This document shows, in pieces, positions 1-64,000 of a stretch of 64,000 bases of DNA; position 1 is the first letter of the stretch; every line of letters starts with the position of its first letter. Origin of the DNA: a virus; IMG/VR virus record IMGVR_UViG_3300044825_001895, positions 28,436-92,435 of that record, one strand, 5' to 3'. Below the pieces are notes generated by a model. It was not told the DNA's origin, ran no database searches, and was given only the letters and a program-made list of their open reading frames with translations. The position numbers and the translations under genes are program-made.

Positions 1-1
1 T

Positions 2-43
2 GATTATGTGAAATCTACAGTTCGAGAAACTGCAACTGTTTGA
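2..43 (+). CDS. C-terminal end of an upstream gene (partial)
   Basis: An open frame enters from the left edge and ends at a TGA at 41-43, ten bases before a strong terminator. Only 13 residues (ending ETATV) are visible, so no function can be given. The terminator directly after the stop is the main reason to treat it as real coding sequence. Confidence 0.4.
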   Translation, partial: DYVKSTVRETATV

Positions 44-52
44 AGAATACTC

Positions 53-77
53 AAAGCGTCCGAAAGGGCGCTTTTTT
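53..77 (+). terminator. Intrinsic terminator
   Basis: Stem AAGCGTCC / GGGCGCTT (one G-U pair) with a GAAA tetraloop, followed by a T run. It separates the gene entering at the left edge from the C39 peptidase gene. Confidence 0.85.
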
Positions 78-107
78 AATAAATAAAATATCGAATGAGT
101 AGGAAAG

Positions 108-797
108 ATGAGAGTAGATCTTCATAACTTTTTTCAATATTATGATCCAAAGAATCCTAAGCACGTTGCAGCAGTTGAGCAACTAGAAGTAGATCTTAAG
201 GATTCTCCACTTCTTGACGATAGTTCTAATTGGGTCAAAATTTACAGGACAAAACCAACTGTTCCTGGTGTTCTATCTGTTCCTTTTTATCCACAGACAG
301 ATAATTACAGAGATGCGCAAAGAACTTGCAATTCATCTGCTTGTGCTATGTGCTTAGAGTATTTCAAACCAGGCACTCTCCAAGGAGCAAAGGGCGATGA
401 TGCCTACGTTCGAAAAGTTTTTGCGATTGGTGATTCAACTGATCACACCGTCCAGACAAAAGTTTTGGAAGGTTATGGAATTAAGTCACGCTTTAGTTAC
501 AATTTATCTTTTTCTGATCTTGATCGTGAGTTATCTGCTGGGAGACCTGTCGTTATTGGTATCTTGCACCGCGGCTCTTTATCTAATCCTACTGGTGGGC
601 ACATGGTTGTAGTGATTGGTAAGAGAGGTGAGGATTATGTTGTGAATGATCCCTATGGTTCTCTCAATGATGGTTACACTGGACCTGTAACAAATGGTAA
701 GGGTGCAGTCTATAAGAAGTCTGATCTTACTTATCGTTGGTTAGAAAGAGGTAAAGATAAGACTGGTTGGGGTCGTATCTTTGACGCAAAAAAGTAG
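108..797 (+). CDS. C39-like papain-fold peptidase
   Basis: 229 residues. The fold is recognisable as the peptidase C39-like family: Gln64 in a PQTDN stretch (oxyanion), a candidate nucleophile Cys74 in TCNSSACAM, His165 in GGHMVVV and Asp181 in NDPYG. AGGAAAG lies just before the ATG. No signal peptide is visible. It probably cleaves a peptide or cell-wall cross-link. The stop codon is preceded by the slippery heptamer A AAA AAG, and the -1 frame continues without a stop into the lysozyme at 830, so a 393-residue peptidase-lysozyme fusion may be made (see the frameshift entry). Family assignment is firm; the substrate is unknown. Confidence 0.8.
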   Translation: MRVDLHNFFQYYDPKNPKHVAAVEQLEVDLKDSPLLDDSSNWVKIYRTKPTVPGVLSVPFYPQTDNYRDAQRTCNSSACAMCLEYFKPGTLQGAKGDDAYVRKVFAIGDSTDHTVQTKVLEGYGIKSRFSYNLSFSDLDRELSAGRPVVIGILHRGSLSNPTGGHMVVVIGKRGEDYVVNDPYGSLNDGYTGPVTNGKGAVYKKSDLTYRWLERGKDKTGWGRIFDAKK

Positions 798-844
798 AAA
801 CGCCAACTAACATTAATAATGCCAATGAAGTGCCGTTGGTTGGC
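788..844 (+). promoter_or_regulatory. Candidate -1 programmed ribosomal frameshift signal
   Basis: The last zero-frame codons of the peptidase are GCA AAA AAG TAG, which gives the slippery heptamer A AAA AAG (788-794) in the same codon phase as in E. coli dnaX. Seven bases later, 802-811 can pair with 835-844 in a 10-bp stem (one G-U pair, 23-nt loop). The -1 frame starting at GTA 794 is open into the GH24 domain. A competing 9-bp hairpin is 817-825/840-848. A single-base deletion in the A run (natural or assembly error) would look the same. Confidence 0.65.
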
Positions 845-1288
845 ATTAATTTAATTAAAGAGTTTGAAGGATGTCATTTGAATGCTTATCCAGATCCTTT
901 AACAAAAGGACCACCTATTACAATAGGTTGGGGAAGCACTAAAGACTTTGACGGAACACCATTTAAAATAGGTAGAGTGATTACTCAAAAGTATGCAGAC
1001 ACTCTACTTGAGTTTGATTTAAAGAATAGATTTTTACCAGCACTTCAAAGAATACCTTATTGGAGCGAAATGAATGAAAATCAACAAGGCACAATTCTTA
1101 GCTTTGCTTATAATCTTGGTGCTAATTTTTATGGAAGCTCTAATTTTAATACGATAACTAGAGTTCTTAAAAACAAAGAATGGACTAAAGTACCTGATGC
1201 CTTATATCTTTATCATAACCCAGGAACAAGTGTAGAAGCAGGATTGAAGAGGAGGAGAGTTGCAGAAGGTAAACTTTGGAGTTCTTAA
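830..1288 (+). CDS. GH24 (T4-type) lysozyme/endolysin domain
   Basis: From the GTG at 830 this is 152 residues with the GH24 signature: Glu13 in EFEGC, Asp22 in YPDP and Thr31 in ITIGWGS, matching the Glu/Asp/Thr triad of T4 lysozyme. It hydrolyses the glycan strands of peptidoglycan and is the likely endolysin. GTG 830 has no convincing Shine-Dalgarno sequence, and nearby ATGs are out of frame. The reading frame is open upstream to the peptidase frameshift site and encodes a linker-like segment (VETPTNINNANEVPL), so it may be translated mainly as the C-terminal half of a frameshift fusion. The stop overlaps the end of the leftward gene at 1285. Confidence 0.85.
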   Translation: MPLVGINLIKEFEGCHLNAYPDPLTKGPPITIGWGSTKDFDGTPFKIGRVITQKYADTLLEFDLKNRFLPALQRIPYWSEMNENQQGTILSFAYNLGANFYGSSNFNTITRVLKNKEWTKVPDALYLYHNPGTSVEAGLKRRRVAEGKLWSS

Positions 1289-1530
1289 TCGTCCATCTTT
1301 GCTTTTAATCCAAGCAATGCCGTAAACAAAGTAAACAAAGCATCATATCCTCTTCTTTCAGATTCTTTGCAATCTAAGGGAGGGGAATTTTTTAATCCAC
1401 CTAGTGCATCTGCTCTTTCCATAGAACCTGGAACCATAAAGTTACAGTTGGCAAAAGTAACACCAACGTATCCAAGTGTTCCTACTACAATAACGACGAT
1501 TAACTTATCAATTAGTTTTAAGTTTTTCAT
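1285..1530 (-). CDS. Small membrane protein
   Basis: 81 residues with a hydrophobic N-terminal segment (about residues 7-27, LIVVIVVGTLGYVGVTF), probably a membrane anchor or uncleaved signal, followed by a polar region with two Cys. It lies convergent to and overlaps the lysozyme end. It is the last of three leftward genes linked by an ATGA overlap and a 6-base gap. A role in lysis (holin-like or spanin-like) is possible from position only; I recognise no family. Confidence 0.6.
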   Translation of the reverse strand: MKNLKLIDKLIVVIVVGTLGYVGVTFANCNFMVPGSMERADALGGLKNSPPLDCKESERRGYDALFTLFTALLGLKAKMDD

Positions 1531-1718
1531 CTTCCTTCTTGTTTATGAATCCAAGTTTTCAATTCGTGCAAATATTGCCTAAGTTCATCTGCTTTACGAA
1601 GATGCCACGAATCACCACTCTTGAAATACTCTTGAGTGTGATTATCAATTGCTTTTAGAATATTATGTATTGGTGCGTTCCATCGCTCACGCTTCGGAGT
1701 ATTCCATTCGCGTGGCAT
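1527..1718 (-). CDS. Conserved small protein, unknown function
   Basis: 63 residues, hydrophilic and probably helical, rich in Trp, His, Arg and Lys. The ATG is preceded by GAGGAA. The stop overlaps the start of the membrane protein by ATGA, so the two are translationally coupled. No known domain is recognised. Confidence 0.6.
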   Translation of the reverse strand: MPREWNTPKRERWNAPIHNILKAIDNHTQEYFKSGDSWHLRKADELRQYLHELKTWIHKQEGR

Positions 1719-1724
1719 AATTCC

Positions 1725-1838
1725 TCACTTCTTCTTGCCACCATTCTTTGCTTTTTTCGCAGTCGCATTACCTTGATTTTGTTTGGATTGCTTGCCCCCA
1801 GCAGAACCCTTCTTACCTTTGTTTGCAGACTTTGACAC
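1725..1838 (-). CDS. Lysine/glycine-rich 37-residue protein (GTG start)
   Basis: A GTG start preceded by a GGGG stretch opens a 37-residue frame that is about a third Lys, with Gly, Ala, Gln and Asn (begins MSKSANKGKKG, ends KNGGKKK). It stops 6 bases before the next leftward start. The composition suggests a nucleic-acid-binding or disordered peptide. Another frame here is longer (62 codons) but lacks the coupling and composition of a real gene. Moderate support. Confidence 0.5.
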   Translation of the reverse strand: MSKSANKGKKGSAGGKQSKQNQGNATAKKAKNGGKKK

Positions 1839-1883
1839 TGCACCGCCCCATATGATACAATGATATTTAGGAAAAACTGTTCC

Positions 1884-1891
1884 TATTTATA
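1884..1891 (-). promoter_or_regulatory. T4-type late promoter
   Basis: Exact TATAAATA octamer on the minus strand, about 45 bases upstream of the 37-residue gene. It would drive the three-gene leftward operon in late infection. Confidence 0.65.
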
Positions 1892-1917
1892 CTGTGCCAC
1901 CTAGGCAATTCGACCTA

Positions 1918-1946
1918 TTGACACCGCTTTCTGGTCGTGCTATCAT
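1918..1946 (+). promoter_or_regulatory. Sigma-70 promoter of psbA
   Basis: TTGACA (1918-1923), 17 bases, TATCAT (1941-1946). A CATAAATA late-promoter motif overlaps the -10 (1944-1951), so psbA may be transcribed both early by the host enzyme and late by the phage-modified enzyme. Confidence 0.8.
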
Positions 1947-2009
1947 AAATAGGTAAACAAATGTTACGAAACGCTAACGATTCTTAACATTGTTAAACAC
2001 CCGCTAACC

Positions 2010-2096
2010 GAGACCTATGGGTGTATAAAAACGTCTCTCATACCCACAGTGGAGGGTGCTGTGGGGAATAATCGTATCAGTTCGTCCCCCCGAACT
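2010..2096 (+). promoter_or_regulatory. Structured psbA 5' leader
   Basis: About 160 transcribed bases precede the psbA ATG. Helices: GAGAC/GTCTC (2010-2014/2033-2037), CCCACAG/CTGTGGG (2043-2049/2059-2065) and AGTTCG/CGAACT (2079-2084/2091-2096). A GGGTGT stretch (from 2019) can alternatively pair with ATACCC near 2040, so two folds may compete. Structured psbA leaders (PhotoRC RNA motifs) are known in marine cyanobacteria and phages; I cannot confirm which class this is. Confidence 0.4.
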
Positions 2097-2118
2097 TTTA
2101 ACTAACTCTCTTAAACAA

Positions 2119-3198
2119 ATGACTGCTACAATTTCACGTCAACAACAATCGAATACTTGGGAACAATTCTGCAACTGGGTTACTAGCACTGATAACCGTC
2201 TCTATGTAGGTTGGTTCGGAGTCCTGATGATTCCAACATTGCTCGCCGCAACAATCTGCTTCATCATCGCATTTGTCGGTGCTCCCCCTGTAGACATTGA
2301 TGGAATCCGTGAACCAGTCGCTGGTTCTCTAATGTATGGAAACAACATCATCTCTGGTGCTGTTATTCCTTCGTCCAACGCGATTGGACTGCACTTCTAC
2401 CCCATCTGGGAAGCTGCTTCACTTGATGAGTGGCTTTACAACGGCGGACCTTTCCAACTGGTAGTGTTCCACTTCCTCATCGGCATCTATGCTTATATGG
2501 GTCGTGAATGGGAACTCTCATACCGCCTAGGTATGCGTCCTTGGATCTGTGTTGCTTACTCTGCACCTGTTGCTGCTGCCAGCGCAGTGTTCCTAGTCTA
2601 TCCTTTCGGTCAAGGTTCTTTCTCTGATGCAATGCCTCTGGGTATCTCTGGTACCTTCAACTACATGCTTGTTTTCCAGGCAGAACATAACATCCTGATG
2701 CACCCCTTCCACATGCTTGGAGTTGCTGGTGTCTTCGGTGGTTCACTGTTCTCTGCAATGCACGGTTCTCTAGTTACTTCCTCACTGGTTCGTGAAACCA
2801 CCGAGCAAGAGTCGCAGAACTATGGTTACAAGTTCGGTCAAGAAGAAGAGACTTATAACATCGTTGCAGCACACGGTTATTTCGGTCGCCTGATCTTCCA
2901 ATATGCTTCCTTCAATAACTCTCGTTCGCTACACTTCTTCCTTGCTGCTTGGCCTGTTGTCGGTATCTGGTTCACTGCTCTTGGTGTTAGCACCATGGCC
3001 TTTAACTTAAATGGCTTTAATTTCAACCAGTCTCTGCTTGATAGTCAGGGTCGTGTAGTTAACACCTGGGCTGATGTTCTTAACCGTGCTGGACTGGGAA
3101 TGGAAGTGATGCACGAGAGAAATGCACATAACTTTCCTTTGGACCTGGCTGCTGCCGAAGCAACTCCTGTTGCTCTAACTGCACCTTCTATCGGTTGA
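2119..3198 (+). CDS. psbA: Photosystem II reaction centre protein D1
   Basis: 359 residues, the full length of cyanobacterial D1. The ATG at 2119 gives the standard N-terminus [10 protein letters not shown]; an upstream in-frame ATG at 2056 adds 21 unrelated residues and is rejected. Key residues are present: Glu130 (GREWELS, the high-light D1 type), TyrZ 161, Asp170 of the Mn cluster and His190. The tail after Ala344 is the 15-residue extension removed by CtpA. It replaces the rapidly turning-over host D1 in the thylakoid membrane so that photosynthesis continues during infection. The gene is uninterrupted (no intron), but an HNH endonuclease gene follows directly. Confidence 0.98.
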
Positions 3199-3224
3199 GT
3201 TTCGTAAAAACTGAATAATCTAAA

Positions 3225-3252
3225 AGGAGGGACTTGCAAAAGTCCCTTTTTT
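3225..3252 (+). terminator. psbA terminator
   Basis: AGGGACTT / AAGTCCCT stem with a GCAA loop, followed by a T6 run, 27 bases after the psbA stop. Confidence 0.85.
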
Positions 3253-3262
3253 GCTATATAAT
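3234..3262 (+). promoter_or_regulatory. Promoter embedded in the psbA terminator
   Basis: TTGCAA (3234-3239), 17 bases, TATAAT (3257-3262). The -35 lies inside the terminator hairpin, so termination of psbA and initiation of the HNH gene share one element. Confidence 0.65.
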
Positions 3263-3292
3263 AATTGAAGTTAAGAAATCAAAGATTGAATT

Positions 3293-3721
3293 ATGAAAAC
3301 TTGCAACATTTGTGGAGAAACGAAATCACTTGATGAGTATTATATCAATAATTTTGGATACCCTCACGGTAAATGTAAAAAGTGCTATGTTAAAAAACAG
3401 CAAGAAAAATATGACCCAATGAAAAAAAGAAACGAAAACTTAAAAAGATGTTATGGAATAACACTCCAAGAATATAATGAAATGTTAGATAATCAAAATG
3501 GTAAATGTGCCACTTGTGGAACTACTGAACCAGGAGGTAGAAAATCTGGTAGGGGCGGTGGTGCTGATGTATTTGTAGTAGATCACTGCCACGATACTGG
3601 TAAAGTTAGAGGTCTTCTTTGTCATAGTTGTAATAGGGCTATGGGACTATTAGGAGATAATGTAAGCGTTATTGAAAGTATGATTAAATACCTTGAGCAG
3701 CACGAAATTAATGTCTCATAA
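3293..3721 (+). CDS. HNH homing endonuclease, endonuclease VII type
   Basis: 142 residues. The N-terminal zinc-binding pattern CNICGETKS...CKKC is followed by a C-terminal endonuclease VII/HNH core: CATCG, DHCHDTGKVRGLLCHSCN and MGLLGDN. His and Asn of the DHCH...N motif are the catalytic/metal residues. It is a free-standing DNase that probably promotes its own spread into psbA-linked DNA; a homing endonuclease next to cyanophage psbA (F-CphI) is known. It is transcribed from the promoter in the psbA terminator. Its 3' end overlaps the next small gene. Confidence 0.85.
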   Translation: MKTCNICGETKSLDEYYINNFGYPHGKCKKCYVKKQQEKYDPMKKRNENLKRCYGITLQEYNEMLDNQNGKCATCGTTEPGGRKSGRGGGADVFVVDHCHDTGKVRGLLCHSCNRAMGLLGDNVSVIESMIKYLEQHEINVS

Positions 3722-3833
3722 TACTCAACACGAACCTATGCCTAACTGGGTAATCTGGGTAGGCGTAGGTATGATGGTATTTACGGTTCTTGTTTTTGTC
3801 TTATTCACTCTTGGGCAAATTTACTGGGGATAA
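3711..3833 (+). CDS. 40-residue single-span membrane protein
   Basis: The ATG at 3711 overlaps the HNH stop. The peptide has a short polar N-terminus (MSHNTQHEPMPN) and one long hydrophobic span (VIWVGVGMMVFTVLVFVLF), ending IYWG. Size and topology resemble small photosystem or cytochrome b6f subunits, and it sits between psbA and psbD, but I do not recognise it as a named subunit. The ATG at 3738 is an alternative start. Confidence 0.5.
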   Translation: MSHNTQHEPMPNWVIWVGVGMMVFTVLVFVLFTLGQIYWG

Positions 3834-3901
3834 GTGCTAATACTCATTGACTCTTATTATGAAGTATTGTAAACTAAATATGAGAAATCACATAGGAGGC
3901 T

Positions 3902-4048
3902 ATGACTTCTTCAACACTTTCACAACCAATTCAACAAAGGGGGTGGTTTGATGTCCTGGATGACTGGCTTAAACGAGATCGCTTTGTATTTGTGGGTTGG
4001 TCTGGACTATTACTTTTTCCCACTGCTTATTTGGCCCTTGACTGGTAG
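3902..4048 (+). pseudogene. psbD: psbD 5' remnant
   Basis: Begins with the same AGGAGGCTATGACTTCTTC start region as the intact psbD at 5381 and encodes residues matching D2 1-46 ([33 protein letters not shown]), then breaks off after a small deletion at LDW-stop. At DNA level it is clearly diverged from the intact copy (mostly third-position changes), so it is not a recent duplicate. A matching 3' remnant lies at 7032-7064. Together they look like the two ends of a former resident psbD whose middle was replaced by a cassette carrying another psbD. Confidence 0.85.
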
Positions 4049-4057
4049 GACTGCTGA

Positions 4058-4150
4058 ATGACTTTTCTGGGATTGTATCTAATCTTTATTGGTGTGAAGG
4101 GATTGTTTAGAGATTTACAGAGATACAGAGAACAAACTGATAATAGGTAA
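4058..4150 (+). CDS. 30-residue hydrophobic peptide
   Basis: Small open frame directly after the psbD remnant, with a hydrophobic N-terminal half (MTFLGLYLIFIGVKGLF) and a charged tail. It could be a real membrane peptide or chance. No homology recognised. Confidence 0.3.
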   Translation: MTFLGLYLIFIGVKGLFRDLQRYREQTDNR

Positions 4151-4182
4151 AAATATAAAAGACACTTTCTAAACTGGAACAG

Positions 4183-4206
4183 GGGCACTTCGCAGGTGCC
4201 CTTTTT
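4183..4206 (+). terminator. Intrinsic terminator
   Basis: GGGCAC / GTGCCC stem followed by TTTTT. Confidence 0.8.
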
Positions 4207-4217
4207 GATGGTATAAT
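4189..4217 (+). promoter_or_regulatory. Promoter overlapping the terminator
   Basis: TATAAT at 4212-4217 with a weak TTCGCA 17 bases upstream in the hairpin loop. It belongs to the same composite terminator-promoter class as 3225-3262 and 10392-10430. Upstream, 4161-4184 resembles the dispersed element at 56794, 61289 and 63397. Confidence 0.5.
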
Positions 4218-4241
4218 ACTCTCATATACAAAGAGTTTCAA

Positions 4242-4637
4242 ATGCTAAAAACTAAAACTGTAAAGATAGTAAGTGTGAGTGATTGGGATGACTTTGTAAT
4301 CCTTATCTATGGAAAGCATTACAGTTTTCAACAACAAGATGGGTGTAAATCAAGAGGAACTGCTTATTTTACTGTTCCAAATCAATATGATGCGGAAGAG
4401 TTTGATAGTGAGGCAACTACAATCCCATTTGAAGTTAATGGTGAAGAAATGGGTGTGAGTTTTGAAACTTGGTTGAATACAAATTTGGAGGATACTGCTT
4501 CACACTTTGAATCTGATTGGGAGAATAAGTTGTTCTGGGAAAGGAATTTTTATCCAGATGTAAACACAATTGTTTGGGACTTATACAAACGAGGATTGCT
4601 TGAAGAAGGTGAATATATGATTGATATTGATTGGTGA
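4242..4637 (+). CDS. Hypothetical protein, 131 aa
   Basis: Acidic soluble protein with many aromatic residues, ending YMIDIDW. It is expressed from the sigma-70-like promoter at 4189-4217. It lies inside the inserted psbD cassette, between the 5' psbD remnant and a homing endonuclease gene. No family recognised. Confidence 0.65.
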   Translation: MLKTKTVKIVSVSDWDDFVILIYGKHYSFQQQDGCKSRGTAYFTVPNQYDAEEFDSEATTIPFEVNGEEMGVSFETWLNTNLEDTASHFESDWENKLFWERNFYPDVNTIVWDLYKRGLLEEGEYMIDIDW

Positions 4638-4661
4638 CTAAAAAGTAAAAATATTCATTTG

Positions 4662-4669
4662 TATAAATA
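4662..4669 (+). promoter_or_regulatory. T4-type late promoter
   Basis: Exact TATAAATA, 30 bases upstream of the HNH/NUMOD3 gene at 4699. Confidence 0.65.
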
Positions 4670-4698
4670 ATAATGTAGTTAACACAGTAGTAGTAAGA

Positions 4699-5280
4699 AT
4701 GAAACATAAGCACCATATTATTCCAAGACATATGGGTGGTAGTGATGACCCATCAAATCTTATTGAACTGACTGTGGAAGAACACGCAGAGGCACACAGA
4801 AAGTTGTGGGAGCAATATGGTAATATCAAAGATTATTGTGCTTGGAAAGGTTTAGAAGGAACTATTGGTAAAGAAGAGATTGTAAGGTTGCTGATGGACC
4901 CAACTGGAAGAGTTCATACAGAAGAAACCAAGAAGAAAATGAGTGAGGCACATAAAGGCAAACCAAAGCATACACCTGAAAGTAAAGAAAAAATAAGTGA
5001 AGCAAGAAAAGGAAAGCCTTTGAGTGAGGAGCATAAAAGAAAAATAGGTGAGGCAGGTTTAGGTAATAAAAGATGTCTTGGAAATAAACTAACAGAAGAG
5101 CACAAAGAAAAACTTTCTAAAAGTATGAAAGGAAATAAAAATGCTTGTGGTCCTCAAAAAGTTAGTGAAGAAGCAAAGAAAAATAGAAGTGAAGCAACCA
5201 AAGAAAGATGGAGAAAATATAGAGAACAAAAAGGATTTGACCCTAACAAACCTATTGATGGTAGATACTCTAAAATATAG
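4699..5280 (+). CDS. HNH homing endonuclease with NUMOD3 repeats
   Basis: 193 residues. The N-terminal HNH core reads [20 protein letters not shown]...[12 protein letters not shown], with the His-His and Asn of the nuclease site. Residues about 70-150 hold at least three NUMOD3 DNA-binding repeats of the type (H)[16 protein letters not shown]. The C-terminus is basic. This is the classic free-standing phage homing endonuclease layout: nuclease head plus modular DNA-contacting beads. It sits immediately upstream of psbD and, with the HNH-like gene after psbD, flanks it, which fits mobilisation of the psbD cassette. Transcribed from the late promoter at 4662. Confidence 0.85.
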
Positions 5281-5308
5281 TGCCCGCAAGGGCACCTGCC
5301 GAAGGCAG
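5281..5308 (+). other. Two tandem small hairpins
   Basis: TGCCC-GCAA-GGGCA followed by CTGCC-GAA-GGCAG, right after the endonuclease stop. There is no T run, so they are more likely mRNA stability or processing elements than a terminator. Confidence 0.5.
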
Positions 5309-5312
5309 TAAG

Positions 5313-5320
5313 TATAAATA
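5313..5320 (+). promoter_or_regulatory. T4-type late promoter of psbD
   Basis: Exact TATAAATA 61 bases upstream of the psbD ATG; AAAGGAGG precedes the start codon. Confidence 0.65.
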
Positions 5321-5380
5321 CACTTCCCTTTTTATCCAGTTTCCATTACAATAAATATGTAAAGTAATGTAAAGGAGGCT

Positions 5381-6445
5381 ATGACTTCTTCTGTTTTACA
5401 GACACCCTCCCAATCACAGCGTGGATGGTTTGATGTCCTTGATGATTGGTTGAAAAGGGACAGATTTGTGTTCGTAGGTTGGTCTGGCCTACTTTTATTT
5501 CCAACAGCATACCTCGCACTTGGTGGGTGGCTTACTGGTATTACATTTATCACTAGTTGGTATACACACGGTATTGCTTCAAGTTTTTTAGAAGGTTGTA
5601 ATTTCTTAACAGCTGCGTTGAGTACCCCAGCAGATGCTCTCGGACATTCCCTTCTACTTCTCTGGGGTCCTGAGTCTCAAGGGGATTTCATCAGGTGGTG
5701 CCAACTTGGGGGACTCTGGACTTTTGTGGCGCTCCACGGATCTTTCTCTCTGATTGGATTCATGCTTCGTCAGTTTGAGATTGCTCGTCTTGTAGGCATT
5801 CGTCCTTATAATGCTATTGCATTCTCTGGACCCATTGCGGTCTTTGTGAGTGTCTTCCTGATGTATCCTCTGGGTCAATCCAGTTGGTTCTTTGCACCAT
5901 CGTTTGGTGTTGCTGCTATCTTCAGGTTCCTTCTGTTCCTTCAGGGTTTCCACAACTGGACCCTCAACCCCTTCCATATGATGGGAGTTGCTGGTATACT
6001 GGGTGGAGCACTGCTCTGTGCTATTCACGGAGCAACCGTAGAAAACACACTATTTGAAGATGGTGACCAAGCAAATACCTTCAAAGCATTTGAACCGACA
6101 CAGGAAGAAGAGACCTACTCTATGGTTACTGCTAACAGATTCTGGTCTCAAATCTTCGGTATTGCGTTTAGTAATAAGCGTTGGCTTCACTTTTTTATGC
6201 TATTTGTTCCTGTTATGGGTTTGTGGACTTCCAGCATCGGTATCATTGGTCTTGCCCTTAATCTTCGTGCTTATGATTTTGTAAGTCAGGAGATTCGTGC
6301 TGCAGAAGATCCGGAATTTGAGACCTTCGTAACAAAGAACATATTATTGAATGAGGGAATTCGTGCTTGGATGGCACCTGTAGACCAACCTGGAGCAAAC
6401 TTTGTATTTCCAGAGGAAGTTTTGCCTCGTGGAAATGCTTTATGA
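5381..6445 (+). CDS. psbD: Photosystem II reaction centre protein D2
   Basis: 354 residues, full-length D2, ending [12 protein letters not shown]. Membrane helices and cofactor residues are intact, for example Tyr162 (TyrD, +2 relative to usual numbering), His191 and His199. It forms the reaction-centre heterodimer with D1 in the thylakoid membrane and supports photosynthesis in the infected cell. The start is fixed by AAAGGAGG and the conserved MTSS...[15 protein letters not shown]-terminus. It is flanked on both sides by homing-endonuclease genes and, further out, by 5' and 3' remnants of a different psbD, so it appears to have replaced the earlier copy. Confidence 0.98.
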
Positions 6446-6474
6446 TATAAATAATTCTATCGTGCGGTAGAATT
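6446..6474 (+). promoter_or_regulatory. Late promoter inside a start-occluding hairpin
   Basis: TATAAATA (6446-6453) is followed by a hairpin, 6453-6461 paired with 6466-6474 (AATTCTA/TAGAATT core, GTGC loop), whose 3' arm ends at the base before the ATG. Read-through RNA from psbD would fold and hide the start. RNA begun at the late promoter would start near the end of the 5' arm and be free. This is the logic described for T4 I-TevI. Confidence 0.6.
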
Positions 6475-6921
6475 ATGGAAAAGATGGGAATGCTTACCAT
6501 TCTTGATGAATGGTCTGATAAGGTTCACAGATACTGTAAAGTTCAGTGTGAATGTGGAACTATAAAAACAGTTCGCAGATCATCTATGAAACCTGGACAA
6601 ACAGTATCTTGTGGATGTTATAGACGAGAACTTGATAGAAAGAAGGGGAGAGATCTTCGTTCACCTATGTGGTCTCGGGCAAAATATAGAGCAAAACAAA
6701 AGGGTCTGGATTTTAATATCACAAAAGAAGATATTGTTATTCCAGACACCTGCCCTTTGTTAGGCACTCCTATGGAATCGCCATCATTAGATCGTATTGA
6801 TTCTTCCAAAGGATATATCAAAGGTAATGTGTGGGTCATCAGTAATAGAGCAAATACTTTAAAAAATGATGCTACATTACAAGAACTCAAAACATTAGTT
6901 GAAAATCTGGAGAAACTATGA
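6475..6921 (+). CDS. HNH-like homing endonuclease
   Basis: 148 residues. The N-terminal zinc-ribbon-like part has CKVQCECG...VSCGC. The C-terminal nuclease-like part has the pattern SPSLDRIDSSKGYIKGNVW followed by ISNRANTLKNDAT, typical of a phage HNH-type family in which DRID...GY..GNV...S.RAN..K recurs. It lies 29 bases after psbD behind a late promoter/hairpin. It probably cuts psbD-less alleles and drives co-conversion of the neighbouring psbD. Its stop overlaps the next ORF (ATGA). Confidence 0.75.
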   Translation: MEKMGMLTILDEWSDKVHRYCKVQCECGTIKTVRRSSMKPGQTVSCGCYRRELDRKKGRDLRSPMWSRAKYRAKQKGLDFNITKEDIVIPDTCPLLGTPMESPSLDRIDSSKGYIKGNVWVISNRANTLKNDATLQELKTLVENLEKL

Positions 6922-7064
6922 AAGATACTTCTACAAATCAACTTCCACCAAATCAAAAATACATTGGGTGGAAAGAAGTAAATGAAAAAGAATTTGATGA
7001 GTTGTTTCCTCCCATCCAAAAGAAAAATCGTGAGGAAGTTCTACCGCGAGGTAATGCACTCTAA
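6918..7064 (+). CDS. 48-residue ORF fused to the psbD tail
   Basis: Starts on an ATGA overlap with the HNH-like gene. The first 38 residues (KYIGWKEVNEKEFDELFPPI region) are not recognised and could be a real small protein or the end of an endonuclease module. The last 10 residues ([10 protein letters not shown]) are exactly the C-terminus of D2. The chimera suggests that insertion ended a few codons before the end of the resident psbD. Confidence 0.55.
   Translation: MKDTSTNQLPPNQKYIGWKEVNEKEFDELFPPIQKKNREEVLPRGNAL
7032..7064 (+). pseudogene. psbD: psbD 3' remnant
   Basis: Encodes [10 protein letters not shown]-stop, identical in protein to the end of the intact psbD but with different codons (for example CTACCGCGAGG against TTGCCTCGTGG). 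It is the downstream counterpart of the 5' remnant at 3902. Confidence 0.8.
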
Positions 7065-7072
7065 AAATAAAT

Positions 7073-7100
7073 AAAAGGAGTTCTCTGAACTCCTTTTTTT
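7073..7100 (+). terminator. Intrinsic terminator
   Basis: AAAAGGAGTTC / GAACTCCTTTT stem with a TCT loop, followed by a T run, just after the psbD 3' remnant. It is probably the original psbD terminator. Confidence 0.85.
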
Positions 7101-7175
7101 ATGCTCCTTATTCTTATTCTTTTTCAACTCTTTGGAATCCTAATGTTTATATTATCTGTTATGCAAGACCTATGA
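7101..7175 (+). CDS. 24-residue hydrophobic peptide
   Basis: Begins right after the terminator T run and is one hydrophobic stretch (MLLILILFQLFGILMFILSV). It is coupled by ATGA to the next small ORF. There is no visible ribosome site beyond the T run, so translation is doubtful. Confidence 0.3.
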   Translation: MLLILILFQLFGILMFILSVMQDL

Positions 7176-7291
7176 TAACTTCTACAACACCATATAAATT
7201 GGCAGAGATCATTAGAGATACTTGGCCAAACCTTTACAGACCGCCAATAAAGACTTATAATCAATCAAAAGCACAAGAAAAGAATGTATGA
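7172..7291 (+). CDS. 39-residue hypothetical protein
   Basis: Starts on an ATGA overlap and its stop overlaps the start of the 94-residue gene at 7284. Contains LAEIIRDTWPNLYRPPIKTY. Tight coupling on both sides supports a real gene; function unknown. Confidence 0.5.
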   Translation: MITSTTPYKLAEIIRDTWPNLYRPPIKTYNQSKAQEKNV

Positions 7292-7568
7292 CTATTGGGT
7301 GGTGACAGACAAAACCACAGGTAGAGTAATCGCTCATTGCGGGGAAGAGAATGATGCATTGATGTTAGTTGGATTTGATAAAGATAAAAGAAATTATCGT
7401 AAACAAAAGTTTATTCTGGATCAGGTCATTACAGTAACATCAACAACAGATAAACAACTTCCTGGTCAATTGGGTTTACCTGCAGCAAAAGAAGAACTTC
7501 CTCCTATGGATCTTCAACAACAAGTATGGTTGCCTGAGGGACAGGGAATTCCAGTTAACGCTAAATAA
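7284..7568 (+). CDS. Hypothetical protein, 94 aa
   Basis: Soluble protein beginning MYDYWVVTDKTTGRVIAHCGE, with a Pro/Gln-rich C-terminal third. It directly precedes glutaredoxin. No domain recognised. Confidence 0.65.
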   Translation: MYDYWVVTDKTTGRVIAHCGEENDALMLVGFDKDKRNYRKQKFILDQVITVTSTTDKQLPGQLGLPAAKEELPPMDLQQQVWLPEGQGIPVNAK

Positions 7569-7588
7569 CTTTCAGTTTTATAACAATT

Positions 7589-7825
7589 ATGAAATTTACA
7601 GTTTATTCAAAAGACGGTTGCCCATATTGCACAAAGGTTCAACAAGTGCTAGAGTTGGCACAACTACAATACGTAGTCTACAAATTGAATACTGATTTTA
7701 CTCGTGATGAGTTTTATGCTGAGTTTGGAGAAGGTTCTACCTTTCCTCAAGTAATTATTAATGACAAACACATTGGTGGGTGTTCGGATACCGTTCAATA
7801 TCTACAGGAGCAAAAATTAGTTTAA
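7589..7825 (+). CDS. grx: Glutaredoxin
   Basis: 78 residues with the CPYC dithiol active site (residues 10-13), the cis-proline segment TFPQVIIND and the GGCSDT glutathione-binding turn. It reduces disulfides using glutathione and probably supplies electrons to ribonucleotide reductase, as T4 nrdC does. The stop overlaps the next start (TAATG). Confidence 0.92.
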   Translation: MKFTVYSKDGCPYCTKVQQVLELAQLQYVVYKLNTDFTRDEFYAEFGEGSTFPQVIINDKHIGGCSDTVQYLQEQKLV

Positions 7826-8184
7826 TGAATACGAACATTCACGAAGTTTACAACGATGTAGAAAAAGCAATTGATTATGCATTCAATGGTCAGTTTGTTT
7901 TAAAATTTTATGACTATCTAAAAGTTCGTGGAACAAAAAAAGTAGAAGTCGAACAATTTATTGAAAGTTCTACTGCTACTGAAATTAGTAATCTTGTAAT
8001 GGATTTGGATGATTATCTTGAAGGTGGATCAGATGAGATTCATAAACAACTTCGCGAAGGATACGGGCACATTCCAAAACCACAGGCAAGAAAAATAAGA
8101 AATTATCTATATGGTATTCTTGAAGATGCCTGGAGATATAATCATGATAAACGACCAGGAAGAAGAAAGAAGCAAACTAAATAA
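7825..8184 (+). CDS. Conserved hypothetical protein, 119 aa
   Basis: The start MNTNIHEVYN at 7825 is coupled to the glutaredoxin stop; an upstream in-frame ATG at 7780 lies inside glutaredoxin and is rejected. A helical acidic protein with a basic tail (RPGRRKKQTK). Position next to glutaredoxin suggests an early/middle metabolic operon; function unknown. Confidence 0.7.
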   Translation: MNTNIHEVYNDVEKAIDYAFNGQFVLKFYDYLKVRGTKKVEVEQFIESSTATEISNLVMDLDDYLEGGSDEIHKQLREGYGHIPKPQARKIRNYLYGILEDAWRYNHDKRPGRRKKQTK

Positions 8185-8347
8185 GTCAGAACCCCAAATC
8201 AATAGGGGCGTTGAATTATTACTACGCAATAGGAGGAGATCATCTGCACCAAAGACTTTTCAAGTGAAGTTTGGTAAAATGATCTCTCTTTTTCGTAGGG
8301 AGTTTCATTTCTTTATAGAATTTAACTTTGATGTAAGAAAAAAATAA
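8144..8347 (+). CDS. Conserved hypothetical protein, 67 aa
   Basis: The start at 8144 (MINDQEEERSKLNKSEPQ) follows a GGAG site and overlaps the previous gene by 41 bases. Basic protein containing NRRRSSAPKTFQVKFGKM and ending EFNFDVRKK. Function unknown. Confidence 0.6.
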   Translation: MINDQEEERSKLNKSEPQINRGVELLLRNRRRSSAPKTFQVKFGKMISLFRREFHFFIEFNFDVRKK

Positions 8348-8365
8348 ACTCTCTGGAGAAAACAA

Positions 8366-8602
8366 ATGGAAACAGCATATGTAGTAACATTCATTACAAT
8401 GTTTACCTTGCTCTTTTTTATGGTAGGAGGTATAATAGGCTGGTTAACTTACCGACATTTGCTGGAATCAAGACCTCCATATTTGCATCCAGAGTTCTTT
8501 GACGAAAATGGGCAGGTTATTCCTGACGAAATAGTATCTGTACGATTTGAAAACAATTACGACTATGACTACGACGACGAAAACGAAGAGAGCGACGACT
8601 GA
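8366..8602 (+). CDS. Single-span membrane protein, 78 aa
   Basis: An N-terminal hydrophobic span (residues about 6-28) is followed by an acidic, Asp/Tyr-rich cytoplasmic tail (NNYDYDYDDENEESDD). CTGGAG precedes the ATG. Its last 38 bases overlap the next gene in another frame. Function unknown. Confidence 0.7.
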   Translation: METAYVVTFITMFTLLFFMVGGIIGWLTYRHLLESRPPYLHPEFFDENGQVIPDEIVSVRFENNYDYDYDDENEESDD

Positions 8603-9137
8603 AAAACCGATTGAAACTCTTCCGACAAACCCCTTTGTTTTTGAGATTCTAGAACTTGCATCAAAGCAAAGAAGCGATGCAAAGAAGGTTGAAGTTCTTA
8701 AAACTTATGAACATGATTCTCTAAAGACTATTTTTATTTGGAACTTTGACGAATCTGTTATTTCTCTTTTACCTGAAGGAGAAGTTCCCTATGGCGATGT
8801 GAAAGATCAAAATGTATATTCTGGATCACTTTCAACAAATCTCTCCATGGAAGCAAGGGGAGGAGAGTCTGCTACCGGTCAAGATCTAGATGGTAGAGGA
8901 AGAACTTCTTTGAGGAGAGAATATCAAAACCTATATCACTATGTAAAAGGTGGTAACAATACTCTATCTACGATCCGTAGAGAGATGATGTTTATTAATC
9001 TTCTCCAGGGACTTCATCCTAGGGAAGCGGAAGTTTTGATTCTTACAAAAGATAAAAAACTCCAAACTAAATACAAGATAACTCTTGAGAATGTAAAAGA
9101 AGCATACCCCGATGTTCAGTGGGGTGGTCGTTCATGA
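8565..9137 (+). CDS. Conserved phage protein, 190 aa
   Basis: The start MTTTTKTKRATTEKP at 8565 is preferred over 8547 because it shortens the overlap. Contains FVFEILELASKQRSDAKK and a C-terminal region (INLLQGLHPREAEVLILTKD) of a type seen across T4-like phages in small conserved proteins of unknown role. Its stop overlaps the next start by ATGA. Confidence 0.65.
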   Translation: MTTTTKTKRATTEKPIETLPTNPFVFEILELASKQRSDAKKVEVLKTYEHDSLKTIFIWNFDESVISLLPEGEVPYGDVKDQNVYSGSLSTNLSMEARGGESATGQDLDGRGRTSLRREYQNLYHYVKGGNNTLSTIRREMMFINLLQGLHPREAEVLILTKDKKLQTKYKITLENVKEAYPDVQWGGRS

Positions 9138-9472
9138 GTGTAGCAGTAGGAGAAAAGAAAAAAATGGCAGAAAATAAAACTAAGATTAATAAAGTTCTGC
9201 CTCATGAATATGGATGTGAAATTCTTTTAGAAAAAACTACTGTAGAAAAAGCAAAAGATTCTTCACTTCCTAATGATGCATACTTGATTTGGTATGTTGT
9301 GGGGGGTGAAGAGCACATTGATCTAACTCGTTGCCCCAAGCGAGTGAATCTTTTTGATATGTATTATGATAAGTATGGTCCAGGTGCAGTTAAAAAGATT
9401 GATTTTGGATATGGTAGAACTAATCCAAAACTTTGGGGATACAAACAACCAGAGAAGAAAAAAAGAAAATGA
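9134..9472 (+). CDS. Hypothetical protein, 112 aa
   Basis: ATGA-coupled start (MSVAVGEKKKMAENK). Contains a compact middle region (YLIWYVVGGEEHIDLTRC) and a Lys/Arg-rich end. Function unknown. Confidence 0.65.
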   Translation: MSVAVGEKKKMAENKTKINKVLPHEYGCEILLEKTTVEKAKDSSLPNDAYLIWYVVGGEEHIDLTRCPKRVNLFDMYYDKYGPGAVKKIDFGYGRTNPKLWGYKQPEKKKRK

Positions 9473-9648
9473 GTCAAGGATTTGATGTAGAAATTGAAAT
9501 GCCGAAGTCTGACATTGACAGACTTCTTAAGCAATATAAAAAAGTAAAAAAATATCAAAAATCATCTCTGTACGCTATCAAAACAATGGACGGAACAGAA
9601 GAGATTGTTAGTTCATTGGTGAAGGAAGCGGAGGAGAATCCACTGTAA
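9469..9648 (+). CDS. Hypothetical protein, 59 aa
   Basis: ATGA-coupled start (MSQGFDVEIEMPKSDIDRLL). Small charged helical protein whose stop directly abuts the speD start. Function unknown. Confidence 0.6.
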   Translation: MSQGFDVEIEMPKSDIDRLLKQYKKVKKYQKSSLYAIKTMDGTEEIVSSLVKEAEENPL

Positions 9649-9975
9649 ATGGGAAAGCATTATCTACTTAACTTGTATGGATGCTCGTTTGTTCTTTTGG
9701 ACGACGAGCGTTGTCTTATAGACTTATTGGAAAACGCAGCAGTTGCAAGCGGTGCTACTGTGGTTCAAACTATCTCAAAGAAGTTTGAACCACAGGGAGT
9801 CACTGTGATTTGCCTGTTATCTGAAAGTCATATTAGCATTCATACTTGGCCTGAGGAAGGTAAGGCAGCAGTGGACGTTTATACTTGTGGTGATTGTAAT
9901 CCAAAGATTGGGTGTGATATTATCATTCAACAACTTTATGCAACTAATCACACGTTAAGTTACATAGAACGGTAA
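9649..9975 (+). CDS. speD: S-adenosylmethionine decarboxylase proenzyme
   Basis: 108 residues, class 1B AdoMetDC. The self-cleavage/pyruvoyl site is LLSES-HISIHTWPE, with Ser60 as pyruvoyl precursor, His65 as processing base and Cys80 as proton donor. It makes decarboxylated AdoMet for polyamine (spermidine) synthesis, possibly for DNA packaging. speD is a frequent cyanophage auxiliary gene. It starts immediately after the previous stop. The coding sequence contains a perfect 14-bp inverted repeat at 9758-9795. Confidence 0.93.
   Translation: MGKHYLLNLYGCSFVLLDDERCLIDLLENAAVASGATVVQTISKKFEPQGVTVICLLSESHISIHTWPEEGKAAVDVYTCGDCNPKIGCDIIIQQLYATNHTLSYIER
9758..9795 (+). repeat. Perfect 14-bp inverted repeat inside speD
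   Basis: CTGTGGTTCAAACT and its exact complement AGTTTGAACCACAG flank a 10-base loop, covering speD codons 37-49. No T run follows, so it is not a terminator. Confidence 0.9.
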
Positions 9976-9993
9976 CAAAAGTTACAGAACTTT

Positions 9994-10022
9994 TTGCATA
10001 ACTATACTAACAGGTCTATAAT
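9994..10022 (+). promoter_or_regulatory. Sigma-70 promoter
   Basis: TTGCAT, 17 bases, TATAAT. It starts the riboswitch leader of the DUF4278 gene a few bases downstream. Confidence 0.75.
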
Positions 10023-10028
10023 GACCTT

Positions 10029-10125
10029 ACGTTCATCCCTATGGGACGGAAGTAAGCCGACGCGGAACGGAACGTTCATTCGCTATTCGCAAATAGCGAA
10101 CGCAAACGCCGACTGAAGGAACGCT
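10029..10125 (+). ncRNA. Probable glutamine riboswitch (Downstream-peptide type)
   Basis: The leader has the conserved pieces of the glnA/Downstream-peptide RNA as I remember them: CGTTCATCCC...GGGACGGAAGTAAG near the 5' end and GCCGACTGAAGGAACGC at the 3' end. CGTTC (10030-10034) can pair with GAACG (10119-10123), and TCCC/GGGA (10036-10039/10043-10046) forms a small helix. An extra 9-bp hairpin (10079-10087/10092-10100) extends the internal arm. In marine cyanobacteria and phages this RNA precedes short peptides and binds glutamine. Confidence 0.75.
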
Positions 10126-10155
10126 CTTTAACCTAAACCATTAAGGAGAGCCCTA

Positions 10156-10293
10156 ATGTCTAAAGTAGTATATCGCGGTGTTGAGTATGACACCCAAAAG
10201 CGTCTTGAGTATCAACAACAAATGATGCAGCAACCCCAACAATACAATGAAACCTATCGTGGTGTTAAGTTTGTAAAGGAGGGGCACAAATGA
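10156..10293 (+). CDS. DUF4278-type small peptide
   Basis: 45 residues with two copies of the Y-R-G-V-x-Y/F motif (VVYRGVEYDT and TYRGVKFVKE) flanking a Gln-rich middle, characteristic of DUF4278 in cyanobacteria and cyanophages. AAGGAGAG precedes the ATG. It is downstream of the probable glutamine riboswitch, so its level should follow glutamine. Function unknown; a nitrogen-metabolism effector is an inference from the riboswitch. Confidence 0.8.
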   Translation: MSKVVYRGVEYDTQKRLEYQQQMMQQPQQYNETYRGVKFVKEGHK

Positions 10294-10388
10294 AAAAACT
10301 CAATGTACTTCAACTCATTAAAGAGCAGAAGCAAAAAGAAGAGAGGCGTCGTAAGGCATCTCTTGCTATTCTGGTAGCAGCAAAATAA
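10290..10388 (+). CDS. 32-residue basic peptide
   Basis: ATGA-coupled to the DUF4278 gene, with AGGAGGGG eleven bases upstream. Strongly charged helix (LIKEQKQKEERRRKASLAILVAAK). It ends 4 bases before a terminator, so it shares the riboswitch-controlled transcript. Function unknown. Confidence 0.6.
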   Translation: MKKLNVLQLIKEQKQKEERRRKASLAILVAAK

Positions 10389-10391
10389 TTT

Positions 10392-10421
10392 AGAGGAGTG
10401 CTTGACACTCCTCTTTTTTTT
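10392..10421 (+). terminator. Intrinsic terminator
   Basis: 9-bp stem AGAGGAGTG / CACTCCTCT with a CTTGA loop and a long T run. Confidence 0.9.
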
Positions 10422-10430
10422 GTCTATAAT
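10402..10430 (+). promoter_or_regulatory. Consensus sigma-70 promoter within the terminator
   Basis: TTGACA (10402-10407, in the hairpin loop and 3' arm), 17 bases, TATAAT (10425-10430): a perfect match to the bacterial consensus, driving the 60-residue gene and thyX. Confidence 0.85.
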
Positions 10431-10452
10431 ACCTTTGTCGAGGTTGATAAAA

Positions 10453-10635
10453 ATGGATAGAGAAAAGATTAAGCTAATTGTCAGAAACCTTGAGTCTCTG
10501 GTAGAATGCTTGAAGGCAGAGATTGAACCTGAGATTGAAAATGAGGTAAAGGATCCTGTCTATGATGAGATTAAAACTTTTTTAACTGACTACGACGAAG
10601 TATTTTATGACGAGGAAGATGAATACGATGTATGA
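10453..10635 (+). CDS. Acidic hypothetical protein, 60 aa
   Basis: The start MDREKIKLIV at 10453 follows GAGG downstream of the consensus promoter; an earlier in-frame ATG at 10402 lies in the promoter and is rejected. Acidic C-terminus (YDEVFYDEEDEYDV). It overlaps thyX. Function unknown. Confidence 0.65.
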   Translation: MDREKIKLIVRNLESLVECLKAEIEPEIENEVKDPVYDEIKTFLTDYDEVFYDEEDEYDV

Positions 10636-11338
10636 TGACTTTGAGTTTATGAAACCAGAAGTAAAACTCATTAGTGTTACTCCTGACGCAGAAAAGCACA
10701 TGGCATATTGTGCTCGGGTAAGTAATCCTGCTAATCAGGATAATGAAAAGTTTTCTGGTCTACTTAAGTATTGTATTCAACATCAACACTGGAGTATCTT
10801 CGAACAAGCTTCAATGACTGTTGAGATCAATACTACTCGTGGACTGGCAGCTCAAATTCTTCGACATCGTTCATTTACATATCAAGAATTTTCACAACGT
10901 TATGCTGACACGAATCTTCTGAATAATATTATTCCTCTTCCTGAACTACGTCGTCAGGATACTAAGAATCGTCAGAACAGTATTGATGACATTCCTGACT
11001 ATTTGAAACTGACTCTGACAGAAGACATTCGCGTTCATTTTGAGCAGGGTCTACGCCTCTACAACCGCCTTCTAGAGAAGGGTGTAGCAAAGGAGTGCGC
11101 GAGGTTCGTATTGCCCCTAGCGACGCCCACAAGACTCTATATGACCGGTTCTGTAAGGTCGTGGATACATTACATTGATCTTCGCTCTGCACATGGTACG
11201 CAGAAGGAACATATGGAGATTGCAGAACTTGTCCGCTGTATCTTTACTTGCCAGTTCCCTGCTGTATCTGAAGCACTTGGTTGGACTCGTGATGGGTGTA
11301 TTGAATGCAATGATGCACCTTCCATTACTATTGAATAA
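10628..11338 (+). CDS. thyX: Flavin-dependent thymidylate synthase
   Basis: About 236 residues from MYDDFEF. The ThyX motif RHRSFTYQEFSQRY (residues 79-92) binds dUMP and FAD. It methylates dUMP to dTMP using methylene-tetrahydrofolate and NAD(P)H, supplying thymidine for phage DNA. In-frame ATGs at 10607 and 10619 are alternatives; 10628 is chosen because GAGGAAG lies about 12 bases upstream and the overlap with the previous gene is shortest. Confidence 0.95.
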   Translation: MYDDFEFMKPEVKLISVTPDAEKHMAYCARVSNPANQDNEKFSGLLKYCIQHQHWSIFEQASMTVEINTTRGLAAQILRHRSFTYQEFSQRYADTNLLNNIIPLPELRRQDTKNRQNSIDDIPDYLKLTLTEDIRVHFEQGLRLYNRLLEKGVAKECARFVLPLATPTRLYMTGSVRSWIHYIDLRSAHGTQKEHMEIAELVRCIFTCQFPAVSEALGWTRDGCIECNDAPSITIE

Positions 11339-11367
11339 ATATCCTTACATACGATGGAGGTGTAACA

Positions 11368-11616
11368 TTGGCAACATATCCAGTTTATAATAAAGTTACT
11401 GGTGAACAAAAAGAAGTCTCTATGAGTGTTCACGATTGGGATCAGTGGAAACAAGATAATCCTGATTGGGATAGAGATTGGTCTGACCCATCAACTTGCC
11501 CTAACTCTGGGGAAGTTGGTGAGGTTTATGATAGACTTAAGAAGTCTCACCCAGGATGGAATGATGTTCTTAAGCGAGCATCACAAGCACCAGGTTCAAA
11601 AGTAAAACCAGTTTAA
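11368..11616 (+). CDS. Conserved protein, 82 aa, TTG start
   Basis: A TTG start is placed 7 bases after GGAGG. The protein begins MATYPVYNKVTGEQKE and has WDQWKQDNPDWDRDWSD; the N-terminus resembles FmdB-like small proteins of cyanophages but lacks their paired Cys motifs. It precedes phoH by 6 bases, so probably one transcript. Function unknown. Confidence 0.65.
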   Translation: MATYPVYNKVTGEQKEVSMSVHDWDQWKQDNPDWDRDWSDPSTCPNSGEVGEVYDRLKKSHPGWNDVLKRASQAPGSKVKPV

Positions 11617-11622
11617 TTCTAT

Positions 11623-12378
11623 ATGGCAAGAAAAAGAAGAGTAGAAGATCAACCAATTGGTGTTGGAATGACTGCCAAACAAATGAAACGCAAGAAACCA
11701 ATTGGTCTTGACTTAATGAGAGATATTGAACCTCTCACAGATAATCAGAAACTTCTATATGAAGCATATGAAAAGGGACAAAACCTTGTTGCTTATGGAT
11801 GTGCGGGAACAGGTAAAACATTTATCACTTTATATAATGCCCTTCAAGATGTACTAGATGAAAGAAGTCCTTACGAAAAAATCTATATTGTAAGATCTCT
11901 TGTTGCTACTCGTGAGATTGGTTTCCTACCTGGAGACCATGAGGACAAGTCATCGCTTTATCAGATTCCTTATAAGAATATGGTGAAGTATATGTTCCAA
12001 ATGCCAGATGACGCATCGTTTGAAATGCTCTATGGAAACCTCAAAACTCAAGGTACGATTAGTTTTTGGAGCACTTCTTTTATTCGCGGAACTACTCTGG
12101 ACAATGCAATCATTATCGTAGACGAGTTCCAAAACTTGAACTTTCATGAACTTGATAGTATCATTACTCGTGTTGGTGAGAACTCAAGGATTATGTTCTG
12201 TGGTGATGCTACTCAATCTGATCTTATCAAAACAAATGAGAAGAATGGAATTGTTGATTTTATGAAAGTTCTTCGTATTATGCCCTCCATTGATACTATT
12301 GAATTTGGCGTAGATGACATTGTTCGTTCTGGTCTAGTTAAGGAATATATTCTCGCAAAAATGGAAGTTGGTGTATGA
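11623..12378 (+). CDS. phoH: PhoH-like ATPase
   Basis: 251 residues. Walker A GCAGTGKT (residues 59-66) and Walker B IIIVDEFQN are intact, followed by MFCGDATQSD. PhoH-like P-loop ATPases resemble the helicase-1 N-terminal domain, are very common in marine phages, and are used as a marker. The cellular role (RNA metabolism or phosphate response) is unproven. Coupled by ATGA to the exonuclease gene. Confidence 0.93.
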   Translation: MARKRRVEDQPIGVGMTAKQMKRKKPIGLDLMRDIEPLTDNQKLLYEAYEKGQNLVAYGCAGTGKTFITLYNALQDVLDERSPYEKIYIVRSLVATREIGFLPGDHEDKSSLYQIPYKNMVKYMFQMPDDASFEMLYGNLKTQGTISFWSTSFIRGTTLDNAIIIVDEFQNLNFHELDSIITRVGENSRIMFCGDATQSDLIKTNEKNGIVDFMKVLRIMPSIDTIEFGVDDIVRSGLVKEYILAKMEVGV

Positions 12379-13055
12379 CCTTTAATCATTGTAATTTTTT
12401 GGGTGATCTTGAACTAGAAAAGAAAGAAACAAATGGCATCCGCTTGTATAATCTTCCCGATGGTCAGTGGGTGCCTTCTATCACATCTATAACCTCTTTC
12501 TACAATCGACAGATCTTTGTTGAATGGAGAAAGAGGATTGGTGAAGAAAAAGCAAATGCAATTACAAGAAAAGCAACTGCAAGAGGAACTGACTTTCACC
12601 AAGTCTGTCAGGACTACTTGGAAAATAAAGAACTTGTTTGGGATGATTATCAACCCATGACAAAGTTCATGTATATTCATGCAAAGCCTTATCTGGATAA
12701 GATAAATAATATTCACGCCATTGAAAGGACTCTCTATTCTGAATACCTTGGACTTGCTGGACGAGTTGATTGTATCGCAGAATATGAAGGAGAATTGGCA
12801 GTTATTGACTTCAAAACTTCAGACAAGATCAAACCAGAAGAATGGATTGAAAATTACTTCGTTCAAGAGACATTCTACGCCGCTGCATATTACGAACTCA
12901 CTGGTCAAGTTGTTAAAAAACTCATCACACTAATGGTAACTCCTGGCGGCGAAGTTAAAGTATTTGACAAAAGGAACAAGGGGGACTATATTAAACTATT
13001 AGTTCGTTATATCAAAGAATTTGTACATCACAATACTAGGTCAGATGGAGAATGA
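12375..13055 (+). CDS. PD-(D/E)XK exonuclease, RecB/Cas4-like
   Basis: 226 residues. The nuclease core is visible as Asp132 (AGRVDCIAEY), Asp145-x-Lys147 (VIDFKTS) and the RecB-type Gln164...YAAAY helix. It probably degrades or processes DNA ends during replication or recombination, or degrades host DNA. It lies between phoH and the late transcription coactivator gp33. Confidence 0.85.
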   Translation: MTFNHCNFLGDLELEKKETNGIRLYNLPDGQWVPSITSITSFYNRQIFVEWRKRIGEEKANAITRKATARGTDFHQVCQDYLENKELVWDDYQPMTKFMYIHAKPYLDKINNIHAIERTLYSEYLGLAGRVDCIAEYEGELAVIDFKTSDKIKPEEWIENYFVQETFYAAAYYELTGQVVKKLITLMVTPGGEVKVFDKRNKGDYIKLLVRYIKEFVHHNTRSDGE

Positions 13056-13302
13056 ATTAGAGAAAGCATTAGAGAGTAAGTTCTTTTGTCCATCACGTTT
13101 TGCTCAAGAGATTGAGAATCTCGTTCAAGTAAACGTTGAGATGAATTATATTGATGCGATTATCTATTTCTGTGAACAAAACAACATTGATTTGGAATCA
13201 GTTCCAAAACTCATCTCAAAACCTTTGAAAGAAAAGATTAAGTATGAGGCGATGGAACTGAATTTTCTAAAGAAAACTTCCCGTGCTAAATTAATTTTTT
13301 AA
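13045..13302 (+). CDS. gp33: Late transcription coactivator gp33
   Basis: 85 residues from MENELEKALESKFF (13045, overlapping the exonuclease end). Contains CPSRFAQEIENLV and NYIDAIIYFCEQN, typical of the T4 gp33 family, which binds the RNA polymerase beta flap and links it to the sliding clamp for late promoters. The many TATAAATA motifs in this window are its expected targets. Confidence 0.85.
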   Translation: MENELEKALESKFFCPSRFAQEIENLVQVNVEMNYIDAIIYFCEQNNIDLESVPKLISKPLKEKIKYEAMELNFLKKTSRAKLIF

Positions 13303-13898
13303 TGATGCCATACGATGCGTACCGTGAATACCTTGCTCTAAAAAATCATTTTACAAAAGATAACTACGATTATTTTAAGTATAATAAAAAAGTAAGAGCA
13401 ACAGTTCAATCCTTCTATAAGAGGAAGGATAGAATGTGGTTTGAAAAGATTTCTAGGCAAAAATCAGATAAAGAAGTCGTTGATTTTTTTGTTGCTAACT
13501 TTGCATCTTGTCCTGACCCAGAAACACTTTGGATTGGTGAGATGATTAAAGAAGGTGAAGAAAGATATCAGAACTGGCAAAAGAAAGTTCAATCTCTTTC
13601 TTATATCTTTAAAGAAGAAAGTCAATCTTTGTTTGGAGAAAATAAGTTTGAAGAGGTTTTTAAGTGTTCGAAGGGACATCCGCCTCTTCTAAAGAAGTTC
13701 CTGAGCGGGAATATTAGCCTAGAAACTATGGTGATATACGATAGAATATTCCTGTTCGGGAACAAGTTTGATAGTAAACTTCAAGACCCGGTGTGGCAAA
13801 CCGTCAGTCGTCGGATTAAAAAATATAATCCATTTCTAAATATTGATGTATTTCGTTTTCGCAAAATCTTGAAAGAAATTATTCTGGAGGGTCAATGA
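13302..13898 (+). CDS. gp59: Loader of replicative helicase, gp59
   Basis: 198 residues beginning MMPYDAYREYLALKNHF, with DRMWFEKISRQKS and a C-terminal RIKKYNPFLNIDVFRF region. This matches the T4 gp59 helicase-loading family, which binds forked DNA and gp32 and recruits the gp41 helicase. It starts on the last base of the gp33 stop codon. The second Met (13305) is an alternative start. Confidence 0.88.
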   Translation: MMPYDAYREYLALKNHFTKDNYDYFKYNKKVRATVQSFYKRKDRMWFEKISRQKSDKEVVDFFVANFASCPDPETLWIGEMIKEGEERYQNWQKKVQSLSYIFKEESQSLFGENKFEEVFKCSKGHPPLLKKFLSGNISLETMVIYDRIFLFGNKFDSKLQDPVWQTVSRRIKKYNPFLNIDVFRFRKILKEIILEGQ

Positions 13899-14239
13899 GT
13901 TTCTTTAACTCCGAAGTCGTTCGTGCAGAGATGACTGAAATTGCAGAACTTCAGGAACAAATCTACGGAAACATTTTTAAGTTTCCTACAATGTCTAAAG
14001 AAGAAAAACTTGAGCATGTTGGATTTCTTGAAACTCTCTTAGATAAACAAAAAGTTCTTTACACAAGAATGAGTTTGTCTGATGATCCTGAAGCAAAAGA
14101 GATGAAGGAACGTGTTATCAATTCTGCTATTATGATGGGTATGCCTCCTGGCACTGATATGAACATCATCCTTAATAATATGTCTCAGATGCTTGATGTC
14201 ATGAGGAAACAGATTGACAAAACAGGTTCAGACCTGTAG
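13895..14239 (+). CDS. DUF1825 family protein
   Basis: 114 residues beginning MSFFNSEVVRAEMTEIAELQ, with a helical region VGFLETLLDKQKVLYTRMSLSDDPEA, the DUF1825 pattern shared by cyanobacteria and cyanophages. GGAGG precedes the start, which overlaps the gp59 stop by ATGA. Function unknown; it lies between gp59 and gp32. Confidence 0.75.
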   Translation: MSFFNSEVVRAEMTEIAELQEQIYGNIFKFPTMSKEEKLEHVGFLETLLDKQKVLYTRMSLSDDPEAKEMKERVINSAIMMGMPPGTDMNIILNNMSQMLDVMRKQIDKTGSDL

Positions 14240-14287
14240 AATAACGAAGTACACAAAAGCCAAATCCTACTAATACGGAGAAATCTA

Positions 14288-15232
14288 ATGTCATTCGAAA
14301 ATCTCAAAAAACAATCCAAACTGGGTTCTCTCACTTCTAAACTGGTGAAGGAAGTTGAGAAGATGAGTACAACTTCTGGTGGTGCTGATGAGCGTCTCTG
14401 GAAACCTGAAATGGATAAAACTGGTAACGGTTTCGCAGTTATCCGTTTCCTCCCTGCCCCTGAAGGTGAAGAACTTCCTTGGGCAAAGATGTATTCCCAC
14501 GCTTTCCAAGGTCCTGGTGGTTGGTACATTGAAAACTCTCTGACTACCATCGGACAAAAAGATCCTCTTGGTGAACATAACCGCGAACTGTGGAACAGTG
14601 GTATTGAATCTAACAAAGAAACTGTTCGTAAACAAAAGCGTAAACTGTCTTATTACAGCAACATCTACGTTGTAAAGGATCCCGTTAATCCTCAGAACGA
14701 AGGTAAGGTCTTCCTCTTTAAATATGGCAAGAAGATCTTTGATAAGATTATGGAAGCAATGCAACCTGAGTTTGAGGATGAAACTCCTATCAATCCTTTT
14801 GACTTCTGGCAAGGTGCTAATTTCAAACTCAAAATCGTAAAGAAAGATGGGTATTGGAACTACGACAAATCTGAATTTGGTTCTGTTGAACCACTACTGG
14901 ATGATGACGATGCTCTGGAAGCCCTCTGGAAGAAAGAGTATTCTCTGACTGCAATCACTGCTCCAGATCAGTTCAAGTCCTATGAAGATCTTGAGCGTCG
15001 TATGAATATGGTTCTGGGTCTTAAGAACTCTTCTCCTGCTCGTTCCCGTGCAGTAGTCGAACAAGAAGATGATCTCGAAGAGTTTACACAAACTCCTACA
15101 GTCCAAGATCGTGTTGTGGAAGAACTGGAACAGTCTTATGCTCGTTCTAAGTCCCCTTCACTTCCCCAAATCTCTCAAGACGATGATGAGGATGATGCAC
15201 TTTCTTACTTCCAGCGTCTTGCTGAAGATTGA
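14288..15232 (+). CDS. gp32: Single-stranded DNA-binding protein gp32
   Basis: 314 residues. The basic N-terminus (MSFENLKKQSKLGSLTSKLV) serves cooperative binding. The OB-fold core has the GNGFAVIRFLPAPEGEELPW and FQGPGGWYIENSLTT segments. The C-terminus is acidic (DDDEDDALSYFQRLAED) for partner binding. The zinc-binding Cys/His set of T4 gp32 is not evident here. It coats single-stranded DNA in replication, recombination and repair. GGAG lies 8 bases upstream. Confidence 0.95.
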   Translation: MSFENLKKQSKLGSLTSKLVKEVEKMSTTSGGADERLWKPEMDKTGNGFAVIRFLPAPEGEELPWAKMYSHAFQGPGGWYIENSLTTIGQKDPLGEHNRELWNSGIESNKETVRKQKRKLSYYSNIYVVKDPVNPQNEGKVFLFKYGKKIFDKIMEAMQPEFEDETPINPFDFWQGANFKLKIVKKDGYWNYDKSEFGSVEPLLDDDDALEALWKKEYSLTAITAPDQFKSYEDLERRMNMVLGLKNSSPARSRAVVEQEDDLEEFTQTPTVQDRVVEELEQSYARSKSPSLPQISQDDDEDDALSYFQRLAED

Positions 15233-15901
15233 TTAAGAATAGAGTCTAATATTATCTCCTTTCTTTAAGGTGTCGCTTACATATTGAGCGGCACCTTTTT
15301 TATATGTCATCAATTCGTTCATATCATTAAAGATTAGATTTAAGTATCTTGCTTTAAGAATAAAGATGTTTCTTTTATCATCTTCAATTTTTTGTTCGTA
15401 TTGATAGTTTGTGATTGGTACTGTAAAGTTTCTTATTGTTACTTTTCTTCCTAAACCATCATCATAGTAACTTGTTGAAAAGTTTGATGGAACTACTAAC
15501 CCAGCAGGAATAATAGTAATGCCATTTGAGTTTACTACTTCTGTTGTTTCATAGTGACGAACTGCATTCATATTTTGATATGATCCATACTTTTCTAATA
15601 AGAAATTATCAAAACCAGATTGGGGTAAGGGCCATTCTGTCTGAACGTTCAAAATATTATTAGCAAGTAAAACAACCCAGTCCAAGCTTTCATCTTCATA
15701 CACATTATATGCAACATTATCTGGTCTTTCATCTCCAACGATCTTATACTTTGTGAAGAAATTTAAGTTGCCAAAAATGTCTTCTCTTAACTTCCCTCTC
15801 TTAAAAAGATTTTTGACAGTCTGATAGTCAGAGATACTTTGTGCATCTGGAGTTCTATTGACATATTGGAAGTCTGGAACTTGTCGAAAATAGCTTGGCA
15901 T
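15233..15901 (-). CDS. gp53: Baseplate wedge protein gp53
   Basis: 222 residues, leftward, convergent with gp32 with no gap between the stops. It shows the gp53 pattern: TVKNLFKRGKLREDIFGN, TKYKIVGDERPDNVAYNVYED, LDWVVLLANNILN and WPLPQSGFDNFLLEKY. It joins wedges in the baseplate. The 3' end contains the terminator hairpin that serves gp32 on the other strand. Confidence 0.9.
   Translation of the reverse strand: MPSYFRQVPDFQYVNRTPDAQSISDYQTVKNLFKRGKLREDIFGNLNFFTKYKIVGDERPDNVAYNVYEDESLDWVVLLANNILNVQTEWPLPQSGFDNFLLEKYGSYQNMNAVRHYETTEVVNSNGITIIPAGLVVPSNFSTSYYDDGLGRKVTIRNFTVPITNYQYEQKIEDDKRNIFILKARYLNLIFNDMNELMTYKKGAAQYVSDTLKKGDNIRLYS
15267..15302 (+). terminator. gp32 terminator inside the end of gp53
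   Basis: 11-bp stem (15267-15277 with 15287-15297, one G-U pair) followed by a T run on the + strand. It is located in the coding sequence of the convergent gp53 gene. Confidence 0.8.
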
Positions 15902-15902
15902 A

Positions 15903-17291
15903 TTAGTAACCTATTGGATGACTATCAACGTAATCTGTATTATAAACAGGATCAAGTTCACTAAATCTTAAGGTTAATTGATATGATGTTATAGTTTTTT
16001 CTTCATCATTAAAAGTCATATAAGTTCCATCTGGAGTGTAATCAACATCACAACTAAGAAGGGCACACTCTTTTATTCTATTTAATGATTTGTGTGGTTC
16101 CAATCCTTTGTCTGAAGTTCCAGTTTGATATTGAATGGAAAATACATAAGGAGCTTTTAAGAATACCGCAGTATTTGCTCTTCTTGTTGCCATCCCAGCT
16201 TTAAAAAAGTATATAATTTCTTTTACTTTTTTTGCTTCACTTTCACTTCTTGGAGATAATCTGAATGTGAAGTTAAATGGTCTTAGTGATGGTCCAGTAA
16301 ATAGTAGTTCTAAGTTTGGGTTTAAAACCGCTCCGGTTCCTCTTGAAAATAATCCTTGTGCTCCAATTGCTTCTTGTGCCAAAAACAGATGTAATGCGCT
16401 GGCATATGCTCCATAATTGGTTTTAAATTCCTTAGCAGCAATTTTGGCTTGATTTCCAACTTCTTGTATAATCTGATCACTTGTTTGCATTGCTAGAGAT
16501 GCTCTTCCCGCAAAAGCTGAAAGAGGATCTAAAGTAGGATTTCCCCAATCAACACTATTACTATCAGTTATTGAGGGTTGTATTGGTAATACCACTGATC
16601 CAAAAGGTTGTGAAAGAGATTTTGTTCCAAAAGTAAAATTTGCATCTTTTGGTTGAGTTCCTGTAAAATCTCTTCCAATTATTTCTTTTAATCTGAATAA
16701 AATAGTATCTTGTTTAGTGCTTATATCTTCTGGATATCTTGCATTTATCGCAGATAATCTCGCCTTTACTGTTGATTCTCTTGGATCGCTTATAATTTTA
16801 TTTGTTAGTTTATTTATATCTTCATTGGTAGTTGTTAATGGTTCTGTTGCTGGTTGTTGATTTAGATCTGGTTCATCTGGAGATGCTGTATTTCCGGCAC
16901 CTGGAATTCCTAAAGTTTTTGCTTTTTGCGGAGCTCCATGATTATTAAACTGTCCCAATCTCCCATCATTTAATTGTCCTGTTGGAGATCCAACTCCGGT
17001 TCCAGCACTATAAAATGCCGTTGCTAATGCTTCTTTTGTAGAATATGCGGCCGCTAACGAGGTGTTTCTATATCTTAATTCATTGAATACATTGCCAGAA
17101 CCTATCCATCCGCTCCAGGTTCCGTCTGCATTTTGTTTTGATTCTAAGTAAATATTACTACTTAAATCATAATTTGGACCATCATATGGATACCAGCGCG
17201 ACTTTCCACTATCTAAGTCGGTCAATACTCTTCCCTTTACTTGAATTCCTTTTATTCTAATAGTTAAATCATCATCTCTATTATTTGCCAT
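15903..17291 (-). CDS. gp48: Baseplate tail-tube cap gp48
   Basis: 462 residues. The C-terminal half has the gp48 hallmarks: FTFRLSPRSESEAKKVKEII followed by YFFKAGMATRR, and CALLSCDVDYTPDGTYMTF. It caps the baseplate hub and starts the tail tube. A Gly/Asn/Pro-rich linker lies in the middle. GGGGAGGA precedes the ATG. One-base gap to gp53. Confidence 0.88.
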   Translation of the reverse strand: MANNRDDDLTIRIKGIQVKGRVLTDLDSGKSRWYPYDGPNYDLSSNIYLESKQNADGTWSGWIGSGNVFNELRYRNTSLAAAYSTKEALATAFYSAGTGVGSPTGQLNDGRLGQFNNHGAPQKAKTLGIPGAGNTASPDEPDLNQQPATEPLTTTNEDINKLTNKIISDPRESTVKARLSAINARYPEDISTKQDTILFRLKEIIGRDFTGTQPKDANFTFGTKSLSQPFGSVVLPIQPSITDSNSVDWGNPTLDPLSAFAGRASLAMQTSDQIIQEVGNQAKIAAKEFKTNYGAYASALHLFLAQEAIGAQGLFSRGTGAVLNPNLELLFTGPSLRPFNFTFRLSPRSESEAKKVKEIIYFFKAGMATRRANTAVFLKAPYVFSIQYQTGTSDKGLEPHKSLNRIKECALLSCDVDYTPDGTYMTFNDEEKTITSYQLTLRFSELDPVYNTDYVDSHPIGY

Positions 17292-17353
17292 CAGAAATCC
17301 TCCCCAACTACAAGAGGATTAGTCATCTCAATTTTTTGTAGAGTATGAGACAT
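17291..17353 (-). CDS. 20-residue leader ORF upstream of gp48
   Basis: Small ORF (MSHTLQKIEMTNPLVVGEDF) whose stop overlaps the gp48 start by ATGA and whose end contains the gp48 ribosome site. It may couple translation or be fortuitous. A TATAAATG late-promoter-like motif abuts its start. Confidence 0.3.
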   Translation of the reverse strand: MSHTLQKIEMTNPLVVGEDF

Positions 17354-17370
17354 TTATAGATGTTTTTTAT

Positions 17371-17757
17371 TTATTTAGTTCTAAATTTTCCATATCGAAG
17401 AGAACGAAGATAATCAATCTCATTCTTTTTAACTTCTAGTAGTAAACTATTAACTTCAAACCAGGTATAATTTCTCACTGTTCCCCAATGAAAATTAAGT
17501 CCAGTAAACCCCCATTTTTCTATTGAAAGTGCTGCGATTAAAGGGAACTCATCATATCTTAACCCTTTTGTTTTTGCTGAGTATATAAAAGTATAATATT
17601 TTCCAACATCAGGAACAAAATCTCCTTCACGGAAAACTTCCATAATAGTCATCATAATATCATCAGGTTTTGTATATTTGTATTTCTTTAGTTTCTCTTT
17701 TAGTTCATTAACTCTTTTAGAACCTGAACCGACATATTGACCGAATCCTTGTGCCAT
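17371..17757 (-). CDS. Conserved virion-cluster protein, 128 aa
   Basis: Starts MAQGFGQYVGSGSKRVNELK and is rich in aromatic residues (KYYTFIYSAKTKG, NFHWGTVRNYTWFEV). It directly follows gp4 (one-base overlap) in a leftward structural operon, so a head or tail assembly role is likely. I do not recognise a T4 gene number. Confidence 0.65.
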   Translation of the reverse strand: MAQGFGQYVGSGSKRVNELKEKLKKYKYTKPDDIMMTIMEVFREGDFVPDVGKYYTFIYSAKTKGLRYDEFPLIAALSIEKWGFTGLNFHWGTVRNYTWFEVNSLLLEVKKNEIDYLRSLRYGKFRTK

Positions 17758-18209
17758 TATTTTATGCCTAGGTTGTCTTCTGTTATAATCTTGAATTCAA
17801 TCATACGATCATCACACCATTCTTTAATAGATCTCCATTTTGATTGATTAACTGCATAAGTATTTACTTCATTAATATAGGTTTTATTTTTCTTTTTTCC
17901 TTGAACTGGAGGAACTGTTTGTTTTTTTGGTTTTATTTCTATCACATATTTTTGGGTTTTTCCATTATTTTCAAGAACTTCAATAATAAAATCCGGAAAG
18001 TATCTACATACTTTTTGTTTTACTGGATTATAATATGGAATACAAAATTCTTCTGATCCATACTTTAACACATTAGGTGTGCGATCACACCACTGCATAA
18101 ATTTTAGTTCCCAACTACTTCTATACACTATATTTTCGGAGTTTCCAATATATTTTTCTGGATTTTTTGGATGAAAATATCCCTGATGATACTTAGAGTC
18201 ACGAGGCAT
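17757..18209 (-). CDS. gp4: Head completion protein gp4
   Basis: 150 residues, the same length as T4 gp4. Features YRSSWELKFMQWCDRTPNVL, a FPDFIIEV motif and VIEIKPKKQT: a TnsA/PD-(D/E)XK-type fold with Glu, Asp and Glu-x-Lys positions. It trims or seals the packaged DNA end before tail joining. The start overlaps the upstream homing-endonuclease-like gene by 11 bases. Confidence 0.85.
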   Translation of the reverse strand: MPRDSKYHQGYFHPKNPEKYIGNSENIVYRSSWELKFMQWCDRTPNVLKYGSEEFCIPYYNPVKQKVCRYFPDFIIEVLENNGKTQKYVIEIKPKKQTVPPVQGKKKNKTYINEVNTYAVNQSKWRSIKEWCDDRMIEFKIITEDNLGIK

Positions 18210-18636
18210 TTTTCCAACCCCTGTGAAATTTTCTTTTTCCAGATAAGACCTGACCTAGATGTGTGGGATTTAAATTCAATTTTTTGCATATGTGGGATAT
18301 ACAATCAAATTCAATTATTTCACCTTCTTTTGAAATTATTTTTCCTCCCTTTTGGAATTGTGGATATTCGCATCCTTTATTAAGTGCTGGTTTTCCTTTT
18401 CTTTTTTTAGAAGATGTTTCTATTGCTTTACTCATATCCCTTCCCTTTGCAATTTCACTCATTTTCTTTTTTGTTTCTTCGGAGTGTTTTTGTCCTTTCA
18501 TTCCTGGAAAATGAACTCCAGTTATTATACATTCATAAGTTTCTGATACAATCGTTGCTCCATCAACATTGAATGTTTCGCACAATTTAGTTGTATCCCA
18601 AATATACGAATGTATTTTTATTTTTTTCATATACAT
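18199..18636 (-). CDS. Homing-endonuclease-like DNA-binding protein (NUMOD only)
   Basis: 145 residues. A NUMOD3 bead ([17 protein letters not shown]) and a C-terminal NUMOD1/HTH-like bead (FDCISHICKKLNLNPTH, GKRKFHRGWKN) are clear, but no GIY-YIG or HNH catalytic core is visible in the first 50 residues. Probably a decayed or truncated homing endonuclease that inserted just upstream of gp4. Late promoter at 18653. Confidence 0.7.
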   Translation of the reverse strand: MYMKKIKIHSYIWDTTKLCETFNVDGATIVSETYECIITGVHFPGMKGQKHSEETKKKMSEIAKGRDMSKAIETSSKKRKGKPALNKGCEYPQFQKGGKIISKEGEIIEFDCISHICKKLNLNPTHLGQVLSGKRKFHRGWKNAS

Positions 18637-18652
18637 AATATATCAATAAGAG

Positions 18653-18660
18653 TATTTATA
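18653..18660 (-). promoter_or_regulatory. T4-type late promoter
   Basis: Exact TATAAATA on the minus strand, 16 bases upstream of the NUMOD gene start. It may serve the whole leftward operon (gp4, gp48, gp53). Confidence 0.65.
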
Positions 18661-18665
18661 GATAG

Positions 18666-19508
18666 ATGGCATCTCCTAGTTCATCTAATAAGTCGCCTAG
18701 ATTCAATCCAACTTCCGAACTTGTATCAAAGATAATGCGTCCAGCATTAACTTCTCATTATAATGTTTATTTAAATCCTGACCAACTTTTAAGTGAAAAT
18801 GAAAAAAGTAAGGAAGGTATAAGAAACTTTTTTAACAATAGACAGGCAAATATTGAAGAAGAAATTTTGGCTCTTTCTTGTTCTGAAGCATCTCTACCTG
18901 GATCTTCATTGGCTACACATGAAATCAATAATGACTTTACTGGCGTAACAGAAAGGCATGTATATAGAAGACAATATGATGATAGAATAGATTTTACTTT
19001 TTATGTAGATCACGATCATAAAGTTATAAAGTTTTTTGAAACTTGGATGTCTTGGGCTGTTGGAGAAACCCAACTCACCGAGCAATCAAATTTAAATTAT
19101 TCATATAGAGTTAGGTTTCCAAAAGGTTATAGATGCAATATTTTCGTTCAAAAGTTTGAAAAAGATTATACTAACTATTCTGAATATACTTTTATAGGAG
19201 CATATCCAATATCAATTGCTTCAATGCCTATTTCATATGACTCTTCTCAACTTCTAAAGTGTACTGTATCTTTTAGTTACATTAGATATTTTATGAATAA
19301 CTTAAAATCTAATGTTAATTCATTAGTCGATATTCAACTAAGATCAGAAGAAGAACTTCGCAATAATTTACCTCAGGGAACAACTTTTCTTCAGGGTGGA
19401 GTTGATGATATTATAAATTCATTACCGCCCGCATTAAGAGCGTCCTCTGCAGTATTTACTCCGGATCAATTGCAGCAAAGATTTCCTGGTCTTTTCTCAC
19501 GTCAATAA
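18666..19508 (+). CDS. Tail tube/tube-initiator-like protein (gp54-like)
   Basis: 280 residues. The central segment has the fold pattern of contractile-tail tube proteins: RIDFTFYVDHDHKVIKFFET, MSWAVGE, YRVRFPKGY and TFIGAYPISIASMPISY. Its place beside gp48, gp26 and the hub genes suggests the gp54 tube initiator rather than the major tube gp19. Identification as gp54 is by context. Confidence 0.65.
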   Translation: MASPSSSNKSPRFNPTSELVSKIMRPALTSHYNVYLNPDQLLSENEKSKEGIRNFFNNRQANIEEEILALSCSEASLPGSSLATHEINNDFTGVTERHVYRRQYDDRIDFTFYVDHDHKVIKFFETWMSWAVGETQLTEQSNLNYSYRVRFPKGYRCNIFVQKFEKDYTNYSEYTFIGAYPISIASMPISYDSSQLLKCTVSFSYIRYFMNNLKSNVNSLVDIQLRSEEELRNNLPQGTTFLQGGVDDIINSLPPALRASSAVFTPDQLQQRFPGLFSRQ

Positions 19509-19538
19509 ATAATTATACTGAAATTTCTATAGGTCATT

Positions 19539-20258
19539 ATGCCTTTACCAAAAATCTCTACGCCAACATATGAGTTGGAACTTCCTTCTACAGGACAAGA
19601 AATTCAATATAGACCATTTCTTGTCAAAGAAGAAAAACTTCTTGTTCTTGCATTAGAAAGTGAGAATATAAAAGAAATCACAACAGCAATTAAGAATGTA
19701 ATCAAGAGTTGCATTCAGACAAAAAACATCAAAGTTGAATCTCTTCCTACTTTTGATATTGAATATCTCTTTTTGAATATTCGCGGTAAGTCTGTTGGGG
19801 AAGAGATTGAAGTTAATGTCATCTGCCCTGATGATGGGGAGACTTATGTTCCCGTGAAAATTAATATTGACGAAATTCAAGTTCAAAAGAATGAAGAGCA
19901 TACGAATAAAATTCAAGTAGATGATAATATCGTTATGCAAATGAAGTATCCTTCATTGGATCAATTCATTAAAAACAACTTTGATTTTTCTGGTGATACA
20001 AATATGGACCAGTCCTTTGATCTGGTCGCTAGTTGTATTGATAAAATCTTTAATGAAGAAGAAGTTTGGACTTCAGGTGATGTAACTAAAAAGGAACTCA
20101 TTGATTTCTTGGAGCAAATGAACTCTGCTCAATTCAAGCAAATTGAAAAGTTCTTTGAAACAATGCCTAAACTTTCTCATTCGGTAAAGGTTAAGAATCC
20201 AAAAACTGAAGTTGAAAGTGAAGTTGTATTGGAAGGGTTATCCAGTTTTTTCGCATAG
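19539..20258 (+). CDS. gp26: Baseplate hub assembly protein gp26
   Basis: 239 residues of the T4 gp26-like family: LPSTGQEIQYRPFLVKEEKL followed by LVLALESE, then a central acidic domain and C-terminal helices. The end contains the slippery heptamer T TTT TTC six bases before the TAG, with an open -1 frame into the small downstream protein, an arrangement typical of tail assembly chaperone pairs (lambda G/GT). Confidence 0.85.
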   Translation: MPLPKISTPTYELELPSTGQEIQYRPFLVKEEKLLVLALESENIKEITTAIKNVIKSCIQTKNIKVESLPTFDIEYLFLNIRGKSVGEEIEVNVICPDDGETYVPVKINIDEIQVQKNEEHTNKIQVDDNIVMQMKYPSLDQFIKNNFDFSGDTNMDQSFDLVASCIDKIFNEEEVWTSGDVTKKELIDFLEQMNSAQFKQIEKFFETMPKLSHSVKVKNPKTEVESEVVLEGLSSFFA

Positions 20259-20276
20259 GTATGGTCCATATGGACC
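20246..20276 (+). promoter_or_regulatory. Candidate -1 frameshift signal between gp26 and gp51-like
   Basis: Zero-frame codons AGT TTT TTC GCA TAG contain T TTT TTC (20246-20252). After a -1 slip the frame reads CGC ATA GGT ATG and continues through the gp51-like gene. Ten bases downstream is a palindrome, GGTCC-ATAT-GGACC (20263-20276), able to form a hairpin. The product would be about 299 residues. Confidence 0.6.
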
Positions 20277-20437
20277 TAGAAAATTTCTATAAGTTGAACT
20301 TTGCTTTGATGCAGTACCATAAATATTCACTATGGGAGATTGAAAATATGATGCCCTGGGAAAGGGATGTGTATGTTGCAATGTTGAAGAATTATTTGGA
20401 AGAAGAAAAATCAAAGCAGCAACAAAATGGAAACTAA
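20261..20437 (+). CDS. Small hub assembly protein, gp51-like
   Basis: 58 residues with LENFYKLNFALMQYHKYSLW and NMMPWERDVYVAMLKNYLEEE, the pattern of the small second partner in phage tail assembly chaperone pairs. It starts 2 bases after the gp26 stop, in the -1 frame, and the frame is open back to the slippery site. Either separate initiation at 20261 or frameshifting could produce it. Assignment to T4 gp51 is tentative because T4 gp51 is longer. Confidence 0.65.
   Translation: MVHMDLENFYKLNFALMQYHKYSLWEIENMMPWERDVYVAMLKNYLEEEKSKQQQNGN
20318..20325 (+). promoter_or_regulatory. Possible late promoter within the gp51-like gene
   Basis: CATAAATA, about 100 bases upstream of the 800-residue tape-measure-like gene. 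Intragenic, so it could be chance. Confidence 0.4.
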
Positions 20438-22829
20438 TGCCCCATCTAAATTACCAATAACGTGGTTTACCGTAGACCAAATTGGTGTGTCAACATGGGG
20501 CAAATTAAAGGCGAAACTTACTGGGATAAAAAGTCAGTTTGGAAATTATTTTTCTCACGTAAACATATCAGAAAGTGACGCTGATAAATTAATAGAAAAT
20601 ATTAAGAAGTCTGGTCGTTATCCTGTATTGACCGATGAATCTGGAGATAATTTAGAGACATATGAGAACTGGTTAGTCGATACTTATTTAAAATCTGCGT
20701 CAACAGAATACAAATCAAATGGTGATAGTGATAATGAAAAAAAGAACGAAATCGTAAAGGTAGAGTCTAAAAAAGAGTCTGCCCCTCCTTTGTATGAAGG
20801 TGTCAGAGAGACCGACTTAGTTGACGAAGAGATTGATGAGAGAATATTAGAAATACTTGGATTAGAAGAAGTTTATGACTTCACCTATGGTGAATATAAA
20901 CAACTTCTTTTTACTGAACTTCAAAAAATAGATAGGGGAGAAGAAAAATCTACTGATAGAGCAATGCTCCTTCAGGATGAATTTAAAAGAATAAAAGGTA
21001 AAGTAGGAAAATTTAAACTAAAGAAGAAAAAAATAACTGCAGAAAGTATTGGTACAACTGGTCCTATACAGATTTCAAAAGATAAGTTTTTTGTCACAAG
21101 TAGAGCAATCGTTCCAACGACTCCTACTTCAATACAAGAGTCCTCTAAAGATATAACTGATATTGAAAAAGCACTTGATGATATTCTAAAAAGTTTAACA
21201 TTACAAAATAAAGAAAAGAAAAAAAGAGCAGACGAAGAAAGAAAAAAATCAGAAGACCGTAAAAGAAGACAGAGAGAAGGTGATTTAGAAAAACCACTGT
21301 CGCAATTAAAAGCACTAGCAAAAAAAATCATTGCGCCCGCACAGGGAATACTTAATCGCATCTTTAGGTTTATCAAGTTTACTTTATTGGGATATGCGTT
21401 CAATCAACTTGTAAAATGGTTTAGTGATCCTAAGAATGCAGATAAGGTAAAGGTTCTTGGAAGATTCTTGTCAGATTGGTGGCCTGCATTACTATCTGCA
21501 TATGTTCTATTTGCTACTCCATTTGGTAAGTTTATTCGAGTTACTTTAAAACTGTTGAGGGGACTTATTCCCCAGATGGTTAAGTTTATTGCCAAACATC
21601 CATTTGCATTTGCTGGAGTTACTGCTGCTCTTGCTGTTGGTGGCGCTGAAATGTGGAGACAGCAAAAAGAAAAAGGACAAATAGAAAAGGAATCGCAAAA
21701 ACGTAACGTAAAACCAGAAGTTGTTCAGAGAGAAGTTACTGAAGCAAAGAGTTCTCCCCTCGGAATGATTGGGGAGACTTTTTCAAAGATTGGACCTTTA
21801 GGTATGTTTAATACCGGTGGTTTAGTCAGAAGAAAGTCATTCTTTGGTGGTGGAGAAATACAGAAAGAACTTGATATAAATCAAATCGCATTTGCTGAGG
21901 GCGGTGGTGTTGATGATAGTAGTGGAGTAAGAATTAAAGGTGCTGGACCTGATACTCAGTTGATTGCTGCCGCTCCTGGTGAAGTAGTAATGTCTAAGAA
22001 AGCAGTTGATAAGTATGGCGCAAACTTCTTTCTAGACTTAAACAAAAAAGCAGGTGGAACTAATATTCCAAAGATAGCAAATAATATTCAACTCGCTGCT
22101 GGTGGTGGATTAATTAAGAGAACTATAAAGTCATTCCAAGGTGGTGGAATGGTTGGTGGCAATAGAAGTTCTATTCCATCTACATCGGGTGGTGGAAGTG
22201 GATTTAATCCTATGCGTGGGTTTATGAATTGGTGGAATCGCGGAAGAAATGTTAGAGTTCCAAATGAAAATACTGCAAAGTTTGGTGGACTTAAACAATA
22301 CATTAAGAAAAATCCAAATCCAAAAACTTTATTTGGAGATGATGCATTACAGATAACTAGAGGTAATAAAGCATTTCAATCTGGTGCAACTGGATATAGT
22401 GGGTGGAATCCATTCAAAGCATTTACTCCCAATATGGTAAAGACGGGACCAACTCCAGCAATTCGCCAAGCAGTTGAAAGACCATTAAGATCTTTCTCTT
22501 CTGCTCCTAAAGTTTTAAAAGGTATTGGTGGTGGAGTTGGTAGTATTCTTATGGACATGGCTTTCCCAGAACCTGCATTTAATCCAACGTTAGATGATGC
22601 AAGAAGAATGGGATTCCCTATGGGACCACAATCCAAAGCAATGCCTCCAGGACCACCAACCATTATATCAAAAACAACTTTTACTGTCCTTCCTCCAATT
22701 AAAGTGCCAAGTAAATCTCAATCTGTTCCTAAAACATCTGAACTTCCTTCTTTTAATATATCTGCTAATAGTGATTCTCGTTCTAATATTGCAATTAGCC
22801 TTGGTATTAGAGATTTAGTAGGAGTATAA
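20427..22829 (+). CDS. Tape-measure/hub-like virion protein, 800 aa
   Basis: Follows the gp26/gp51 pair, where a tape measure gene is expected. A lysine/glutamate-rich coiled-coil region (about residues 255-290), hydrophobic segments (FTLLGYAFNQL, VLFATPFGKF and FAFAGVTAALAVGG) and a long Gly/Pro-rich C-terminal half are visible. A central part (APGEVVMSKKAVDKYGANFF) resembles tail structural proteins. It shares an FxxFTLLGYxFNQ helix with the next protein. T4 gp29 is the functional analogue, but no sequence match is claimed. Confidence 0.65.
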   Translation: METNAPSKLPITWFTVDQIGVSTWGKLKAKLTGIKSQFGNYFSHVNISESDADKLIENIKKSGRYPVLTDESGDNLETYENWLVDTYLKSASTEYKSNGDSDNEKKNEIVKVESKKESAPPLYEGVRETDLVDEEIDERILEILGLEEVYDFTYGEYKQLLFTELQKIDRGEEKSTDRAMLLQDEFKRIKGKVGKFKLKKKKITAESIGTTGPIQISKDKFFVTSRAIVPTTPTSIQESSKDITDIEKALDDILKSLTLQNKEKKKRADEERKKSEDRKRRQREGDLEKPLSQLKALAKKIIAPAQGILNRIFRFIKFTLLGYAFNQLVKWFSDPKNADKVKVLGRFLSDWWPALLSAYVLFATPFGKFIRVTLKLLRGLIPQMVKFIAKHPFAFAGVTAALAVGGAEMWRQQKEKGQIEKESQKRNVKPEVVQREVTEAKSSPLGMIGETFSKIGPLGMFNTGGLVRRKSFFGGGEIQKELDINQIAFAEGGGVDDSSGVRIKGAGPDTQLIAAAPGEVVMSKKAVDKYGANFFLDLNKKAGGTNIPKIANNIQLAAGGGLIKRTIKSFQGGGMVGGNRSSIPSTSGGGSGFNPMRGFMNWWNRGRNVRVPNENTAKFGGLKQYIKKNPNPKTLFGDDALQITRGNKAFQSGATGYSGWNPFKAFTPNMVKTGPTPAIRQAVERPLRSFSSAPKVLKGIGGGVGSILMDMAFPEPAFNPTLDDARRMGFPMGPQSKAMPPGPPTIISKTTFTVLPPIKVPSKSQSVPKTSELPSFNISANSDSRSNIAISLGIRDLVGV

Positions 22830-22830
22830 A

Positions 22831-25800
22831 ATGGCAACTATAGATTCCAGAAAACTTTTACCTCCAAGTAAAGAAAGCAGTGCAATAGAGAAACCAATGT
22901 TTCTTGTGCCTGCTAAAAGTATTTCCGCAAAAGAAATAACAGGTCCTGATCTAAAACCTGTAGATAAAACAGGAACTGATGAACCCGGAAGTTTAGTTGT
23001 AGTTAAAAAGAAGGTTGTAAGTTTAAGTAAGATAATAAACAACAATCTTTTACTTGATCAAAGGGAAGCATCTACAAAAAGAAAAGAAGAAGAAAAATCT
23101 AAAAGAGAAAGGAAAGAAAAGGATTTAGAGAAAAAAGTTAAGAAAAATAATATTAAACCAGACCTGATAGGATCAATTCCAGGGCAGAGTATTTTAGATA
23201 AGATTAATCGTTTCATTGGATTTACTCTACTTGGTTATTTGTTTAATCAATATGGAGAACTACTTCCCAAACTTATGGAGTTTGGAAAAGTTCTCGAACC
23301 AGTTGGAAAATTTGTTGAAGGATTTGCTAAAAATATATTAAAAGGTGTAGTTGATTTTGTTGAGTTTGGTTATAAAGCATACGATCAAACAAGAGACTTT
23401 GTTAAACAGATTGGTGGAGAAGGCGCAGAAAAAACATTTGATGAGTTCTCAAAGAACTTAAACCTTTTATTGAATGGTGCTATTGGCGCCGCAATGTTGA
23501 TTGCAAGTACTGAACCTAAAAAATCTAATAATCTTTCTGGTAAAGGTGGTGGATATGGTGTTGGGTATGCGGCTGGATATGCTGCAGGTCTTGCTTCAGG
23601 CAAAGGTATTAGACCTGGCGCTGGATTTAGAGACCCTGGTAGATATAGAGCACAAGGTCAAGCTAGAGCAGGTGGATTTGATCTAGAACAGTCAAGGAAA
23701 GCAAATACCAGACAAAATATGCTTTCCCCTACTGGACCAAGAGGACCCTTAGATGGAATTGGGAGAAGATTTAGGGGAGCATCAGCGCAACTTGAGACTG
23801 GAACTTTATTTAAAAGAGGTGCTGGAATTCAAAAAGCATTATATAATGCTCCAGGAAAAATAAAGGGCGTAATGCCAAAAGGTGTTGGAAAAGTATTTGG
23901 TAGAGTTCCTATTGTTGGTGGACTGATTGATTTTGCATTCTCTCTTGCTATGGGGGAAAATCCAGGTAGAGCAGCAGCAAAAGCAGTAGGTGCTACTGTT
24001 GGTTCTGCACTTGGAACTTTTATCCCAGTTCCATTTGCAGGTACTATTCTTGGTGGTATTCTTGGTGACATTGTTGGTGGGGCAATGTATGATACTTTGG
24101 TTGGAAGTAGACCAGAACCTGTTAAAGCAAAAGCAGGAGGGGGAACTGTTACTAGAGGTGGACAATCTACTGCTGCGCCATCAAGAAAACTTAAAACTGG
24201 ACCAAAGAAGACTGCGCCAAAGATTCAACTACAAAAAACGCAACCAGGAAAAGATGTTGGTGGTAAGTTAAAACTAGAGGAACTTTATGGCAAAGAAGAA
24301 CCTGGAAAAAGAAGTGCATTAAGAGCACTAAGAAAAAGTGCCGAAGATGTTAAAAAAATGACATCTTTAAATGGTCTTGCCGGTTCAATGTTTGGGGCTG
24401 GTATTGATATGGCACTCGGACAAAAACCAGATAAGAAACTTGCAAAATCAATTGGCGATGTATTTGGTTCAGTCGTTCAGAATGCAGTAAACGCAGAACT
24501 TAGTAGTTCTTTTGGTGATATTTCTAAAACAATTGCGATGGCAAATGGTGGAGTAGTTCCTACAAGAGAGATTGGAAGCGGGCTGAGTATTGGTGAAAGA
24601 ATAGGGAAGTTTATTTCCAATGCTCTTGCGATTTCTATTGAGAATTCTGCATCAAAGATACTTCAGAACTTGAATAGAGAGATGAATTTGGAAGGTGGTC
24701 CTCCTGGATCTATGCCAGATACTGGACCTGGTGGAGGACCTTTAACACAAAGTCAACAAGAAGCATTTGAGAAAATTAGAAAGATTGCTGAAAAAGTTGG
24801 GTCTCCAAAACCAGAGGTTACTGCAGCAATTGCTATGATTGAGACTGGATGGTTATCAAATCCAAATAGTGTTTATTTCGCAAGTGGAAAAACAAATCCA
24901 TTTGGGCAAACTGGGAGGGGACCAAAGGGGTCTGTTATTGGTAAGGATGGTCAAGAACACGCTGTTTATAATAGTCTTGAAGAGGGAGTTAAATCTCATG
25001 TTGATAGGTGGAAGAGTTCTTATATTGGAAAAACTCCACAAGAAATTATAGAAAGTATTAGGACGGGTAGAGGTGCTGGTGCTCCTGGAATGTATAATAC
25101 AAGTCCAAGTTGGACTTCTAAAGTTTTAAGTGCGCTTCAAAGTGGTACTCAACCACAACCAAGTGGAAAACCAACAAAAGGCGCATTTGCTTCTGTTCTT
25201 CCTAGAGGGAATCCTCAATTTGCAAGTGGATTTGGATCAAGATGGGGAAGACAACATAAGGGAATTGATATTGGTGTAGATGCAAATTCTCCGGTTACTG
25301 CGTTACAAAATGGTGAAGTTACTGACATTTATAAAGATTTTGGTGGACATGGTGATGGAGTTGTTGTTACTCATTCTGATGGAACTAAAATTGTATATGG
25401 TCACGTAAACTCAAAAGTTAGAAAGGGCGAAAAAATTAAAAAGGGACAGATTGTTGCAACAGTAAAAGGTTGGTATAATGCATATGGTAACAAAGATAAT
25501 ACGCATTTACACTTGGAAAGATATGTTGGTGGAGCAGCTACAGACCCAACAGGATACTTAAATTCTTTAGTACCGCAATCACCACCACAACAACCTCCAT
25601 CAAGGGTTTCGGCATCTCCAGGAACTACATTTTCATCTAATGGAGTTAATTTTTTTAAAGGAACTGATGGAAAATATTATAAAATGGGAAGAGGAAAACC
25701 TGTTGAAATTGATAAGTCCACATATGATTCAAATAAGCGAAGCACCCAAGTATCATTAGCACCATCCCAATCCTCAACTGTTGCCACTTTAAATTCTGGT

Positions 25801-25872
25801 ATTTTAAATGAAAATACGGGTATGGTTATTCTTGAAATCAAAGAAACTCAATATCAAGCAATCATAGCTTAA
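22831..25872 (+). CDS. Tape-measure-like protein with glucosaminidase-like and M23 peptidase domains
   Basis: 1013 residues. N-terminal charged coiled coil, a FIGFTLLGYLFNQ helix shared with the preceding protein, then Gly/Ala-rich membrane-active-looking stretches. About residues 640-760 form a glucosaminidase/transglycosylase-like domain (TAAIAMIETGWLS, FGQTGRGPKG, YNSLEEGVKSHVDRW). About 795-915 form an M23/LytM zinc endopeptidase with ligands His809, Asp813 (HKGID) and His892/His894 (HLHLE). It probably travels with the tail tube and opens the peptidoglycan during DNA injection. Confidence 0.8.
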   Translation: MATIDSRKLLPPSKESSAIEKPMFLVPAKSISAKEITGPDLKPVDKTGTDEPGSLVVVKKKVVSLSKIINNNLLLDQREASTKRKEEEKSKRERKEKDLEKKVKKNNIKPDLIGSIPGQSILDKINRFIGFTLLGYLFNQYGELLPKLMEFGKVLEPVGKFVEGFAKNILKGVVDFVEFGYKAYDQTRDFVKQIGGEGAEKTFDEFSKNLNLLLNGAIGAAMLIASTEPKKSNNLSGKGGGYGVGYAAGYAAGLASGKGIRPGAGFRDPGRYRAQGQARAGGFDLEQSRKANTRQNMLSPTGPRGPLDGIGRRFRGASAQLETGTLFKRGAGIQKALYNAPGKIKGVMPKGVGKVFGRVPIVGGLIDFAFSLAMGENPGRAAAKAVGATVGSALGTFIPVPFAGTILGGILGDIVGGAMYDTLVGSRPEPVKAKAGGGTVTRGGQSTAAPSRKLKTGPKKTAPKIQLQKTQPGKDVGGKLKLEELYGKEEPGKRSALRALRKSAEDVKKMTSLNGLAGSMFGAGIDMALGQKPDKKLAKSIGDVFGSVVQNAVNAELSSSFGDISKTIAMANGGVVPTREIGSGLSIGERIGKFISNALAISIENSASKILQNLNREMNLEGGPPGSMPDTGPGGGPLTQSQQEAFEKIRKIAEKVGSPKPEVTAAIAMIETGWLSNPNSVYFASGKTNPFGQTGRGPKGSVIGKDGQEHAVYNSLEEGVKSHVDRWKSSYIGKTPQEIIESIRTGRGAGAPGMYNTSPSWTSKVLSALQSGTQPQPSGKPTKGAFASVLPRGNPQFASGFGSRWGRQHKGIDIGVDANSPVTALQNGEVTDIYKDFGGHGDGVVVTHSDGTKIVYGHVNSKVRKGEKIKKGQIVATVKGWYNAYGNKDNTHLHLERYVGGAATDPTGYLNSLVPQSPPQQPPSRVSASPGTTFSSNGVNFFKGTDGKYYKMGRGKPVEIDKSTYDSNKRSTQVSLAPSQSSTVATLNSGILNENTGMVILEIKETQYQAIIA

Positions 25873-25896
25873 ATAGTATCATAGTAAGAAGTAAAA

Positions 25897-27210
25897 ATGT
25901 CAGTAAATACTCAAACATCAACAATACAAAAATTTGAAATTTATTCACACACTCCTGGAAAATCTGTTAGTGTAGATGCAGGTAGTCCAAGGATTGAATA
26001 TCGTGAGAGTATGATAGATAATACTATTCGTTTGACTTCATATTTTATTGAAGGTGGAGATAGTGCTAATGATGGATCTAAAACAATCAGTGCGTTAGAA
26101 TCACTTAACATACAAGGTGCAGAAAAAGTACTATTTAAATGCAGTGATAAAAGGGGAAATATTTTGGATCTTAGTAAGGATACTTCTTTAAGAGTATCAA
26201 ACAGAGTTCATGAATATAAAACACTGAAGAGTACATCTTATATTCTACAGATGGTTTCAAAAGAATTTTTTGATAATAAAGAACTAGAGAGAGCAGTTCT
26301 TAGAAAATATACTGGTAAAATATCTGACTCTGTGAATAAGATTTTAAAAGAAGATCTTAAAACCGATAAGGATCTTTTTATTAGTCCAACATTAAAAGAT
26401 TGTAATGATTTTGGATTAAGAAAACCACCATTTGAAGTCATTCTTGAGTTACAACAATTGGCAATTCCTGCTTTTAAAAAATCTGAAAATAAAACTGCTG
26501 GATTTTTCTTTTGGCAAACTTCAAAGGGATTTTATTTTAAGTCTCCTGATGAGATTTTTAATTCAAAACCAATAAAGAAATACATTTATAATTTTGCTGT
26601 TGATAGAGAAGTGCCTGATGGATATACTGATAAAATTAAACAACTCTATGTGAATAGGAGCGTTGATGTTGAAAGACAAATGGACCATGGTGCTTATGGT
26701 ACAGTAACTGAAACATTTGATTTTTATTCTCTAGAGGTCAATAAAAACGCTCCATTATTAGCACAGGAGGCAGGAAAAGTTTTATCTGGAAAAGAACTTC
26801 CAAAATATGGTGATTATTTTAAAAAACCAACTAAGTATTTGGCAATACCTGAATCTATTGGTATGGCATATATGACTGGTGATTCTATTGATTTGCAACT
26901 TGATAAATCAAAAAAAGAAAACTTTAGTGTTGAGACAATCGCGCAAGCAGTCCAGAACTATCGTCAAAGGTTAAACTATATGATTGAGGTTGTAATAGAT
27001 GCAGACTTTAGTTTACAGGCGGGTGATTTGATTCGTTGTGATTTACCACCTTTGTCTAGTGCAAAAACTCCGGAACCAAATGCTATTGATAGTGGTATAT
27101 ATATGATATTGGAGTTATGTCATTTCATTTCACCTAGGAGTGCCGGAACAGATTCCTCTTTTTATACTGGATTAGTTCTGGTTAGAGACTCTTACGGCAT
27201 AAAAAATTAA
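25897..27210 (+). CDS. Baseplate hub protein, gp27-like
   Basis: 437 residues. Contains SPRIEYRESMIDNTIRLTSY near the N-terminus, VERQMDHGAYGT in the middle and YMIEVVIDADFSLQAGDLIR near the C-terminus, as in hub proteins of the gp27/gpD class. It is followed by gp5, its usual partner, with the CP12-like gene between. It forms the trimeric ring that holds the spike. Confidence 0.7.
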   Translation: MSVNTQTSTIQKFEIYSHTPGKSVSVDAGSPRIEYRESMIDNTIRLTSYFIEGGDSANDGSKTISALESLNIQGAEKVLFKCSDKRGNILDLSKDTSLRVSNRVHEYKTLKSTSYILQMVSKEFFDNKELERAVLRKYTGKISDSVNKILKEDLKTDKDLFISPTLKDCNDFGLRKPPFEVILELQQLAIPAFKKSENKTAGFFFWQTSKGFYFKSPDEIFNSKPIKKYIYNFAVDREVPDGYTDKIKQLYVNRSVDVERQMDHGAYGTVTETFDFYSLEVNKNAPLLAQEAGKVLSGKELPKYGDYFKKPTKYLAIPESIGMAYMTGDSIDLQLDKSKKENFSVETIAQAVQNYRQRLNYMIEVVIDADFSLQAGDLIRCDLPPLSSAKTPEPNAIDSGIYMILELCHFISPRSAGTDSSFYTGLVLVRDSYGIKN

Positions 27211-27222
27211 TTTAAGAAACTT

Positions 27223-27438
27223 ATGGAAAAGTCACTTCAGCAACACATTAACGATGATCGTGATGAGATAGATAATCCAAATACAAGCAGTCAACGCCGC
27301 CGTCATTTAGAAGATGAACTTGATTCTCTTGAAAAATATCAGGCAAATCATCCAGATGACGATCACGATCCAACATCATTAGAACTTTACTGTGACGGAC
27401 ACCCAGATGCTCTTGAATGTAGAATTTACGAAGATTAA
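27223..27438 (+). CDS. cp12: CP12-like Calvin cycle regulator
   Basis: 71 residues. The C-terminus LELYCDGHPDALECRIYED matches the CP12 signature (Cys-x8-Cys loop followed by R-x-Y-x-D). The helix RRHLEDELDSLEKYQANHP corresponds to the central CP12 region. Host CP12 binds GAPDH and phosphoribulokinase and shuts down the Calvin cycle; cyanophage copies are thought to divert carbon to the pentose phosphate pathway. The N-terminal Cys pair is absent. It sits between baseplate hub genes. Confidence 0.75.
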   Translation: MEKSLQQHINDDRDEIDNPNTSSQRRRHLEDELDSLEKYQANHPDDDHDPTSLELYCDGHPDALECRIYED

Positions 27439-27440
27439 AA

Positions 27441-29750
27441 ATGACCTCAAACTTGTATCAACCCTATGTTTATGATCCCGATAAAGAATATGAATTTATA
27501 GGTATAGGTCAAATTGTCGATCCAAAAACCTATAAACTTTTTTGTGTTCCTAATAAAGGAGACACAAAAGGTGAAGATGCAAAAGGTTGGGGAGAAAGAT
27601 ATAAAGTAAGACTTTGTTTTAGGAATTCAAATGAAACAAAGGATGAAGATTTGATTGATGCAACTCGTCATATGTCCTTTCCATCAGGACATGCTGGATT
27701 GCAGATTTATGTTCCACTAGCACCAAATACTTTTGTTAATATTCATAAAAACAGACTGAATAGGCAATACGTTATATCAAGTGTAATTGGTAGTTCATTA
27801 TGTTCTTTTAGTGATAACAAAGATCCGAAGCAAGGTTGTGCTCCAAGGTCTGGTTTTGGTGCAGGGATTGGTGGATTTACTGTACCAGATACAAATACTG
27901 ACGGCGGAAAAGTAGTCAATGAAAATGGTGCTGGTGCCGATTGTACTATTTCCGCAGCAGATAAGCAACAGCAAGATTTAAACAAATATATTTTTGCACC
28001 ATCTGCTTGTACTCCCGTAGATTCTAATGCGATTAATCGCGATTTAATCAATCTCAAAAAAGATATTGAAGGTTTAAGAAATAAAATTAATGGTCCAAAT
28101 AGTGCTCTCTCTAATGCAGAAAAGTTTTTAAGTGAGGCACAACAAAAAGTAAGTTCATATGCAGATAAGATTACTGGTTGGATTAAATGGTTAATTGATG
28201 AAATAAAACTTAGAGTAGAAAGAGGTGTTAACTGGACTGTCAATAAAGCAAAGGCAGCATTATATTTAAATCAAAGAGTTCCTTTGCAAGAAAAGAAAAC
28301 AACCGCCTTGGACTTGATTGCTTGTTTATTCAATAAGATATTAGATAACTTGAGCTCTTTGATAGAGCAGTTTTTGAATCAAATTATTGGTCGTTATGTT
28401 AATATGGCAGTTTGTGCCATTGAAAAATTTTTAAATGAATTAGTAGGTCAAATTCTAGGGCAAATTTTAGCAGCAGTTAATGGAATACTTGGCGCAGTAC
28501 TGGGAACTATTGCTGGTATCAAAGGTCTTGTTGATTCTGTTTTAAACGCTATTGTTTCTTTACTGGACTTTTTATCTTGCGATGTAAAGGCACAGTGTCC
28601 GGATGTAAAGGAATGGAATTTCCTTGAAGGTGGTAAACCATCTAGCGTGGCTTTAGATGTAAATGCTATTTTTAATTCTGCCAAGTCAATTATATCTTCA
28701 GCAAAATCTATTGTTGATCCAAATAACTTTAAGTTTAATCTTGATATCAACTCAATGATTGTTGGTGTTGGTGATGCTTGTAATGTTGGACCTATTCTGT
28801 GTGGTCCTCCTAAAATTTCTTTCTGGGGTGGTGGCGGACAAGGCGCTACAGGCAATGCAATTGTTAGTGCTGCAGGTGACATTCTGGGTATTGATATTAT
28901 TTCTCCTGGATTTGGTTACACCAAAGCACCATTTGTAAGCATTGAAGACTCTTGTGGAAGAGGAAAAGGTGCCACTGCTGTTGCTGTGATTGGTGACGTT
29001 CCGTATGTTCCACCTGTTACTGGAATTGGAAGCACAGTAACTGTCGGAACAACTGGAATAGGAACAACAGGAACAACTGGAATAGGAACAACAGGAACCA
29101 CACCAAACCTAGGAGACATTGTAAAGGGAATAACGAAAATTGTTATGATTGATAATGGAACCGAGTATCTACCAAGACCTGATGGCAGTAAAGGTGGTGA
29201 TGAAAGAACGTGGGCTACAAGGTGCCAATCAACAATAAGAAGAGCAGATGGCAACTGGGAATATCCTTATAATCCTGGGGAGATTATGAATATTAAAGTT
29301 GGAGATTACGTTCAACTTGCAGGAGAATCTCCATTCGTTTCTATTAATGAGGAAAGTGTCACTGCTCCGCAGTGTCCGCCAGAAGACATTCCAATTACTG
29401 GACCAACAATTCCTAATGGATCTTATCCAGTAATCATTGAAATAGTTGATACCGAAATCACTAATCCTGGATTTGGTTATACTTCTGGTGATACTATAGT
29501 GATTAATCCAAGTAATGGAACCCAGATGACCCCGCAGTTTGGATACAACGGACAACTCACTGGCATTACTATGGTAAAAACTGGAATAGGATTTACTGAA
29601 CTCCCTGAAATAGGTATAGATAGTAGTACAGGTCATAATGCGGTTATCAAACCAGTCTTTAAAGTTCTAAAGGGCGATGGATTGATTACAAGACTTGGTG
29701 CAGTAGATACAATTATAAACGTTGTAGATTGTGTAGGTAAACCTGGATGA
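27441..29750 (+). CDS. gp5: Baseplate hub/central spike protein gp5-like
   Basis: 769 residues. The N-terminal OB-fold-like region (EFIGIGQIVDPKTYKLFC, SFPSGHAGLQIYVPLAPNTF) is typical of gp5. A helical middle is followed by several ISPGFGYTKAPF/TNPGFGYTSGDT repeats common in cyanophage virion proteins, and by a GTTGIGTTG repeat at about residues 536-551. No GH24 lysozyme motif like that of T4 gp5 is visible; cell-wall cutting may have moved to the 1013-residue tape-measure-like protein. Confidence 0.75.
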   Translation: MTSNLYQPYVYDPDKEYEFIGIGQIVDPKTYKLFCVPNKGDTKGEDAKGWGERYKVRLCFRNSNETKDEDLIDATRHMSFPSGHAGLQIYVPLAPNTFVNIHKNRLNRQYVISSVIGSSLCSFSDNKDPKQGCAPRSGFGAGIGGFTVPDTNTDGGKVVNENGAGADCTISAADKQQQDLNKYIFAPSACTPVDSNAINRDLINLKKDIEGLRNKINGPNSALSNAEKFLSEAQQKVSSYADKITGWIKWLIDEIKLRVERGVNWTVNKAKAALYLNQRVPLQEKKTTALDLIACLFNKILDNLSSLIEQFLNQIIGRYVNMAVCAIEKFLNELVGQILGQILAAVNGILGAVLGTIAGIKGLVDSVLNAIVSLLDFLSCDVKAQCPDVKEWNFLEGGKPSSVALDVNAIFNSAKSIISSAKSIVDPNNFKFNLDINSMIVGVGDACNVGPILCGPPKISFWGGGGQGATGNAIVSAAGDILGIDIISPGFGYTKAPFVSIEDSCGRGKGATAVAVIGDVPYVPPVTGIGSTVTVGTTGIGTTGTTGIGTTGTTPNLGDIVKGITKIVMIDNGTEYLPRPDGSKGGDERTWATRCQSTIRRADGNWEYPYNPGEIMNIKVGDYVQLAGESPFVSINEESVTAPQCPPEDIPITGPTIPNGSYPVIIEIVDTEITNPGFGYTSGDTIVINPSNGTQMTPQFGYNGQLTGITMVKTGIGFTELPEIGIDSSTGHNAVIKPVFKVLKGDGLITRLGAVDTIINVVDCVGKPG
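29046..29093 (+). repeat. 24-bp tandem repeat (two copies)
   Basis: Two identical 24-base units encoding GTTGIGTT within gp5, a possible site of length variation. Confidence 0.85.
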
Positions 29751-30361
29751 GTAAAAGATTAGAAACGAGTTGGGACTATTCCCGCATTGGTACAACTCAA
29801 GGTGAATTGAGATTTGGTGATGTAATGCTTAATGGCACTAAGCTTGCCGCATTAATTCGTAATTCAAATCCAGCAAAGCCATCAGACCATTTTATGGCAT
29901 ATGGTAGTTCTGGTAAATTTGCTGGTTCAACTTGGAATCAATGTCCTGGAGTTTATCAGATTATCTGTGGAACTACTCCCGTTGATGGTGTTGCTTTTGT
30001 TACTTATGCAGAGAACGGAGATGTAATCATCGGTGCTCCTGGGGGCAGATTGAGACTTTATGCTAAGGACATAGATCTTATTGCAACTGGAACTGATACT
30101 AAAACTGGGTATGTAAATATTATAACCAACCAAGGAATAGAACTTCAGGCTGGTTCGTCAATCAATATACAATCAAAGACAAATCTTACTATTGCTGCAG
30201 AGAGACAAGTTCAAATTGCTTCTCCTGGGAATATTAAAATTACAGGTCCAGGTGAATGGTTTGAAGATTGTGACTTTACCTTTGGTCCTACAGTAGGAAC
30301 AATTACGGCATTGAAATTTTTAGATGGTCTTAAAAAAATGATAGGTAGTATCGGAGGTTAA
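29747..30361 (+). CDS. Spike/needle-like beta-helix protein
   Basis: 204 residues, ATGA-coupled to gp5. The C-terminal half has alternating short beta repeats (GYVNIITNQGIELQAGSS, INIQSKTNLTIAAERQVQIA), as in the gp5 C-terminal prism and VgrG-like spikes. The N-terminal part is globular. It is likely the membrane-piercing needle, supplied as a separate gene. Confidence 0.65.
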   Translation: MSKRLETSWDYSRIGTTQGELRFGDVMLNGTKLAALIRNSNPAKPSDHFMAYGSSGKFAGSTWNQCPGVYQIICGTTPVDGVAFVTYAENGDVIIGAPGGRLRLYAKDIDLIATGTDTKTGYVNIITNQGIELQAGSSINIQSKTNLTIAAERQVQIASPGNIKITGPGEWFEDCDFTFGPTVGTITALKFLDGLKKMIGSIGG

Positions 30362-30362
30362 T

Positions 30363-31322
30363 ATGGCTGGTTTTGGAAATCTCTTAGTCGGAGGTCAGTT
30401 TCAAGTTACCGCAGGTCTTCCTAAAGGAGTTCCTGGACCACCTGCAACAGCACTTGGTGGTAGTGCTGCTGGTCCTCCAGTAAATGGTAGTGCTTGGATT
30501 GAAGGTCCTGCGTTAATTGGTTCACCTCTTACATATCCTTCTCCAAGACCTCTTGCTACTATGATGTTAGGTAGAACTAAAAACTACCTGGCACCAGAGG
30601 CAAATGGATTGCCTATTTTGATGATAAGTAGTAGAGCATCTGCACCCACTCCAACAGATCTTTTGATTGGAGATCCATCAGGACCAGTTGGACTTACTGC
30701 TACTCTTGCGCCAAAAGTTACTGTTACTGTTCTGGGGAAAACAACTTATACTTGCCCCAAAACAACTGCGTTAGGTATACTAGAATGGTCTGGGAAAATA
30801 GATGTTAAAGGAAATACTATTTTTAAAGGTCGTAGTGTTACGACTGGCACGAAAGTTATTAATGGACCAACAACAATTAATGGACCTTTGACAGTTAAAG
30901 GTTTATGCAATATTAAAGGTTTTCTTAAGTTTGAACGTTCAATCGTCGGTACTACCAAAAAGTTTGATATTCCACACCCAACCAAAGAAAATCATCGATT
31001 AGCGCATTCTTGTATTGAAGGTCCAGAGAATGGAGTTTACTACAGAGGAAGACTTACAAACTCAAATGTAATCAATCTGCCTGATTATTGGAGAGGACTG
31101 GTAGATCCGGAAACAATCACAGTTACATTGACTCCACATAGTTCATATCAAGAGTTATATGTAAAAAATATTGAATGGGGCACTAAAATTAATGTGTTAA
31201 ATAATTCTGGTGGACTTATTGACTGTAGTTATACAGTATTTGCAAAGAGAAAAGACGTTGCAGATTTAGTTGTTGAATATGAAGGAAATGAATCAAAAGA
31301 ATGGGGCACAGTAGGAAAGTAA
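30363..31322 (+). CDS. Virion structural protein, possible spike tip/fibre base
   Basis: 319 residues. The N-terminal Gly/Pro/Ala-rich segment (residues 1-100) has PAAR-like character (AGLPKGVPGPPAT). It is followed by short beta repeats (VINGPTTINGPLTVKG) and a C-terminal domain KKFDIPHPTKENHRLAHSCI...YYRGRLT. That C-terminal domain recurs as the stand-alone protein at 32681. Role inferred from position after the spike. Confidence 0.65.
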   Translation: MAGFGNLLVGGQFQVTAGLPKGVPGPPATALGGSAAGPPVNGSAWIEGPALIGSPLTYPSPRPLATMMLGRTKNYLAPEANGLPILMISSRASAPTPTDLLIGDPSGPVGLTATLAPKVTVTVLGKTTYTCPKTTALGILEWSGKIDVKGNTIFKGRSVTTGTKVINGPTTINGPLTVKGLCNIKGFLKFERSIVGTTKKFDIPHPTKENHRLAHSCIEGPENGVYYRGRLTNSNVINLPDYWRGLVDPETITVTLTPHSSYQELYVKNIEWGTKINVLNNSGGLIDCSYTVFAKRKDVADLVVEYEGNESKEWGTVGK

Positions 31323-31325
31323 ATT

Positions 31326-32684
31326 ATGGATCCTAGATATTATTCAGTTGTTAATGACGATTTAAAGGCAAAGTTAGATGGTTCTTATTCTGCTATTGAG
31401 GATTCTACAGAGGCAATCATTGAAACTGATGCAACAAAAGGTGCATATGACGATATTATAACTTCGTTGGACGTAGATATTTTTAATGAGATTCAAAGCG
31501 TAAACTCAAATATTGTTGATGTTGCTAGTGCATATCAAGATAGAATCAATGTTGGTTGTAGGACTGATGTATTTTGGAGACTGACTGGGACTGCAGGAAC
31601 AACTTATACTTTAGTAGCAACTCAACTTTCTCTTGCTGGTTATGCAGGAACTCTTCCTAGTGTTGAATATTTTAATGGCGTTGGGTTTGTAACTTATGGC
31701 AACTACAGTACTTTTGGTTTTAGTACAGAAAGTGCATATGGAGTTAAGTATTATAATGAACCAGTAACAGAAGATTTTGAAGATACTTTTGTCACTAGTT
31801 TTATTGGAACAATTTCTACAGGTTCCAATAAACTCATTGCTTTATCTGTTGTAGGTTCTTCTTCAACTCTTGGTATCACCACAGGACAGTTAGTTACCTC
31901 ATCAAAATCTGGTGTTCTTCCCTCTTCAAGTAATATTGTGGGTATTGGGACAACTACATTGTCTCAATCTATTCTGGGAATATCTACAGAATCTCCAGTC
32001 ACTATTTTGACATTAGATACTACAGCAACTGGAACTGCATCAGCACCAGAATCTGATGGATCTTATGTGTCCTTTACTATTTCAAAATCAACAACACAAT
32101 TTACGTATGATGATTATGAGATATTTGCAGAAAGTGATCCATTTATTCCACAAACCATTGGTATTATGACGACTGGTGATATTGGTATTGGTGTATCAAT
32201 CAAATATGATAACTCTGGATATCTTTCCAATCCAATTTCCTGGAATCCATACCTTGTTGATCCAGAAGATCCAAATACTTTTGAACCTAATGTTGGTGCA
32301 GGTACGTATTATCTAAAAGTTGGATTTTCTTCTTACCCAGTTACTTTAAGTGGACAAAGGGTTGCTGTTGGTTTTGTTACTACTGTTGATGCAACTCAAT
32401 TTAGTGGTATTCTTTCAGCAACTTCTGCTTGTCCTACTCAAGAGACAAACTTGACTAATGCAATTAATGCCCTAAATACTGCGAAGTCTGATATAACCTC
32501 TGGTATTAGCACACTTAATTATAAAATAGACGTTGCAAATACCTTTAGAGAGCAAAGAAAAGAGTTCCAATCCGAAATTTGGGGATTGAGACAACAAATC
32601 GCATCATATCGCGCTGATATTATTAACTACGAAAAAGCACTCAACTATCTTGGTGTATCTACAGTAACAAATGTAATCTTATGA
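31326..32684 (+). CDS. Virion structural protein, 452 aa
   Basis: Helical ends (MDPRYYSVVNDDLKAKLDGS; C-terminal coiled coil about residues 375-440) frame a Ser/Thr-rich beta region with GIGTTTLSQSILGIST-type repeats as in cyanophage tail fibres. Coupled by ATGA to the next gene. Exact role unknown. Confidence 0.6.
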   Translation: MDPRYYSVVNDDLKAKLDGSYSAIEDSTEAIIETDATKGAYDDIITSLDVDIFNEIQSVNSNIVDVASAYQDRINVGCRTDVFWRLTGTAGTTYTLVATQLSLAGYAGTLPSVEYFNGVGFVTYGNYSTFGFSTESAYGVKYYNEPVTEDFEDTFVTSFIGTISTGSNKLIALSVVGSSSTLGITTGQLVTSSKSGVLPSSSNIVGIGTTTLSQSILGISTESPVTILTLDTTATGTASAPESDGSYVSFTISKSTTQFTYDDYEIFAESDPFIPQTIGIMTTGDIGIGVSIKYDNSGYLSNPISWNPYLVDPEDPNTFEPNVGAGTYYLKVGFSSYPVTLSGQRVAVGFVTTVDATQFSGILSATSACPTQETNLTNAINALNTAKSDITSGISTLNYKIDVANTFREQRKEFQSEIWGLRQQIASYRADIINYEKALNYLGVSTVTNVIL

Positions 32685-33004
32685 AATTTCAACATCCAAT
32701 AGACAAGTCCAAAACTCTTCATTACGAACACCCATTAACTAATAAACACCTTGTATTCACTCAAGGTCGTATTTCTAGTGGAAAATATATTCAACTTCCC
32801 CCAGAATGGGAAGGTTTAATCAATCCATCAACGATTACCGTCCACCTAACGCAAGTTGGTGCAGATCAAGCACTCGTTGTAAAGAGGATTGAAGACCTTA
32901 AGGTATATCTAAGCACTAATGGTATGCCAGCAAATTGTTACTATTTGGTGTTTGCCGAAAGACGTGACCTGCCTCGCCCTGAAACGCTTGACACTGACCT
33001 CTGA
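32681..33004 (+). CDS. Structural domain protein, paralogue of the 30363 C-terminus
   Basis: 107 residues. MKFQHPIDKSKTLHYEHPLT and FTQGRISSGKYIQLPPEWEG correspond to the C-terminal domain of the 319-residue protein (IPHPTKENHRLAHSCIEGPE, YYRGRLTNSNVINLPDYWRG), indicating duplication of one fibre or chaperone-like domain. The final codons overlap the -35 of the next promoter. Confidence 0.65.
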   Translation: MKFQHPIDKSKTLHYEHPLTNKHLVFTQGRISSGKYIQLPPEWEGLINPSTITVHLTQVGADQALVVKRIEDLKVYLSTNGMPANCYYLVFAERRDLPRPETLDTDL

Positions 33005-33016
33005 TCGTGTTATGAT
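32988..33016 (+). promoter_or_regulatory. Sigma-70 promoter
   Basis: TTGACA, 17 bases, TATGAT, overlapping the end of the preceding gene and driving the 60-residue gene at 33042. Confidence 0.7.
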
Positions 33017-33041
33017 AATTGGGTAATCAAAGGACGACCGA

Positions 33042-33224
33042 ATGCAAGACGAGTACCTCTCACGCTGCGTTGTGGACCCCATCAAGCGTACAGTGTATCT
33101 GTATTCTAATGAAGGTTCAGAAAAGCAAGTGACCTGTGATACAGTAGATGAGTTTATGAATGTGCTAAAGTTCGTTCGTGCTACAGTGGATGAAGAGACA
33201 CTTTCTTATGCAAGTCCTCTCTGA
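33042..33224 (+). CDS. Hypothetical protein, 60 aa
   Basis: Small alpha/beta protein (MQDEYLSRCVVDPIKRTVYL, DTVDEFMNVLKFVRATVD) with its own host-type promoter, so probably early. Function unknown. Confidence 0.6.
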   Translation: MQDEYLSRCVVDPIKRTVYLYSNEGSEKQVTCDTVDEFMNVLKFVRATVDEETLSYASPL

Positions 33225-33228
33225 AACC

Positions 33229-33252
33229 AAAATGGACTTTTAATTCCATTTT
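33229..33252 (+). other. Hairpin in the intergenic region
   Basis: AAAATGGA / TCCATTTT, 8-bp stem with an 8-base loop. No clear T run directly follows, so a terminator role is uncertain. Confidence 0.45.
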
Positions 33253-33304
33253 AGGTCCAAAAAAATTCCCGGTAAAAATTGCCTCTATTACTTTTTTGAA
33301 AACT

Positions 33305-33508
33305 ATGGTTTACAAAATCTCATACAAAGACCTTAAAGAAGAGACTGTTAAAACCACTCCTGAAAATGTAAAAGAGGCAAATGAGGCACTCTTTTCTGCA
33401 AAGTGGAATCTTCCTAAAGCCGCAAAGCACTGTGGAATGAGTATTAAAGAGATGCGCTTGACATTCTTTGAGTATCTGAAGTATAATGATGTAACTTACA
33501 AAGCGTAA
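33305..33508 (+). CDS. Small HTH-like protein
   Basis: 67 residues from MVYKISYKDLKEET (33305; an ATG at 33296 is an alternative). The segment SAKWNLPKAAKHCGMSIKEM looks like a Fis-type helix-turn-helix, suggesting a DNA-binding regulator. No other domain. Confidence 0.6.
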   Translation: MVYKISYKDLKEETVKTTPENVKEANEALFSAKWNLPKAAKHCGMSIKEMRLTFFEYLKYNDVTYKA

Positions 33509-33515
33509 GTTTTTT

Positions 33516-33953
33516 ATGAAAATATATGGTCCTTACACAGCAAAAGACGGAAGACAAAGAATTGTTCTCTATGAAAATGGTAAAAGAACAACAGTTTCTT
33601 ATCCAAAATATCTTTTAGAACAAAAACTTGGTAGACCACTTTTACCTGATGAAACCTGCGACCATATAGATGGTGATTTTACCAACAACTCACTTGACAA
33701 CTTACAAGTTTTGAGTAGAGTAGATAACATAAGGAAACACGCAGCAGTACATAACAGAGCAGAAATGATTTGTTGTGTATGTCCTGAATGTGATAAATCT
33801 TTCTATAAACCAGCAAGAGACATTAGACATAACAATCTAAAACAACAAAAAGTTGGTCCATTTTGTTCTAAATCTTGTGCTGGAAAATATAGTCAAAGGT
33901 TAAATAAAACTTTTAGAGGAGGAAAACCAAATCTAAACTACAAGCCCGTGTGA
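33516..33953 (+). CDS. HNH homing endonuclease (HNH_3/AP2-like type)
   Basis: 145 residues. The catalytic core is DETCDHIDGDFTNNSLDNLQ followed by VLSRVDNIRKHAA. A C-terminal Cys-rich zinc region (CCVCPECDKSFYKPARD...FCSKSC) probably contacts DNA. The last three codons and the stop overlap the first 10 bases of tRNA-Leu, so the gene ends inside the acceptor stem, consistent with integration at or homing to the tRNA locus. Confidence 0.82.
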   Translation: MKIYGPYTAKDGRQRIVLYENGKRTTVSYPKYLLEQKLGRPLLPDETCDHIDGDFTNNSLDNLQVLSRVDNIRKHAAVHNRAEMICCVCPECDKSFYKPARDIRHNNLKQQKVGPFCSKSCAGKYSQRLNKTFRGGKPNLNYKPV

Positions 33954-34017
33954 CCCAGCGGAATGAGGTTCTCGACTTAAAATCGAGCAGTCGGCGGTTC
34001 GAATCCGCCCACGGGTA
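33944..34017 (+). tRNA. tRNA-Leu (UAA), short variable arm
   Basis: Acceptor GCCCGTG / CACGGGT (outermost pair G-U) with discriminator A. Anticodon stem CTCGA/TCGAG with loop CTTAAAA gives anticodon UAA (reads UUA). T arm GGCGG-TTCGAAT-CCGCC. The variable region is only CAGTC (5 bases), unlike normal leucine tRNAs, which have a long arm. CCA is not encoded. Confidence 0.85.
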
Positions 34018-34059
34018 TGAGGTTCTTCCTCTAAATAAACAAAAGTAAAGGACTATTCT

Positions 34060-34329
34060 ATGAAATACAGAATAGATGCCAGATACGTTTGGTATAATCG
34101 CGGAACTCAAATAGTTCTATTGTACTTTATAAATCAGATTCCTTTTACTTTTGACGATCTTCCAAAAGACTCTTTGTTCGATTTGGAACTGATCAAATTG
34201 GCAGATAACGAAAGAAGGTTTGAACCAGAAGACCTTTATCAAGCATCATACTATTTGATGCTTGAAGAATGTCATCCACTCTTATATGAGTTGGAACTGG
34301 AAAATCCAGAAATGTTACCTGCTGATTAA
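34060..34329 (+). CDS. Hypothetical protein, 89 aa
   Basis: Acidic protein between the two tRNAs (MKYRIDARYVWYNRGTQIVL, LYQASYYLMLEECHPLLYEL). No family recognised. The stop is 1 base before tRNA-Thr. Confidence 0.6.
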   Translation: MKYRIDARYVWYNRGTQIVLLYFINQIPFTFDDLPKDSLFDLELIKLADNERRFEPEDLYQASYYLMLEECHPLLYELELENPEMLPAD

Positions 34330-34330
34330 T

Positions 34331-34402
34331 GCCCTTGTAGCTCAGTGGTAGAGCAACGGTTTTGTAAACCGTTGGTCGCTGGTTCAAATCCAGTCGGGGG
34401 CT
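34331..34402 (+). tRNA. tRNA-Thr (UGU)
   Basis: Acceptor GCCCTTG / CGGGGGC (two G-U pairs), D arm with GTAGCTCAGTGGTAGAGC, anticodon loop TTTGTAA (anticodon UGU, reads ACA/ACG), T loop TTCAAAT. Discriminator T. CCA is not encoded. Confidence 0.92.
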
Positions 34403-34420
34403 CTGAGTTCTATAACTCCA

Positions 34421-34579
34421 ATGTCACTTATTTCACAAACCGACCGTCAAATGGTCATTGAAGCACTTGAATATTATGTTCAAAAACTTAAGGAAGATAA
34501 CTGCACTCCTGCCTCTATCGGTGCATTCCAAACCCTCCTTAACTGGATCGAACTTGAGCATTTCAAACATGCGGATTAA
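34421..34579 (+). CDS. Hypothetical protein, 52 aa
   Basis: Helical small protein (MSLISQTDRQMVIEALEYYV, SIGAFQTLLNWIELEHF) directly after tRNA-Thr and overlapping the next gene by 11 bases. Function unknown. Confidence 0.55.
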   Translation: MSLISQTDRQMVIEALEYYVQKLKEDNCTPASIGAFQTLLNWIELEHFKHAD

Positions 34580-34748
34580 TTTATGGTTCTGTCCGGAAAT
34601 GAAACAATGGCGCTGGACACTTATAAAGAATGATGTTCCCATTTGTAAACAAGAATCTGGACAAAGACCAGATTTACATACTGCTATGGAAGATATAGCA
34701 AACACTGTAAAATACTTAATGAGTCAAAATATAAATAATGATGCCTGA
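34569..34748 (+). CDS. Hypothetical protein, 59 aa
   Basis: Start MRINLWFCPEMKQWRWTLIK at 34569; a longer frame from 34458 overlaps the preceding gene and is rejected. Aromatic-rich N-terminus and helical C-terminus. Function unknown. Confidence 0.55.
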   Translation: MRINLWFCPEMKQWRWTLIKNDVPICKQESGQRPDLHTAMEDIANTVKYLMSQNINNDA

Positions 34749-34749
34749 A

Positions 34750-34821
34750 GTTGACTGCAATCTCTACAGGTTGGAGAGGAGAAATCCTCTCCTTTGTATT
34801 ATAAATATTAATGCAGTCAAC
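34750..34821 (+). promoter_or_regulatory. Terminator hairpin and late promoter inside a 10-bp inverted repeat
   Basis: Outer arms GTTGACTGCA (34750-34759) and TGCAGTCAAC (34812-34821) enclose a GGAGAGGA-GAAA-TCCTCTCC hairpin with TTT (34773-34795) and a TATAAATA late promoter (34800-34807). Read-through RNA could fold the outer stem; RNA from the late promoter would lack the 5' arm. It controls the GIY-YIG gene. Confidence 0.6.
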
Positions 34822-34835
34822 TAAAGAGCAGAGTT

Positions 34836-35630
34836 ATGTATTCTCCAAGAATATACACATATAAGATTACCTTTGAAGAAGTTCCTTATTACTATTATGG
34901 TAGTAAGAAAGAAAAGTATTTTGATGAAGAGTATTGGGGTTCTCCTATAACAAACAAATGGTGTTGGGAACTTTATACTCCAAAGAAGCAGATACTAGAA
35001 ATATTTGATTATACTGATGAAGGATATATAAAAGCACAAGAAGTTGAAAAAAGATTAATTAGACCAGTTCTCAATGACTTTTGGTGTTTGAATGAAAATG
35101 TTGGTGGAATAATTTCAATAAGACTATGTAAGGAAGGTGGTAAAAAGGGTTATGAGCAAGGTATTTTAAAGTCAAAACATTTGTTAAGTGATTATGGGAA
35201 AAAAGGTGGAAAAATCGCAGGAGAAAAGAACAAACAAAATAAAATAGGAATATGTGGATTAAGTTATGAGGAAAGGTCTTCTTACGGAAAAAAGTTAAAA
35301 GAAAATAAGATAGGAATTCATAATTTATCTTCAAAAGAATTATCAAGTGCAGGAAAAAAAGGATATAAAAACGGTTTAAGTAAATTGAGTAAAGAAGAGA
35401 GAATAGAGAAAATAAAAAAAGCACATTTGAAAAATCATAAGTTTATATTTACTTTAATATCTCCTACTAGTGAAGTCATTGAAACAATATATTTGTCGGA
35501 TATTTGTAAAAAATTTAATTTAGACAGAGATTGTATGTGCAGAGTTTCTAGAGGAGAAAGACCTCAACATAAAGGATGGAAAGTAACCAGAAAATTAAAA
35601 GATGCCAACAAATATGCACAAACCCCATAA
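34836..35630 (+). CDS. GIY-YIG-type homing endonuclease with NUMOD repeats
   Basis: 264 residues. The N-terminal GIY-YIG-like core is YTYKITF...YYYYGSKK...YWGSPITN, with a candidate catalytic Glu in QEVEKRLIRPVLN. Several Gly-Lys-rich beads (about residues 115-195) are followed by a C-terminal NUMOD1/HTH bead (YLSDICKKFNLDRDCMCRVS, GWKVTRKL). It is a free-standing mobile endonuclease near the tRNA cluster, behind a late promoter. Confidence 0.78.
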   Translation: MYSPRIYTYKITFEEVPYYYYGSKKEKYFDEEYWGSPITNKWCWELYTPKKQILEIFDYTDEGYIKAQEVEKRLIRPVLNDFWCLNENVGGIISIRLCKEGGKKGYEQGILKSKHLLSDYGKKGGKIAGEKNKQNKIGICGLSYEERSSYGKKLKENKIGIHNLSSKELSSAGKKGYKNGLSKLSKEERIEKIKKAHLKNHKFIFTLISPTSEVIETIYLSDICKKFNLDRDCMCRVSRGERPQHKGWKVTRKLKDANKYAQTP

Positions 35631-35633
35631 ATA
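35626..35633 (+). promoter_or_regulatory. T4-type late promoter
   Basis: CATAAATA at the end of the GIY-YIG gene, 19 bases upstream of the 67-residue gene. Confidence 0.5.
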
Positions 35634-35652
35634 CTCAAAATCATTGAAAATT

Positions 35653-35856
35653 ATGACTGAACAACAACAACATTTATCTCAAGCACTTGAACAACAAAAA
35701 GACGTTGTTAATGACATCAACAATCTTACAAATCAACTAACAGTTAAAAAAGAACTTGCTCTTAAACTTCAAGGTATTATTGAATATCTAGATCAGATTG
35801 GAGTGACACTTCCTGATGGGGAAGAAGAAGAGGAAACAGAAGAACAAAGTGCTTGA
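35653..35856 (+). CDS. Coiled-coil protein, 67 aa
   Basis: MTEQQQHLSQALEQQKDVVN start, heptad-like helix to residue 50, acidic tail. An in-frame ATG at 35602 inside the preceding gene is rejected because the late promoter lies downstream of it. Possibly a structural or assembly helper; function unknown. Confidence 0.6.
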   Translation: MTEQQQHLSQALEQQKDVVNDINNLTNQLTVKKELALKLQGIIEYLDQIGVTLPDGEEEEETEEQSA

Positions 35857-35880
35857 CATTCGACTAAATTATGTTATAAT
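35853..35880 (+). promoter_or_regulatory. Sigma-70 promoter
   Basis: TTGACA, 16 bases, TATAAT. The -35 overlaps the preceding stop codon. Confidence 0.75.
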
Positions 35881-35886
35881 ATAAGA

Positions 35887-35947
35887 GCGATACAATTCGC
35901 AGTGACCCAAAAAGTGTGACTTCAGAACCCTCTTTTAGAGGGTTTTG
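35887..35947 (+). ncRNA. Candidate small RNA of about 60 nt
   Basis: A near-consensus promoter is followed about 40 bases later by an intrinsic terminator (AACCCTCT / AGAGGGTT, then TTTTG, 35926-35947), with no open frame between. The transcript would start near 35887. It could be a regulatory RNA or a leader with attenuation ahead of the giant structural gene. Confidence 0.45.
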
Positions 35948-35975
35948 TTGTATGTAAATACCAATAATAGATGGT

Positions 35976-35983
35976 GATAAATA
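35976..35983 (+). promoter_or_regulatory. Late promoter of the 1818-residue gene
   Basis: GATAAATA, 29 bases upstream of the ATG at 36013. Confidence 0.5.
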
Positions 35984-36012
35984 ATCTATAACGGAACTTA
36001 TAAAAAAATAAA

Positions 36013-39000
36013 ATGGGATTAAGTCGTCTTGATAATTTTCTCAAAAACACCCGAGGGGAAATTTTATATGTAGATCCTTCAAATGCTGACTCTACAGATT
36101 CTGTAGAAAATCGTGGAAATAGTTTAACAAGGCCATTTTCCACAATTCAGCGTGCTTTAATTGAAGCATCAAGGTTCTCCTACCAGCGTGGTTTGGATAA
36201 TGATAGATTTGGTAAGACTACCATTATGCTCTATCCAGGAGAGCACATCGTTGATAACCGTCCTGGATGGATTCCACTAAGTCCAAATGGTGGAACATTC
36301 CAGACAAGATCTGGGGAGATCGCAACAGACTTCCAACCATTTGACTTAACAACAAACTTTGATATCAACTCAGATAGCAATATCCTTTATAAGTTCAATA
36401 GCATTAGTGGGGGTGTTATTCTTCCTCGCGGTACTTCTCTTGTTGGTCTTGATCTAAGAAAGACAAAGATTCGTCCTAAGTATATTCCAGATCCACAGAA
36501 TACGAATATTGAAAGAGCAGCAATCTTTAGACTGACTGGTATTTGCTATCTCTGGCAGTTTAGTGTTCTTGATGCAGATCCAAATGGTTCTTGCTATAAA
36601 GATTATACCTCAAACTCATACGTTCCCAACTTCTCCCACCATAAACTCACTGCATTTGAATATGCAGATGGTGTGAATAATATCAATATTAATGATGCCT
36701 TCCTAACATACTCTTCAAATAAAACTGATCTTGATGCATACTATGAGAAGATTGGTATTGCATATGGTCCTTCGAGTGGCAGAGAGATTCCACCTGAAAC
36801 CACTGGTTCACCACTTGATATTCAACCAAAGATTGATGAATTTCGTATCGTTGGTTCAAAGGGAGGTAATGTTGGAATCACAAGTATCAAGGCAGGTGAT
36901 GGTGTAGTATCAACCAATGTTATTACAGTTACACTAGAACCAAATGAACTTGGATTAGATGTAGATACACCAATTCGTATTGAAGGTATTAACTCTACAG
37001 GTTATGATGGACAGTTTGTTGTCAGTGAAGTTTTAAGTTCTACTCAAATTAAGTATCAAGTATCAAACCCACCAGTTACTGCACTTCCTGCGGTAACTGG
37101 ATCAACTCTGAATATTACTGTTGATACTGTTACATCAGCATCTCCATATGTCTTTAATATTTCATTGCGTTCTGTTTATGGAATGTGTGGTCTTCATGCT
37201 GATGGAAATAAGGCAGATGGATTTAAGTCAATGGTCGTGGCACAGTTCACGGGTATTGGACTTCAAAAGGACGATAATGCATTTGTAAAGTATAATACAA
37301 CATCTGGTCTTTATGAAGATAATACTGTAAGTGGTAATGAGAATATTCATACAGACTCTAGAGCAAGATTTAAACCAGAGTATGAAAACTATCACATTAA
37401 GTGTTCAAATGACTCATTTATCCAGGTAGTTTCTGTTTTTGCGATTGGTTTTGCACTTCACTTTGTTACCGAAAGTGGCGGTGACCTATCAATCACAAAC
37501 TCCAACTCAAACTTTGGCGCAAAGTCTCTAGCATCTTCTGGATTTAGAATCGATTCCTATCCAAGAGATGATGTTGGTTACATTACACATATCATCCCAC
37601 CAAAAGAGTTTGAACCCACAGAAACTGCTCTTGAATTTTCTTCAATTGATGTAGCAAAAACAGTTGGTATTGCGTCTACTAATAGACTTTATCTTTATAA
37701 TGAAATCAACCCATCTATTCCTCCTGATAATGTCATTGAGGGATATCGTATTGGTGCAAAAACAAATGACCAACTGAATGTTCTTCTGTCGCAAGCAGGA
37801 GTTACAACACAGTACTCGGCAAGAATCATTATGCCAAGTACTCAATATAGTGGAAATGAAATATCTTCTGAGAAATCGTATCGCGTTAATATTAGCGGCA
37901 GTTCTAATGATATTTCAAGCAATATTATTACTCTAACGACAACTCATTCACTCATCAATGGTGAGACTGTAAGAGTAATTAGTAGCAACGGACAACTCCC
38001 AGATGGTCTATCTGCAAATCAAGTGTATTATGCAATTACTAGTGGACTATCTGCAAACCAGTTGAAGTTAGCACAAACATTAAATGATGCTTTGGATGCT
38101 TCTGCAATTACAATTAATAATAAGGGTGGTATTCTCACAGTCATAAGTAGAGTATCTGACAAGAATTCTGGTGATATTGGACATCCTATTCAATATGACA
38201 CCACCCAAAATCAATGGTATGTTAATGTTGGAACAGCAGCAACAGATAATAGCATTTATTCCACATTAGTTGGTCTGGGTACTGCAGGTCTTGGTGCTGC
38301 AACCCCAAGAACATTTATTGTTCGTAAATCAGATACGAGACCACTAAACGATTCTATTTACAGAGTTCGTTATGTAATTCCAAAGGATGCTGCAACAACT
38401 GCAAGACCACCATCAGATGGATTTATTCTTCAGGAGTCTAGTTCTACTTTAGGATCTACAAATACTGAAATCGCATATCAATTTAATCCATCACCCGTTA
38501 CAATTGCAAATGTAACAAATCTAAGAAATCAAAGAATCATTGCAAATGCAACTTGGGATGGTAGCAATGTTAATGTTATTACTGAACTTCCTCATGATTT
38601 GAGTGTTGGTTCTCAGGTTAAGATTGTGAACGTAACCAGCACAGCAAATCTTGCTGGTGTTGCTAATTCTGCATATAATGGAACGTTTACAGTTGCTGGA
38701 ATCAGTAGTTCTAAGCACTTTAGTTATGCTCTTACTTCTAATCCTGGATCATTTACTAATAATATTTCTGATCGTACCACATCTCTTCCATACTTCCAGA
38801 GAAAGAGATACAATAATACGTATTTGATTTACAGAACACAAGAAGTCAAGAAGTATATTAAGAACGAGCAAGATGGAATTTATCATCTAACACTAGTTAA
38901 CTCTTCCAACTCACCTAATGTATCCCCATTTACTAATTTAAAATTTATTCAGCCAGTTGTAAATCTATATCCACAATTAAATAGGGATAATCTTGTTTCT

Positions 39001-41469
39001 GATCCAGATCAATCTGCAAGTTATGCTCTTCCAGAACCAATCGGTCAAGTTGTTATTGATGAACCACAGAATAGTCTCACGAAAGAAACTATTCAAAAAG
39101 CGATTGGAGACTTTAACGTTGGGTTTGGTATTACAAACGTAGTATCAAATGCTACAGGAACCGCTCACACAATTTTCTCCGAAATCGATCACGGTCTGAA
39201 TAGAGCAACTGGTCTGAGTATTGTTACTGGTGGTTCCGGTTATGGGGTTGGAGTTGGTACAGAATACTATTATAATGTAAAACTTGTGGGCGAACCTGGA
39301 ACAGGTCAGAATGCAACTGCAAGAATTAAAGTTGACTCTGGTGTTATCACTGGCGTCAAGATTATGGATGGTGGTAGTGCATTTGGTATAGGAAATACAC
39401 TTGCTGTTGTTGGTGTTGCAACCACTACAGGATATTCTGTTGGTGTTGTGAGTGTAACATCAATTTATAGTAACACCGATGAGATTATCAAGATTAGTGG
39501 AATTTCTTCTCTTGGATATAGGAGTTACAATACTCTTTATCGTATTACTGGTGTTACCGCAGGAAACACAAAACAAGTCGAAGTTGCTCCTATTTCTACA
39601 GTAAGTCCAGAAGCACAATCTGGTTTGGGGGCATTAATTACTTCAGACGCTACTGGTTCTCTGATTGGTAAAGCAATTGGTGTTTCTTCGCTTACTTATA
39701 ATGCAACAACTGGAATTGGAATTGTTACTACATCTAATAATCACGGATTCCAAGTCAATAATGTTATTTCTTTAGGTGGTGCTACAAATTCACTTTACAA
39801 TGGATCATTCATTGTAAAGCAAGTTAATAGTCTTACTTCATTCTCTATTAATGTTGGAGTTGGTACAACAGCACCAGTTGGATCTGGTGCAATCTATGCT
39901 TATAGAAGAGGAGTTGCTGCGAATGCAGGAACAATATCAGTCGAGAATGAAAATATTGGTGGACGTTTAGTTACTAAGTATGATAATGTAACAACTAATC
40001 TTTCCGCTGCTGTTACTGGTCCTACTGTAGGAACCATTACAATTCCAGTATCTGGTCTAGATCTGAATGTTGGAGATTATCTTGAGATTGATGATGAGAT
40101 TGTAAGAATTAAAACAACTGTCAGTAGTGATGTAGTCTCTGTTTATAGGGGTGTTCTTGGAACTCCAAGTGCCTCACATCTATCTGGCGCAACAGTTAGA
40201 AGAATTAAACCACTTCCTGTTGAACTAAGAAGACACTCAATCATTCGTGCTTCAGGACACACATTTGAGTATGTCGGTTATGGACCTGGTAACTACTCAA
40301 CTGCATTCCCAGATCGTCAGGATCGTCAGATTTCTGCACAAGAAGAACTGATTTCTCAATCATTTAAGTCTGATGGTGGTATCAACTTCTTCACTGGAAT
40401 GAATGATAAAGGTATCTCATATTCTGGTAATAAGAAGTTAAGTACGATTACCGGACAAGAAGAAATCTTTGACACTCCAATTCAAACAGTAACTGGAGAA
40501 GACATTACAAGTCAGGCTTCTATCAACGTTATTAATCCAGTAGAGGGTAACTTCAGCAACTCAATCCGTGTTGAAGGTGGTCCAAACAATAAGGTTGTTT
40601 CTAAGTTTGATGGTCCAGTAGTCTTTACAAATAAGGTTACTTCAACCTCATCAAAAGGAATGGAGGCAACTTCGCTCTTCTTACAGGGCGATGCAACTAT
40701 TTCCAGAAAGTACACTGTTGGTATTTCAACTCCAACAAATGCGGGTAACCCAGGAGATGTTGTTTATCAAGCAACACCAGAAAGTGGGGGAACTGCTGGA
40801 TGGATTTATACTGCAGATAATAACTGGAGAAGATTTGGTCCAGTAAGCACTTCAACTACTAGTGTCAATCTAACAGTAAATCAAGTCACATCCAACTCAT
40901 TTATTGGAACATTTAGCGGTGATGGTTCTGGTCTGACTAATGTTTCTGACATTTGGAGAACTGATCCTGTTGGCGTCCACACGTCAACTCCGATTGGTAT
41001 TGGCACTACTGGCGCAAAAGCAGGATTTGGTCTATACGTTGAAGGAAGCACTTCAATTAATGGTACACTGAGAGTTTATGAAATTATTGAAACTGCTACG
41101 ATTAGTGCTGGTATTTTAACCGCAACCACAGTTCAGAATATTGATCTGGGTGATAATAATGTTTATTACTTTACTTCAGCGGCACAAGGTAACTGGACTC
41201 TGAACTTTAGAAGTAATGCATCACAAACCCTAAATGACTTTTTGAATGTTGGCGAATCAATGACCGTTGCAGTAATGACAACTCAAGGTGCAACTCCATA
41301 TTACAATAACATTGTTCAAATTGATGGGGCAACTCAGACAGTTAAATATTATGGTGGTGTCCCAATTACTTCGGGCAATGCAAACGGAATTGACTTGTAT
41401 ACCTACGTAATTATTAAGACTGCGGCAAATACATACACCGTTCTTTATTCACAATCTCAATACAGTTGA
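36013..41469 (+). CDS. Giant virion structural protein, 1818 aa
   Basis: The N-terminus MGLSRLDNFLKNTRGEILYV...RPFSTIQRALIEASRFSY resembles pectate-lyase-type beta-helix entry segments. It is followed by many Ig-like/beta repeats and ISPGFGY-type modules, and a C-terminal trimer-like domain (GLYVEGSTSINGTLRVYEII; TVLYSQSQYS). Probably a baseplate-attached fibre or baseplate appendage, as in other cyanomyoviruses. No enzymatic motif confirmed. First gene of the adhesin cluster. Confidence 0.75.
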   Translation: MGLSRLDNFLKNTRGEILYVDPSNADSTDSVENRGNSLTRPFSTIQRALIEASRFSYQRGLDNDRFGKTTIMLYPGEHIVDNRPGWIPLSPNGGTFQTRSGEIATDFQPFDLTTNFDINSDSNILYKFNSISGGVILPRGTSLVGLDLRKTKIRPKYIPDPQNTNIERAAIFRLTGICYLWQFSVLDADPNGSCYKDYTSNSYVPNFSHHKLTAFEYADGVNNININDAFLTYSSNKTDLDAYYEKIGIAYGPSSGREIPPETTGSPLDIQPKIDEFRIVGSKGGNVGITSIKAGDGVVSTNVITVTLEPNELGLDVDTPIRIEGINSTGYDGQFVVSEVLSSTQIKYQVSNPPVTALPAVTGSTLNITVDTVTSASPYVFNISLRSVYGMCGLHADGNKADGFKSMVVAQFTGIGLQKDDNAFVKYNTTSGLYEDNTVSGNENIHTDSRARFKPEYENYHIKCSNDSFIQVVSVFAIGFALHFVTESGGDLSITNSNSNFGAKSLASSGFRIDSYPRDDVGYITHIIPPKEFEPTETALEFSSIDVAKTVGIASTNRLYLYNEINPSIPPDNVIEGYRIGAKTNDQLNVLLSQAGVTTQYSARIIMPSTQYSGNEISSEKSYRVNISGSSNDISSNIITLTTTHSLINGETVRVISSNGQLPDGLSANQVYYAITSGLSANQLKLAQTLNDALDASAITINNKGGILTVISRVSDKNSGDIGHPIQYDTTQNQWYVNVGTAATDNSIYSTLVGLGTAGLGAATPRTFIVRKSDTRPLNDSIYRVRYVIPKDAATTARPPSDGFILQESSSTLGSTNTEIAYQFNPSPVTIANVTNLRNQRIIANATWDGSNVNVITELPHDLSVGSQVKIVNVTSTANLAGVANSAYNGTFTVAGISSSKHFSYALTSNPGSFTNNISDRTTSLPYFQRKRYNNTYLIYRTQEVKKYIKNEQDGIYHLTLVNSSNSPNVSPFTNLKFIQPVVNLYPQLNRDNLVSDPDQSASYALPEPIGQVVIDEPQNSLTKETIQKAIGDFNVGFGITNVVSNATGTAHTIFSEIDHGLNRATGLSIVTGGSGYGVGVGTEYYYNVKLVGEPGTGQNATARIKVDSGVITGVKIMDGGSAFGIGNTLAVVGVATTTGYSVGVVSVTSIYSNTDEIIKISGISSLGYRSYNTLYRITGVTAGNTKQVEVAPISTVSPEAQSGLGALITSDATGSLIGKAIGVSSLTYNATTGIGIVTTSNNHGFQVNNVISLGGATNSLYNGSFIVKQVNSLTSFSINVGVGTTAPVGSGAIYAYRRGVAANAGTISVENENIGGRLVTKYDNVTTNLSAAVTGPTVGTITIPVSGLDLNVGDYLEIDDEIVRIKTTVSSDVVSVYRGVLGTPSASHLSGATVRRIKPLPVELRRHSIIRASGHTFEYVGYGPGNYSTAFPDRQDRQISAQEELISQSFKSDGGINFFTGMNDKGISYSGNKKLSTITGQEEIFDTPIQTVTGEDITSQASINVINPVEGNFSNSIRVEGGPNNKVVSKFDGPVVFTNKVTSTSSKGMEATSLFLQGDATISRKYTVGISTPTNAGNPGDVVYQATPESGGTAGWIYTADNNWRRFGPVSTSTTSVNLTVNQVTSNSFIGTFSGDGSGLTNVSDIWRTDPVGVHTSTPIGIGTTGAKAGFGLYVEGSTSINGTLRVYEIIETATISAGILTATTVQNIDLGDNNVYYFTSAAQGNWTLNFRSNASQTLNDFLNVGESMTVAVMTTQGATPYYNNIVQIDGATQTVKYYGGVPITSGNANGIDLYTYVIIKTAANTYTVLYSQSQYS

Positions 41470-41480
41470 GGAGAAAATAA

Positions 41481-44400
41481 ATGAGTCCACTTCTAGGTGC
41501 TTTAGGCGATTCATCGGAATATGCCTATAGAGGAACACTTGATGATGTACCTGCTGATTTTAACTTTACGGATGTAACTAATGCAGAACCTGGAACTGCA
41601 CACACAACAGGACCAGTTACAATCACTGGTCTTAATAATAAGGTCAGAGTTTCAGTGAGTGCAGGTGCATCAATTGCTGTTAATAGTGGCATCTTTACAA
41701 GTGGACCTTCATTTGTAAGAAGTGGAGAAACAATTGCACTTTACATTCCAACAACATCTGGAAATGATGTTGATTTTGGTAAAACATACTCAGTAACTGC
41801 AACTGTAGGAAAAACTTCAAAAGTTTGGACAGTAAAGACAAGAGATAAGGATTCTTTACCTGATGCATTTTCTTTTACAAATTCTACAAATCAAGAACTT
41901 GGTATTACTTCAACAAGTAACGCCATTACAGTTTCTGGTTTAGATTCCACAGTTTTTTCAAACGCATCAATTACTTCTGGTATTGGTTCATTTAGAAAAA
42001 ATGGCGGTGTTCCAGGAACAGCAACAACTATTGGAAATGGTGATACCATCGCAATTGTATTGCAAGGACCTACTGATTATTCAAAAACAAATACAACTGC
42101 AATTACTGTTGGTACTTATACAACAACATATTCTGTTTCTACAAGACCAGCAGATACAACCGTAAATCAATTTGTGTTTAATAACTATACAAATGTTGCC
42201 ATATCATCAGCATTCGATAGCAACTCGATTACATTGAGTGGAGCAGACCCTGATACTTTCCTTGCACCTGTTCCTTTAACTGCGACAGTCTCTGGTGGAT
42301 TTTTAAGAGTTGTAAGAGGTTCTAGCACTGTAAGAGACTTTAGTGCCGACTCTACAACAGTCTATAATGGAGATATTCTCACTTTAAAGGTTAATTCTTC
42401 TGCAAGTTATAGCACAACAACAAGTGCAACATTAAGAGTCACTGGAGCAAATGATGCTGTCGGTATTTCGAGTACCTTTAGTGTCACCACAAGACCTATT
42501 GTAAGTGATACTATTGTTAATCAATTTCAGTTAGTTGATAAATCCGGACAAGGAAGAAACATTGCAGTAATCAGTGATCCAATTACTATTTCTGGTATTA
42601 CAACTCACGCTGATGATTCTGCATTTGTTTTTCTTACAAATAATAATGATGGTGCTCAGTTTAGAATCAGAAGAAATGGTGTAGTAGTTAGAGATTTTAG
42701 TTCAAGTGATGGTAGTGTTCGTAATGGTGATGTTGTCGATGTAAGAATTACAACATCACCTGCATCAGAAGGCACTGTTCTTACTAATGTTAATATTGCA
42801 GGTACAGATAATAGTGATATTAATAATATTATACAGCAAACAAGAAGTGATACTTGGGTTGTCCAAAGTGCTAGAAGAAATTGTCCCCTAGTTGCTCCAA
42901 CTTTAAATAGTATCACTGGTATCGAACCATCATCATTGCAATCAGTTACCTTTATTCCAACAAGTTATGATAGTGATTGTAATGTAGTTGTTAATACATC
43001 AAATGCGAACTCATATCTTAGTGTCAATGGAACGACCGGTAATAATCTTGTAGTTCTCCCTGGTGTTGCTTGTACTGTTTTTATGACAGCAGGTACGTTT
43101 TCTGAAACAAGAACAACTACTGTCACATTAACTGCAAATAATAATGTCCCAACTCCAACATCAACATCAACAACTTGGTCAATTACTCCCAGAAGTATTA
43201 CCAATCCAACAGTAACACTTACCGCAAGTCCGGCAAGTGTTACTTGTAATCAAAATACTACACTTATTTGGTCTTCTACTGGCGCAACTAAAATTACAAC
43301 AAATGGATTCGTTGGAGTTACTACTTCCGGTTCATTATCTGTTGGGCCACTAAAAGTAAATACAACATACTCTATTACTGCAACTGGAACTGATAACACG
43401 ACGACAACAGCATCTGCAACAGTTTTAGTAAATACAACAGCTACTGCAACATTACAAGCAAGTTCAACTAACATTTCATATAATGGTAGTGTGACATTAA
43501 CTTGGTCAACTTCAAATGCAAGTAGTGTAGTTTCTAATTTTGGTGCAACCGCATCTTCAGGTTCTATTACAATAAACAATTTAAAATCATCTCAAACTTA
43601 TACACTTCGCGCAATATCTAATGGTGGTTGTGCGGATTCTCCAACTCAAAGTGTAACGATTAATGTTGCTGCTTGCGCTGAAGACATACAAAATGATACG
43701 GATTATCCTGGTATTAATTTGAGATATACTTATGCAGATCCTGGAAATGGATTTAATTATTATTTTTCTGGATTGAGTGGTAGTGGAACTGGCAATGCTT
43801 CTAGAACTGCAAGAAGTGATACTGGCGATTTTTATGCTAGTGGAAATACTCCTGGATATGCTTATCAATGCTATTCCCAAAATCCATATAATGATAACTC
43901 TCCGGATTACGGTGAATGGACGGTCCCCCAAGGCGTAAGTTCAGTTTTGATTTATGCATCTGCCGGAGGAGGAGGTGGTGGTGGAGGAGGACCTGTTTTA
44001 CCTGGGGGTAGAGGTGGAAATGGATCATTAGCAATCTTTACATATCCTTGCAGTCCTGGGCAAAAGTTTTATTGGAATTTTGGTGCAGGTGGTGTTGGCG
44101 GTAATGCAATGTCATCCGGCAATACTCCAAATAATGGTGGTAGCGGATGTTATGCAGGACCTGGTTGGAACTGTTATGTTCGTAATAATGATGGACAACA
44201 ACTTGCTGGATGTCAAGGAGGAGGCGGTGGAGGAAGAAATATTAATGGTCCTACTTTTGGGGGCAGTGTAATATCAGGTGGTTCTTTTTATCCTGGCGGT
44301 GGATCAAACGGCGGTAACGGAGGTGAATTAAATTCTCCAGGAAGTCCCGGAAGTCCTGCTTATGTCTACTTCCAATACACTGTCAACATTGAAGGTGCTT

Positions 44401-44606
44401 CTTGGAGCACACTAATAAATGCAATTAATAATCAATACAGAAGTTCTTTTGGTCGTCCACCATCAATAAGTGAAATGGACTATTGGATAGGACAATATAT
44501 TTCTTATAATATAGATAGTGTTTCTCAAGTTCAATCCCTAATATCTACATCAGGCGCATACAGATCATCGACAGGTGCAGTAAGTGAATGCGGTAGAACG
44601 TTGTAA
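41481..44606 (+). CDS. Ig-like repeat adhesin with Gly-rich region, 1041 aa
   Basis: At least five bacterial Ig-like repeats (for example DAFSFTNSTNQELGITSTSN, PATVTLTASPASVTCNQNTT-like), Thr/Ser-rich. About residues 830-965 form a glycine-rich segment (GGGGGGGGPVLPGGRGGNG) resembling T4-type gp38 adhesin tips. The last 80 residues (YRSSFGRPPSISEMDYWIGQ) resemble DUF4214. Likely a host-surface-binding fibre. GAGGAG lies before the ATG. Confidence 0.72.
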   Translation: MSPLLGALGDSSEYAYRGTLDDVPADFNFTDVTNAEPGTAHTTGPVTITGLNNKVRVSVSAGASIAVNSGIFTSGPSFVRSGETIALYIPTTSGNDVDFGKTYSVTATVGKTSKVWTVKTRDKDSLPDAFSFTNSTNQELGITSTSNAITVSGLDSTVFSNASITSGIGSFRKNGGVPGTATTIGNGDTIAIVLQGPTDYSKTNTTAITVGTYTTTYSVSTRPADTTVNQFVFNNYTNVAISSAFDSNSITLSGADPDTFLAPVPLTATVSGGFLRVVRGSSTVRDFSADSTTVYNGDILTLKVNSSASYSTTTSATLRVTGANDAVGISSTFSVTTRPIVSDTIVNQFQLVDKSGQGRNIAVISDPITISGITTHADDSAFVFLTNNNDGAQFRIRRNGVVVRDFSSSDGSVRNGDVVDVRITTSPASEGTVLTNVNIAGTDNSDINNIIQQTRSDTWVVQSARRNCPLVAPTLNSITGIEPSSLQSVTFIPTSYDSDCNVVVNTSNANSYLSVNGTTGNNLVVLPGVACTVFMTAGTFSETRTTTVTLTANNNVPTPTSTSTTWSITPRSITNPTVTLTASPASVTCNQNTTLIWSSTGATKITTNGFVGVTTSGSLSVGPLKVNTTYSITATGTDNTTTTASATVLVNTTATATLQASSTNISYNGSVTLTWSTSNASSVVSNFGATASSGSITINNLKSSQTYTLRAISNGGCADSPTQSVTINVAACAEDIQNDTDYPGINLRYTYADPGNGFNYYFSGLSGSGTGNASRTARSDTGDFYASGNTPGYAYQCYSQNPYNDNSPDYGEWTVPQGVSSVLIYASAGGGGGGGGGPVLPGGRGGNGSLAIFTYPCSPGQKFYWNFGAGGVGGNAMSSGNTPNNGGSGCYAGPGWNCYVRNNDGQQLAGCQGGGGGGRNINGPTFGGSVISGGSFYPGGGSNGGNGGELNSPGSPGSPAYVYFQYTVNIEGASWSTLINAINNQYRSSFGRPPSISEMDYWIGQYISYNIDSVSQVQSLISTSGAYRSSTGAVSECGRTL

Positions 44607-44610
44607 GAAC

Positions 44611-44618
44611 CATAAATA
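44611..44618 (+). promoter_or_regulatory. T4-type late promoter
   Basis: CATAAATA 25 bases upstream of the 788-residue fibre gene. Confidence 0.6.
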
Positions 44619-44643
44619 AAGAAAAGGTAGGCGTTCTCCTCCA

Positions 44644-47010
44644 ATGGCAGTTCAAAAGAATTTCGTCATTCGCAATGGTCTGGAAGTAAATAACAATTTA
44701 CTCGTCGCTGATAGTGCAACAGATTACGTTGGTATTGGTACATCAAGTCCGAAATACACCCTTGAAGTCATTGGTGGAATTGGTGTTACGTATGCGAATA
44801 TTCTTGGTATCGCTACAGTAGGTCAAGAGTTTAATGTAGGAACTGGTGGTACTGTAATCACCTCATTAGACTCTGGACTTACCGGTTTTGGTACAGCAAC
44901 GCCAGCATATATTGTTGACATACGATCTCCAGTCTCAACAGGGCAAACTGCACTTTACGTTCAAGGTGATGTAAGAGTTACTGGAGACGTATACGCAGAT
45001 GATATTTCACTGGACCAGGCAACTTTTAATAACATAGAAGTTTCTGGTGTTGGTACAATTAGAACTGCTTCTATTGACCTTGGATATGTAAAGACCGGTA
45101 TTGTAACCAACTTAAGTACGAGTGGTATTGGATCTATTACGATCGCAGCAATTCGTGATGGTTATATCAATACTGGCATTGTTACAAATCTAGTCACAAC
45201 CGGAATTGCAAGCATTAATACTGGTGTTGTTACAACAGCATATGTTAACACCGGCATTATCACGACTTTAAGTGGTTCTAACCTTTCTTATAGTGGCATT
45301 GGTTCTTTTGGAAGTATTAACGCTGATACTGGAAGAATTAATACTGGTATTGTAACTAATTTAGTAACTACTGGTATTGCATCAGTCAATACTGGAGTTC
45401 TAACAAGTGCTTATGTAACAACAGGTATCGTTACTACAATCAGTGGTACTACGCTAAATTACACTGGTATTGGTACAGTTGCCAACTTTAACGCAACAAA
45501 TGCAACAGTATCTGGACTTACTACTACGGGTTCTCTGGCAGTTGCGACCGGATTTGATGTTTATGCAGCAGACTCAACTTTCCACGGTAGCGTAACTATT
45601 GATGGAAACCTATCAATCGGTGGTACTTCTGCAATCCTGAATGCAGTACAAGTAAGAGTAGAAGATAAAGATATTATTCTTGGATTTACTACTGCAATAA
45701 CACCATCCGATGATACTGCAAATCACGGTGGTGTTGCTATTGCATCAACTGAAGGGTATCCATTAGTTTCTTTTGCAGTTGCTGGTATTAATACACTACC
45801 CGACACATACAAGCAAGTTATGTGGGTGAAGCGCAATACAATGGGATCTGGAACCACTGATGCTTTCTTATTTAATTATGCTGTTGGTGTTGGAAGTACT
45901 CAAGTACCCAATGGAGTAAGATTTGCTGCTGGTAGTATTCAGTTTACTGAGAATGTAATCAACACCCCAAATCTAAATGTAACTGGTGTTAGTACTATTG
46001 CCACTGCATCAGTTGACCTTGGATATGTAAAAACTGGTATTATCACTACATTAAGTGGATCTAATCTTTCTTACAGTGGTATTGTAACTGCAGGATCTGT
46101 TACTATTAATGGAACTTCAGTTATTAGTTCTGGCAGACAACTTCAAAACATTGCTTCACTTGATGCAACGACAACTGCAACGATTGAAGCAGCGATTGCT
46201 AATGCACCAAATACTTCTCAAGATATTGTAGTCACTGGTATTGCAAGCATTAATACTGGTGTATTTACTTCATTCTTCTCACCAACAGGTATTATTACAA
46301 CTCTAAGTGGTTCTAATATTAACTATAGTGGTATTGGTACATTTGGAACAGTATCTGTTGACCTTGGATATGTAAAAACTGGCATTGTAACTAATTTAAC
46401 GACTTCTGGTATTGGTACAATTACCACTGCAGTAATTGAGACAGGTAATATTGTAACTGGTGTTGTTACTACAATCACTGGTACTACACTAAACTATAGT
46501 GGAATATCAACTGTTGGTAACTTCAGAATTACTCCAGTTGGTTCTGGTGCAACTGTAGGTAACTCTGGCATTGTTACTTATTATGGTGACGGTTCTCAAC
46601 TTTCCAATATCATTTCCGGTGTTGGTATTCAGTCAGCAGGAACTCTAGTTGGCACTGGATTTACTACACTCAACTTCATTGGCGCAGGAAATACTTTTGC
46701 AGTCAATGGAACAACGATTGATATTAGTATTTCTGGTGGCGGCGCAGGTGCTGGTGGAACTTGGACGACTTATAATGCTGGTATTGCAACCAGTAAATCT
46801 GTTGGAGTTCATACTTCTACGATTGATAATGCAAACCTCACAGGTGTTGGAAACTCATTCCAAGGACTCTATGTTGGTAATGGTATGATTATTGTTGATA
46901 ATCAGTTAAATGGAGATCATTACATTGGAACTGCTTATAATGGTTTAATGGCAGGTCCTGTCACCATTAACGGAATACTGACCGTTGATGGTAACTATGT
47001 TGTAGTCTAA
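44644..47010 (+). CDS. Repetitive tail fibre protein, 788 aa
   Basis: The N-terminus MAVQKNFVIRNGLEVNNNLL is the usual cyanophage fibre start. The body consists of short beta repeats (TGIVTNLVTTGIASINTGVV, GSNLSYSGIGSFG) forming a long shaft. The C-terminal YYGDGSQLSNI...AGGTWTTYNAGIATSKSVG segment is shared with other fibres here. Attaches to the baseplate and displays receptor-binding tips. Confidence 0.75.
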   Translation: MAVQKNFVIRNGLEVNNNLLVADSATDYVGIGTSSPKYTLEVIGGIGVTYANILGIATVGQEFNVGTGGTVITSLDSGLTGFGTATPAYIVDIRSPVSTGQTALYVQGDVRVTGDVYADDISLDQATFNNIEVSGVGTIRTASIDLGYVKTGIVTNLSTSGIGSITIAAIRDGYINTGIVTNLVTTGIASINTGVVTTAYVNTGIITTLSGSNLSYSGIGSFGSINADTGRINTGIVTNLVTTGIASVNTGVLTSAYVTTGIVTTISGTTLNYTGIGTVANFNATNATVSGLTTTGSLAVATGFDVYAADSTFHGSVTIDGNLSIGGTSAILNAVQVRVEDKDIILGFTTAITPSDDTANHGGVAIASTEGYPLVSFAVAGINTLPDTYKQVMWVKRNTMGSGTTDAFLFNYAVGVGSTQVPNGVRFAAGSIQFTENVINTPNLNVTGVSTIATASVDLGYVKTGIITTLSGSNLSYSGIVTAGSVTINGTSVISSGRQLQNIASLDATTTATIEAAIANAPNTSQDIVVTGIASINTGVFTSFFSPTGIITTLSGSNINYSGIGTFGTVSVDLGYVKTGIVTNLTTSGIGTITTAVIETGNIVTGVVTTITGTTLNYSGISTVGNFRITPVGSGATVGNSGIVTYYGDGSQLSNIISGVGIQSAGTLVGTGFTTLNFIGAGNTFAVNGTTIDISISGGGAGAGGTWTTYNAGIATSKSVGVHTSTIDNANLTGVGNSFQGLYVGNGMIIVDNQLNGDHYIGTAYNGLMAGPVTINGILTVDGNYVVV

Positions 47011-47038
47011 ATAGTAAAAAATAGGGGATAGTGAACCT

Positions 47039-47917
47039 ATGACGGTTATCAGGCCAAATAGCATCGCTGGTATTACTTCTATTGCCGCGCTGGGAGATAA
47101 TATTAGTTTCTATAACTCCGATGGAGTAAACATTAGTCAGTTTAATGCAAATATTAACTCAATAAGTGGCGTTAGTACTATTGCAAACTTAAGAGTAACT
47201 GGCGTAAGTACTATTTCCAATTTAAATGCCACTGGCGTTAGTACTATTGCAAACTTAAGAGTAACTGGCGTAAGTACTATTTCCAATTTAAATGCCACTG
47301 GCGTTAGTACTATTGCAAACTTAAGAGTAACTGGTGTTGTTACTGCCAGTTCATATTATGGTGATGGGAGCAATTTAACAGGCATTTCCTCTGTTTCATT
47401 TGCTACAACTTCATTTGGATTATCAGGTAATCCTTCAGTATTGGTTTCTGGTATTGGCATTAATACGACATCTGCATCACAACAATTTCAAGTTGGATCT
47501 GGAACATCAATTGTAGTTATTGATAGTTCTGGCGATTTGGGTATTGGTACAGTATCAGTACCTTCAAGATTTTACGTTCAAGGAAATGCAGCGGGCAATA
47601 TTGTAAGTATTGGAAATACAAACGCAACGACAACTCTTGATTTTACAAGAGGAAATAATTTTACTTTGACACTAACTGGAAATATTACAATTGCTAATCC
47701 AACTGGTGTTACAACCGGACAGTCTGGAGTTATTTTGATTCAGGAAGATGGTACTGGCGGATATACTTGTGCCTGGGGAACCAGTTGGGACTTTGCAAGT
47801 TCTACTGCACCAACTTTAACAACAACAGCAAATGCACTAAATGCACTTCCTTATTTTGCAAGAAGTACTACTAGTATTGTAGTTGGTTCTGTAATCGCAG
47901 GTATTGGTACTCTTTGA
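47039..47917 (+). CDS. Repetitive fibre protein, 292 aa
   Basis: Begins MTVIRPNSIAGITSIAALGD and carries a perfect 22-residue tandem repeat (GVSTIANLRVTGVSTISNLN...) encoded by identical 66-bp DNA units. The C-terminal jelly-roll-like segment (NFTLTLTGNITIANPTGVTT, GGYTCAWGTSWDFA) is common in phage fibre tips. The leader (TAAATAGTAAAAAATAGGGG) resembles that of the DGR target gene. Confidence 0.7.
   Translation: MTVIRPNSIAGITSIAALGDNISFYNSDGVNISQFNANINSISGVSTIANLRVTGVSTISNLNATGVSTIANLRVTGVSTISNLNATGVSTIANLRVTGVVTASSYYGDGSNLTGISSVSFATTSFGLSGNPSVLVSGIGINTTSASQQFQVGSGTSIVVIDSSGDLGIGTVSVPSRFYVQGNAAGNIVSIGNTNATTTLDFTRGNNFTLTLTGNITIANPTGVTTGQSGVILIQEDGTGGYTCAWGTSWDFASSTAPTLTTTANALNALPYFARSTTSIVVGSVIAGIGTL
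47168..47334 (+). repeat. 66-bp tandem repeat, 2.5 copies
   Basis: Units start at 47168, 47234 and 47300 (third copy partial). Bases are identical between units, indicating recent expansion. Inside the 292-residue fibre gene. Confidence 0.92.
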
Positions 47918-47932
47918 TAACGGAGAAAAACT

Positions 47933-50341
47933 ATGAGTATTCCAGGTAGCCTTACTCCCCTCTTTAATTCTGGTGGTGGAGCGGGGTATCAGGTGTCCAG
48001 ATCAATTCGGCTGAACGCATCGGACTCGGCCTATCTCAGCCGCACCCCCGCATCAGCCGGCAACCGCAAGACGTGGACCTGGGCGGGGTGGGTGAAGCGG
48101 AGCAAGTTCAGCCAAAATATGCCGATTTTTGGAACCGATTACAATGGGGCCAGTTACTTCACCTTGTATTTTACAGGTGGAAATAATTTTGCTATTGAAA
48201 ATTATAACGCAAGCTATCAACTTCGAGTTCAAACGACACAATTATTTCGAGATCCATCAGCATGGTTTCATCTGGTTGTCACTCTTGACACAACTCAAGG
48301 CACAGCTTCCGACAGGTGCAAAATTTACGTCAATGGATCTCAGGTAACGGCATTAGATTTTAATACCTACCCGTCTCAAAACGCTGATTTGCTTATAAAC
48401 AACAATCAGTATCACGAAATCAGCACGACAAACAGCACTTACACGTTTGGCGGCTACCTAGCCGACATCCACTTCATCGACGGCCAAGCGCTAACCCCCA
48501 CCAGCTTCGGCGAGTTCTCCGCCACCACCGGCGTGTGGATGCCCAAGGCGTACGCCGGCAGTTATGGCACCAACGGGTTCAAACTCAACTTCTCCGATAA
48601 CAGCACCGCCGCCGCATTAGGAACGGACACTAGCGGGAATGGGAACACGTGGAGTGTCAACAACCTATCCGTCACCGCTGGTGCAGGCAACGACAGCCTC
48701 GTAGACGTTCCCGTCAACGGCAGCGAGGTTGATACCGGAGCGGGCGGGCAGGTGAGGGGAAATTACTGCACGTTGAATCCACTGGATAAGGGAAGCAACG
48801 TCACGCTGACCAACGGCAATCTGGACGTTTCTACAAACTCAACCTGGAACTCAGTTAGAGCGACTTTCGGTATCACATCAGGCAAGTGGTACTGGGAATA
48901 CACCATGACTGCCGCCGGATACACAATGGTCGGCATAGGCTCTCGTGTCATTGATCTTGCTGGATACATTGGCCAGAGTTCTGCCGGTTACGCCTACTAT
49001 TCACTGAACGGCAATAAATGGAATAGCGGTTCAGCAGCAAGCTACGGCAGTTCCTTCACCACTAACGACGTGGTTGGTGTCGCTTTTGATGCAGATGCTG
49101 GCAAGATCTGGTTTTCTAAAAACGGCACTTGGCAGGCCAGTGGTGATCCCGCTGCAGGCACAAATGCTGCGTACACCAGCATCCCAAGCAGCACTTACTT
49201 CCCCACCATTTCGCAAGACAACTCTCTACCTGCTTCCACTGGCGGAACACTGAACGCAGGCGCTCGTAGTTTCGCCTACACCGCCCCCAGCGGCTTCAAG
49301 GCGCTCTGCACGGCAAACCTGCCCGCACCCACCATCGTGAAGCCGAGCACGGTGATGGATGTGAAGCTGTATACGGGCAATGGCAGCACGCAGACTATTT
49401 CGGGGTTGGGGTTTAGTCCTGATTTGGTGTGGATGAAGGTCCGCAGCATTGGCTATAACCACACGCTGATTGACTCAGTTCGTGGAGCGACTAAGACCCT
49501 TAGCTCCAGTATGACCGTGCAGGAATACACCGAACCGACAGGTCCGACAGCTTTCACCTCAGATGGCTGGTCGATGTCGGGGGATGTAACTTACGTCGGC
49601 TCTGTTAATGCCAACGGGCAAACATATGCGGGCTGGTGCTGGGACGCCGGCAGCTCCACCGTCACGAACACACAAGGCTCCATCACTAGTCAGGTGAGGG
49701 CTAATGCCAGTGCGGGGTTCTCGATTGTTACTTACAGCGGCAACAGCACTGCAGGTGCAACCGTGGGACATGGGTTAGGTGTTGCACCAGCATTTGTTAT
49801 TGCCAAAAGCCGCAATAATTCAAGTGAATGGATGTGTTATCACCAATCACTCGGAAATGCGCAGTCAATCATTCTCAATACAACTGCAGCAGCGGGAGGC
49901 TCTTCTGGTTGGAATAGCACCAGCCCCTCATCGACAGTTATCACACTCGGCGTTTCGGGTGCTGGTAATTTCTCCGGCTACACGCATGTGATATACGCCT
50001 TCGCCCCAGTAGCCGGGTACTCTAGTTTTGGTTCATATGTAGGGAATGGATCGTCAGATGGGGTTTTTGTGTATACCGGCTTTAGGCCAGCAGTGGTTAT
50101 TATAAAGTCAACAGGCGTAGAAAATTGGTTTATTTTTGATAACGATAGATTAGGATACAATCCTGATCACAGCTATTTGCTTCCAAACAGCAGTGCAGCA
50201 GAAACCTCCTTTTCTGGTTTCGACTTGTTATCAAACGGTTTCAAATGGCGCACAAATTCTGTAGCATTAAATAACAATGGAACTTCTTACGTCTACGCCG
50301 CCTTCGCAGAATCGCCCTTCGCCTACAGCCGCGCTAGGTAA
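47933..50341 (+). CDS. Tail fibre/adhesin with LamG-like and SPRY domains, 802 aa
   Basis: Phage N-terminus (MSIPGSLTPLFNSGGGAGYQ) followed by a concanavalin/LamG-type domain (about residues 30-200; WTWAGWVKRSKFSQ, WFHLVVTLDTTQG, YVNGSQVTAL), a SPRY-type domain (about 310-425; GKWYWEYTM, DVVGVAFDADAGKIWFSKNG) and C-terminal repeats (GLGFSPDLVWMKVRS). Much of the gene has far higher G+C than its surroundings (41 of 60 bases in 48481-48540, against 21 of 60 in 47161-47220), so it is a recent import. Probably a carbohydrate or protein receptor-binding tip. Confidence 0.78.
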   Translation: MSIPGSLTPLFNSGGGAGYQVSRSIRLNASDSAYLSRTPASAGNRKTWTWAGWVKRSKFSQNMPIFGTDYNGASYFTLYFTGGNNFAIENYNASYQLRVQTTQLFRDPSAWFHLVVTLDTTQGTASDRCKIYVNGSQVTALDFNTYPSQNADLLINNNQYHEISTTNSTYTFGGYLADIHFIDGQALTPTSFGEFSATTGVWMPKAYAGSYGTNGFKLNFSDNSTAAALGTDTSGNGNTWSVNNLSVTAGAGNDSLVDVPVNGSEVDTGAGGQVRGNYCTLNPLDKGSNVTLTNGNLDVSTNSTWNSVRATFGITSGKWYWEYTMTAAGYTMVGIGSRVIDLAGYIGQSSAGYAYYSLNGNKWNSGSAASYGSSFTTNDVVGVAFDADAGKIWFSKNGTWQASGDPAAGTNAAYTSIPSSTYFPTISQDNSLPASTGGTLNAGARSFAYTAPSGFKALCTANLPAPTIVKPSTVMDVKLYTGNGSTQTISGLGFSPDLVWMKVRSIGYNHTLIDSVRGATKTLSSSMTVQEYTEPTGPTAFTSDGWSMSGDVTYVGSVNANGQTYAGWCWDAGSSTVTNTQGSITSQVRANASAGFSIVTYSGNSTAGATVGHGLGVAPAFVIAKSRNNSSEWMCYHQSLGNAQSIILNTTAAAGGSSGWNSTSPSSTVITLGVSGAGNFSGYTHVIYAFAPVAGYSSFGSYVGNGSSDGVFVYTGFRPAVVIIKSTGVENWFIFDNDRLGYNPDHSYLLPNSSAAETSFSGFDLLSNGFKWRTNSVALNNNGTSYVYAAFAESPFAYSRAR

Positions 50342-50389
50342 ATAATAACCACTGTGTTCATAATAAATATTTAAAAAGTACTATCTAAA

Positions 50390-50893
50390 ATGTTTATATT
50401 AAACGAAAAACCATTAGCATTAGATGTCCCATTTACTCATAATGGCGTACAGTATCCTGCAAATTGGTTAAGATTAACTACTTTTGAAGAAAAACAAGCA
50501 ATTGGAATTACAGAAGAACCCGATCCTATTATCCACGATCAAAGGTATTATTGGGACATTGGAATTCCAAAACAACTTGAAGATGAAACAGTTACTACTG
50601 AAGATGGGAGAACTTATATTCAAACAGGACTAAAAACTCAACATATTACACAAACCAAAGAAACTGCAAATACACTTCTACAACCAACTGATTGGTATAT
50701 TATAAGAAGTTTTGAAAGAGGTATTGATGTCCCTGTAGGTGTTGCAACTTATCGTGCTGCTGTCATTTCAGTTGCAGAAGAAAGAGAAGAATTAATTTCT
50801 GCAGTAACCACTGTAGAAGAACTTAAAGCACTTTATGAATCTTCTGCAAACGGTAGTGCAATGCCAAGTTGGCCTTCTCTTGAAAATATTTAA
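50390..50893 (+). CDS. Tail fibre assembly chaperone-like protein
   Basis: 167 residues. The C-terminal region LQPTDWYIIRSFERGIDVPV...YRAAVISVAEEREELI fits the fibre assembly/attachment family (TDW...YR pattern). It lies between two fibre genes, where such chaperones usually reside, and probably helps fold the adhesin at 47933 or the DGR target. Confidence 0.65.
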   Translation: MFILNEKPLALDVPFTHNGVQYPANWLRLTTFEEKQAIGITEEPDPIIHDQRYYWDIGIPKQLEDETVTTEDGRTYIQTGLKTQHITQTKETANTLLQPTDWYIIRSFERGIDVPVGVATYRAAVISVAEEREELISAVTTVEELKALYESSANGSAMPSWPSLENI

Positions 50894-50954
50894 AAGAAAT
50901 CCTAGCAGCATAAAACTAATAAATAGTAAAAAGTAGGGGGAGAGTGAACCCGAG

Positions 50955-53003
50955 ATGGCTGCAGAAATCAGAGTAGATACTATCAAATCTAGGAGTGGTA
51001 TTAATACTATTTCCTTAAACAATAATTCATTTTCTGTTCTTACTAATGTTGGTATTGGTACTACAGTTGCAACATCTAAATTAGAAATCGTAGGTTCAGT
51101 TAATATATCTGGTATTACAACTATTGGTACAGTATTAATTACTTCAGGTATTGTAACTGCAACTTCACCATCAGGAATTGTTACTTACTATGGTGACGGT
51201 TCTGAGTTGCTTGGTGTAATTGGTGGTATTGGTATTCAATCAGCAGGAACTATCATAGGAACCGGAGTAACCACACTTAACTTTATTGGTGCTGCAAATA
51301 CAATCAGTGTATCGGGTTCCACGGCAACAATAAGTATTACTGGAAATTCCGCACCAGTCACAAAGATTTCAACAGCAACATTTAATCCAGTTGGTTTTGC
51401 AACAGCAACAATCAATATCAATAATTCTACATCAGTTGGTTATGCAATCACTGGACTTTCACCATCCCAAGTAGTGACATTTGATATTAATAGTACTGGT
51501 GGAACAGCAACATCTCCTGCAGTTCAGTGTGGAGCAGCGGGAACAGTATCAGGAACAATTTCATTTACTGCCGCTGGTACTGCATATACATCAGGTTCTC
51601 CAGCAACTCAAATCATAAGATTCATTTCTGGTGGCGACATTGTAACCAAGAACTGGAATATTGTAATTAATCCAATTGAAGCAACAACGGCACTTGGTTG
51701 GGATGCATCTGCTGACACTTATGCTTACTATACCTACGGAACTTCAACACAAATATTAGGTATTGGTGTAACAACAAGAGATTATAAGAATCTTGATGTT
51801 CAATCCAGAATGAGACGCTGCGTGATTAATAACTCTGGTGTTGTTCAATATTACTTAGATGCTGATGATAGTACTAAAAAAGCAGGTGATTGGTTAAGAA
51901 TTGTAGAAAGAAATGGACTTAATGTAGAATACACTGGAGTTCATACAGAAGAATCACATCCAGGTTTAAGAATGGGTGTTTCAAATTGGAGTGCTGGTAC
52001 TTATACGCAAGGTCAAAGAGTCATTCATAATGGTTCTCTATGGGAATGTATTGTCGCATCTACCACAGCAACACCAGCAGCAGGAAGTGTATCATCAAAT
52101 CTTTCTGGTACTGATGGTCAGGTAATGGTAGAAATACCGACATTTAGTGTAAGACATACAAAATCGGGAAATGTGCATACCTTCCAAGTTGGTTTAGGAA
52201 CTACAGTTTCTGGTTCTGGATATGAAGTTCATCCAGCATTTGTAAAGAGTGATAATTCTTATCGTACTCATATTTACTTGGGCGCATATCAAGGAACTGG
52301 AGGAACCACAAGTGGAGCACTGTCTTCAGTTTCTGGTGTCAGTAATGTAGTCAATGCAACTCGTGCAACCTTTAGAACTGCAGCATCAGGAAGAGGAACT
52401 GGATGGCATCAATTGAGTTATTATGAGATGGCAGCTGCGTATCTGCTGATGGTAACAGAGTTTGATAGTGTGAATATTCAAAGAAGACTTGGAAACGGCG
52501 CTCAAGAAGGTTCTGTTTATGTCGTGAATACTGGACTTTCTAATTCCTCTGGTAATAAGTCACAGAACAATTATACTGCTGGTGGGAGCGCTGCAAACTA
52601 TATTACCTATCGTGGTCTTGAGAACATTTATGGTCGTGCGTGGCAGTGGGCAGATGGATTTAATGCAAACACAACTTCAGCATATCTAAACAAGAACTGG
52701 ACAACTTGGTCAGATGATACTTCTACCAATTATACATTAGTTGGAACTACTGCATCAGGAGGTGGTTCTTATCAAACTGATTTCTTAAGTATCAATAATG
52801 TTCTTCTACCATCCACTGCATCTGGTGGTAGTGCAACAACTTATATTGCCGATGGTTTATGGACTTCTACTGGTTGGCGGGTGGCCACTGTGAGCGGCGC
52901 TAATGTTGGTTCGCTTGTTGGTCCTTTCTGCTTGGATCTGGGTAATGGTTCTTCCCTTGCTAGTGCCAACGTCGGCGGTCGTCTTTCTTGGGCGCCTGTT
53001 TAA
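50955..53003 (+). CDS. DGR target: tail-fibre protein with hypervariable C-type-lectin-like tip
   Basis: 682 residues. The N-terminus MAAEIRVDTIKSRSGINTIS and the YYGDGSELLGVIGGIGIQSA segment mark it as a virion fibre. The C-terminal ~300 residues (SYYEMAAAYLLMVTEFDSVN, ENIYGRAWQWADGFN, GWRVATVSGANVGSL) resemble the C-type lectin/FGE fold used as display scaffold by DGR proteins such as Mtd. Codons 639-681 are the variable repeat, matched by the template at 53125-53256 with changes only at template adenines. It is the likely receptor-binding, diversified tip. AATAAATA (50918-50925) is a possible late promoter. Confidence 0.88.
   Translation: MAAEIRVDTIKSRSGINTISLNNNSFSVLTNVGIGTTVATSKLEIVGSVNISGITTIGTVLITSGIVTATSPSGIVTYYGDGSELLGVIGGIGIQSAGTIIGTGVTTLNFIGAANTISVSGSTATISITGNSAPVTKISTATFNPVGFATATININNSTSVGYAITGLSPSQVVTFDINSTGGTATSPAVQCGAAGTVSGTISFTAAGTAYTSGSPATQIIRFISGGDIVTKNWNIVINPIEATTALGWDASADTYAYYTYGTSTQILGIGVTTRDYKNLDVQSRMRRCVINNSGVVQYYLDADDSTKKAGDWLRIVERNGLNVEYTGVHTEESHPGLRMGVSNWSAGTYTQGQRVIHNGSLWECIVASTTATPAAGSVSSNLSGTDGQVMVEIPTFSVRHTKSGNVHTFQVGLGTTVSGSGYEVHPAFVKSDNSYRTHIYLGAYQGTGGTTSGALSSVSGVSNVVNATRATFRTAASGRGTGWHQLSYYEMAAAYLLMVTEFDSVNIQRRLGNGAQEGSVYVVNTGLSNSSGNKSQNNYTAGGSAANYITYRGLENIYGRAWQWADGFNANTTSAYLNKNWTTWSDDTSTNYTLVGTTASGGGSYQTDFLSINNVLLPSTASGGSATTYIADGLWTSTGWRVATVSGANVGSLVGPFCLDLGNGSSLASANVGGRLSWAPV
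52869..52997 (+). repeat. DGR variable repeat (VR)
   Basis: 129 bases at the 3' end of the target gene. Compared with the template it has 17 substitutions, every one at a template A (A to G, C or T), and lacks one AAC codon. The last 18 bases (52980-52997, no A in the template) are identical in both copies and would serve as the initiation region for mutagenic homing. Confidence 0.93.
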
Positions 53004-53018
53004 TATTACGGAATATTG
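53001..53018 (+). other. Hairpin directly after the VR
   Basis: AATATT-ACGG-AATATT (plus an outer T-G pair) begins at the target stop codon, four bases beyond the VR. DNA hairpins in this position promote retrohoming in the Bordetella phage DGR. Confidence 0.7.
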
Positions 53019-53035
53019 TGGAAGCACACGGAGAC

Positions 53036-53064
53036 TTGCGGATTTTTTGCTCTTCGTTTATAAT
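53036..53064 (+). promoter_or_regulatory. Promoter for the template RNA/RT
   Basis: TTGCGG, 17 bases, TATAAT, about 60 bases upstream of the template repeat. It would give a transcript covering the template and the reverse transcriptase gene. Confidence 0.65.
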
Positions 53065-53124
53065 ACATATATGAATTGAGGAAACTTCCATTGCAGTAAC
53101 TTTTGAGTAGGTTTGGTCTATGTC

Positions 53125-53256
53125 ACTGGTTGGCGGGTGGCCAATGTGAGCGGCAACACTAATAATGGTTCGCTTGATGGTCCTTTCTACTTGAATCTGA
53201 ATAATGATTCTTCCAATGCTAATACCAACATCAGCAGTCGTCTTTCTTGGGCGCCT
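53125..53256 (+). repeat. DGR template repeat (TR)
   Basis: 132 bases, non-coding copy of the VR, with ten AAT/AAC codons in phase, which gives wide amino-acid choice without stop codons. The flanking 191 bases up to the RT start contain small hairpins (TTACC/GGTAA; CTGTC/GACAG) and probably form the spacer RNA needed for cDNA priming. Confidence 0.93.
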
Positions 53257-53447
53257 TGGTTTGAGTCTCAGTTGAGTTTCAGTTTACTTCAGTGAGTTTC
53301 CAGTGCTCTTTCACTTCTCTTCGGTTATAGCAAATCTTTAATCGCATTTAGACAAACCTTACCACTCGGTAAAAATACACAGCAACGACAATAAGGATTA
53401 GTAAGTCTTTATGAATTTGAAAATCCTGTCACGACAGAGAAAATGTT

Positions 53448-54494
53448 ATGAAACGAATTGGATTTCTTTACGAAAAAATCTATTCATTTGAAAATCTTCT
53501 AACTGCATATGAAAATGCAAAAAGAAATAAAAAACACTATAAACAAGTTCAAGAGTTTGAAAAAGAAAATGTAGAACAAAAACTTTTAGAACTTCAACAA
53601 ATACTTATTAACCAACAATATAAGAGTTCACAATATCGTACATTTAATATTATAGAAAGAGGTAAAGAAAGGACAATATATTCACTTCCTTTTTATCCGG
53701 ACAGAATTGTTCATCACGCAATTGTTCAAGTACTTGCTCCTATTTGGATTAAGAGTTTCATTAGAGACACTTATGCATCTATACCAAATAGAGGAATACA
53801 CGACGCAGTAAAAAGAATACAAAAAATCAAACATAACTGGAAAAATCACTATGTTCTTAAGTGTGATATTTCCAAGTTTTACCCATCCGTAAATCATCAA
53901 GTATTAAAAAATATACTAAAATTAAAAATTAAAGATAAAAAACTAATAACACTATTAGAAGAAATTATAGACTCCGAAGAAGGTATACCTATTGGAAACT
54001 ATCTTTCGCAATATTTTGGTAACATTATTCTTTCTCCACTAGATCATTATATCAAAGAAGTCCTAAAAGTCAAATACTACTATCGTTATTGTGACGATTT
54101 TGTTTTAATTCATTCAAACAAAAGACACTTACACTACCTTAAAAATAAAATAAATGAATATGTAGCAACACTCAATCTTAAATTAAAATCAAATTGGCAA
54201 GTATATCCAATAGAATCAAGAGGACTTGATTTTGTTGGATATGTCTTTTATGTATCTCACACAATCATAAGAAAAAATAATATTCAAAGATATAAAAAAC
54301 GAATTAAATATAGAAAATATAATTTAATATCCAACATAATCATTCTAAATCATATCAAATGTTTCAAAGGTTGGAAAAAATATGCAAACACAAGAAATCT
54401 AAATAATACTATAGAAACTCCAAGATACTTCAATGTCCAATCATATTTTAGTCAATTACGGAGGAGACTGTCCAGAGATACAAAAGTATCGTGA
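53448..54494 (+). CDS. DGR reverse transcriptase
   Basis: 348 residues, full length for DGR RTs. Motif A KCDISKFYPSVNH (Asp140), motif B IPIGNYLSQ (180-188; the (I/L/V)GxxxSQ form that marks DGR RTs), motif C YCDD (214-217), and a following GLDFVGYVFY block. It copies the template RNA into adenine-mutated cDNA that replaces the VR. AGAGA precedes the ATG. No maturase or integrase domain is present. The gene is very AT-rich. The 3' end overlaps the next gene by 62 bases. Confidence 0.95.
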   Translation: MKRIGFLYEKIYSFENLLTAYENAKRNKKHYKQVQEFEKENVEQKLLELQQILINQQYKSSQYRTFNIIERGKERTIYSLPFYPDRIVHHAIVQVLAPIWIKSFIRDTYASIPNRGIHDAVKRIQKIKHNWKNHYVLKCDISKFYPSVNHQVLKNILKLKIKDKKLITLLEEIIDSEEGIPIGNYLSQYFGNIILSPLDHYIKEVLKVKYYYRYCDDFVLIHSNKRHLHYLKNKINEYVATLNLKLKSNWQVYPIESRGLDFVGYVFYVSHTIIRKNNIQRYKKRIKYRKYNLISNIIILNHIKCFKGWKKYANTRNLNNTIETPRYFNVQSYFSQLRRRLSRDTKVS

Positions 54495-54837
54495 TGGTTG
54501 GTTAGTTCCTGTAAATATAACAGAAACAACTCGTGAAGATAGTTCTGTTTCTTATGATGCTTATCAGGTATTTGTACCAGTTCTCACAGAACATGAACTT
54601 GAAAAAGCATTTGGAGACCTTAAAGACTTATATCCAGAAGACTTTAAGAAAGCAGCATTTTATCATATAAGACAAAAGAGAGACCAATTACTTGTAGAAA
54701 CTGATTGGTTAATCACAAAAGCAAAAGAAACAGGAACTAATATTCCAGCAGCACTTAAAGAATATCGTCAAGCATTAAGAGACCTTCCCGATACTTATGA
54801 GAGTGCTGATGATGTAGTGTTTCCAGTGAAACCATAA
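54433..54837 (+). CDS. Fibre assembly chaperone-like protein, 134 aa
   Basis: RQKRDQLLVETDWLITKAKE and YRQALRDLPDTYESADDVVF are the signature of tail-fibre assembly chaperones (xxR-x-x-LLxxTDW...YRQALRDLP). The start lies inside the end of the RT gene. It may assist folding of the variable fibre. It does not look like the DGR accessory protein Avd. Confidence 0.75.
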   Translation: MSNHILVNYGGDCPEIQKYRDGWLVPVNITETTREDSSVSYDAYQVFVPVLTEHELEKAFGDLKDLYPEDFKKAAFYHIRQKRDQLLVETDWLITKAKETGTNIPAALKEYRQALRDLPDTYESADDVVFPVKP

Positions 54838-54860
54838 GACACTCCAAAAACTGTCACATA

Positions 54861-54890
54861 AACCTCCCAGAACACAACTAGGAGGTTTTA
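54861..54890 (+). terminator. Intrinsic terminator after the DGR
   Basis: AACCTCC / GGAGGTT with a 13-base loop and TTTAT. Confidence 0.75.
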
Positions 54891-55020
54891 TAATATCTGG
54901 AGACACACGAAAACCGATGAGGTTCTCCAACCTGGACAGATTACTCTTTATAATTTCTTTTATGACTTTTATGAATTGGTGTGTTAGGATCTGTAACGTA
55001 GCAATCAACGCAGTATTCTG

Positions 55021-55458
55021 ATGCTTACATTATATACCAGTGGATACGCTTATAGCAAGCGTCGCTGTGAATCAATTGTAAACTGGTTCATTTCCAAACA
55101 TCTTCCAAGACATCATCTTGAGATTGTTGTCAATCATCGCGGTATGTTGCGCGATGGTGTTTATGGTTGGGTTGGAGTGACTGATTGTGATTGGCGTCCA
55201 AGATCTTTTGAGATTGAACTACACAATCAGTTGAGTCCAGAACATTACGCCGTAGTCCTCCTACACGAACTCTGGCACGTAAATCAACACGTCAAGGGTG
55301 CTCTAAGGGATAAGTATGGAAGGAGGCACTGGAGGGGCATAGAGCACTCAGATACTGACTATTCTGAGCAACCTTGGGAACTACAAGCATTTCAAATGGA
55401 AGCGGTTCTTTATGAAGAATTCCTAAACCACTTGACAGACACCCAACAATCCCTGTAG
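55021..55458 (+). CDS. Zinc metalloprotease-like protein (HExxH)
   Basis: 145 residues with HELWHVNQH (His82, Glu83, His86 and a further His90) and a downstream acidic helix (SEQPWELQAFQMEAVLYEEF) that may give the third ligand. A SprT-like or minigluzincin-type fold is likely. The 183-base gap before it (54838-55020) holds the DGR terminator and a TATAAT at 54949 without a good -35. The substrate is unknown. Confidence 0.75.
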   Translation: MLTLYTSGYAYSKRRCESIVNWFISKHLPRHHLEIVVNHRGMLRDGVYGWVGVTDCDWRPRSFEIELHNQLSPEHYAVVLLHELWHVNQHVKGALRDKYGRRHWRGIEHSDTDYSEQPWELQAFQMEAVLYEEFLNHLTDTQQSL

Positions 55459-55461
55459 ACT
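55432..55461 (+). promoter_or_regulatory. Possible sigma-70 promoter with hairpin
   Basis: TTGACA, 18 bases, TAGACT. The -10 lies in the 16-base loop of a perfect 9-bp hairpin (ACCCAACAA 55441-55449 / TTGTTGGGT 55466-55474). Confidence 0.5.
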
Positions 55462-55509
55462 ACCTTTGTTGGGTTTGATGACGATCATCTAAACACTTTC
55501 AAAAACACA

Positions 55510-55710
55510 ATGAAAACCAAGAAAAAACTTATCAACATTCAACCAAAGAGTTCAAAGGCTAAGAACAGATTTGTGAATCAAATGGATAAACTTCATGCAA
55601 TGGAGGTAGAACAAGAGACTGAGACTCAACTCTTTGTTGTTTCTATTAATCGTAAGTATTGTTTTTGGATGAATAAAGAAAACGATCCTCATTGGGAGGT
55701 GATTAAGTGA
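55510..55710 (+). CDS. Hypothetical basic protein, 66 aa
   Basis: Lys-rich N-terminus (MKTKKKLINIQPKSSKAKNR) and an aromatic C-terminus (YCFWMNKENDPHWEVIK). Coupled to the RlpA-like gene by GTGA. Function unknown. Confidence 0.55.
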   Translation: MKTKKKLINIQPKSSKAKNRFVNQMDKLHAMEVEQETETQLFVVSINRKYCFWMNKENDPHWEVIK

Positions 55711-56018
55711 TTGGATTGATTGCAGCACTTACTTGTGGAATTTCTACATACTATGGTGTCGGAGATGGATTTCATGGAAAAGTTACTGCAAATGGTGAGC
55801 GGTTTGACGCTTATCGTTGGACTGCAGCTCATCCTTATCTACCTATGGGTTCACGCATACGGGTAACGAATCAAGATAACGGTAAACAAGTTATCGTTCG
55901 CGTAAATGATCGTGGACCCTATTCTCATGCGGATCTAGATCTTTCTTATGCTGCTTTTGCTCACATTCAATCTGTAAAAAAAGGTAACGCTGTCGTTTGT
56001 TGGAGGGTTGTTGGATGA
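55707..56018 (+). CDS. RlpA-like double-psi beta-barrel protein
   Basis: 103 residues covering the RlpA core: STYYGVGDGFHGKVTANGER, the catalytic-type His42 (AAHPYLPMGSRIRV) and Asp68 (VIVRVNDRGPY), then LDLSYAAF. Bacterial RlpA is a lytic transglycosylase acting on denuded glycan strands. The hydrophobic N-terminus (MIGLIAALTCG) may be a short signal. It could assist lysis or peptidoglycan passage. Confidence 0.82.
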   Translation: MIGLIAALTCGISTYYGVGDGFHGKVTANGERFDAYRWTAAHPYLPMGSRIRVTNQDNGKQVIVRVNDRGPYSHADLDLSYAAFAHIQSVKKGNAVVCWRVVG

Positions 56019-56368
56019 AAAAACTGATTGTTTTTGCTGCACTTCTGTTCTCTTCTCCTGTCTTTGCTCAGGAAACACATCGTCCATTTCGTTATGAAAC
56101 TGCATGTGGAATTGAAACTCCCACAGAATTTTTTGAAGATACCTGTGTTGTAATTGAAACAAGGGAACCTAGTGGGGCACTTCGCACTCGTAATGTATTC
56201 TCTAATAAACATCGTCTGACAATTAAAGGGCGTTTTGATAAAGAAAAAGGTTATATGACTTGGGATAGCCATAATCAAAGAGAATATAAGTGGGAATATA
56301 AACTTGGTGGAAGTGGTTGGACGTACATTATGCCTGGGGTACTTTTGGAGAACGTTAGCTGGGATTAG
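56015..56368 (+). CDS. Secreted small protein with signal peptide
   Basis: 117 residues. The ATGA-coupled start MKKLIVFAALLFSSPVFAQE is a clear Sec signal, with cleavage likely after FA. The mature part has two Cys and beta-type composition (HRLTIKGRFDKEKG, YKWEYKLGGSGWTYIMPG). Coupled to the RlpA-like gene, so perhaps a periplasmic partner. No family recognised. Confidence 0.7.
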   Translation: MKKLIVFAALLFSSPVFAQETHRPFRYETACGIETPTEFFEDTCVVIETREPSGALRTRNVFSNKHRLTIKGRFDKEKGYMTWDSHNQREYKWEYKLGGSGWTYIMPGVLLENVSWD

Positions 56369-56401
56369 TCTATTAAATAGTAATCAAATACAAAAGTAAA
56401 A

Positions 56402-56575
56402 ATGAACGAAGAATCTCAAATCGACAAGTGGAATCGTGGAGTAACTCTTTTTGAGGAAAGTGTATTGAAACCTGATTCAGAACTTCGTAACTGTGCTCAC
56501 AATCAACTTTGTTTTCATGAGTTGATGGCAGTTCGTGAACAAGTGCTACAATATCTTAAGACTTTAAGACAATGA
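56402..56575 (+). CDS. Hypothetical protein, 57 aa
   Basis: Helical protein (MNEESQIDKWNRGVTLFEES...MAVREQVLQYLKTLRQ) with an ATGA overlap to the next gene. Function unknown. Confidence 0.55.
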   Translation: MNEESQIDKWNRGVTLFEESVLKPDSELRNCAHNQLCFHELMAVREQVLQYLKTLRQ

Positions 56576-56808
56576 ATTCTACATACATATATTTCATTAT
56601 TTTCTTTTGTATTGCTTACTTGATTGTCACAGACCAATCTGTAGCGAGGGCATTCTATATGCTTACTCAACTGGCAAAAGTAGAATATGAGAAAGTTAAG
56701 TGGTGGATTTTGCACAATCCTGCAAATCCAATCGTCAAGTATCTTATTTGGCGTAAATCCATAAAAATGGCAGAAGAACTTATGAAAGAATTTGAGGACA
56801 AAACCTGA
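56572..56808 (+). CDS. Membrane-anchored small protein, 78 aa
   Basis: N-terminal span (MNSTYIYFIIFFCIAYLIVT), then a basic/aromatic amphipathic tail. Coupled by ATGA to the preceding gene; its end overlaps a dispersed regulatory element. Function unknown. Confidence 0.6.
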   Translation: MNSTYIYFIIFFCIAYLIVTDQSVARAFYMLTQLAKVEYEKVKWWILHNPANPIVKYLIWRKSIKMAEELMKEFEDKT

Positions 56809-56820
56809 ACTGGCACAAGA

Positions 56821-56853
56821 CCCCTTGATTTTTCTGTCAGGGGGTTTTATAGT
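56821..56853 (+). promoter_or_regulatory. Composite terminator-promoter
   Basis: Hairpin CCCCTTGA / TCAGGGGG (56821-56828/56837-56844) then TTTT. TTGATT (56825-56830) in the hairpin and TATAGT (56848-56853) are spaced by 17 bases. Preceded by a copy of the dispersed element (56794-56818). Confidence 0.65.
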
Positions 56854-56875
56854 AAGTACGTACAAATTCAGAACA

Positions 56876-57442
56876 ATGACCTACACAGCAAAACTCAAAG
56901 TTTCTTTTGATACTGAATGGACTCCTACTTATGGTGGGTCTGGAATTTATGATGATGACACTCTTCCAGAAGAGCATTATACTTTTGAGATTCCTTGCGA
57001 AGATATTAACACCATTCAACTATTTCGTTTCTTTGGTACGATTGCTCGTGCAATGGGACATAATGAAATCGGTATTATGAAAGGTGCTTGTTCGCTTGCA
57101 TTTAATGATATGCGTAGTGAAGAAGATATGAAAAAGATTGCTTATGAATTTGATCTTAAACTCTCTGAAGAGTATTCAAAAGAATTTTCTGAGATGCAAG
57201 ATGAGATTTATGATTTGAAAGCAAAACTGTCACGTTGCCAGCAACCTGATAATCCACAATATACTGAAGAAGAAATGGAAGCAATGACATCCGAGCAGTA
57301 TAAAGGATGGAGTGGTCTTGTTCCTGGTTCTTCTGAAGCAGTTGAAAAAGGTTGCAAATGTCCTGTAATGGATAATGAAGATATGCCCGATGGTCGCAAA
57401 TGGGTGAATGGTGATTGTCCTCTTCATGGTAAAGCAAAATGA
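56876..57442 (+). CDS. Hypothetical protein, 188 aa
   Basis: Start MTYTAKLKVSFDTEWTPTYG at 56876, after the composite promoter; the upstream in-frame ATG at 56792 precedes the promoter and is rejected. Acidic protein with a central coiled coil (EEYSKEFSEMQDEIYDLKAK) and a C-terminal Cys/His region (KGCKCPVMD...GDCPLHG) that may bind zinc. Function unknown. Confidence 0.65.
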   Translation: MTYTAKLKVSFDTEWTPTYGGSGIYDDDTLPEEHYTFEIPCEDINTIQLFRFFGTIARAMGHNEIGIMKGACSLAFNDMRSEEDMKKIAYEFDLKLSEEYSKEFSEMQDEIYDLKAKLSRCQQPDNPQYTEEEMEAMTSEQYKGWSGLVPGSSEAVEKGCKCPVMDNEDMPDGRKWVNGDCPLHGKAK

Positions 57443-57717
57443 AACTCATTCAATTTGGTGTAAGAAACGATTATGGAAAAGAGTATTATATGACTCTTTG
57501 TACTGGAAAACGATATTCACTTTTTCAGGCTGCCATTGATGTAGGAGAACTTTCTAAATGGAATGAACCACCATACATTCAGATTTCTTCTGGTTATGGG
57601 AAACTTTTTTCTTTTCTCTTCACAATTTCTAAATTTGGATTTTGCTTTGATTTATTTGGTCGCAACTGGAGAGACGAACTTTTTTATTCTCAACCAAACG
57701 AAATTACTAAAGACTAA
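57439..57717 (+). CDS. Hypothetical protein, paralogue of 58282
   Basis: 92 residues; MKLIQFGVRNDYGKEYYMTL and YIQISSGYGKLFSFLFTISK, then FDLFGRNWRDELF. The same pattern recurs in the 89-residue protein at 58282 (DFGKEWFFQVLRFQKFALLD; LCISSGFLLGFFIQYKRF), so the two are diverged duplicates. Function unknown. Confidence 0.6.
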   Translation: MKLIQFGVRNDYGKEYYMTLCTGKRYSLFQAAIDVGELSKWNEPPYIQISSGYGKLFSFLFTISKFGFCFDLFGRNWRDELFYSQPNEITKD

Positions 57718-57720
57718 ACT

Positions 57721-58011
57721 ATGAGTTTTTCGAAGACTGTTTCAATTTTTGCTGCACTCGCTAGTATTTTTGGTGCTGGTATTACTGGTTGGAAACTTGC
57801 TGAAGAAAGTAAAAATCCACCCCCAGTAGAAGCACCAAGTATTAATGCATTTGAAGAAAAGATTAGTGAACTTGAAAAACAAATTGAAGAAACTAAAAAA
57901 CCAGTTGAGCAAGTGACACAACCTCAAGTCCAAGAAGTTCAACAACCTGTTATACTACCTCCTGTAGCACCACCAGCGCCACCCCAAGTACCAACGGAGG
58001 CACAACCATGA
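57721..58011 (+). CDS. Membrane protein with coiled coil and Pro-rich tail, 96 aa
   Basis: N-terminal span (VSIFAALASIFGAGITGWKL), coiled coil (FEEKISELEKQIEETKK) and a Pro/Gln/Val-rich tail (PVILPPVAPPAPPQVPTEAQ). The shape resembles small Rz/spanin-like or scaffold proteins. Function unknown. Coupled by ATGA to the next gene. Confidence 0.6.
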   Translation: MSFSKTVSIFAALASIFGAGITGWKLAEESKNPPPVEAPSINAFEEKISELEKQIEETKKPVEQVTQPQVQEVQQPVILPPVAPPAPPQVPTEAQP

Positions 58012-58295
58012 GCGGCGGACATTTTGGCGATTGCGGTTACGATTACTACAAGGTAGCACAGTTTGCTGATGAGTTGGAAGTAGAAATCCAAAACAACAAC
58101 AAAAAACTAGATGAGTATGAGTATGCTCCCAATTTTTCACCAGAAACTATCAAATATTTGAGGAAGCAACTTCGTCTGATGCGTAAGGTATCAGAAATTA
58201 TGAGACACGTGGACTATTTGTATAGTGGAGACCACGGAGAGGATAGTTTCATGGCTCGTGTAAAAGAGGTGGAGGAAAAATATGAAACTCTTTGA
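58008..58295 (+). CDS. Conserved phage protein, 95 aa
   Basis: MSGGHFGDCGYDYYKVAQFA start and helical remainder, with the SGGHF...DY/YLYSGDHGEDSF pattern seen in small proteins of many phages. Function unknown. Overlaps the next gene by 14 bases. Confidence 0.65.
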   Translation: MSGGHFGDCGYDYYKVAQFADELEVEIQNNNKKLDEYEYAPNFSPETIKYLRKQLRLMRKVSEIMRHVDYLYSGDHGEDSFMARVKEVEEKYETL

Positions 58296-58551
58296 TTATG
58301 AAACCTACGAGGACTTTGGAAAAGAATGGTTCTTCCAAGTCCTTAGATTCCAAAAGTTTGCTCTACTTGATATTACAGTCCAGTGGGATGATTTTGGTTC
58401 CGATGCCATCCTCCCAGAATTTTCTTTGTGCATCAGTTCGGGTTTTTTGCTTGGATTTTTTATTCAATACAAACGATTTCAATTTTATTTGGATGTAATT
58501 ACTGCTCGCCCTAGGGATTTGCAATGGTACAGGAGAAATCACGATGACTGA
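58282..58551 (+). CDS. Hypothetical protein, paralogue of 57439
   Basis: 89 residues; see 57439. A hydrophobic middle stretch (SSGFLLGFFIQY) might touch the membrane. A second frame (58292-58498) in the same region is rejected as a shadow. Confidence 0.6.
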   Translation: MKLFDYETYEDFGKEWFFQVLRFQKFALLDITVQWDDFGSDAILPEFSLCISSGFLLGFFIQYKRFQFYLDVITARPRDLQWYRRNHDD

Positions 58552-58870
58552 CATTTCTAAACTTTCTTTCAAAGAACTTCAACAACTTGAAAGGCAGATT
58601 GGTGAACGCAAAGAGGTATTGTGCAAGTCAAAGGATTGTGTTGAAGGGTATAAAGTAACTTTCTGTGTGAAGTTCAATCCTGCTAAACACGAATTTGATG
58701 AATTGAATAGTCCAGAAGAGTTTGGTGATTACTTGGCAAATGATGTAGCAAATTACATTATTAAAGATGGTTTTCCTGATTTGATTGTGAGCGGTTTTGA
58801 AGTTGAAGAGATGAATGACGAGTATAAGGTAGAGTGGAAGGACTTTTGGGAGGATGGAAATGACAACTAG
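58544..58870 (+). CDS. Hypothetical acidic protein, 108 aa
   Basis: Start MTDISKLSFKELQQLERQIG; the N-terminal LxFKELQQLERQI resembles the oligomerisation helix of H-NS-like or recombination-helper proteins, but the rest (VTFCVKFNPAKHEFDELN) is unrecognised. Overlaps neighbours by 8 and 17 bases. Confidence 0.6.
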   Translation: MTDISKLSFKELQQLERQIGERKEVLCKSKDCVEGYKVTFCVKFNPAKHEFDELNSPEEFGDYLANDVANYIIKDGFPDLIVSGFEVEEMNDEYKVEWKDFWEDGNDN

Positions 58871-59051
58871 AGCACTGCAAATCTTGGAATGCACGATGGA
58901 ACTCTCTATGAGACCCAAAAGTAAAGATAGGCAGAAGTTGATTGCCCGTGTAATCAATGAAGTTGCTGATAGGTTATGTACTGATTGTGGTGAACTTGAA
59001 GACCCTGTATCTGTGTTGCGTGAAATTGCTAATGAGGTAGAAGCATTATGA
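58854..59051 (+). CDS. Hypothetical protein, 65 aa
   Basis: Helical protein (TRALQILECTMELSMRPKSK); the start at 58860 (third residue) is an alternative. GGGAGG precedes the first ATG. ATGA-coupled to the next gene. Confidence 0.55.
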   Translation: MEMTTRALQILECTMELSMRPKSKDRQKLIARVINEVADRLCTDCGELEDPVSVLREIANEVEAL

Positions 59052-59296
59052 GTAGAAAAAACCGAGCACAACAAGTAATGAATGAGTATTATGCTAAGTT
59101 GGGTCCAGGTCCATATTACTATGATAACTCTGCCGTTGCTACTGCTCTTCGTGAAGCAGTTAAAGGTCTCAATATTGAACCAGACCCTGACCGAGAGTTG
59201 AGTGCGGAAAAACATCATTTCATCAAAGGACAAAACTGGGTAAAGGATGCTATACTGCGTCTTGCTAATGAGTTGGAGAATACTGATGAAATTTGA
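59048..59296 (+). CDS. Hypothetical protein, 82 aa
   Basis: MSRKNRAQQVMNEYYAKLGP...VATALREAVKGLNIEPDPD; soluble and helical. Overlaps the next gene by 11 bases. Function unknown. Confidence 0.55.
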   Translation: MSRKNRAQQVMNEYYAKLGPGPYYYDNSAVATALREAVKGLNIEPDPDRELSAEKHHFIKGQNWVKDAILRLANELENTDEI

Positions 59297-59507
59297 CCCA
59301 GATTGGATGTTTTTGACTATCCCTGTTTGTGTAATCGTTGCTGCTGGTGTTCTCACCTATGATGCTCAACAACAACGAATAACATTCCAACAAACATACA
59401 ATAAGAACTTGGAGTGTCGTCAATCACTCAAAACCCAAACGATGGTAAGAGTGAATGATATTTGTGGTCCTGTTCCACAAATCAAAGATTTTACTGGAGG
59501 AAACTAA
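59286..59507 (+). CDS. Small membrane protein A1 (duplicated module)
   Basis: 73 residues from MKFDPDWMFLTIPVCVIVAA. One span, then the YDAQQQRITFQQTYNKNLEC motif and a second Cys. Nearly the same protein occurs at 59870. Start chosen by alignment with that copy. Confidence 0.65.
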   Translation: MKFDPDWMFLTIPVCVIVAAGVLTYDAQQQRITFQQTYNKNLECRQSLKTQTMVRVNDICGPVPQIKDFTGGN

Positions 59508-59508
59508 A

Positions 59509-59706
59509 ATGAATGATAATGATGATTTCTTTGGAATTATTGTTCTATTTGTTCTTATTGCGTCTTTTATGGGTATGTTGGTATTTGCTCACGGAGAAGG
59601 ATATAAAAGGGGAGTGGATGAAACTCTTGTTTTGTGTATGGAAAACGCAAAGGATTGTAAAATCAAGTATGATTATTTGAAGTTGGAGGAGCAGAAGGGA
59701 TTATGA
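59509..59706 (+). CDS. Small membrane protein B1 (duplicated module)
   Basis: 65 residues from MNDNDDFFGIIVLFVLIASF. One span, then GYKRGVDETLVLCMENAKDC and KIKYDYLKLEEQKG. Paralogue of 60085 (YCIEKPKECKISYDYLKLQE). Coupled to the next gene by ATGA. Confidence 0.62.
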   Translation: MNDNDDFFGIIVLFVLIASFMGMLVFAHGEGYKRGVDETLVLCMENAKDCKIKYDYLKLEEQKGL

Positions 59707-59873
59707 TATTAAAAATTCTCAAGTTCTTATTCTCAAGAGAAATTGAAGTTGCTCCTGGAGTTTTTTGGTTAGGTGGAGTATTATATGAGAACCGCAACAA
59801 ACCAACAACACCACGACCACTCAAATGGAGAACAGCACCATATGTAAATGTAAAGGAGATTGAAAAACTATGA
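59703..59873 (+). CDS. Hypothetical protein, 56 aa
   Basis: Ends WRTAPYVNVKEIEKL, similar to WRTAEYVKAEEIEE of the protein at 60993, so probably a paralogue. ATGA coupling on both sides. Function unknown. Confidence 0.6.
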   Translation: MILKILKFLFSREIEVAPGVFWLGGVLYENRNKPTTPRPLKWRTAPYVNVKEIEKL

Positions 59874-60088
59874 AATTTGAAGGATTTGATTGGGTATTTT
59901 TGACTATCCCTATTTTTATAATCGTTGCTGCTGCTGTGCTTACCTATGATGCTCAACAACAACGAGTATTATTCCAACAAACATACAATAAAAACGTGGA
60001 GTGTCGTCAAGCACTCAAAGACCAAACAGTAGTAAGAGTGAATGAGATTTGTGGTGAAGTTCCTGTGATTGGAGATTTTGTGAAATGA
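59870..60088 (+). CDS. Small membrane protein A2 (duplicated module)
   Basis: 72 residues, MKFEGFDWVFLTIPIFIIVA, YDAQQQRVLFQQTYNKNVEC; paralogue of 59286. A predicted helix plus a Cys-containing tail. Confidence 0.65.
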   Translation: MKFEGFDWVFLTIPIFIIVAAAVLTYDAQQQRVLFQQTYNKNVECRQALKDQTVVRVNEICGEVPVIGDFVK

Positions 60089-60285
60089 TTGAACCAGGTA
60101 TTATTATTCCTTTTATATTGGGTATTCCAACGATTGCTACTGTGATATTCTTTCTTGGTTTCAATATCGGTGGGCATAATGGTATGAGTGTAGGAAAGAA
60201 TGAGGGTATTGTGTATTGCATAGAGAAACCAAAAGAGTGTAAGATTTCTTATGATTACCTGAAACTTCAAGAGAACCAGAAATGA
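60085..60285 (+). CDS. Small membrane protein B2 (duplicated module)
   Basis: 66 residues with a long N-terminal span (IIIPFILGIPTIATVIFFLG) and the YCIEKPKECKISYDYLKLQ tail; paralogue of 59509. ATGA coupled on both sides. Confidence 0.62.
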   Translation: MIEPGIIIPFILGIPTIATVIFFLGFNIGGHNGMSVGKNEGIVYCIEKPKECKISYDYLKLQENQK

Positions 60286-60563
60286 ACCAAATACTTGAAG
60301 GTTGGAAAATGGTTCTCAAAGATTATCGGCACTGGAAAATGATAATCAAATATCCTTATGATGCTTTTGATTGTGCTGTTTTCTTTGGTAATCTTGCTCA
60401 ACCACCAAACTCACTTGATGATTATATCAAAGAATTGAAAGAACTTGACCCAGATTGGGAGAAGAATTATTATGATAATCTCTGGGTTCTTTATGATGGT
60501 ATTGAGGAACGAATGGAAGAAACAGATAAGTTGCTTGAAGAAGTTGATGAGATATTGAAATAA
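60282..60563 (+). CDS. Hypothetical protein, 93 aa
   Basis: Acidic helical protein (GWKMVLKDYRHWKMIIKYPY...EERMEETDKLLEEVDEILK). Function unknown. Confidence 0.55.
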   Translation: MNQILEGWKMVLKDYRHWKMIIKYPYDAFDCAVFFGNLAQPPNSLDDYIKELKELDPDWEKNYYDNLWVLYDGIEERMEETDKLLEEVDEILK

Positions 60564-60565
60564 CT

Positions 60566-60748
60566 ATGACTGACCTTACACCAGAACAAGTTGAGTTTTT
60601 ACAAGGCAAACTAAAATCTCAACTTGAGTTTGCCGATTTACTCAAAAAACTCAATCAAAACGACCCTGAAACGCAAGAAAATCTTTCAAGATTAGAAAAA
60701 GATATTCAACTACTTCAAACTAAATTAAACTTGGAGAAACTGAAATGA
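60566..60748 (+). CDS. Coiled-coil protein, 60 aa
   Basis: MTDLTPEQVEFLQGKLKSQL followed by heptad-like helix (LSRLEKDIQLLQTKLNLEKL). Function unknown. Confidence 0.55.
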   Translation: MTDLTPEQVEFLQGKLKSQLEFADLLKKLNQNDPETQENLSRLEKDIQLLQTKLNLEKLK

Positions 60749-60996
60749 AACTCACACGAATAATCTTTGATAAATGGAAAATCTGGATGACCCTTCCAGA
60801 TAGAACTCTAATGTGGGCACTCAAAAGCAAAGAGAACTTGGGGTTTTATGATTGGTATTGTATGAATTTCTGGTGGTGTCTCAATCACGATTGGTATAAG
60901 ATGAATAACAAAATGTATGCCTATACTGGTTGTGAAGACCCTTATACTGAACCCAGAGATTTTGATGATTATGAAGAGTATTGGAGTGAAAAATGA
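60745..60996 (+). CDS. Trp/Tyr-rich protein, 83 aa
   Basis: FYDWYCMNFWWCLNHDWYKM and an acidic end; unusual aromatic content. ATGA coupled on both sides. Function unknown. Confidence 0.55.
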   Translation: MKLTRIIFDKWKIWMTLPDRTLMWALKSKENLGFYDWYCMNFWWCLNHDWYKMNNKMYAYTGCEDPYTEPRDFDDYEEYWSEK

Positions 60997-61166
60997 TTGA
61001 ACTTCGTATCGTTGAGAATGAACTGGGAGTGAAACCAGATATTCAGTATCGTTTTATGTTGTTTTCTGTTGGTCAGGGTGGTTATTTGTGCCCACCAAAT
61101 CCTGATATGAAATGGTCTGAATGGAGAACTGCCGAATATGTGAAGGCAGAGGAGATTGAAGAATGA
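60993..61166 (+). CDS. Hypothetical protein, 57 aa
   Basis: MIELRIVENELGVKPDIQYR...WRTAEYVKAEEIEE; C-terminal similarity to the protein at 59703. ATGA overlaps on both sides. Confidence 0.58.
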   Translation: MIELRIVENELGVKPDIQYRFMLFSVGQGGYLCPPNPDMKWSEWRTAEYVKAEEIEE

Positions 61167-61300
61167 GTATTCTTGAAGATTTTAGAACTTGGTTGTGGAT
61201 TATGAAAAATAACTATAATCCACATATGAGTGAATATTTTTTCAATCGTGTTGGTTCTAACCTTCCAGAACAAACATTTATAAAAGCAGAGGACACTTGA
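61163..61300 (+). CDS. Hypothetical protein, 45 aa
   Basis: MSILEDFRTWLWIMKNNYNP...FIKAEDT. Starts by ATGA coupling and ends within the dispersed regulatory element. Function unknown. Confidence 0.5.
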   Translation: MSILEDFRTWLWIMKNNYNPHMSEYFFNRVGSNLPEQTFIKAEDT

Positions 61301-61347
61301 AGAACTGGCACAAGACCCACCATCCAGACCTCTGGGTGGTGTATAAT
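61289..61347 (+). promoter_or_regulatory. Dispersed element with hairpin and -10 box
   Basis: The first 24 bases (61289-61312) are identical to 63397-63420. They are followed by a bulged hairpin (61317-61320/61336-61339 and 61324-61327/61332-61335) and TATAAT (61342-61347), 27 bases before the next ATG. No -35 match at 17 bases. Confidence 0.6.
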
Positions 61348-61373
61348 AGTAGGAACAACAAAGGATAACTCCA

Positions 61374-61583
61374 ATGATTACCGAAGAACAAATCCTTGAA
61401 CTTGCTTCATCATATTTGAGAGAACTGTATTCTGGTGATGTTGGTGATGTAGTGTGGCAACCTTTACGAGAAGATGCTCTTTTGAAATTTGCTCAACGAG
61501 TTGCTGAAATTGAATATGAAAGAGGTTATACTGATGGTTGGGATAGAGAAAAATATTCTGGACTTGTAGGAGACCCACAATGA
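61374..61583 (+). CDS. Hypothetical protein, 69 aa
   Basis: MITEEQILELASSYLRELYS...ALLKFAQRVAEIEYERGYTD; the FAQ...A..YxxGxxDG pattern resembles the 56-residue protein at 63228 (FAQEIYDKAYDDG). Function unknown. Confidence 0.58.
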   Translation: MITEEQILELASSYLRELYSGDVGDVVWQPLREDALLKFAQRVAEIEYERGYTDGWDREKYSGLVGDPQ

Positions 61584-61735
61584 TTGAAATTCAAAAGAAC
61601 TACAAACTCACACTCACAGAGCAACAAGCAAAAGAACTCTACTGGATTTTGAAAGATGTAAATTTGGATGTTGATAATGAGTTGAAACTTGTTTATCACG
61701 AACTCAAAAAGCTCTTTGATAGTGGTATCCGATGA
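61580..61735 (+). CDS. Hypothetical protein, 51 aa
   Basis: MIEIQKNYKLTLTEQQAKEL...VYHELKKLFDSGIR; helical, ATGA coupled on both sides. Function unknown. Confidence 0.52.
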   Translation: MIEIQKNYKLTLTEQQAKELYWILKDVNLDVDNELKLVYHELKKLFDSGIR

Positions 61736-61893
61736 AACACATTATTTCTTTTTTACTTAAATTTCCACTTTACTATGTGGTAATAAATGGTCTTGTAGCA
61801 CTCACAGGACTTTCAATTTGGTGGTGTATTCCAATCTGCACCGTGATTGGTTTGTCTTATGATATTGGTGAGATGGTGAGGAAAAGGCAATGA
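61732..61893 (+). CDS. Small membrane protein, 53 aa
   Basis: Hydrophobic across most of its length (LLKFPLYYVVINGLVALTGL, WWCIPICTVIGLSY), likely two short spans. ATGA coupled. Function unknown. Confidence 0.55.
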   Translation: MKHIISFLLKFPLYYVVINGLVALTGLSIWWCIPICTVIGLSYDIGEMVRKRQ

Positions 61894-62108
61894 AAAAGTA
61901 TCGTATCAAAAAACAAACTTATGGTGACACTACAAAGTATTTTCCACAAGAGAAATTTTTGTATTCTTGGTATAATATCTTTGCCTATGAGGTTTATTTT
62001 GATGGTGGATATGATACTCTAGAAGAAGCACGGAAACGGCTTTGTGAGTATTGTAGAAAACCTGTGGTAGAATATCTGAACTTTGACCCTAATGAGGACT
62101 GTAAATGA
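61890..62108 (+). CDS. Hypothetical protein, 72 aa
   Basis: MKKYRIKKQTYGDTTKYFPQ...GGYDTLEEARKRLCEYCRK; small alpha/beta protein with a Cys pair. Function unknown. Confidence 0.58.
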   Translation: MKKYRIKKQTYGDTTKYFPQEKFLYSWYNIFAYEVYFDGGYDTLEEARKRLCEYCRKPVVEYLNFDPNEDCK

Positions 62109-62452
62109 CTAACTACAAACAACTTGCCGAAGAACTTTACGATACTCTCAAAAGAGTTAGATGTTTCTCTACTTCCAACGCAGAAATGGATGATGTCATC
62201 TCAAAATACGAAGAAGCAACAACCAGAGGAACTGGAAGAACTACTGCTCTGTATATGAAAGCAATCACAGAAGCACTTGAAAATCCTGGTAAGAGTGTGG
62301 AGTTTATTGACCATCACCCTCATCGTTGGGATAGTGCTCAACATCACGCAAGTAATTTGATGTATATTATCAAGAAACTTGGTTATGATATTGTGGTTAC
62401 TACTCCTGCTGGGTCAAACCAAGTGTTCCTTTACAATAGGTTTGGAAAATGA
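62105..62452 (+). CDS. Hypothetical protein with P-loop-like segment, 115 aa
   Basis: Helical N-terminus, then TTRGTGRTTALYMKAITEAL, which resembles a Walker A-like TGRTT loop of small phage NTP-binding proteins, and SVEFIDHHPHRWDSAQHHAS. A partial NTPase fold is possible but no Walker B is evident. Confidence 0.6.
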   Translation: MTNYKQLAEELYDTLKRVRCFSTSNAEMDDVISKYEEATTRGTGRTTALYMKAITEALENPGKSVEFIDHHPHRWDSAQHHASNLMYIIKKLGYDIVVTTPAGSNQVFLYNRFGK

Positions 62453-62790
62453 AAGTTTATTCACTCTACTATAAAGACACATTCGTAGTAGCATTTCCAA
62501 ATCGGGAAGATGCTATGGATTATGGTAAGAAGTATTATGATGAGTATGCTTGGGATTGTAATATCCTTGAAGAGTATTTGAATAAGACACCTTATCAAAT
62601 GTATACTCCTCCTTATACTCCACCTAATACTATTCCTTGTGTTTCTCCTAATACTACAAAGATTGTTCATACTGCTCAACCTAATGACCCTAAACCTTAT
62701 TTTGATACTTATGGTGGAGTAAAAGCAGAACCTTATAAAGATGTGAGTATAAGTTGGTATGGAGGTTATAGAGACCATTTGGGATTATGA
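62449..62790 (+). CDS. Hypothetical protein, 113 aa
   Basis: MKVYSLYYKDTFVVAFPNRE start, acidic helix, then a Pro/Thr-rich linker (YQMYTPPYTPPNTIPCVSPN). Function unknown. Confidence 0.58.
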   Translation: MKVYSLYYKDTFVVAFPNREDAMDYGKKYYDEYAWDCNILEEYLNKTPYQMYTPPYTPPNTIPCVSPNTTKIVHTAQPNDPKPYFDTYGGVKAEPYKDVSISWYGGYRDHLGL

Positions 62791-63077
62791 ACGAAACACT
62801 TAATAAGAACCTCACACTCATTCAAGAGGTTGCTACAAAGGCACTTGAAGAACTCAAGAATTCCACAGAACGATTTAGTGGTGTAAATTATGCTGACCTA
62901 CGAGTTGTGGATGTATGGGTGAAGTATAGTATTCACGAAGAAGATTTGGAGTATGGTGTGTTGATTGAAGAGTGCTCACCAACTGCTTATGATTTACAGG
63001 ATTATATGTTAGAATACTTGAAAGACAATCTACCTAATAATTTGGGGTGGAGCATTTATGTGGAGTTGGATTGGTAA
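62787..63077 (+). CDS. Hypothetical protein, 96 aa
   Basis: Acidic soluble protein (MNETLNKNLTLIQEVATKAL...LPNNLGWSIYVELDW). ATGA coupled upstream. Function unknown. Confidence 0.58.
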   Translation: MNETLNKNLTLIQEVATKALEELKNSTERFSGVNYADLRVVDVWVKYSIHEEDLEYGVLIEECSPTAYDLQDYMLEYLKDNLPNNLGWSIYVELDW

Positions 63078-63079
63078 TT

Positions 63080-63247
63080 ATGACTAAAACCCAATCAGCA
63101 TTAGAACGAGTTATTATTGAGCTTGATAGTTGGTGTGATAATTGGACACCCACATCTTACAATGACCCTCGCATTAGTTTGAGACAGATTGCTGACCGTG
63201 CTCGTAATGTTTTAGAACAGGAGAAAAATGACTATGATTTTAAATGA
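63080..63247 (+). CDS. Hypothetical protein, 55 aa
   Basis: Start MTKTQSALERVIIELDSWCD two bases after the preceding stop; the frame extends upstream but overlaps the previous gene. SYNDPRISLRQIADRARNVL is a helix. Function unknown. Confidence 0.52.
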   Translation: MTKTQSALERVIIELDSWCDNWTPTSYNDPRISLRQIADRARNVLEQEKNDYDFK

Positions 63248-63398
63248 AGAAATCCTCAAACTTGTAAAAGAACACTTTGAAGAAGATTGGGATGAGAATG
63301 ATGGTTGGGAGTATTCTGGAAACTTTGATGCCTTTGTGAAGTTTGCCCAAGAAATCTATGATAAGGCTTATGATGATGGTTGCTTTGACAATTATTGA
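63228..63398 (+). CDS. Hypothetical protein, 56 aa
   Basis: GGAG seven bases before ATG 63228 (MTMILNEEILKLVKEHFEED; second Met at 63234 possible). Ends FAQEIYDKAYDDGCFDNY. Similar C-terminal pattern to 61374. Overlaps the preceding gene by 20 bases. Confidence 0.52.
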   Translation: MTMILNEEILKLVKEHFEEDWDENDGWEYSGNFDAFVKFAQEIYDKAYDDGCFDNY

Positions 63399-63455
63399 GG
63401 ACACTTGAAGAACTGGCACAGGGGATGCTCTGGGTGCCTCTGGATGCCCTATAAT
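63397..63455 (+). promoter_or_regulatory. Dispersed element with hairpin and -10 box
   Basis: Second copy of the 24-base sequence found at 61289. GGCAC/GTGCC (63415-63419/63434-63438) can pair, and TATAAT is at 63450-63455, 26 bases before the next ATG. Confidence 0.6.
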
Positions 63456-63480
63456 ACTCTTGTACACACAGACACCTGAA

Positions 63481-63666
63481 ATGACTAATCTTCTTCAAAA
63501 CTATACTCTTGAAGATTTCGTAAAATGTCGTAATCAAAAAGAGTGGGTTTGTGATAATTGTATGAAATGTGGTGATAGAGATTGTTGCTCTGGAAATCAC
63601 ATTATGTTTAGAGTTCCTAAAACTGATGATTGTCTTTGTTCTATTTGTTTGGATGGATTGAAATGA
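63481..63666 (+). CDS. Cys-rich small protein, 61 aa
   Basis: Start MTNLLQNYTLEDFVKCRNQK at 63481; the ATG at 63460 lies too close to the -10 box. CDNCMKCGDRDCC and CLCSIC suggest a zinc-binding fold. Function unknown. Confidence 0.6.
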   Translation: MTNLLQNYTLEDFVKCRNQKEWVCDNCMKCGDRDCCSGNHIMFRVPKTDDCLCSICLDGLK

Positions 63667-63686
63667 AACCCTTTTTGGGAGAAGAA

Positions 63687-63833
63687 ATGACTTACGAAGT
63701 TCAAACTTGGGATGATGCAGATAAAACTGTGTATTATGAAACCGTAAAGGATGCTATTGATTATGAGAGTGCTCGTGATATAATTGTAGAGAAGTATCCA
63801 AATCGTAAAGTAATTGCTGTGATTAGAAAATGA
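63687..63833 (+). CDS. Hypothetical protein, 48 aa
   Basis: MTYEVQTWDDADKTVYYETV...DIIVEKYPNRKVIAVIRK. GGGAG lies 6 bases upstream of 63687; an ATGA-coupled start at 63663 would add 8 residues. Function unknown. Confidence 0.55.
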   Translation: MTYEVQTWDDADKTVYYETVKDAIDYESARDIIVEKYPNRKVIAVIRK

Positions 63834-64000
63834 ATTTACTTGAAACACTTGAATACTTTCTCACAGAAACCGCAGCAGATATGGATGGTTTGTCTTGGGA
63901 AATCCGTGAGGAAACTAACTATGAGGACAACAACATAGAATATTTGACTGAATGTTATGACTTCAATAAAGAACTTTATGATAATCTCAAACAAATCAAA
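63830..64000 (+). CDS. Hypothetical protein, 5' part only
   Basis: ATGA-coupled start (MNLLETLEYFLTETAADMDG), acidic and helical; the frame runs off the right edge of the window without a stop. Function unknown. Confidence 0.55.
   Translation, partial: MNLLETLEYFLTETAADMDGLSWEIREETNYEDNNIEYLTECYDFNKELYDNLKQIK

Follow-up and report, generated by a model that had tools for sequence, protein, structure and literature searches.

We identify, in a T4-like cyanophage, a diversity-generating retroelement (DGR) that has the order target-VR-TR-RT and no Avd, a reading to which we give a probability of about 0.94. The window analysed here is a stretch of 64,000 nucleotides, corresponding to bases 28436-92435 of a 92,435-base IMG/VR record (IMGVR_UViG_3300044825_001895) that represents a fragment of an uncultivated virus. 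Within it, an adenine-only signature between a variable repeat (VR) and a template repeat (TR), a DGR-type reverse transcriptase (RT), a target fold resembling those of TaqVP and Mtd, a below-threshold spacer match to the RT-17 RNA and the lack of Avd together indicate an Avd-less DGR such as those of crAss-like phages (Table 1). The original prediction, made from the window alone, was of a complete DGR in canonical order, and every element is present with the exception of Avd, which was not found.

Table 1 Features of the retroelement and its immediate surroundings in the window, followed by intervals of BPP-1-type cassettes on three related contigs (L numbers denote related loci)
Feature	Coordinates	Strand	Remarks
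Gene 5' of target, 167 aa	50390..50893	+	weakly tail-fibre-assembly-like; phrog_4912, E 0.006
Target gene, 682-aa tail protein	50955..53003	+	phrog_5302 tail protein, 258 bits
VR	52869..52997	+	last 43 codons ahead of the final Val codon and stop; 17/17 substitutions at TR A
IMH-like VR end, 19 nt, A-free	52979..52997	+	sequence match; identical in TR
Hairpin AATATT-ACGG-AATATT behind VR	53002..53017	+	functional evidence weak
TR	53125..53256	+	132 nt; 30 A; 20 programmable codons
IMH*-like end of TR	53238..53256	+	sequence match
TR-RT spacer, putative DGR RNA	53355..53441	+	RF03020 RT-17, full length
DGR RT, 348 aa	53448..54494	+	IGNYLSQ and YCDD; phrog_1423, 383.6 bits; RVT_1
Tail assembly chaperone gene, overlapping RT end	54433..54837	+	Phage_tail_APC, 4.4e-13
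BPP-1-type cassette intervals	L131:604-719, 1154-1269; L133:91-206, 1220-1335; L201:2358-2473, 3487-3602

The assignment to a T4-like cyanophage carrying photosynthesis genes, also part of the original prediction, is confirmed by psbA (2056-3198) and psbD (5381-6445), the products of which are 92-94% identical to cyanophage versions, by a gp32 sharing 75% identity with its S-SM2 counterpart, and by tail-tube and gp5-like hub genes in the record. This combination of T4-type core genes with psbA/psbD is that of the T4-like (Kyanoviridae-like) cyanophages, and relatives of the gene that follows the cassette (55021-55458) occur in S-SM2 and in further cyanomyoviruses. A search for the gp23 family was silent on the fragment, but it gave no hit in any other record or in any control either and is thus uninformative. 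The relatives found for the gp5-like hub protein include one at 97% identity (L116), yet those contigs gave no match to the target gene. Since the 92-kb record is a fragment from an uncultivated virus, we infer rather than observe the lytic lifestyle and the Synechococcus host that had been proposed for this phage. A homing-endonuclease-like ORF (phrog_655) lies between psbA and psbD, at 4699-5280.

In the best alignment of the 129 nt VR with its template, all 17 substitutions (12 A>G, 3 A>T and 2 A>C) fall on TR adenines, 28 of which are aligned, and none falls on any other template base, in agreement with the count given originally. The accompanying claim that the template is otherwise unchanged is not strictly true, since VR is shorter than TR by one in-frame codon (3 nt), a deletion that had been overlooked. 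The codon is retained elsewhere in the target family, indicating that the deletion occurred in VR, where it sits within the A-rich stretch AAC-ACT-AAT-AAT; it may plausibly have arisen by slippage as the template was mutagenically copied. The codon loss is nonetheless beyond what A-mutagenesis alone accounts for, and counts against the DGR explanation, as does the zero difference between the IMH-like and IMH*-like ends, both of which read TCGTCTTTCTTGGGCGCCT, a string with sole occurrences at the VR end (52979) and at 53238. The TR adenines are confined to codon positions 1 or 2 (30/30), mostly in AAY codons, and so the 20 codons can vary with no possible stop, from which we compute approximately 6e17 reachable target proteins. 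The VR end is separated from the TR start by 127 nt, and TR from the RT ORF by 191 nt.

A hairpin had also been noted behind the target gene, and it does exist there. However, its stem is all A-T and it was not found in close relatives, so that the evidence for it is weak and we reject it as a conserved DGR element; a 6-bp hairpin of any kind occurs in 6 of 59 flanks examined (1.7 expected).

The ORF of the tail protein bears VR at its end, as predicted for the target, and the DGR variable (C-type-lectin-like) region makes up the C-terminal half of the protein. A profile search with the C-terminal 400 residues matches TaqVP (1.5e-7), a DGR variable protein with a C-type-lectin fold (PMC6328139) from a Thermus aquaticus prophage. 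A Foldseek search with the predicted fold of the target likewise places TaqVP first (PDB 5vf4; 1.4e-9) with Mtd next (0.012), from a structure model of middling confidence (mean pLDDT 67.6) whose TM score to TaqVP is about 0.45. The target consequently combines a VR at the 3' end of its gene with the ligand-binding fold typical of DGR targets, seen most clearly in the resemblance to TaqVP and more weakly in that to Mtd. The shared variable-domain fold contrasts with a sequence identity between TaqVP and the target of just 14-16%, and with an unrelated host. Additionally, a CBM5/12-like stretch is present at residues 345-371 of the target, scoring 24.8 bits against CBM_5_12, just under the cut-off of 26.2.

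The RT carries the IGxxxSQ and YCDD motifs that had been read from the window. Its best PDB match is 8ub7 (1e-42), the sequence of which we take to be the BPP-1 enzyme, while the best group II RT follows at 6e-21, an E-value gap of 21 orders. In a tree of 55 RTs that includes the BPP-1 RT, as had been proposed as a check, the window RT belongs, with full support, to a cluster of ten relatives inside the DGR-type RTs, and two group II RTs serving as outgroups (QGxxxSP, YADD) split off at 100/100. The TR-RT spacer matches an RT-associated RNA family of Rfam, RT-17 (RF03020), with an E-value of 1.9e-5 and 35.1 bits, under the gathering score of 40.4; in two other members of the same DGR-RT group (L011 and L061) the RT-17 matches lie above the gathering score. 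Searches with bAvd found no Avd gene in the record to which the window belongs, whereas the records of L131, L135 and L139 score above the cut-off. The missing Avd, the sub-threshold RNA match and the middling structure model weigh against the DGR reading, although Avd is likewise missing from about a quarter of DGRs and from crAssphage LMMB (PMC7290462).

Among the named phages in the matches listed, the nearest RTs are those of crAss-like phages, with 43-50% identity over 80-97% of the window RT. The DGRs of these phages (crAssphage LMMB, 'lineage 3', PMC7290462) share with the window element the target-VR-TR-RT order, the lack of Avd and a position beside tail genes, and it is this order, together with the missing avd and the RT identity, that places the element with Avd-less DGRs of the crAssphage LMMB kind. 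However, crAss-like phages have a different type of genome (T4-like with psbA/psbD in the window) and infect gut Bacteroidales rather than cyanobacteria, and their targets are very distant from that of the window (cr60_1, 25%, E 1e-5). The DGR of Bordetella phage BPP-1 (mtd-avd-TR-brt) resembles the window element in its A-only VR/TR signature, DGR RT and C-type-lectin-like tail-tip target. Yet BPP-1 possesses Avd (bbp7) within its cassette and a Phage_DGR RNA (RF03022), whereas in the window Avd is lacking and the spacer matches RT-17, and the two RTs are only 32% identical.

We find about 70 related DGR loci in IMG/VR. Among them are two further DGR types, both with Avd and unrelated to the window element, which T4-like cyanophage relatives carry at the corresponding end of the tail-fibre cluster or close to it; contigs that share the downstream genes of the window at 64-92% identity bear different DGRs. 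Four of these (L131, L133, L135 and L137) have a BPP-1-like cassette immediately 5' of the shared gene 55021-55458, containing a bAvd gene and an RT that is 55% identical to the BPP-1 RT; a target with the second domain of Mtd is seen in L133, and Phage_DGR RNA is matched in L131 and L135. A third, unrelated DGR, consisting of target, bAvd, TR and RT, occupies 1993-4303 of another T4-like cyanophage relative (L190), about 8 kb upstream of the shared neighbour gene, with 28/29 changes at A. Further contigs with the same neighbourhood gave no RT.

Decayed versions of the window element occur among cyanophages that are not T4-like. The cultured Synechococcus phage S-EIV1 contains an unannotated DGR remnant (L002:6083-6403; KJ410740.1 21081-21401), in which a homologous tail gene (AHV82155, whose product shares 52% identity with the window target protein across 59% of the latter) retains its VR alongside an intact TR, with 27/30 changes at A and 3/30 at other bases, and in which only two short pieces of the RT are left, N- and C-terminal. 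Three S-EIV1-like contigs (L050, L055 and L056) have just a C-terminal RT piece, at about 9200-9400, adjoining an intact target, and no TR was detected in them. These states of decay suggest repeated RT loss following receptor fixation. A broader proposition, the odds of which we regard as evenly balanced, is that freshwater or brackish T4-like cyanophages offer, at the distal end of their tail-fibre cluster, a recurrent DGR landing site into which three unrelated types (Avd-less RT-17, BPP-1-like with Mtd and Avd, and the third with Avd) were swapped independently, one of them common to the unrelated S-EIV1-like cyanophages, with RT loss then freezing a chosen receptor variant.

Natural variation in related DGRs is concentrated in VR. 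No close relative of the window phage was found: exact-pattern scans of IMG/VR for the VR and TR of the window species returned none, or one chance match (L230). In near-identical contigs from more distant members of the same DGR-RT group (L017/L018/L020 and L035/L036), the differences lie mainly inside VR at TR adenines: L017 and L018 have 20 VR differences, 19 of them at TR A, as against one in the 1,200 nt that follow, and 17 of the 18 VR differences between L035 and L036 are at A. The BPP-1-type cassettes behave similarly, with 19 substitutions between L131 and L133 over about 4.5 kb, 18 of which are in VR (16 at TR A), and 37 substitutions between the otherwise near-identical L133 and L201, every one inside the two VRs (37/37), plus a 39-nt gap in TR. 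Compared with the near-identical L131, 39 nt have been lost from the TR of L133 (1770-1846), whose two VRs are both full length.

Several alternative explanations may be considered for the window element. Two similar repeats lying close together could reflect a recent duplication of the 3' end of the target gene, with ordinary mutation or gene conversion acting afterwards and the adjoining RT being unrelated, yet ordinary mutation would not place all 17 changes on just 28 of the 129 sites (for 17 random mismatches all hitting A, P = 3e-14), and the same pattern recurs at the related loci beside the same RT type, leaving this origin scarcely credible. It is also highly improbable that the RT derives from a group II intron, a retron or a DRT defence system rather than from a DGR: although NCBIfam models for group_II_RT_mat (TIGR04416, 127.6 bits) and Drt3a (72.8 bits) do return scores, these are far under the respective cut-offs of 300 and 200, and the RT carries IGxxxSQ in place of the QGxxxSP of group II sequences and is split from them at 100/100 in the tree.

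The possibility that a once-active DGR diversified VR in the past and is now dead or decaying, as in S-EIV1, gains some weight from the frequency of decay nearby (the RT pieces and non-A changes of S-EIV1, and the three contigs without TR) and from the incomplete cassettes of 66/91 crAss-like genomes (PMC7290462). However, the window RT ORF is unbroken and retains its catalytic motif, the target ORF is open, and every substitution between VR and TR is at an A, all of which supports the DGR explanation and makes an inactive element unlikely.

Under the preferred reading of an Avd-less DGR, the RT would copy an RNA comprising TR and the putatively structured spacer into cDNA, with misincorporation opposite template adenines, and the cDNA would then replace VR, to which the A-free end common to both repeats would direct it. 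TR would remain unaltered, while the C-type-lectin-like tip of the target would be rewritten at up to 20 codons, the probable gain being new receptor specificity on picocyanobacterial surfaces. Activity of the system in the window phage, its passage through cDNA and its role at the receptor are what we infer from this anatomy. Phage DGRs that target tail fibres are the classical case, T4-like cyanophages are a major cause of death in Synechococcus and Prochlorococcus, and the way in which they keep up with receptor resistance is an active question. The main interest of the element lies in its place of occurrence and in the recurrent, partly decayed DGRs around one locus; a programmable tail tip, together with VR-confined variation in related loci, means that mapping reads would offer a direct test of receptor diversification in cyanophages.

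The original prediction knew of no characterised DGR in a T4-like cyanophage, and our literature search likewise found no paper describing one, while the related loci show that the element is not unique. An RT search of 50,697 phage records, 512 of which match PsbA, returned no cyanophage among the matches listed. Large catalogues may hold such contigs without comment (PMC8144416). DGRs have already been reported in lytic phages, and in 2020 were known from only 22/12,354 public phage genomes (PMC7981956). A survey of cyanobacterial genomes found no DGRs in Synechococcus or Prochlorococcus (PMC7517822).

The tail assembly chaperone gene that overlaps the end of the RT is probably part of the DGR module. 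A homologue of this gene comes after the RT, or the RT remnant, in S-EIV1-like relatives, and consequently the module may travel as target-TR-RT-chaperone.
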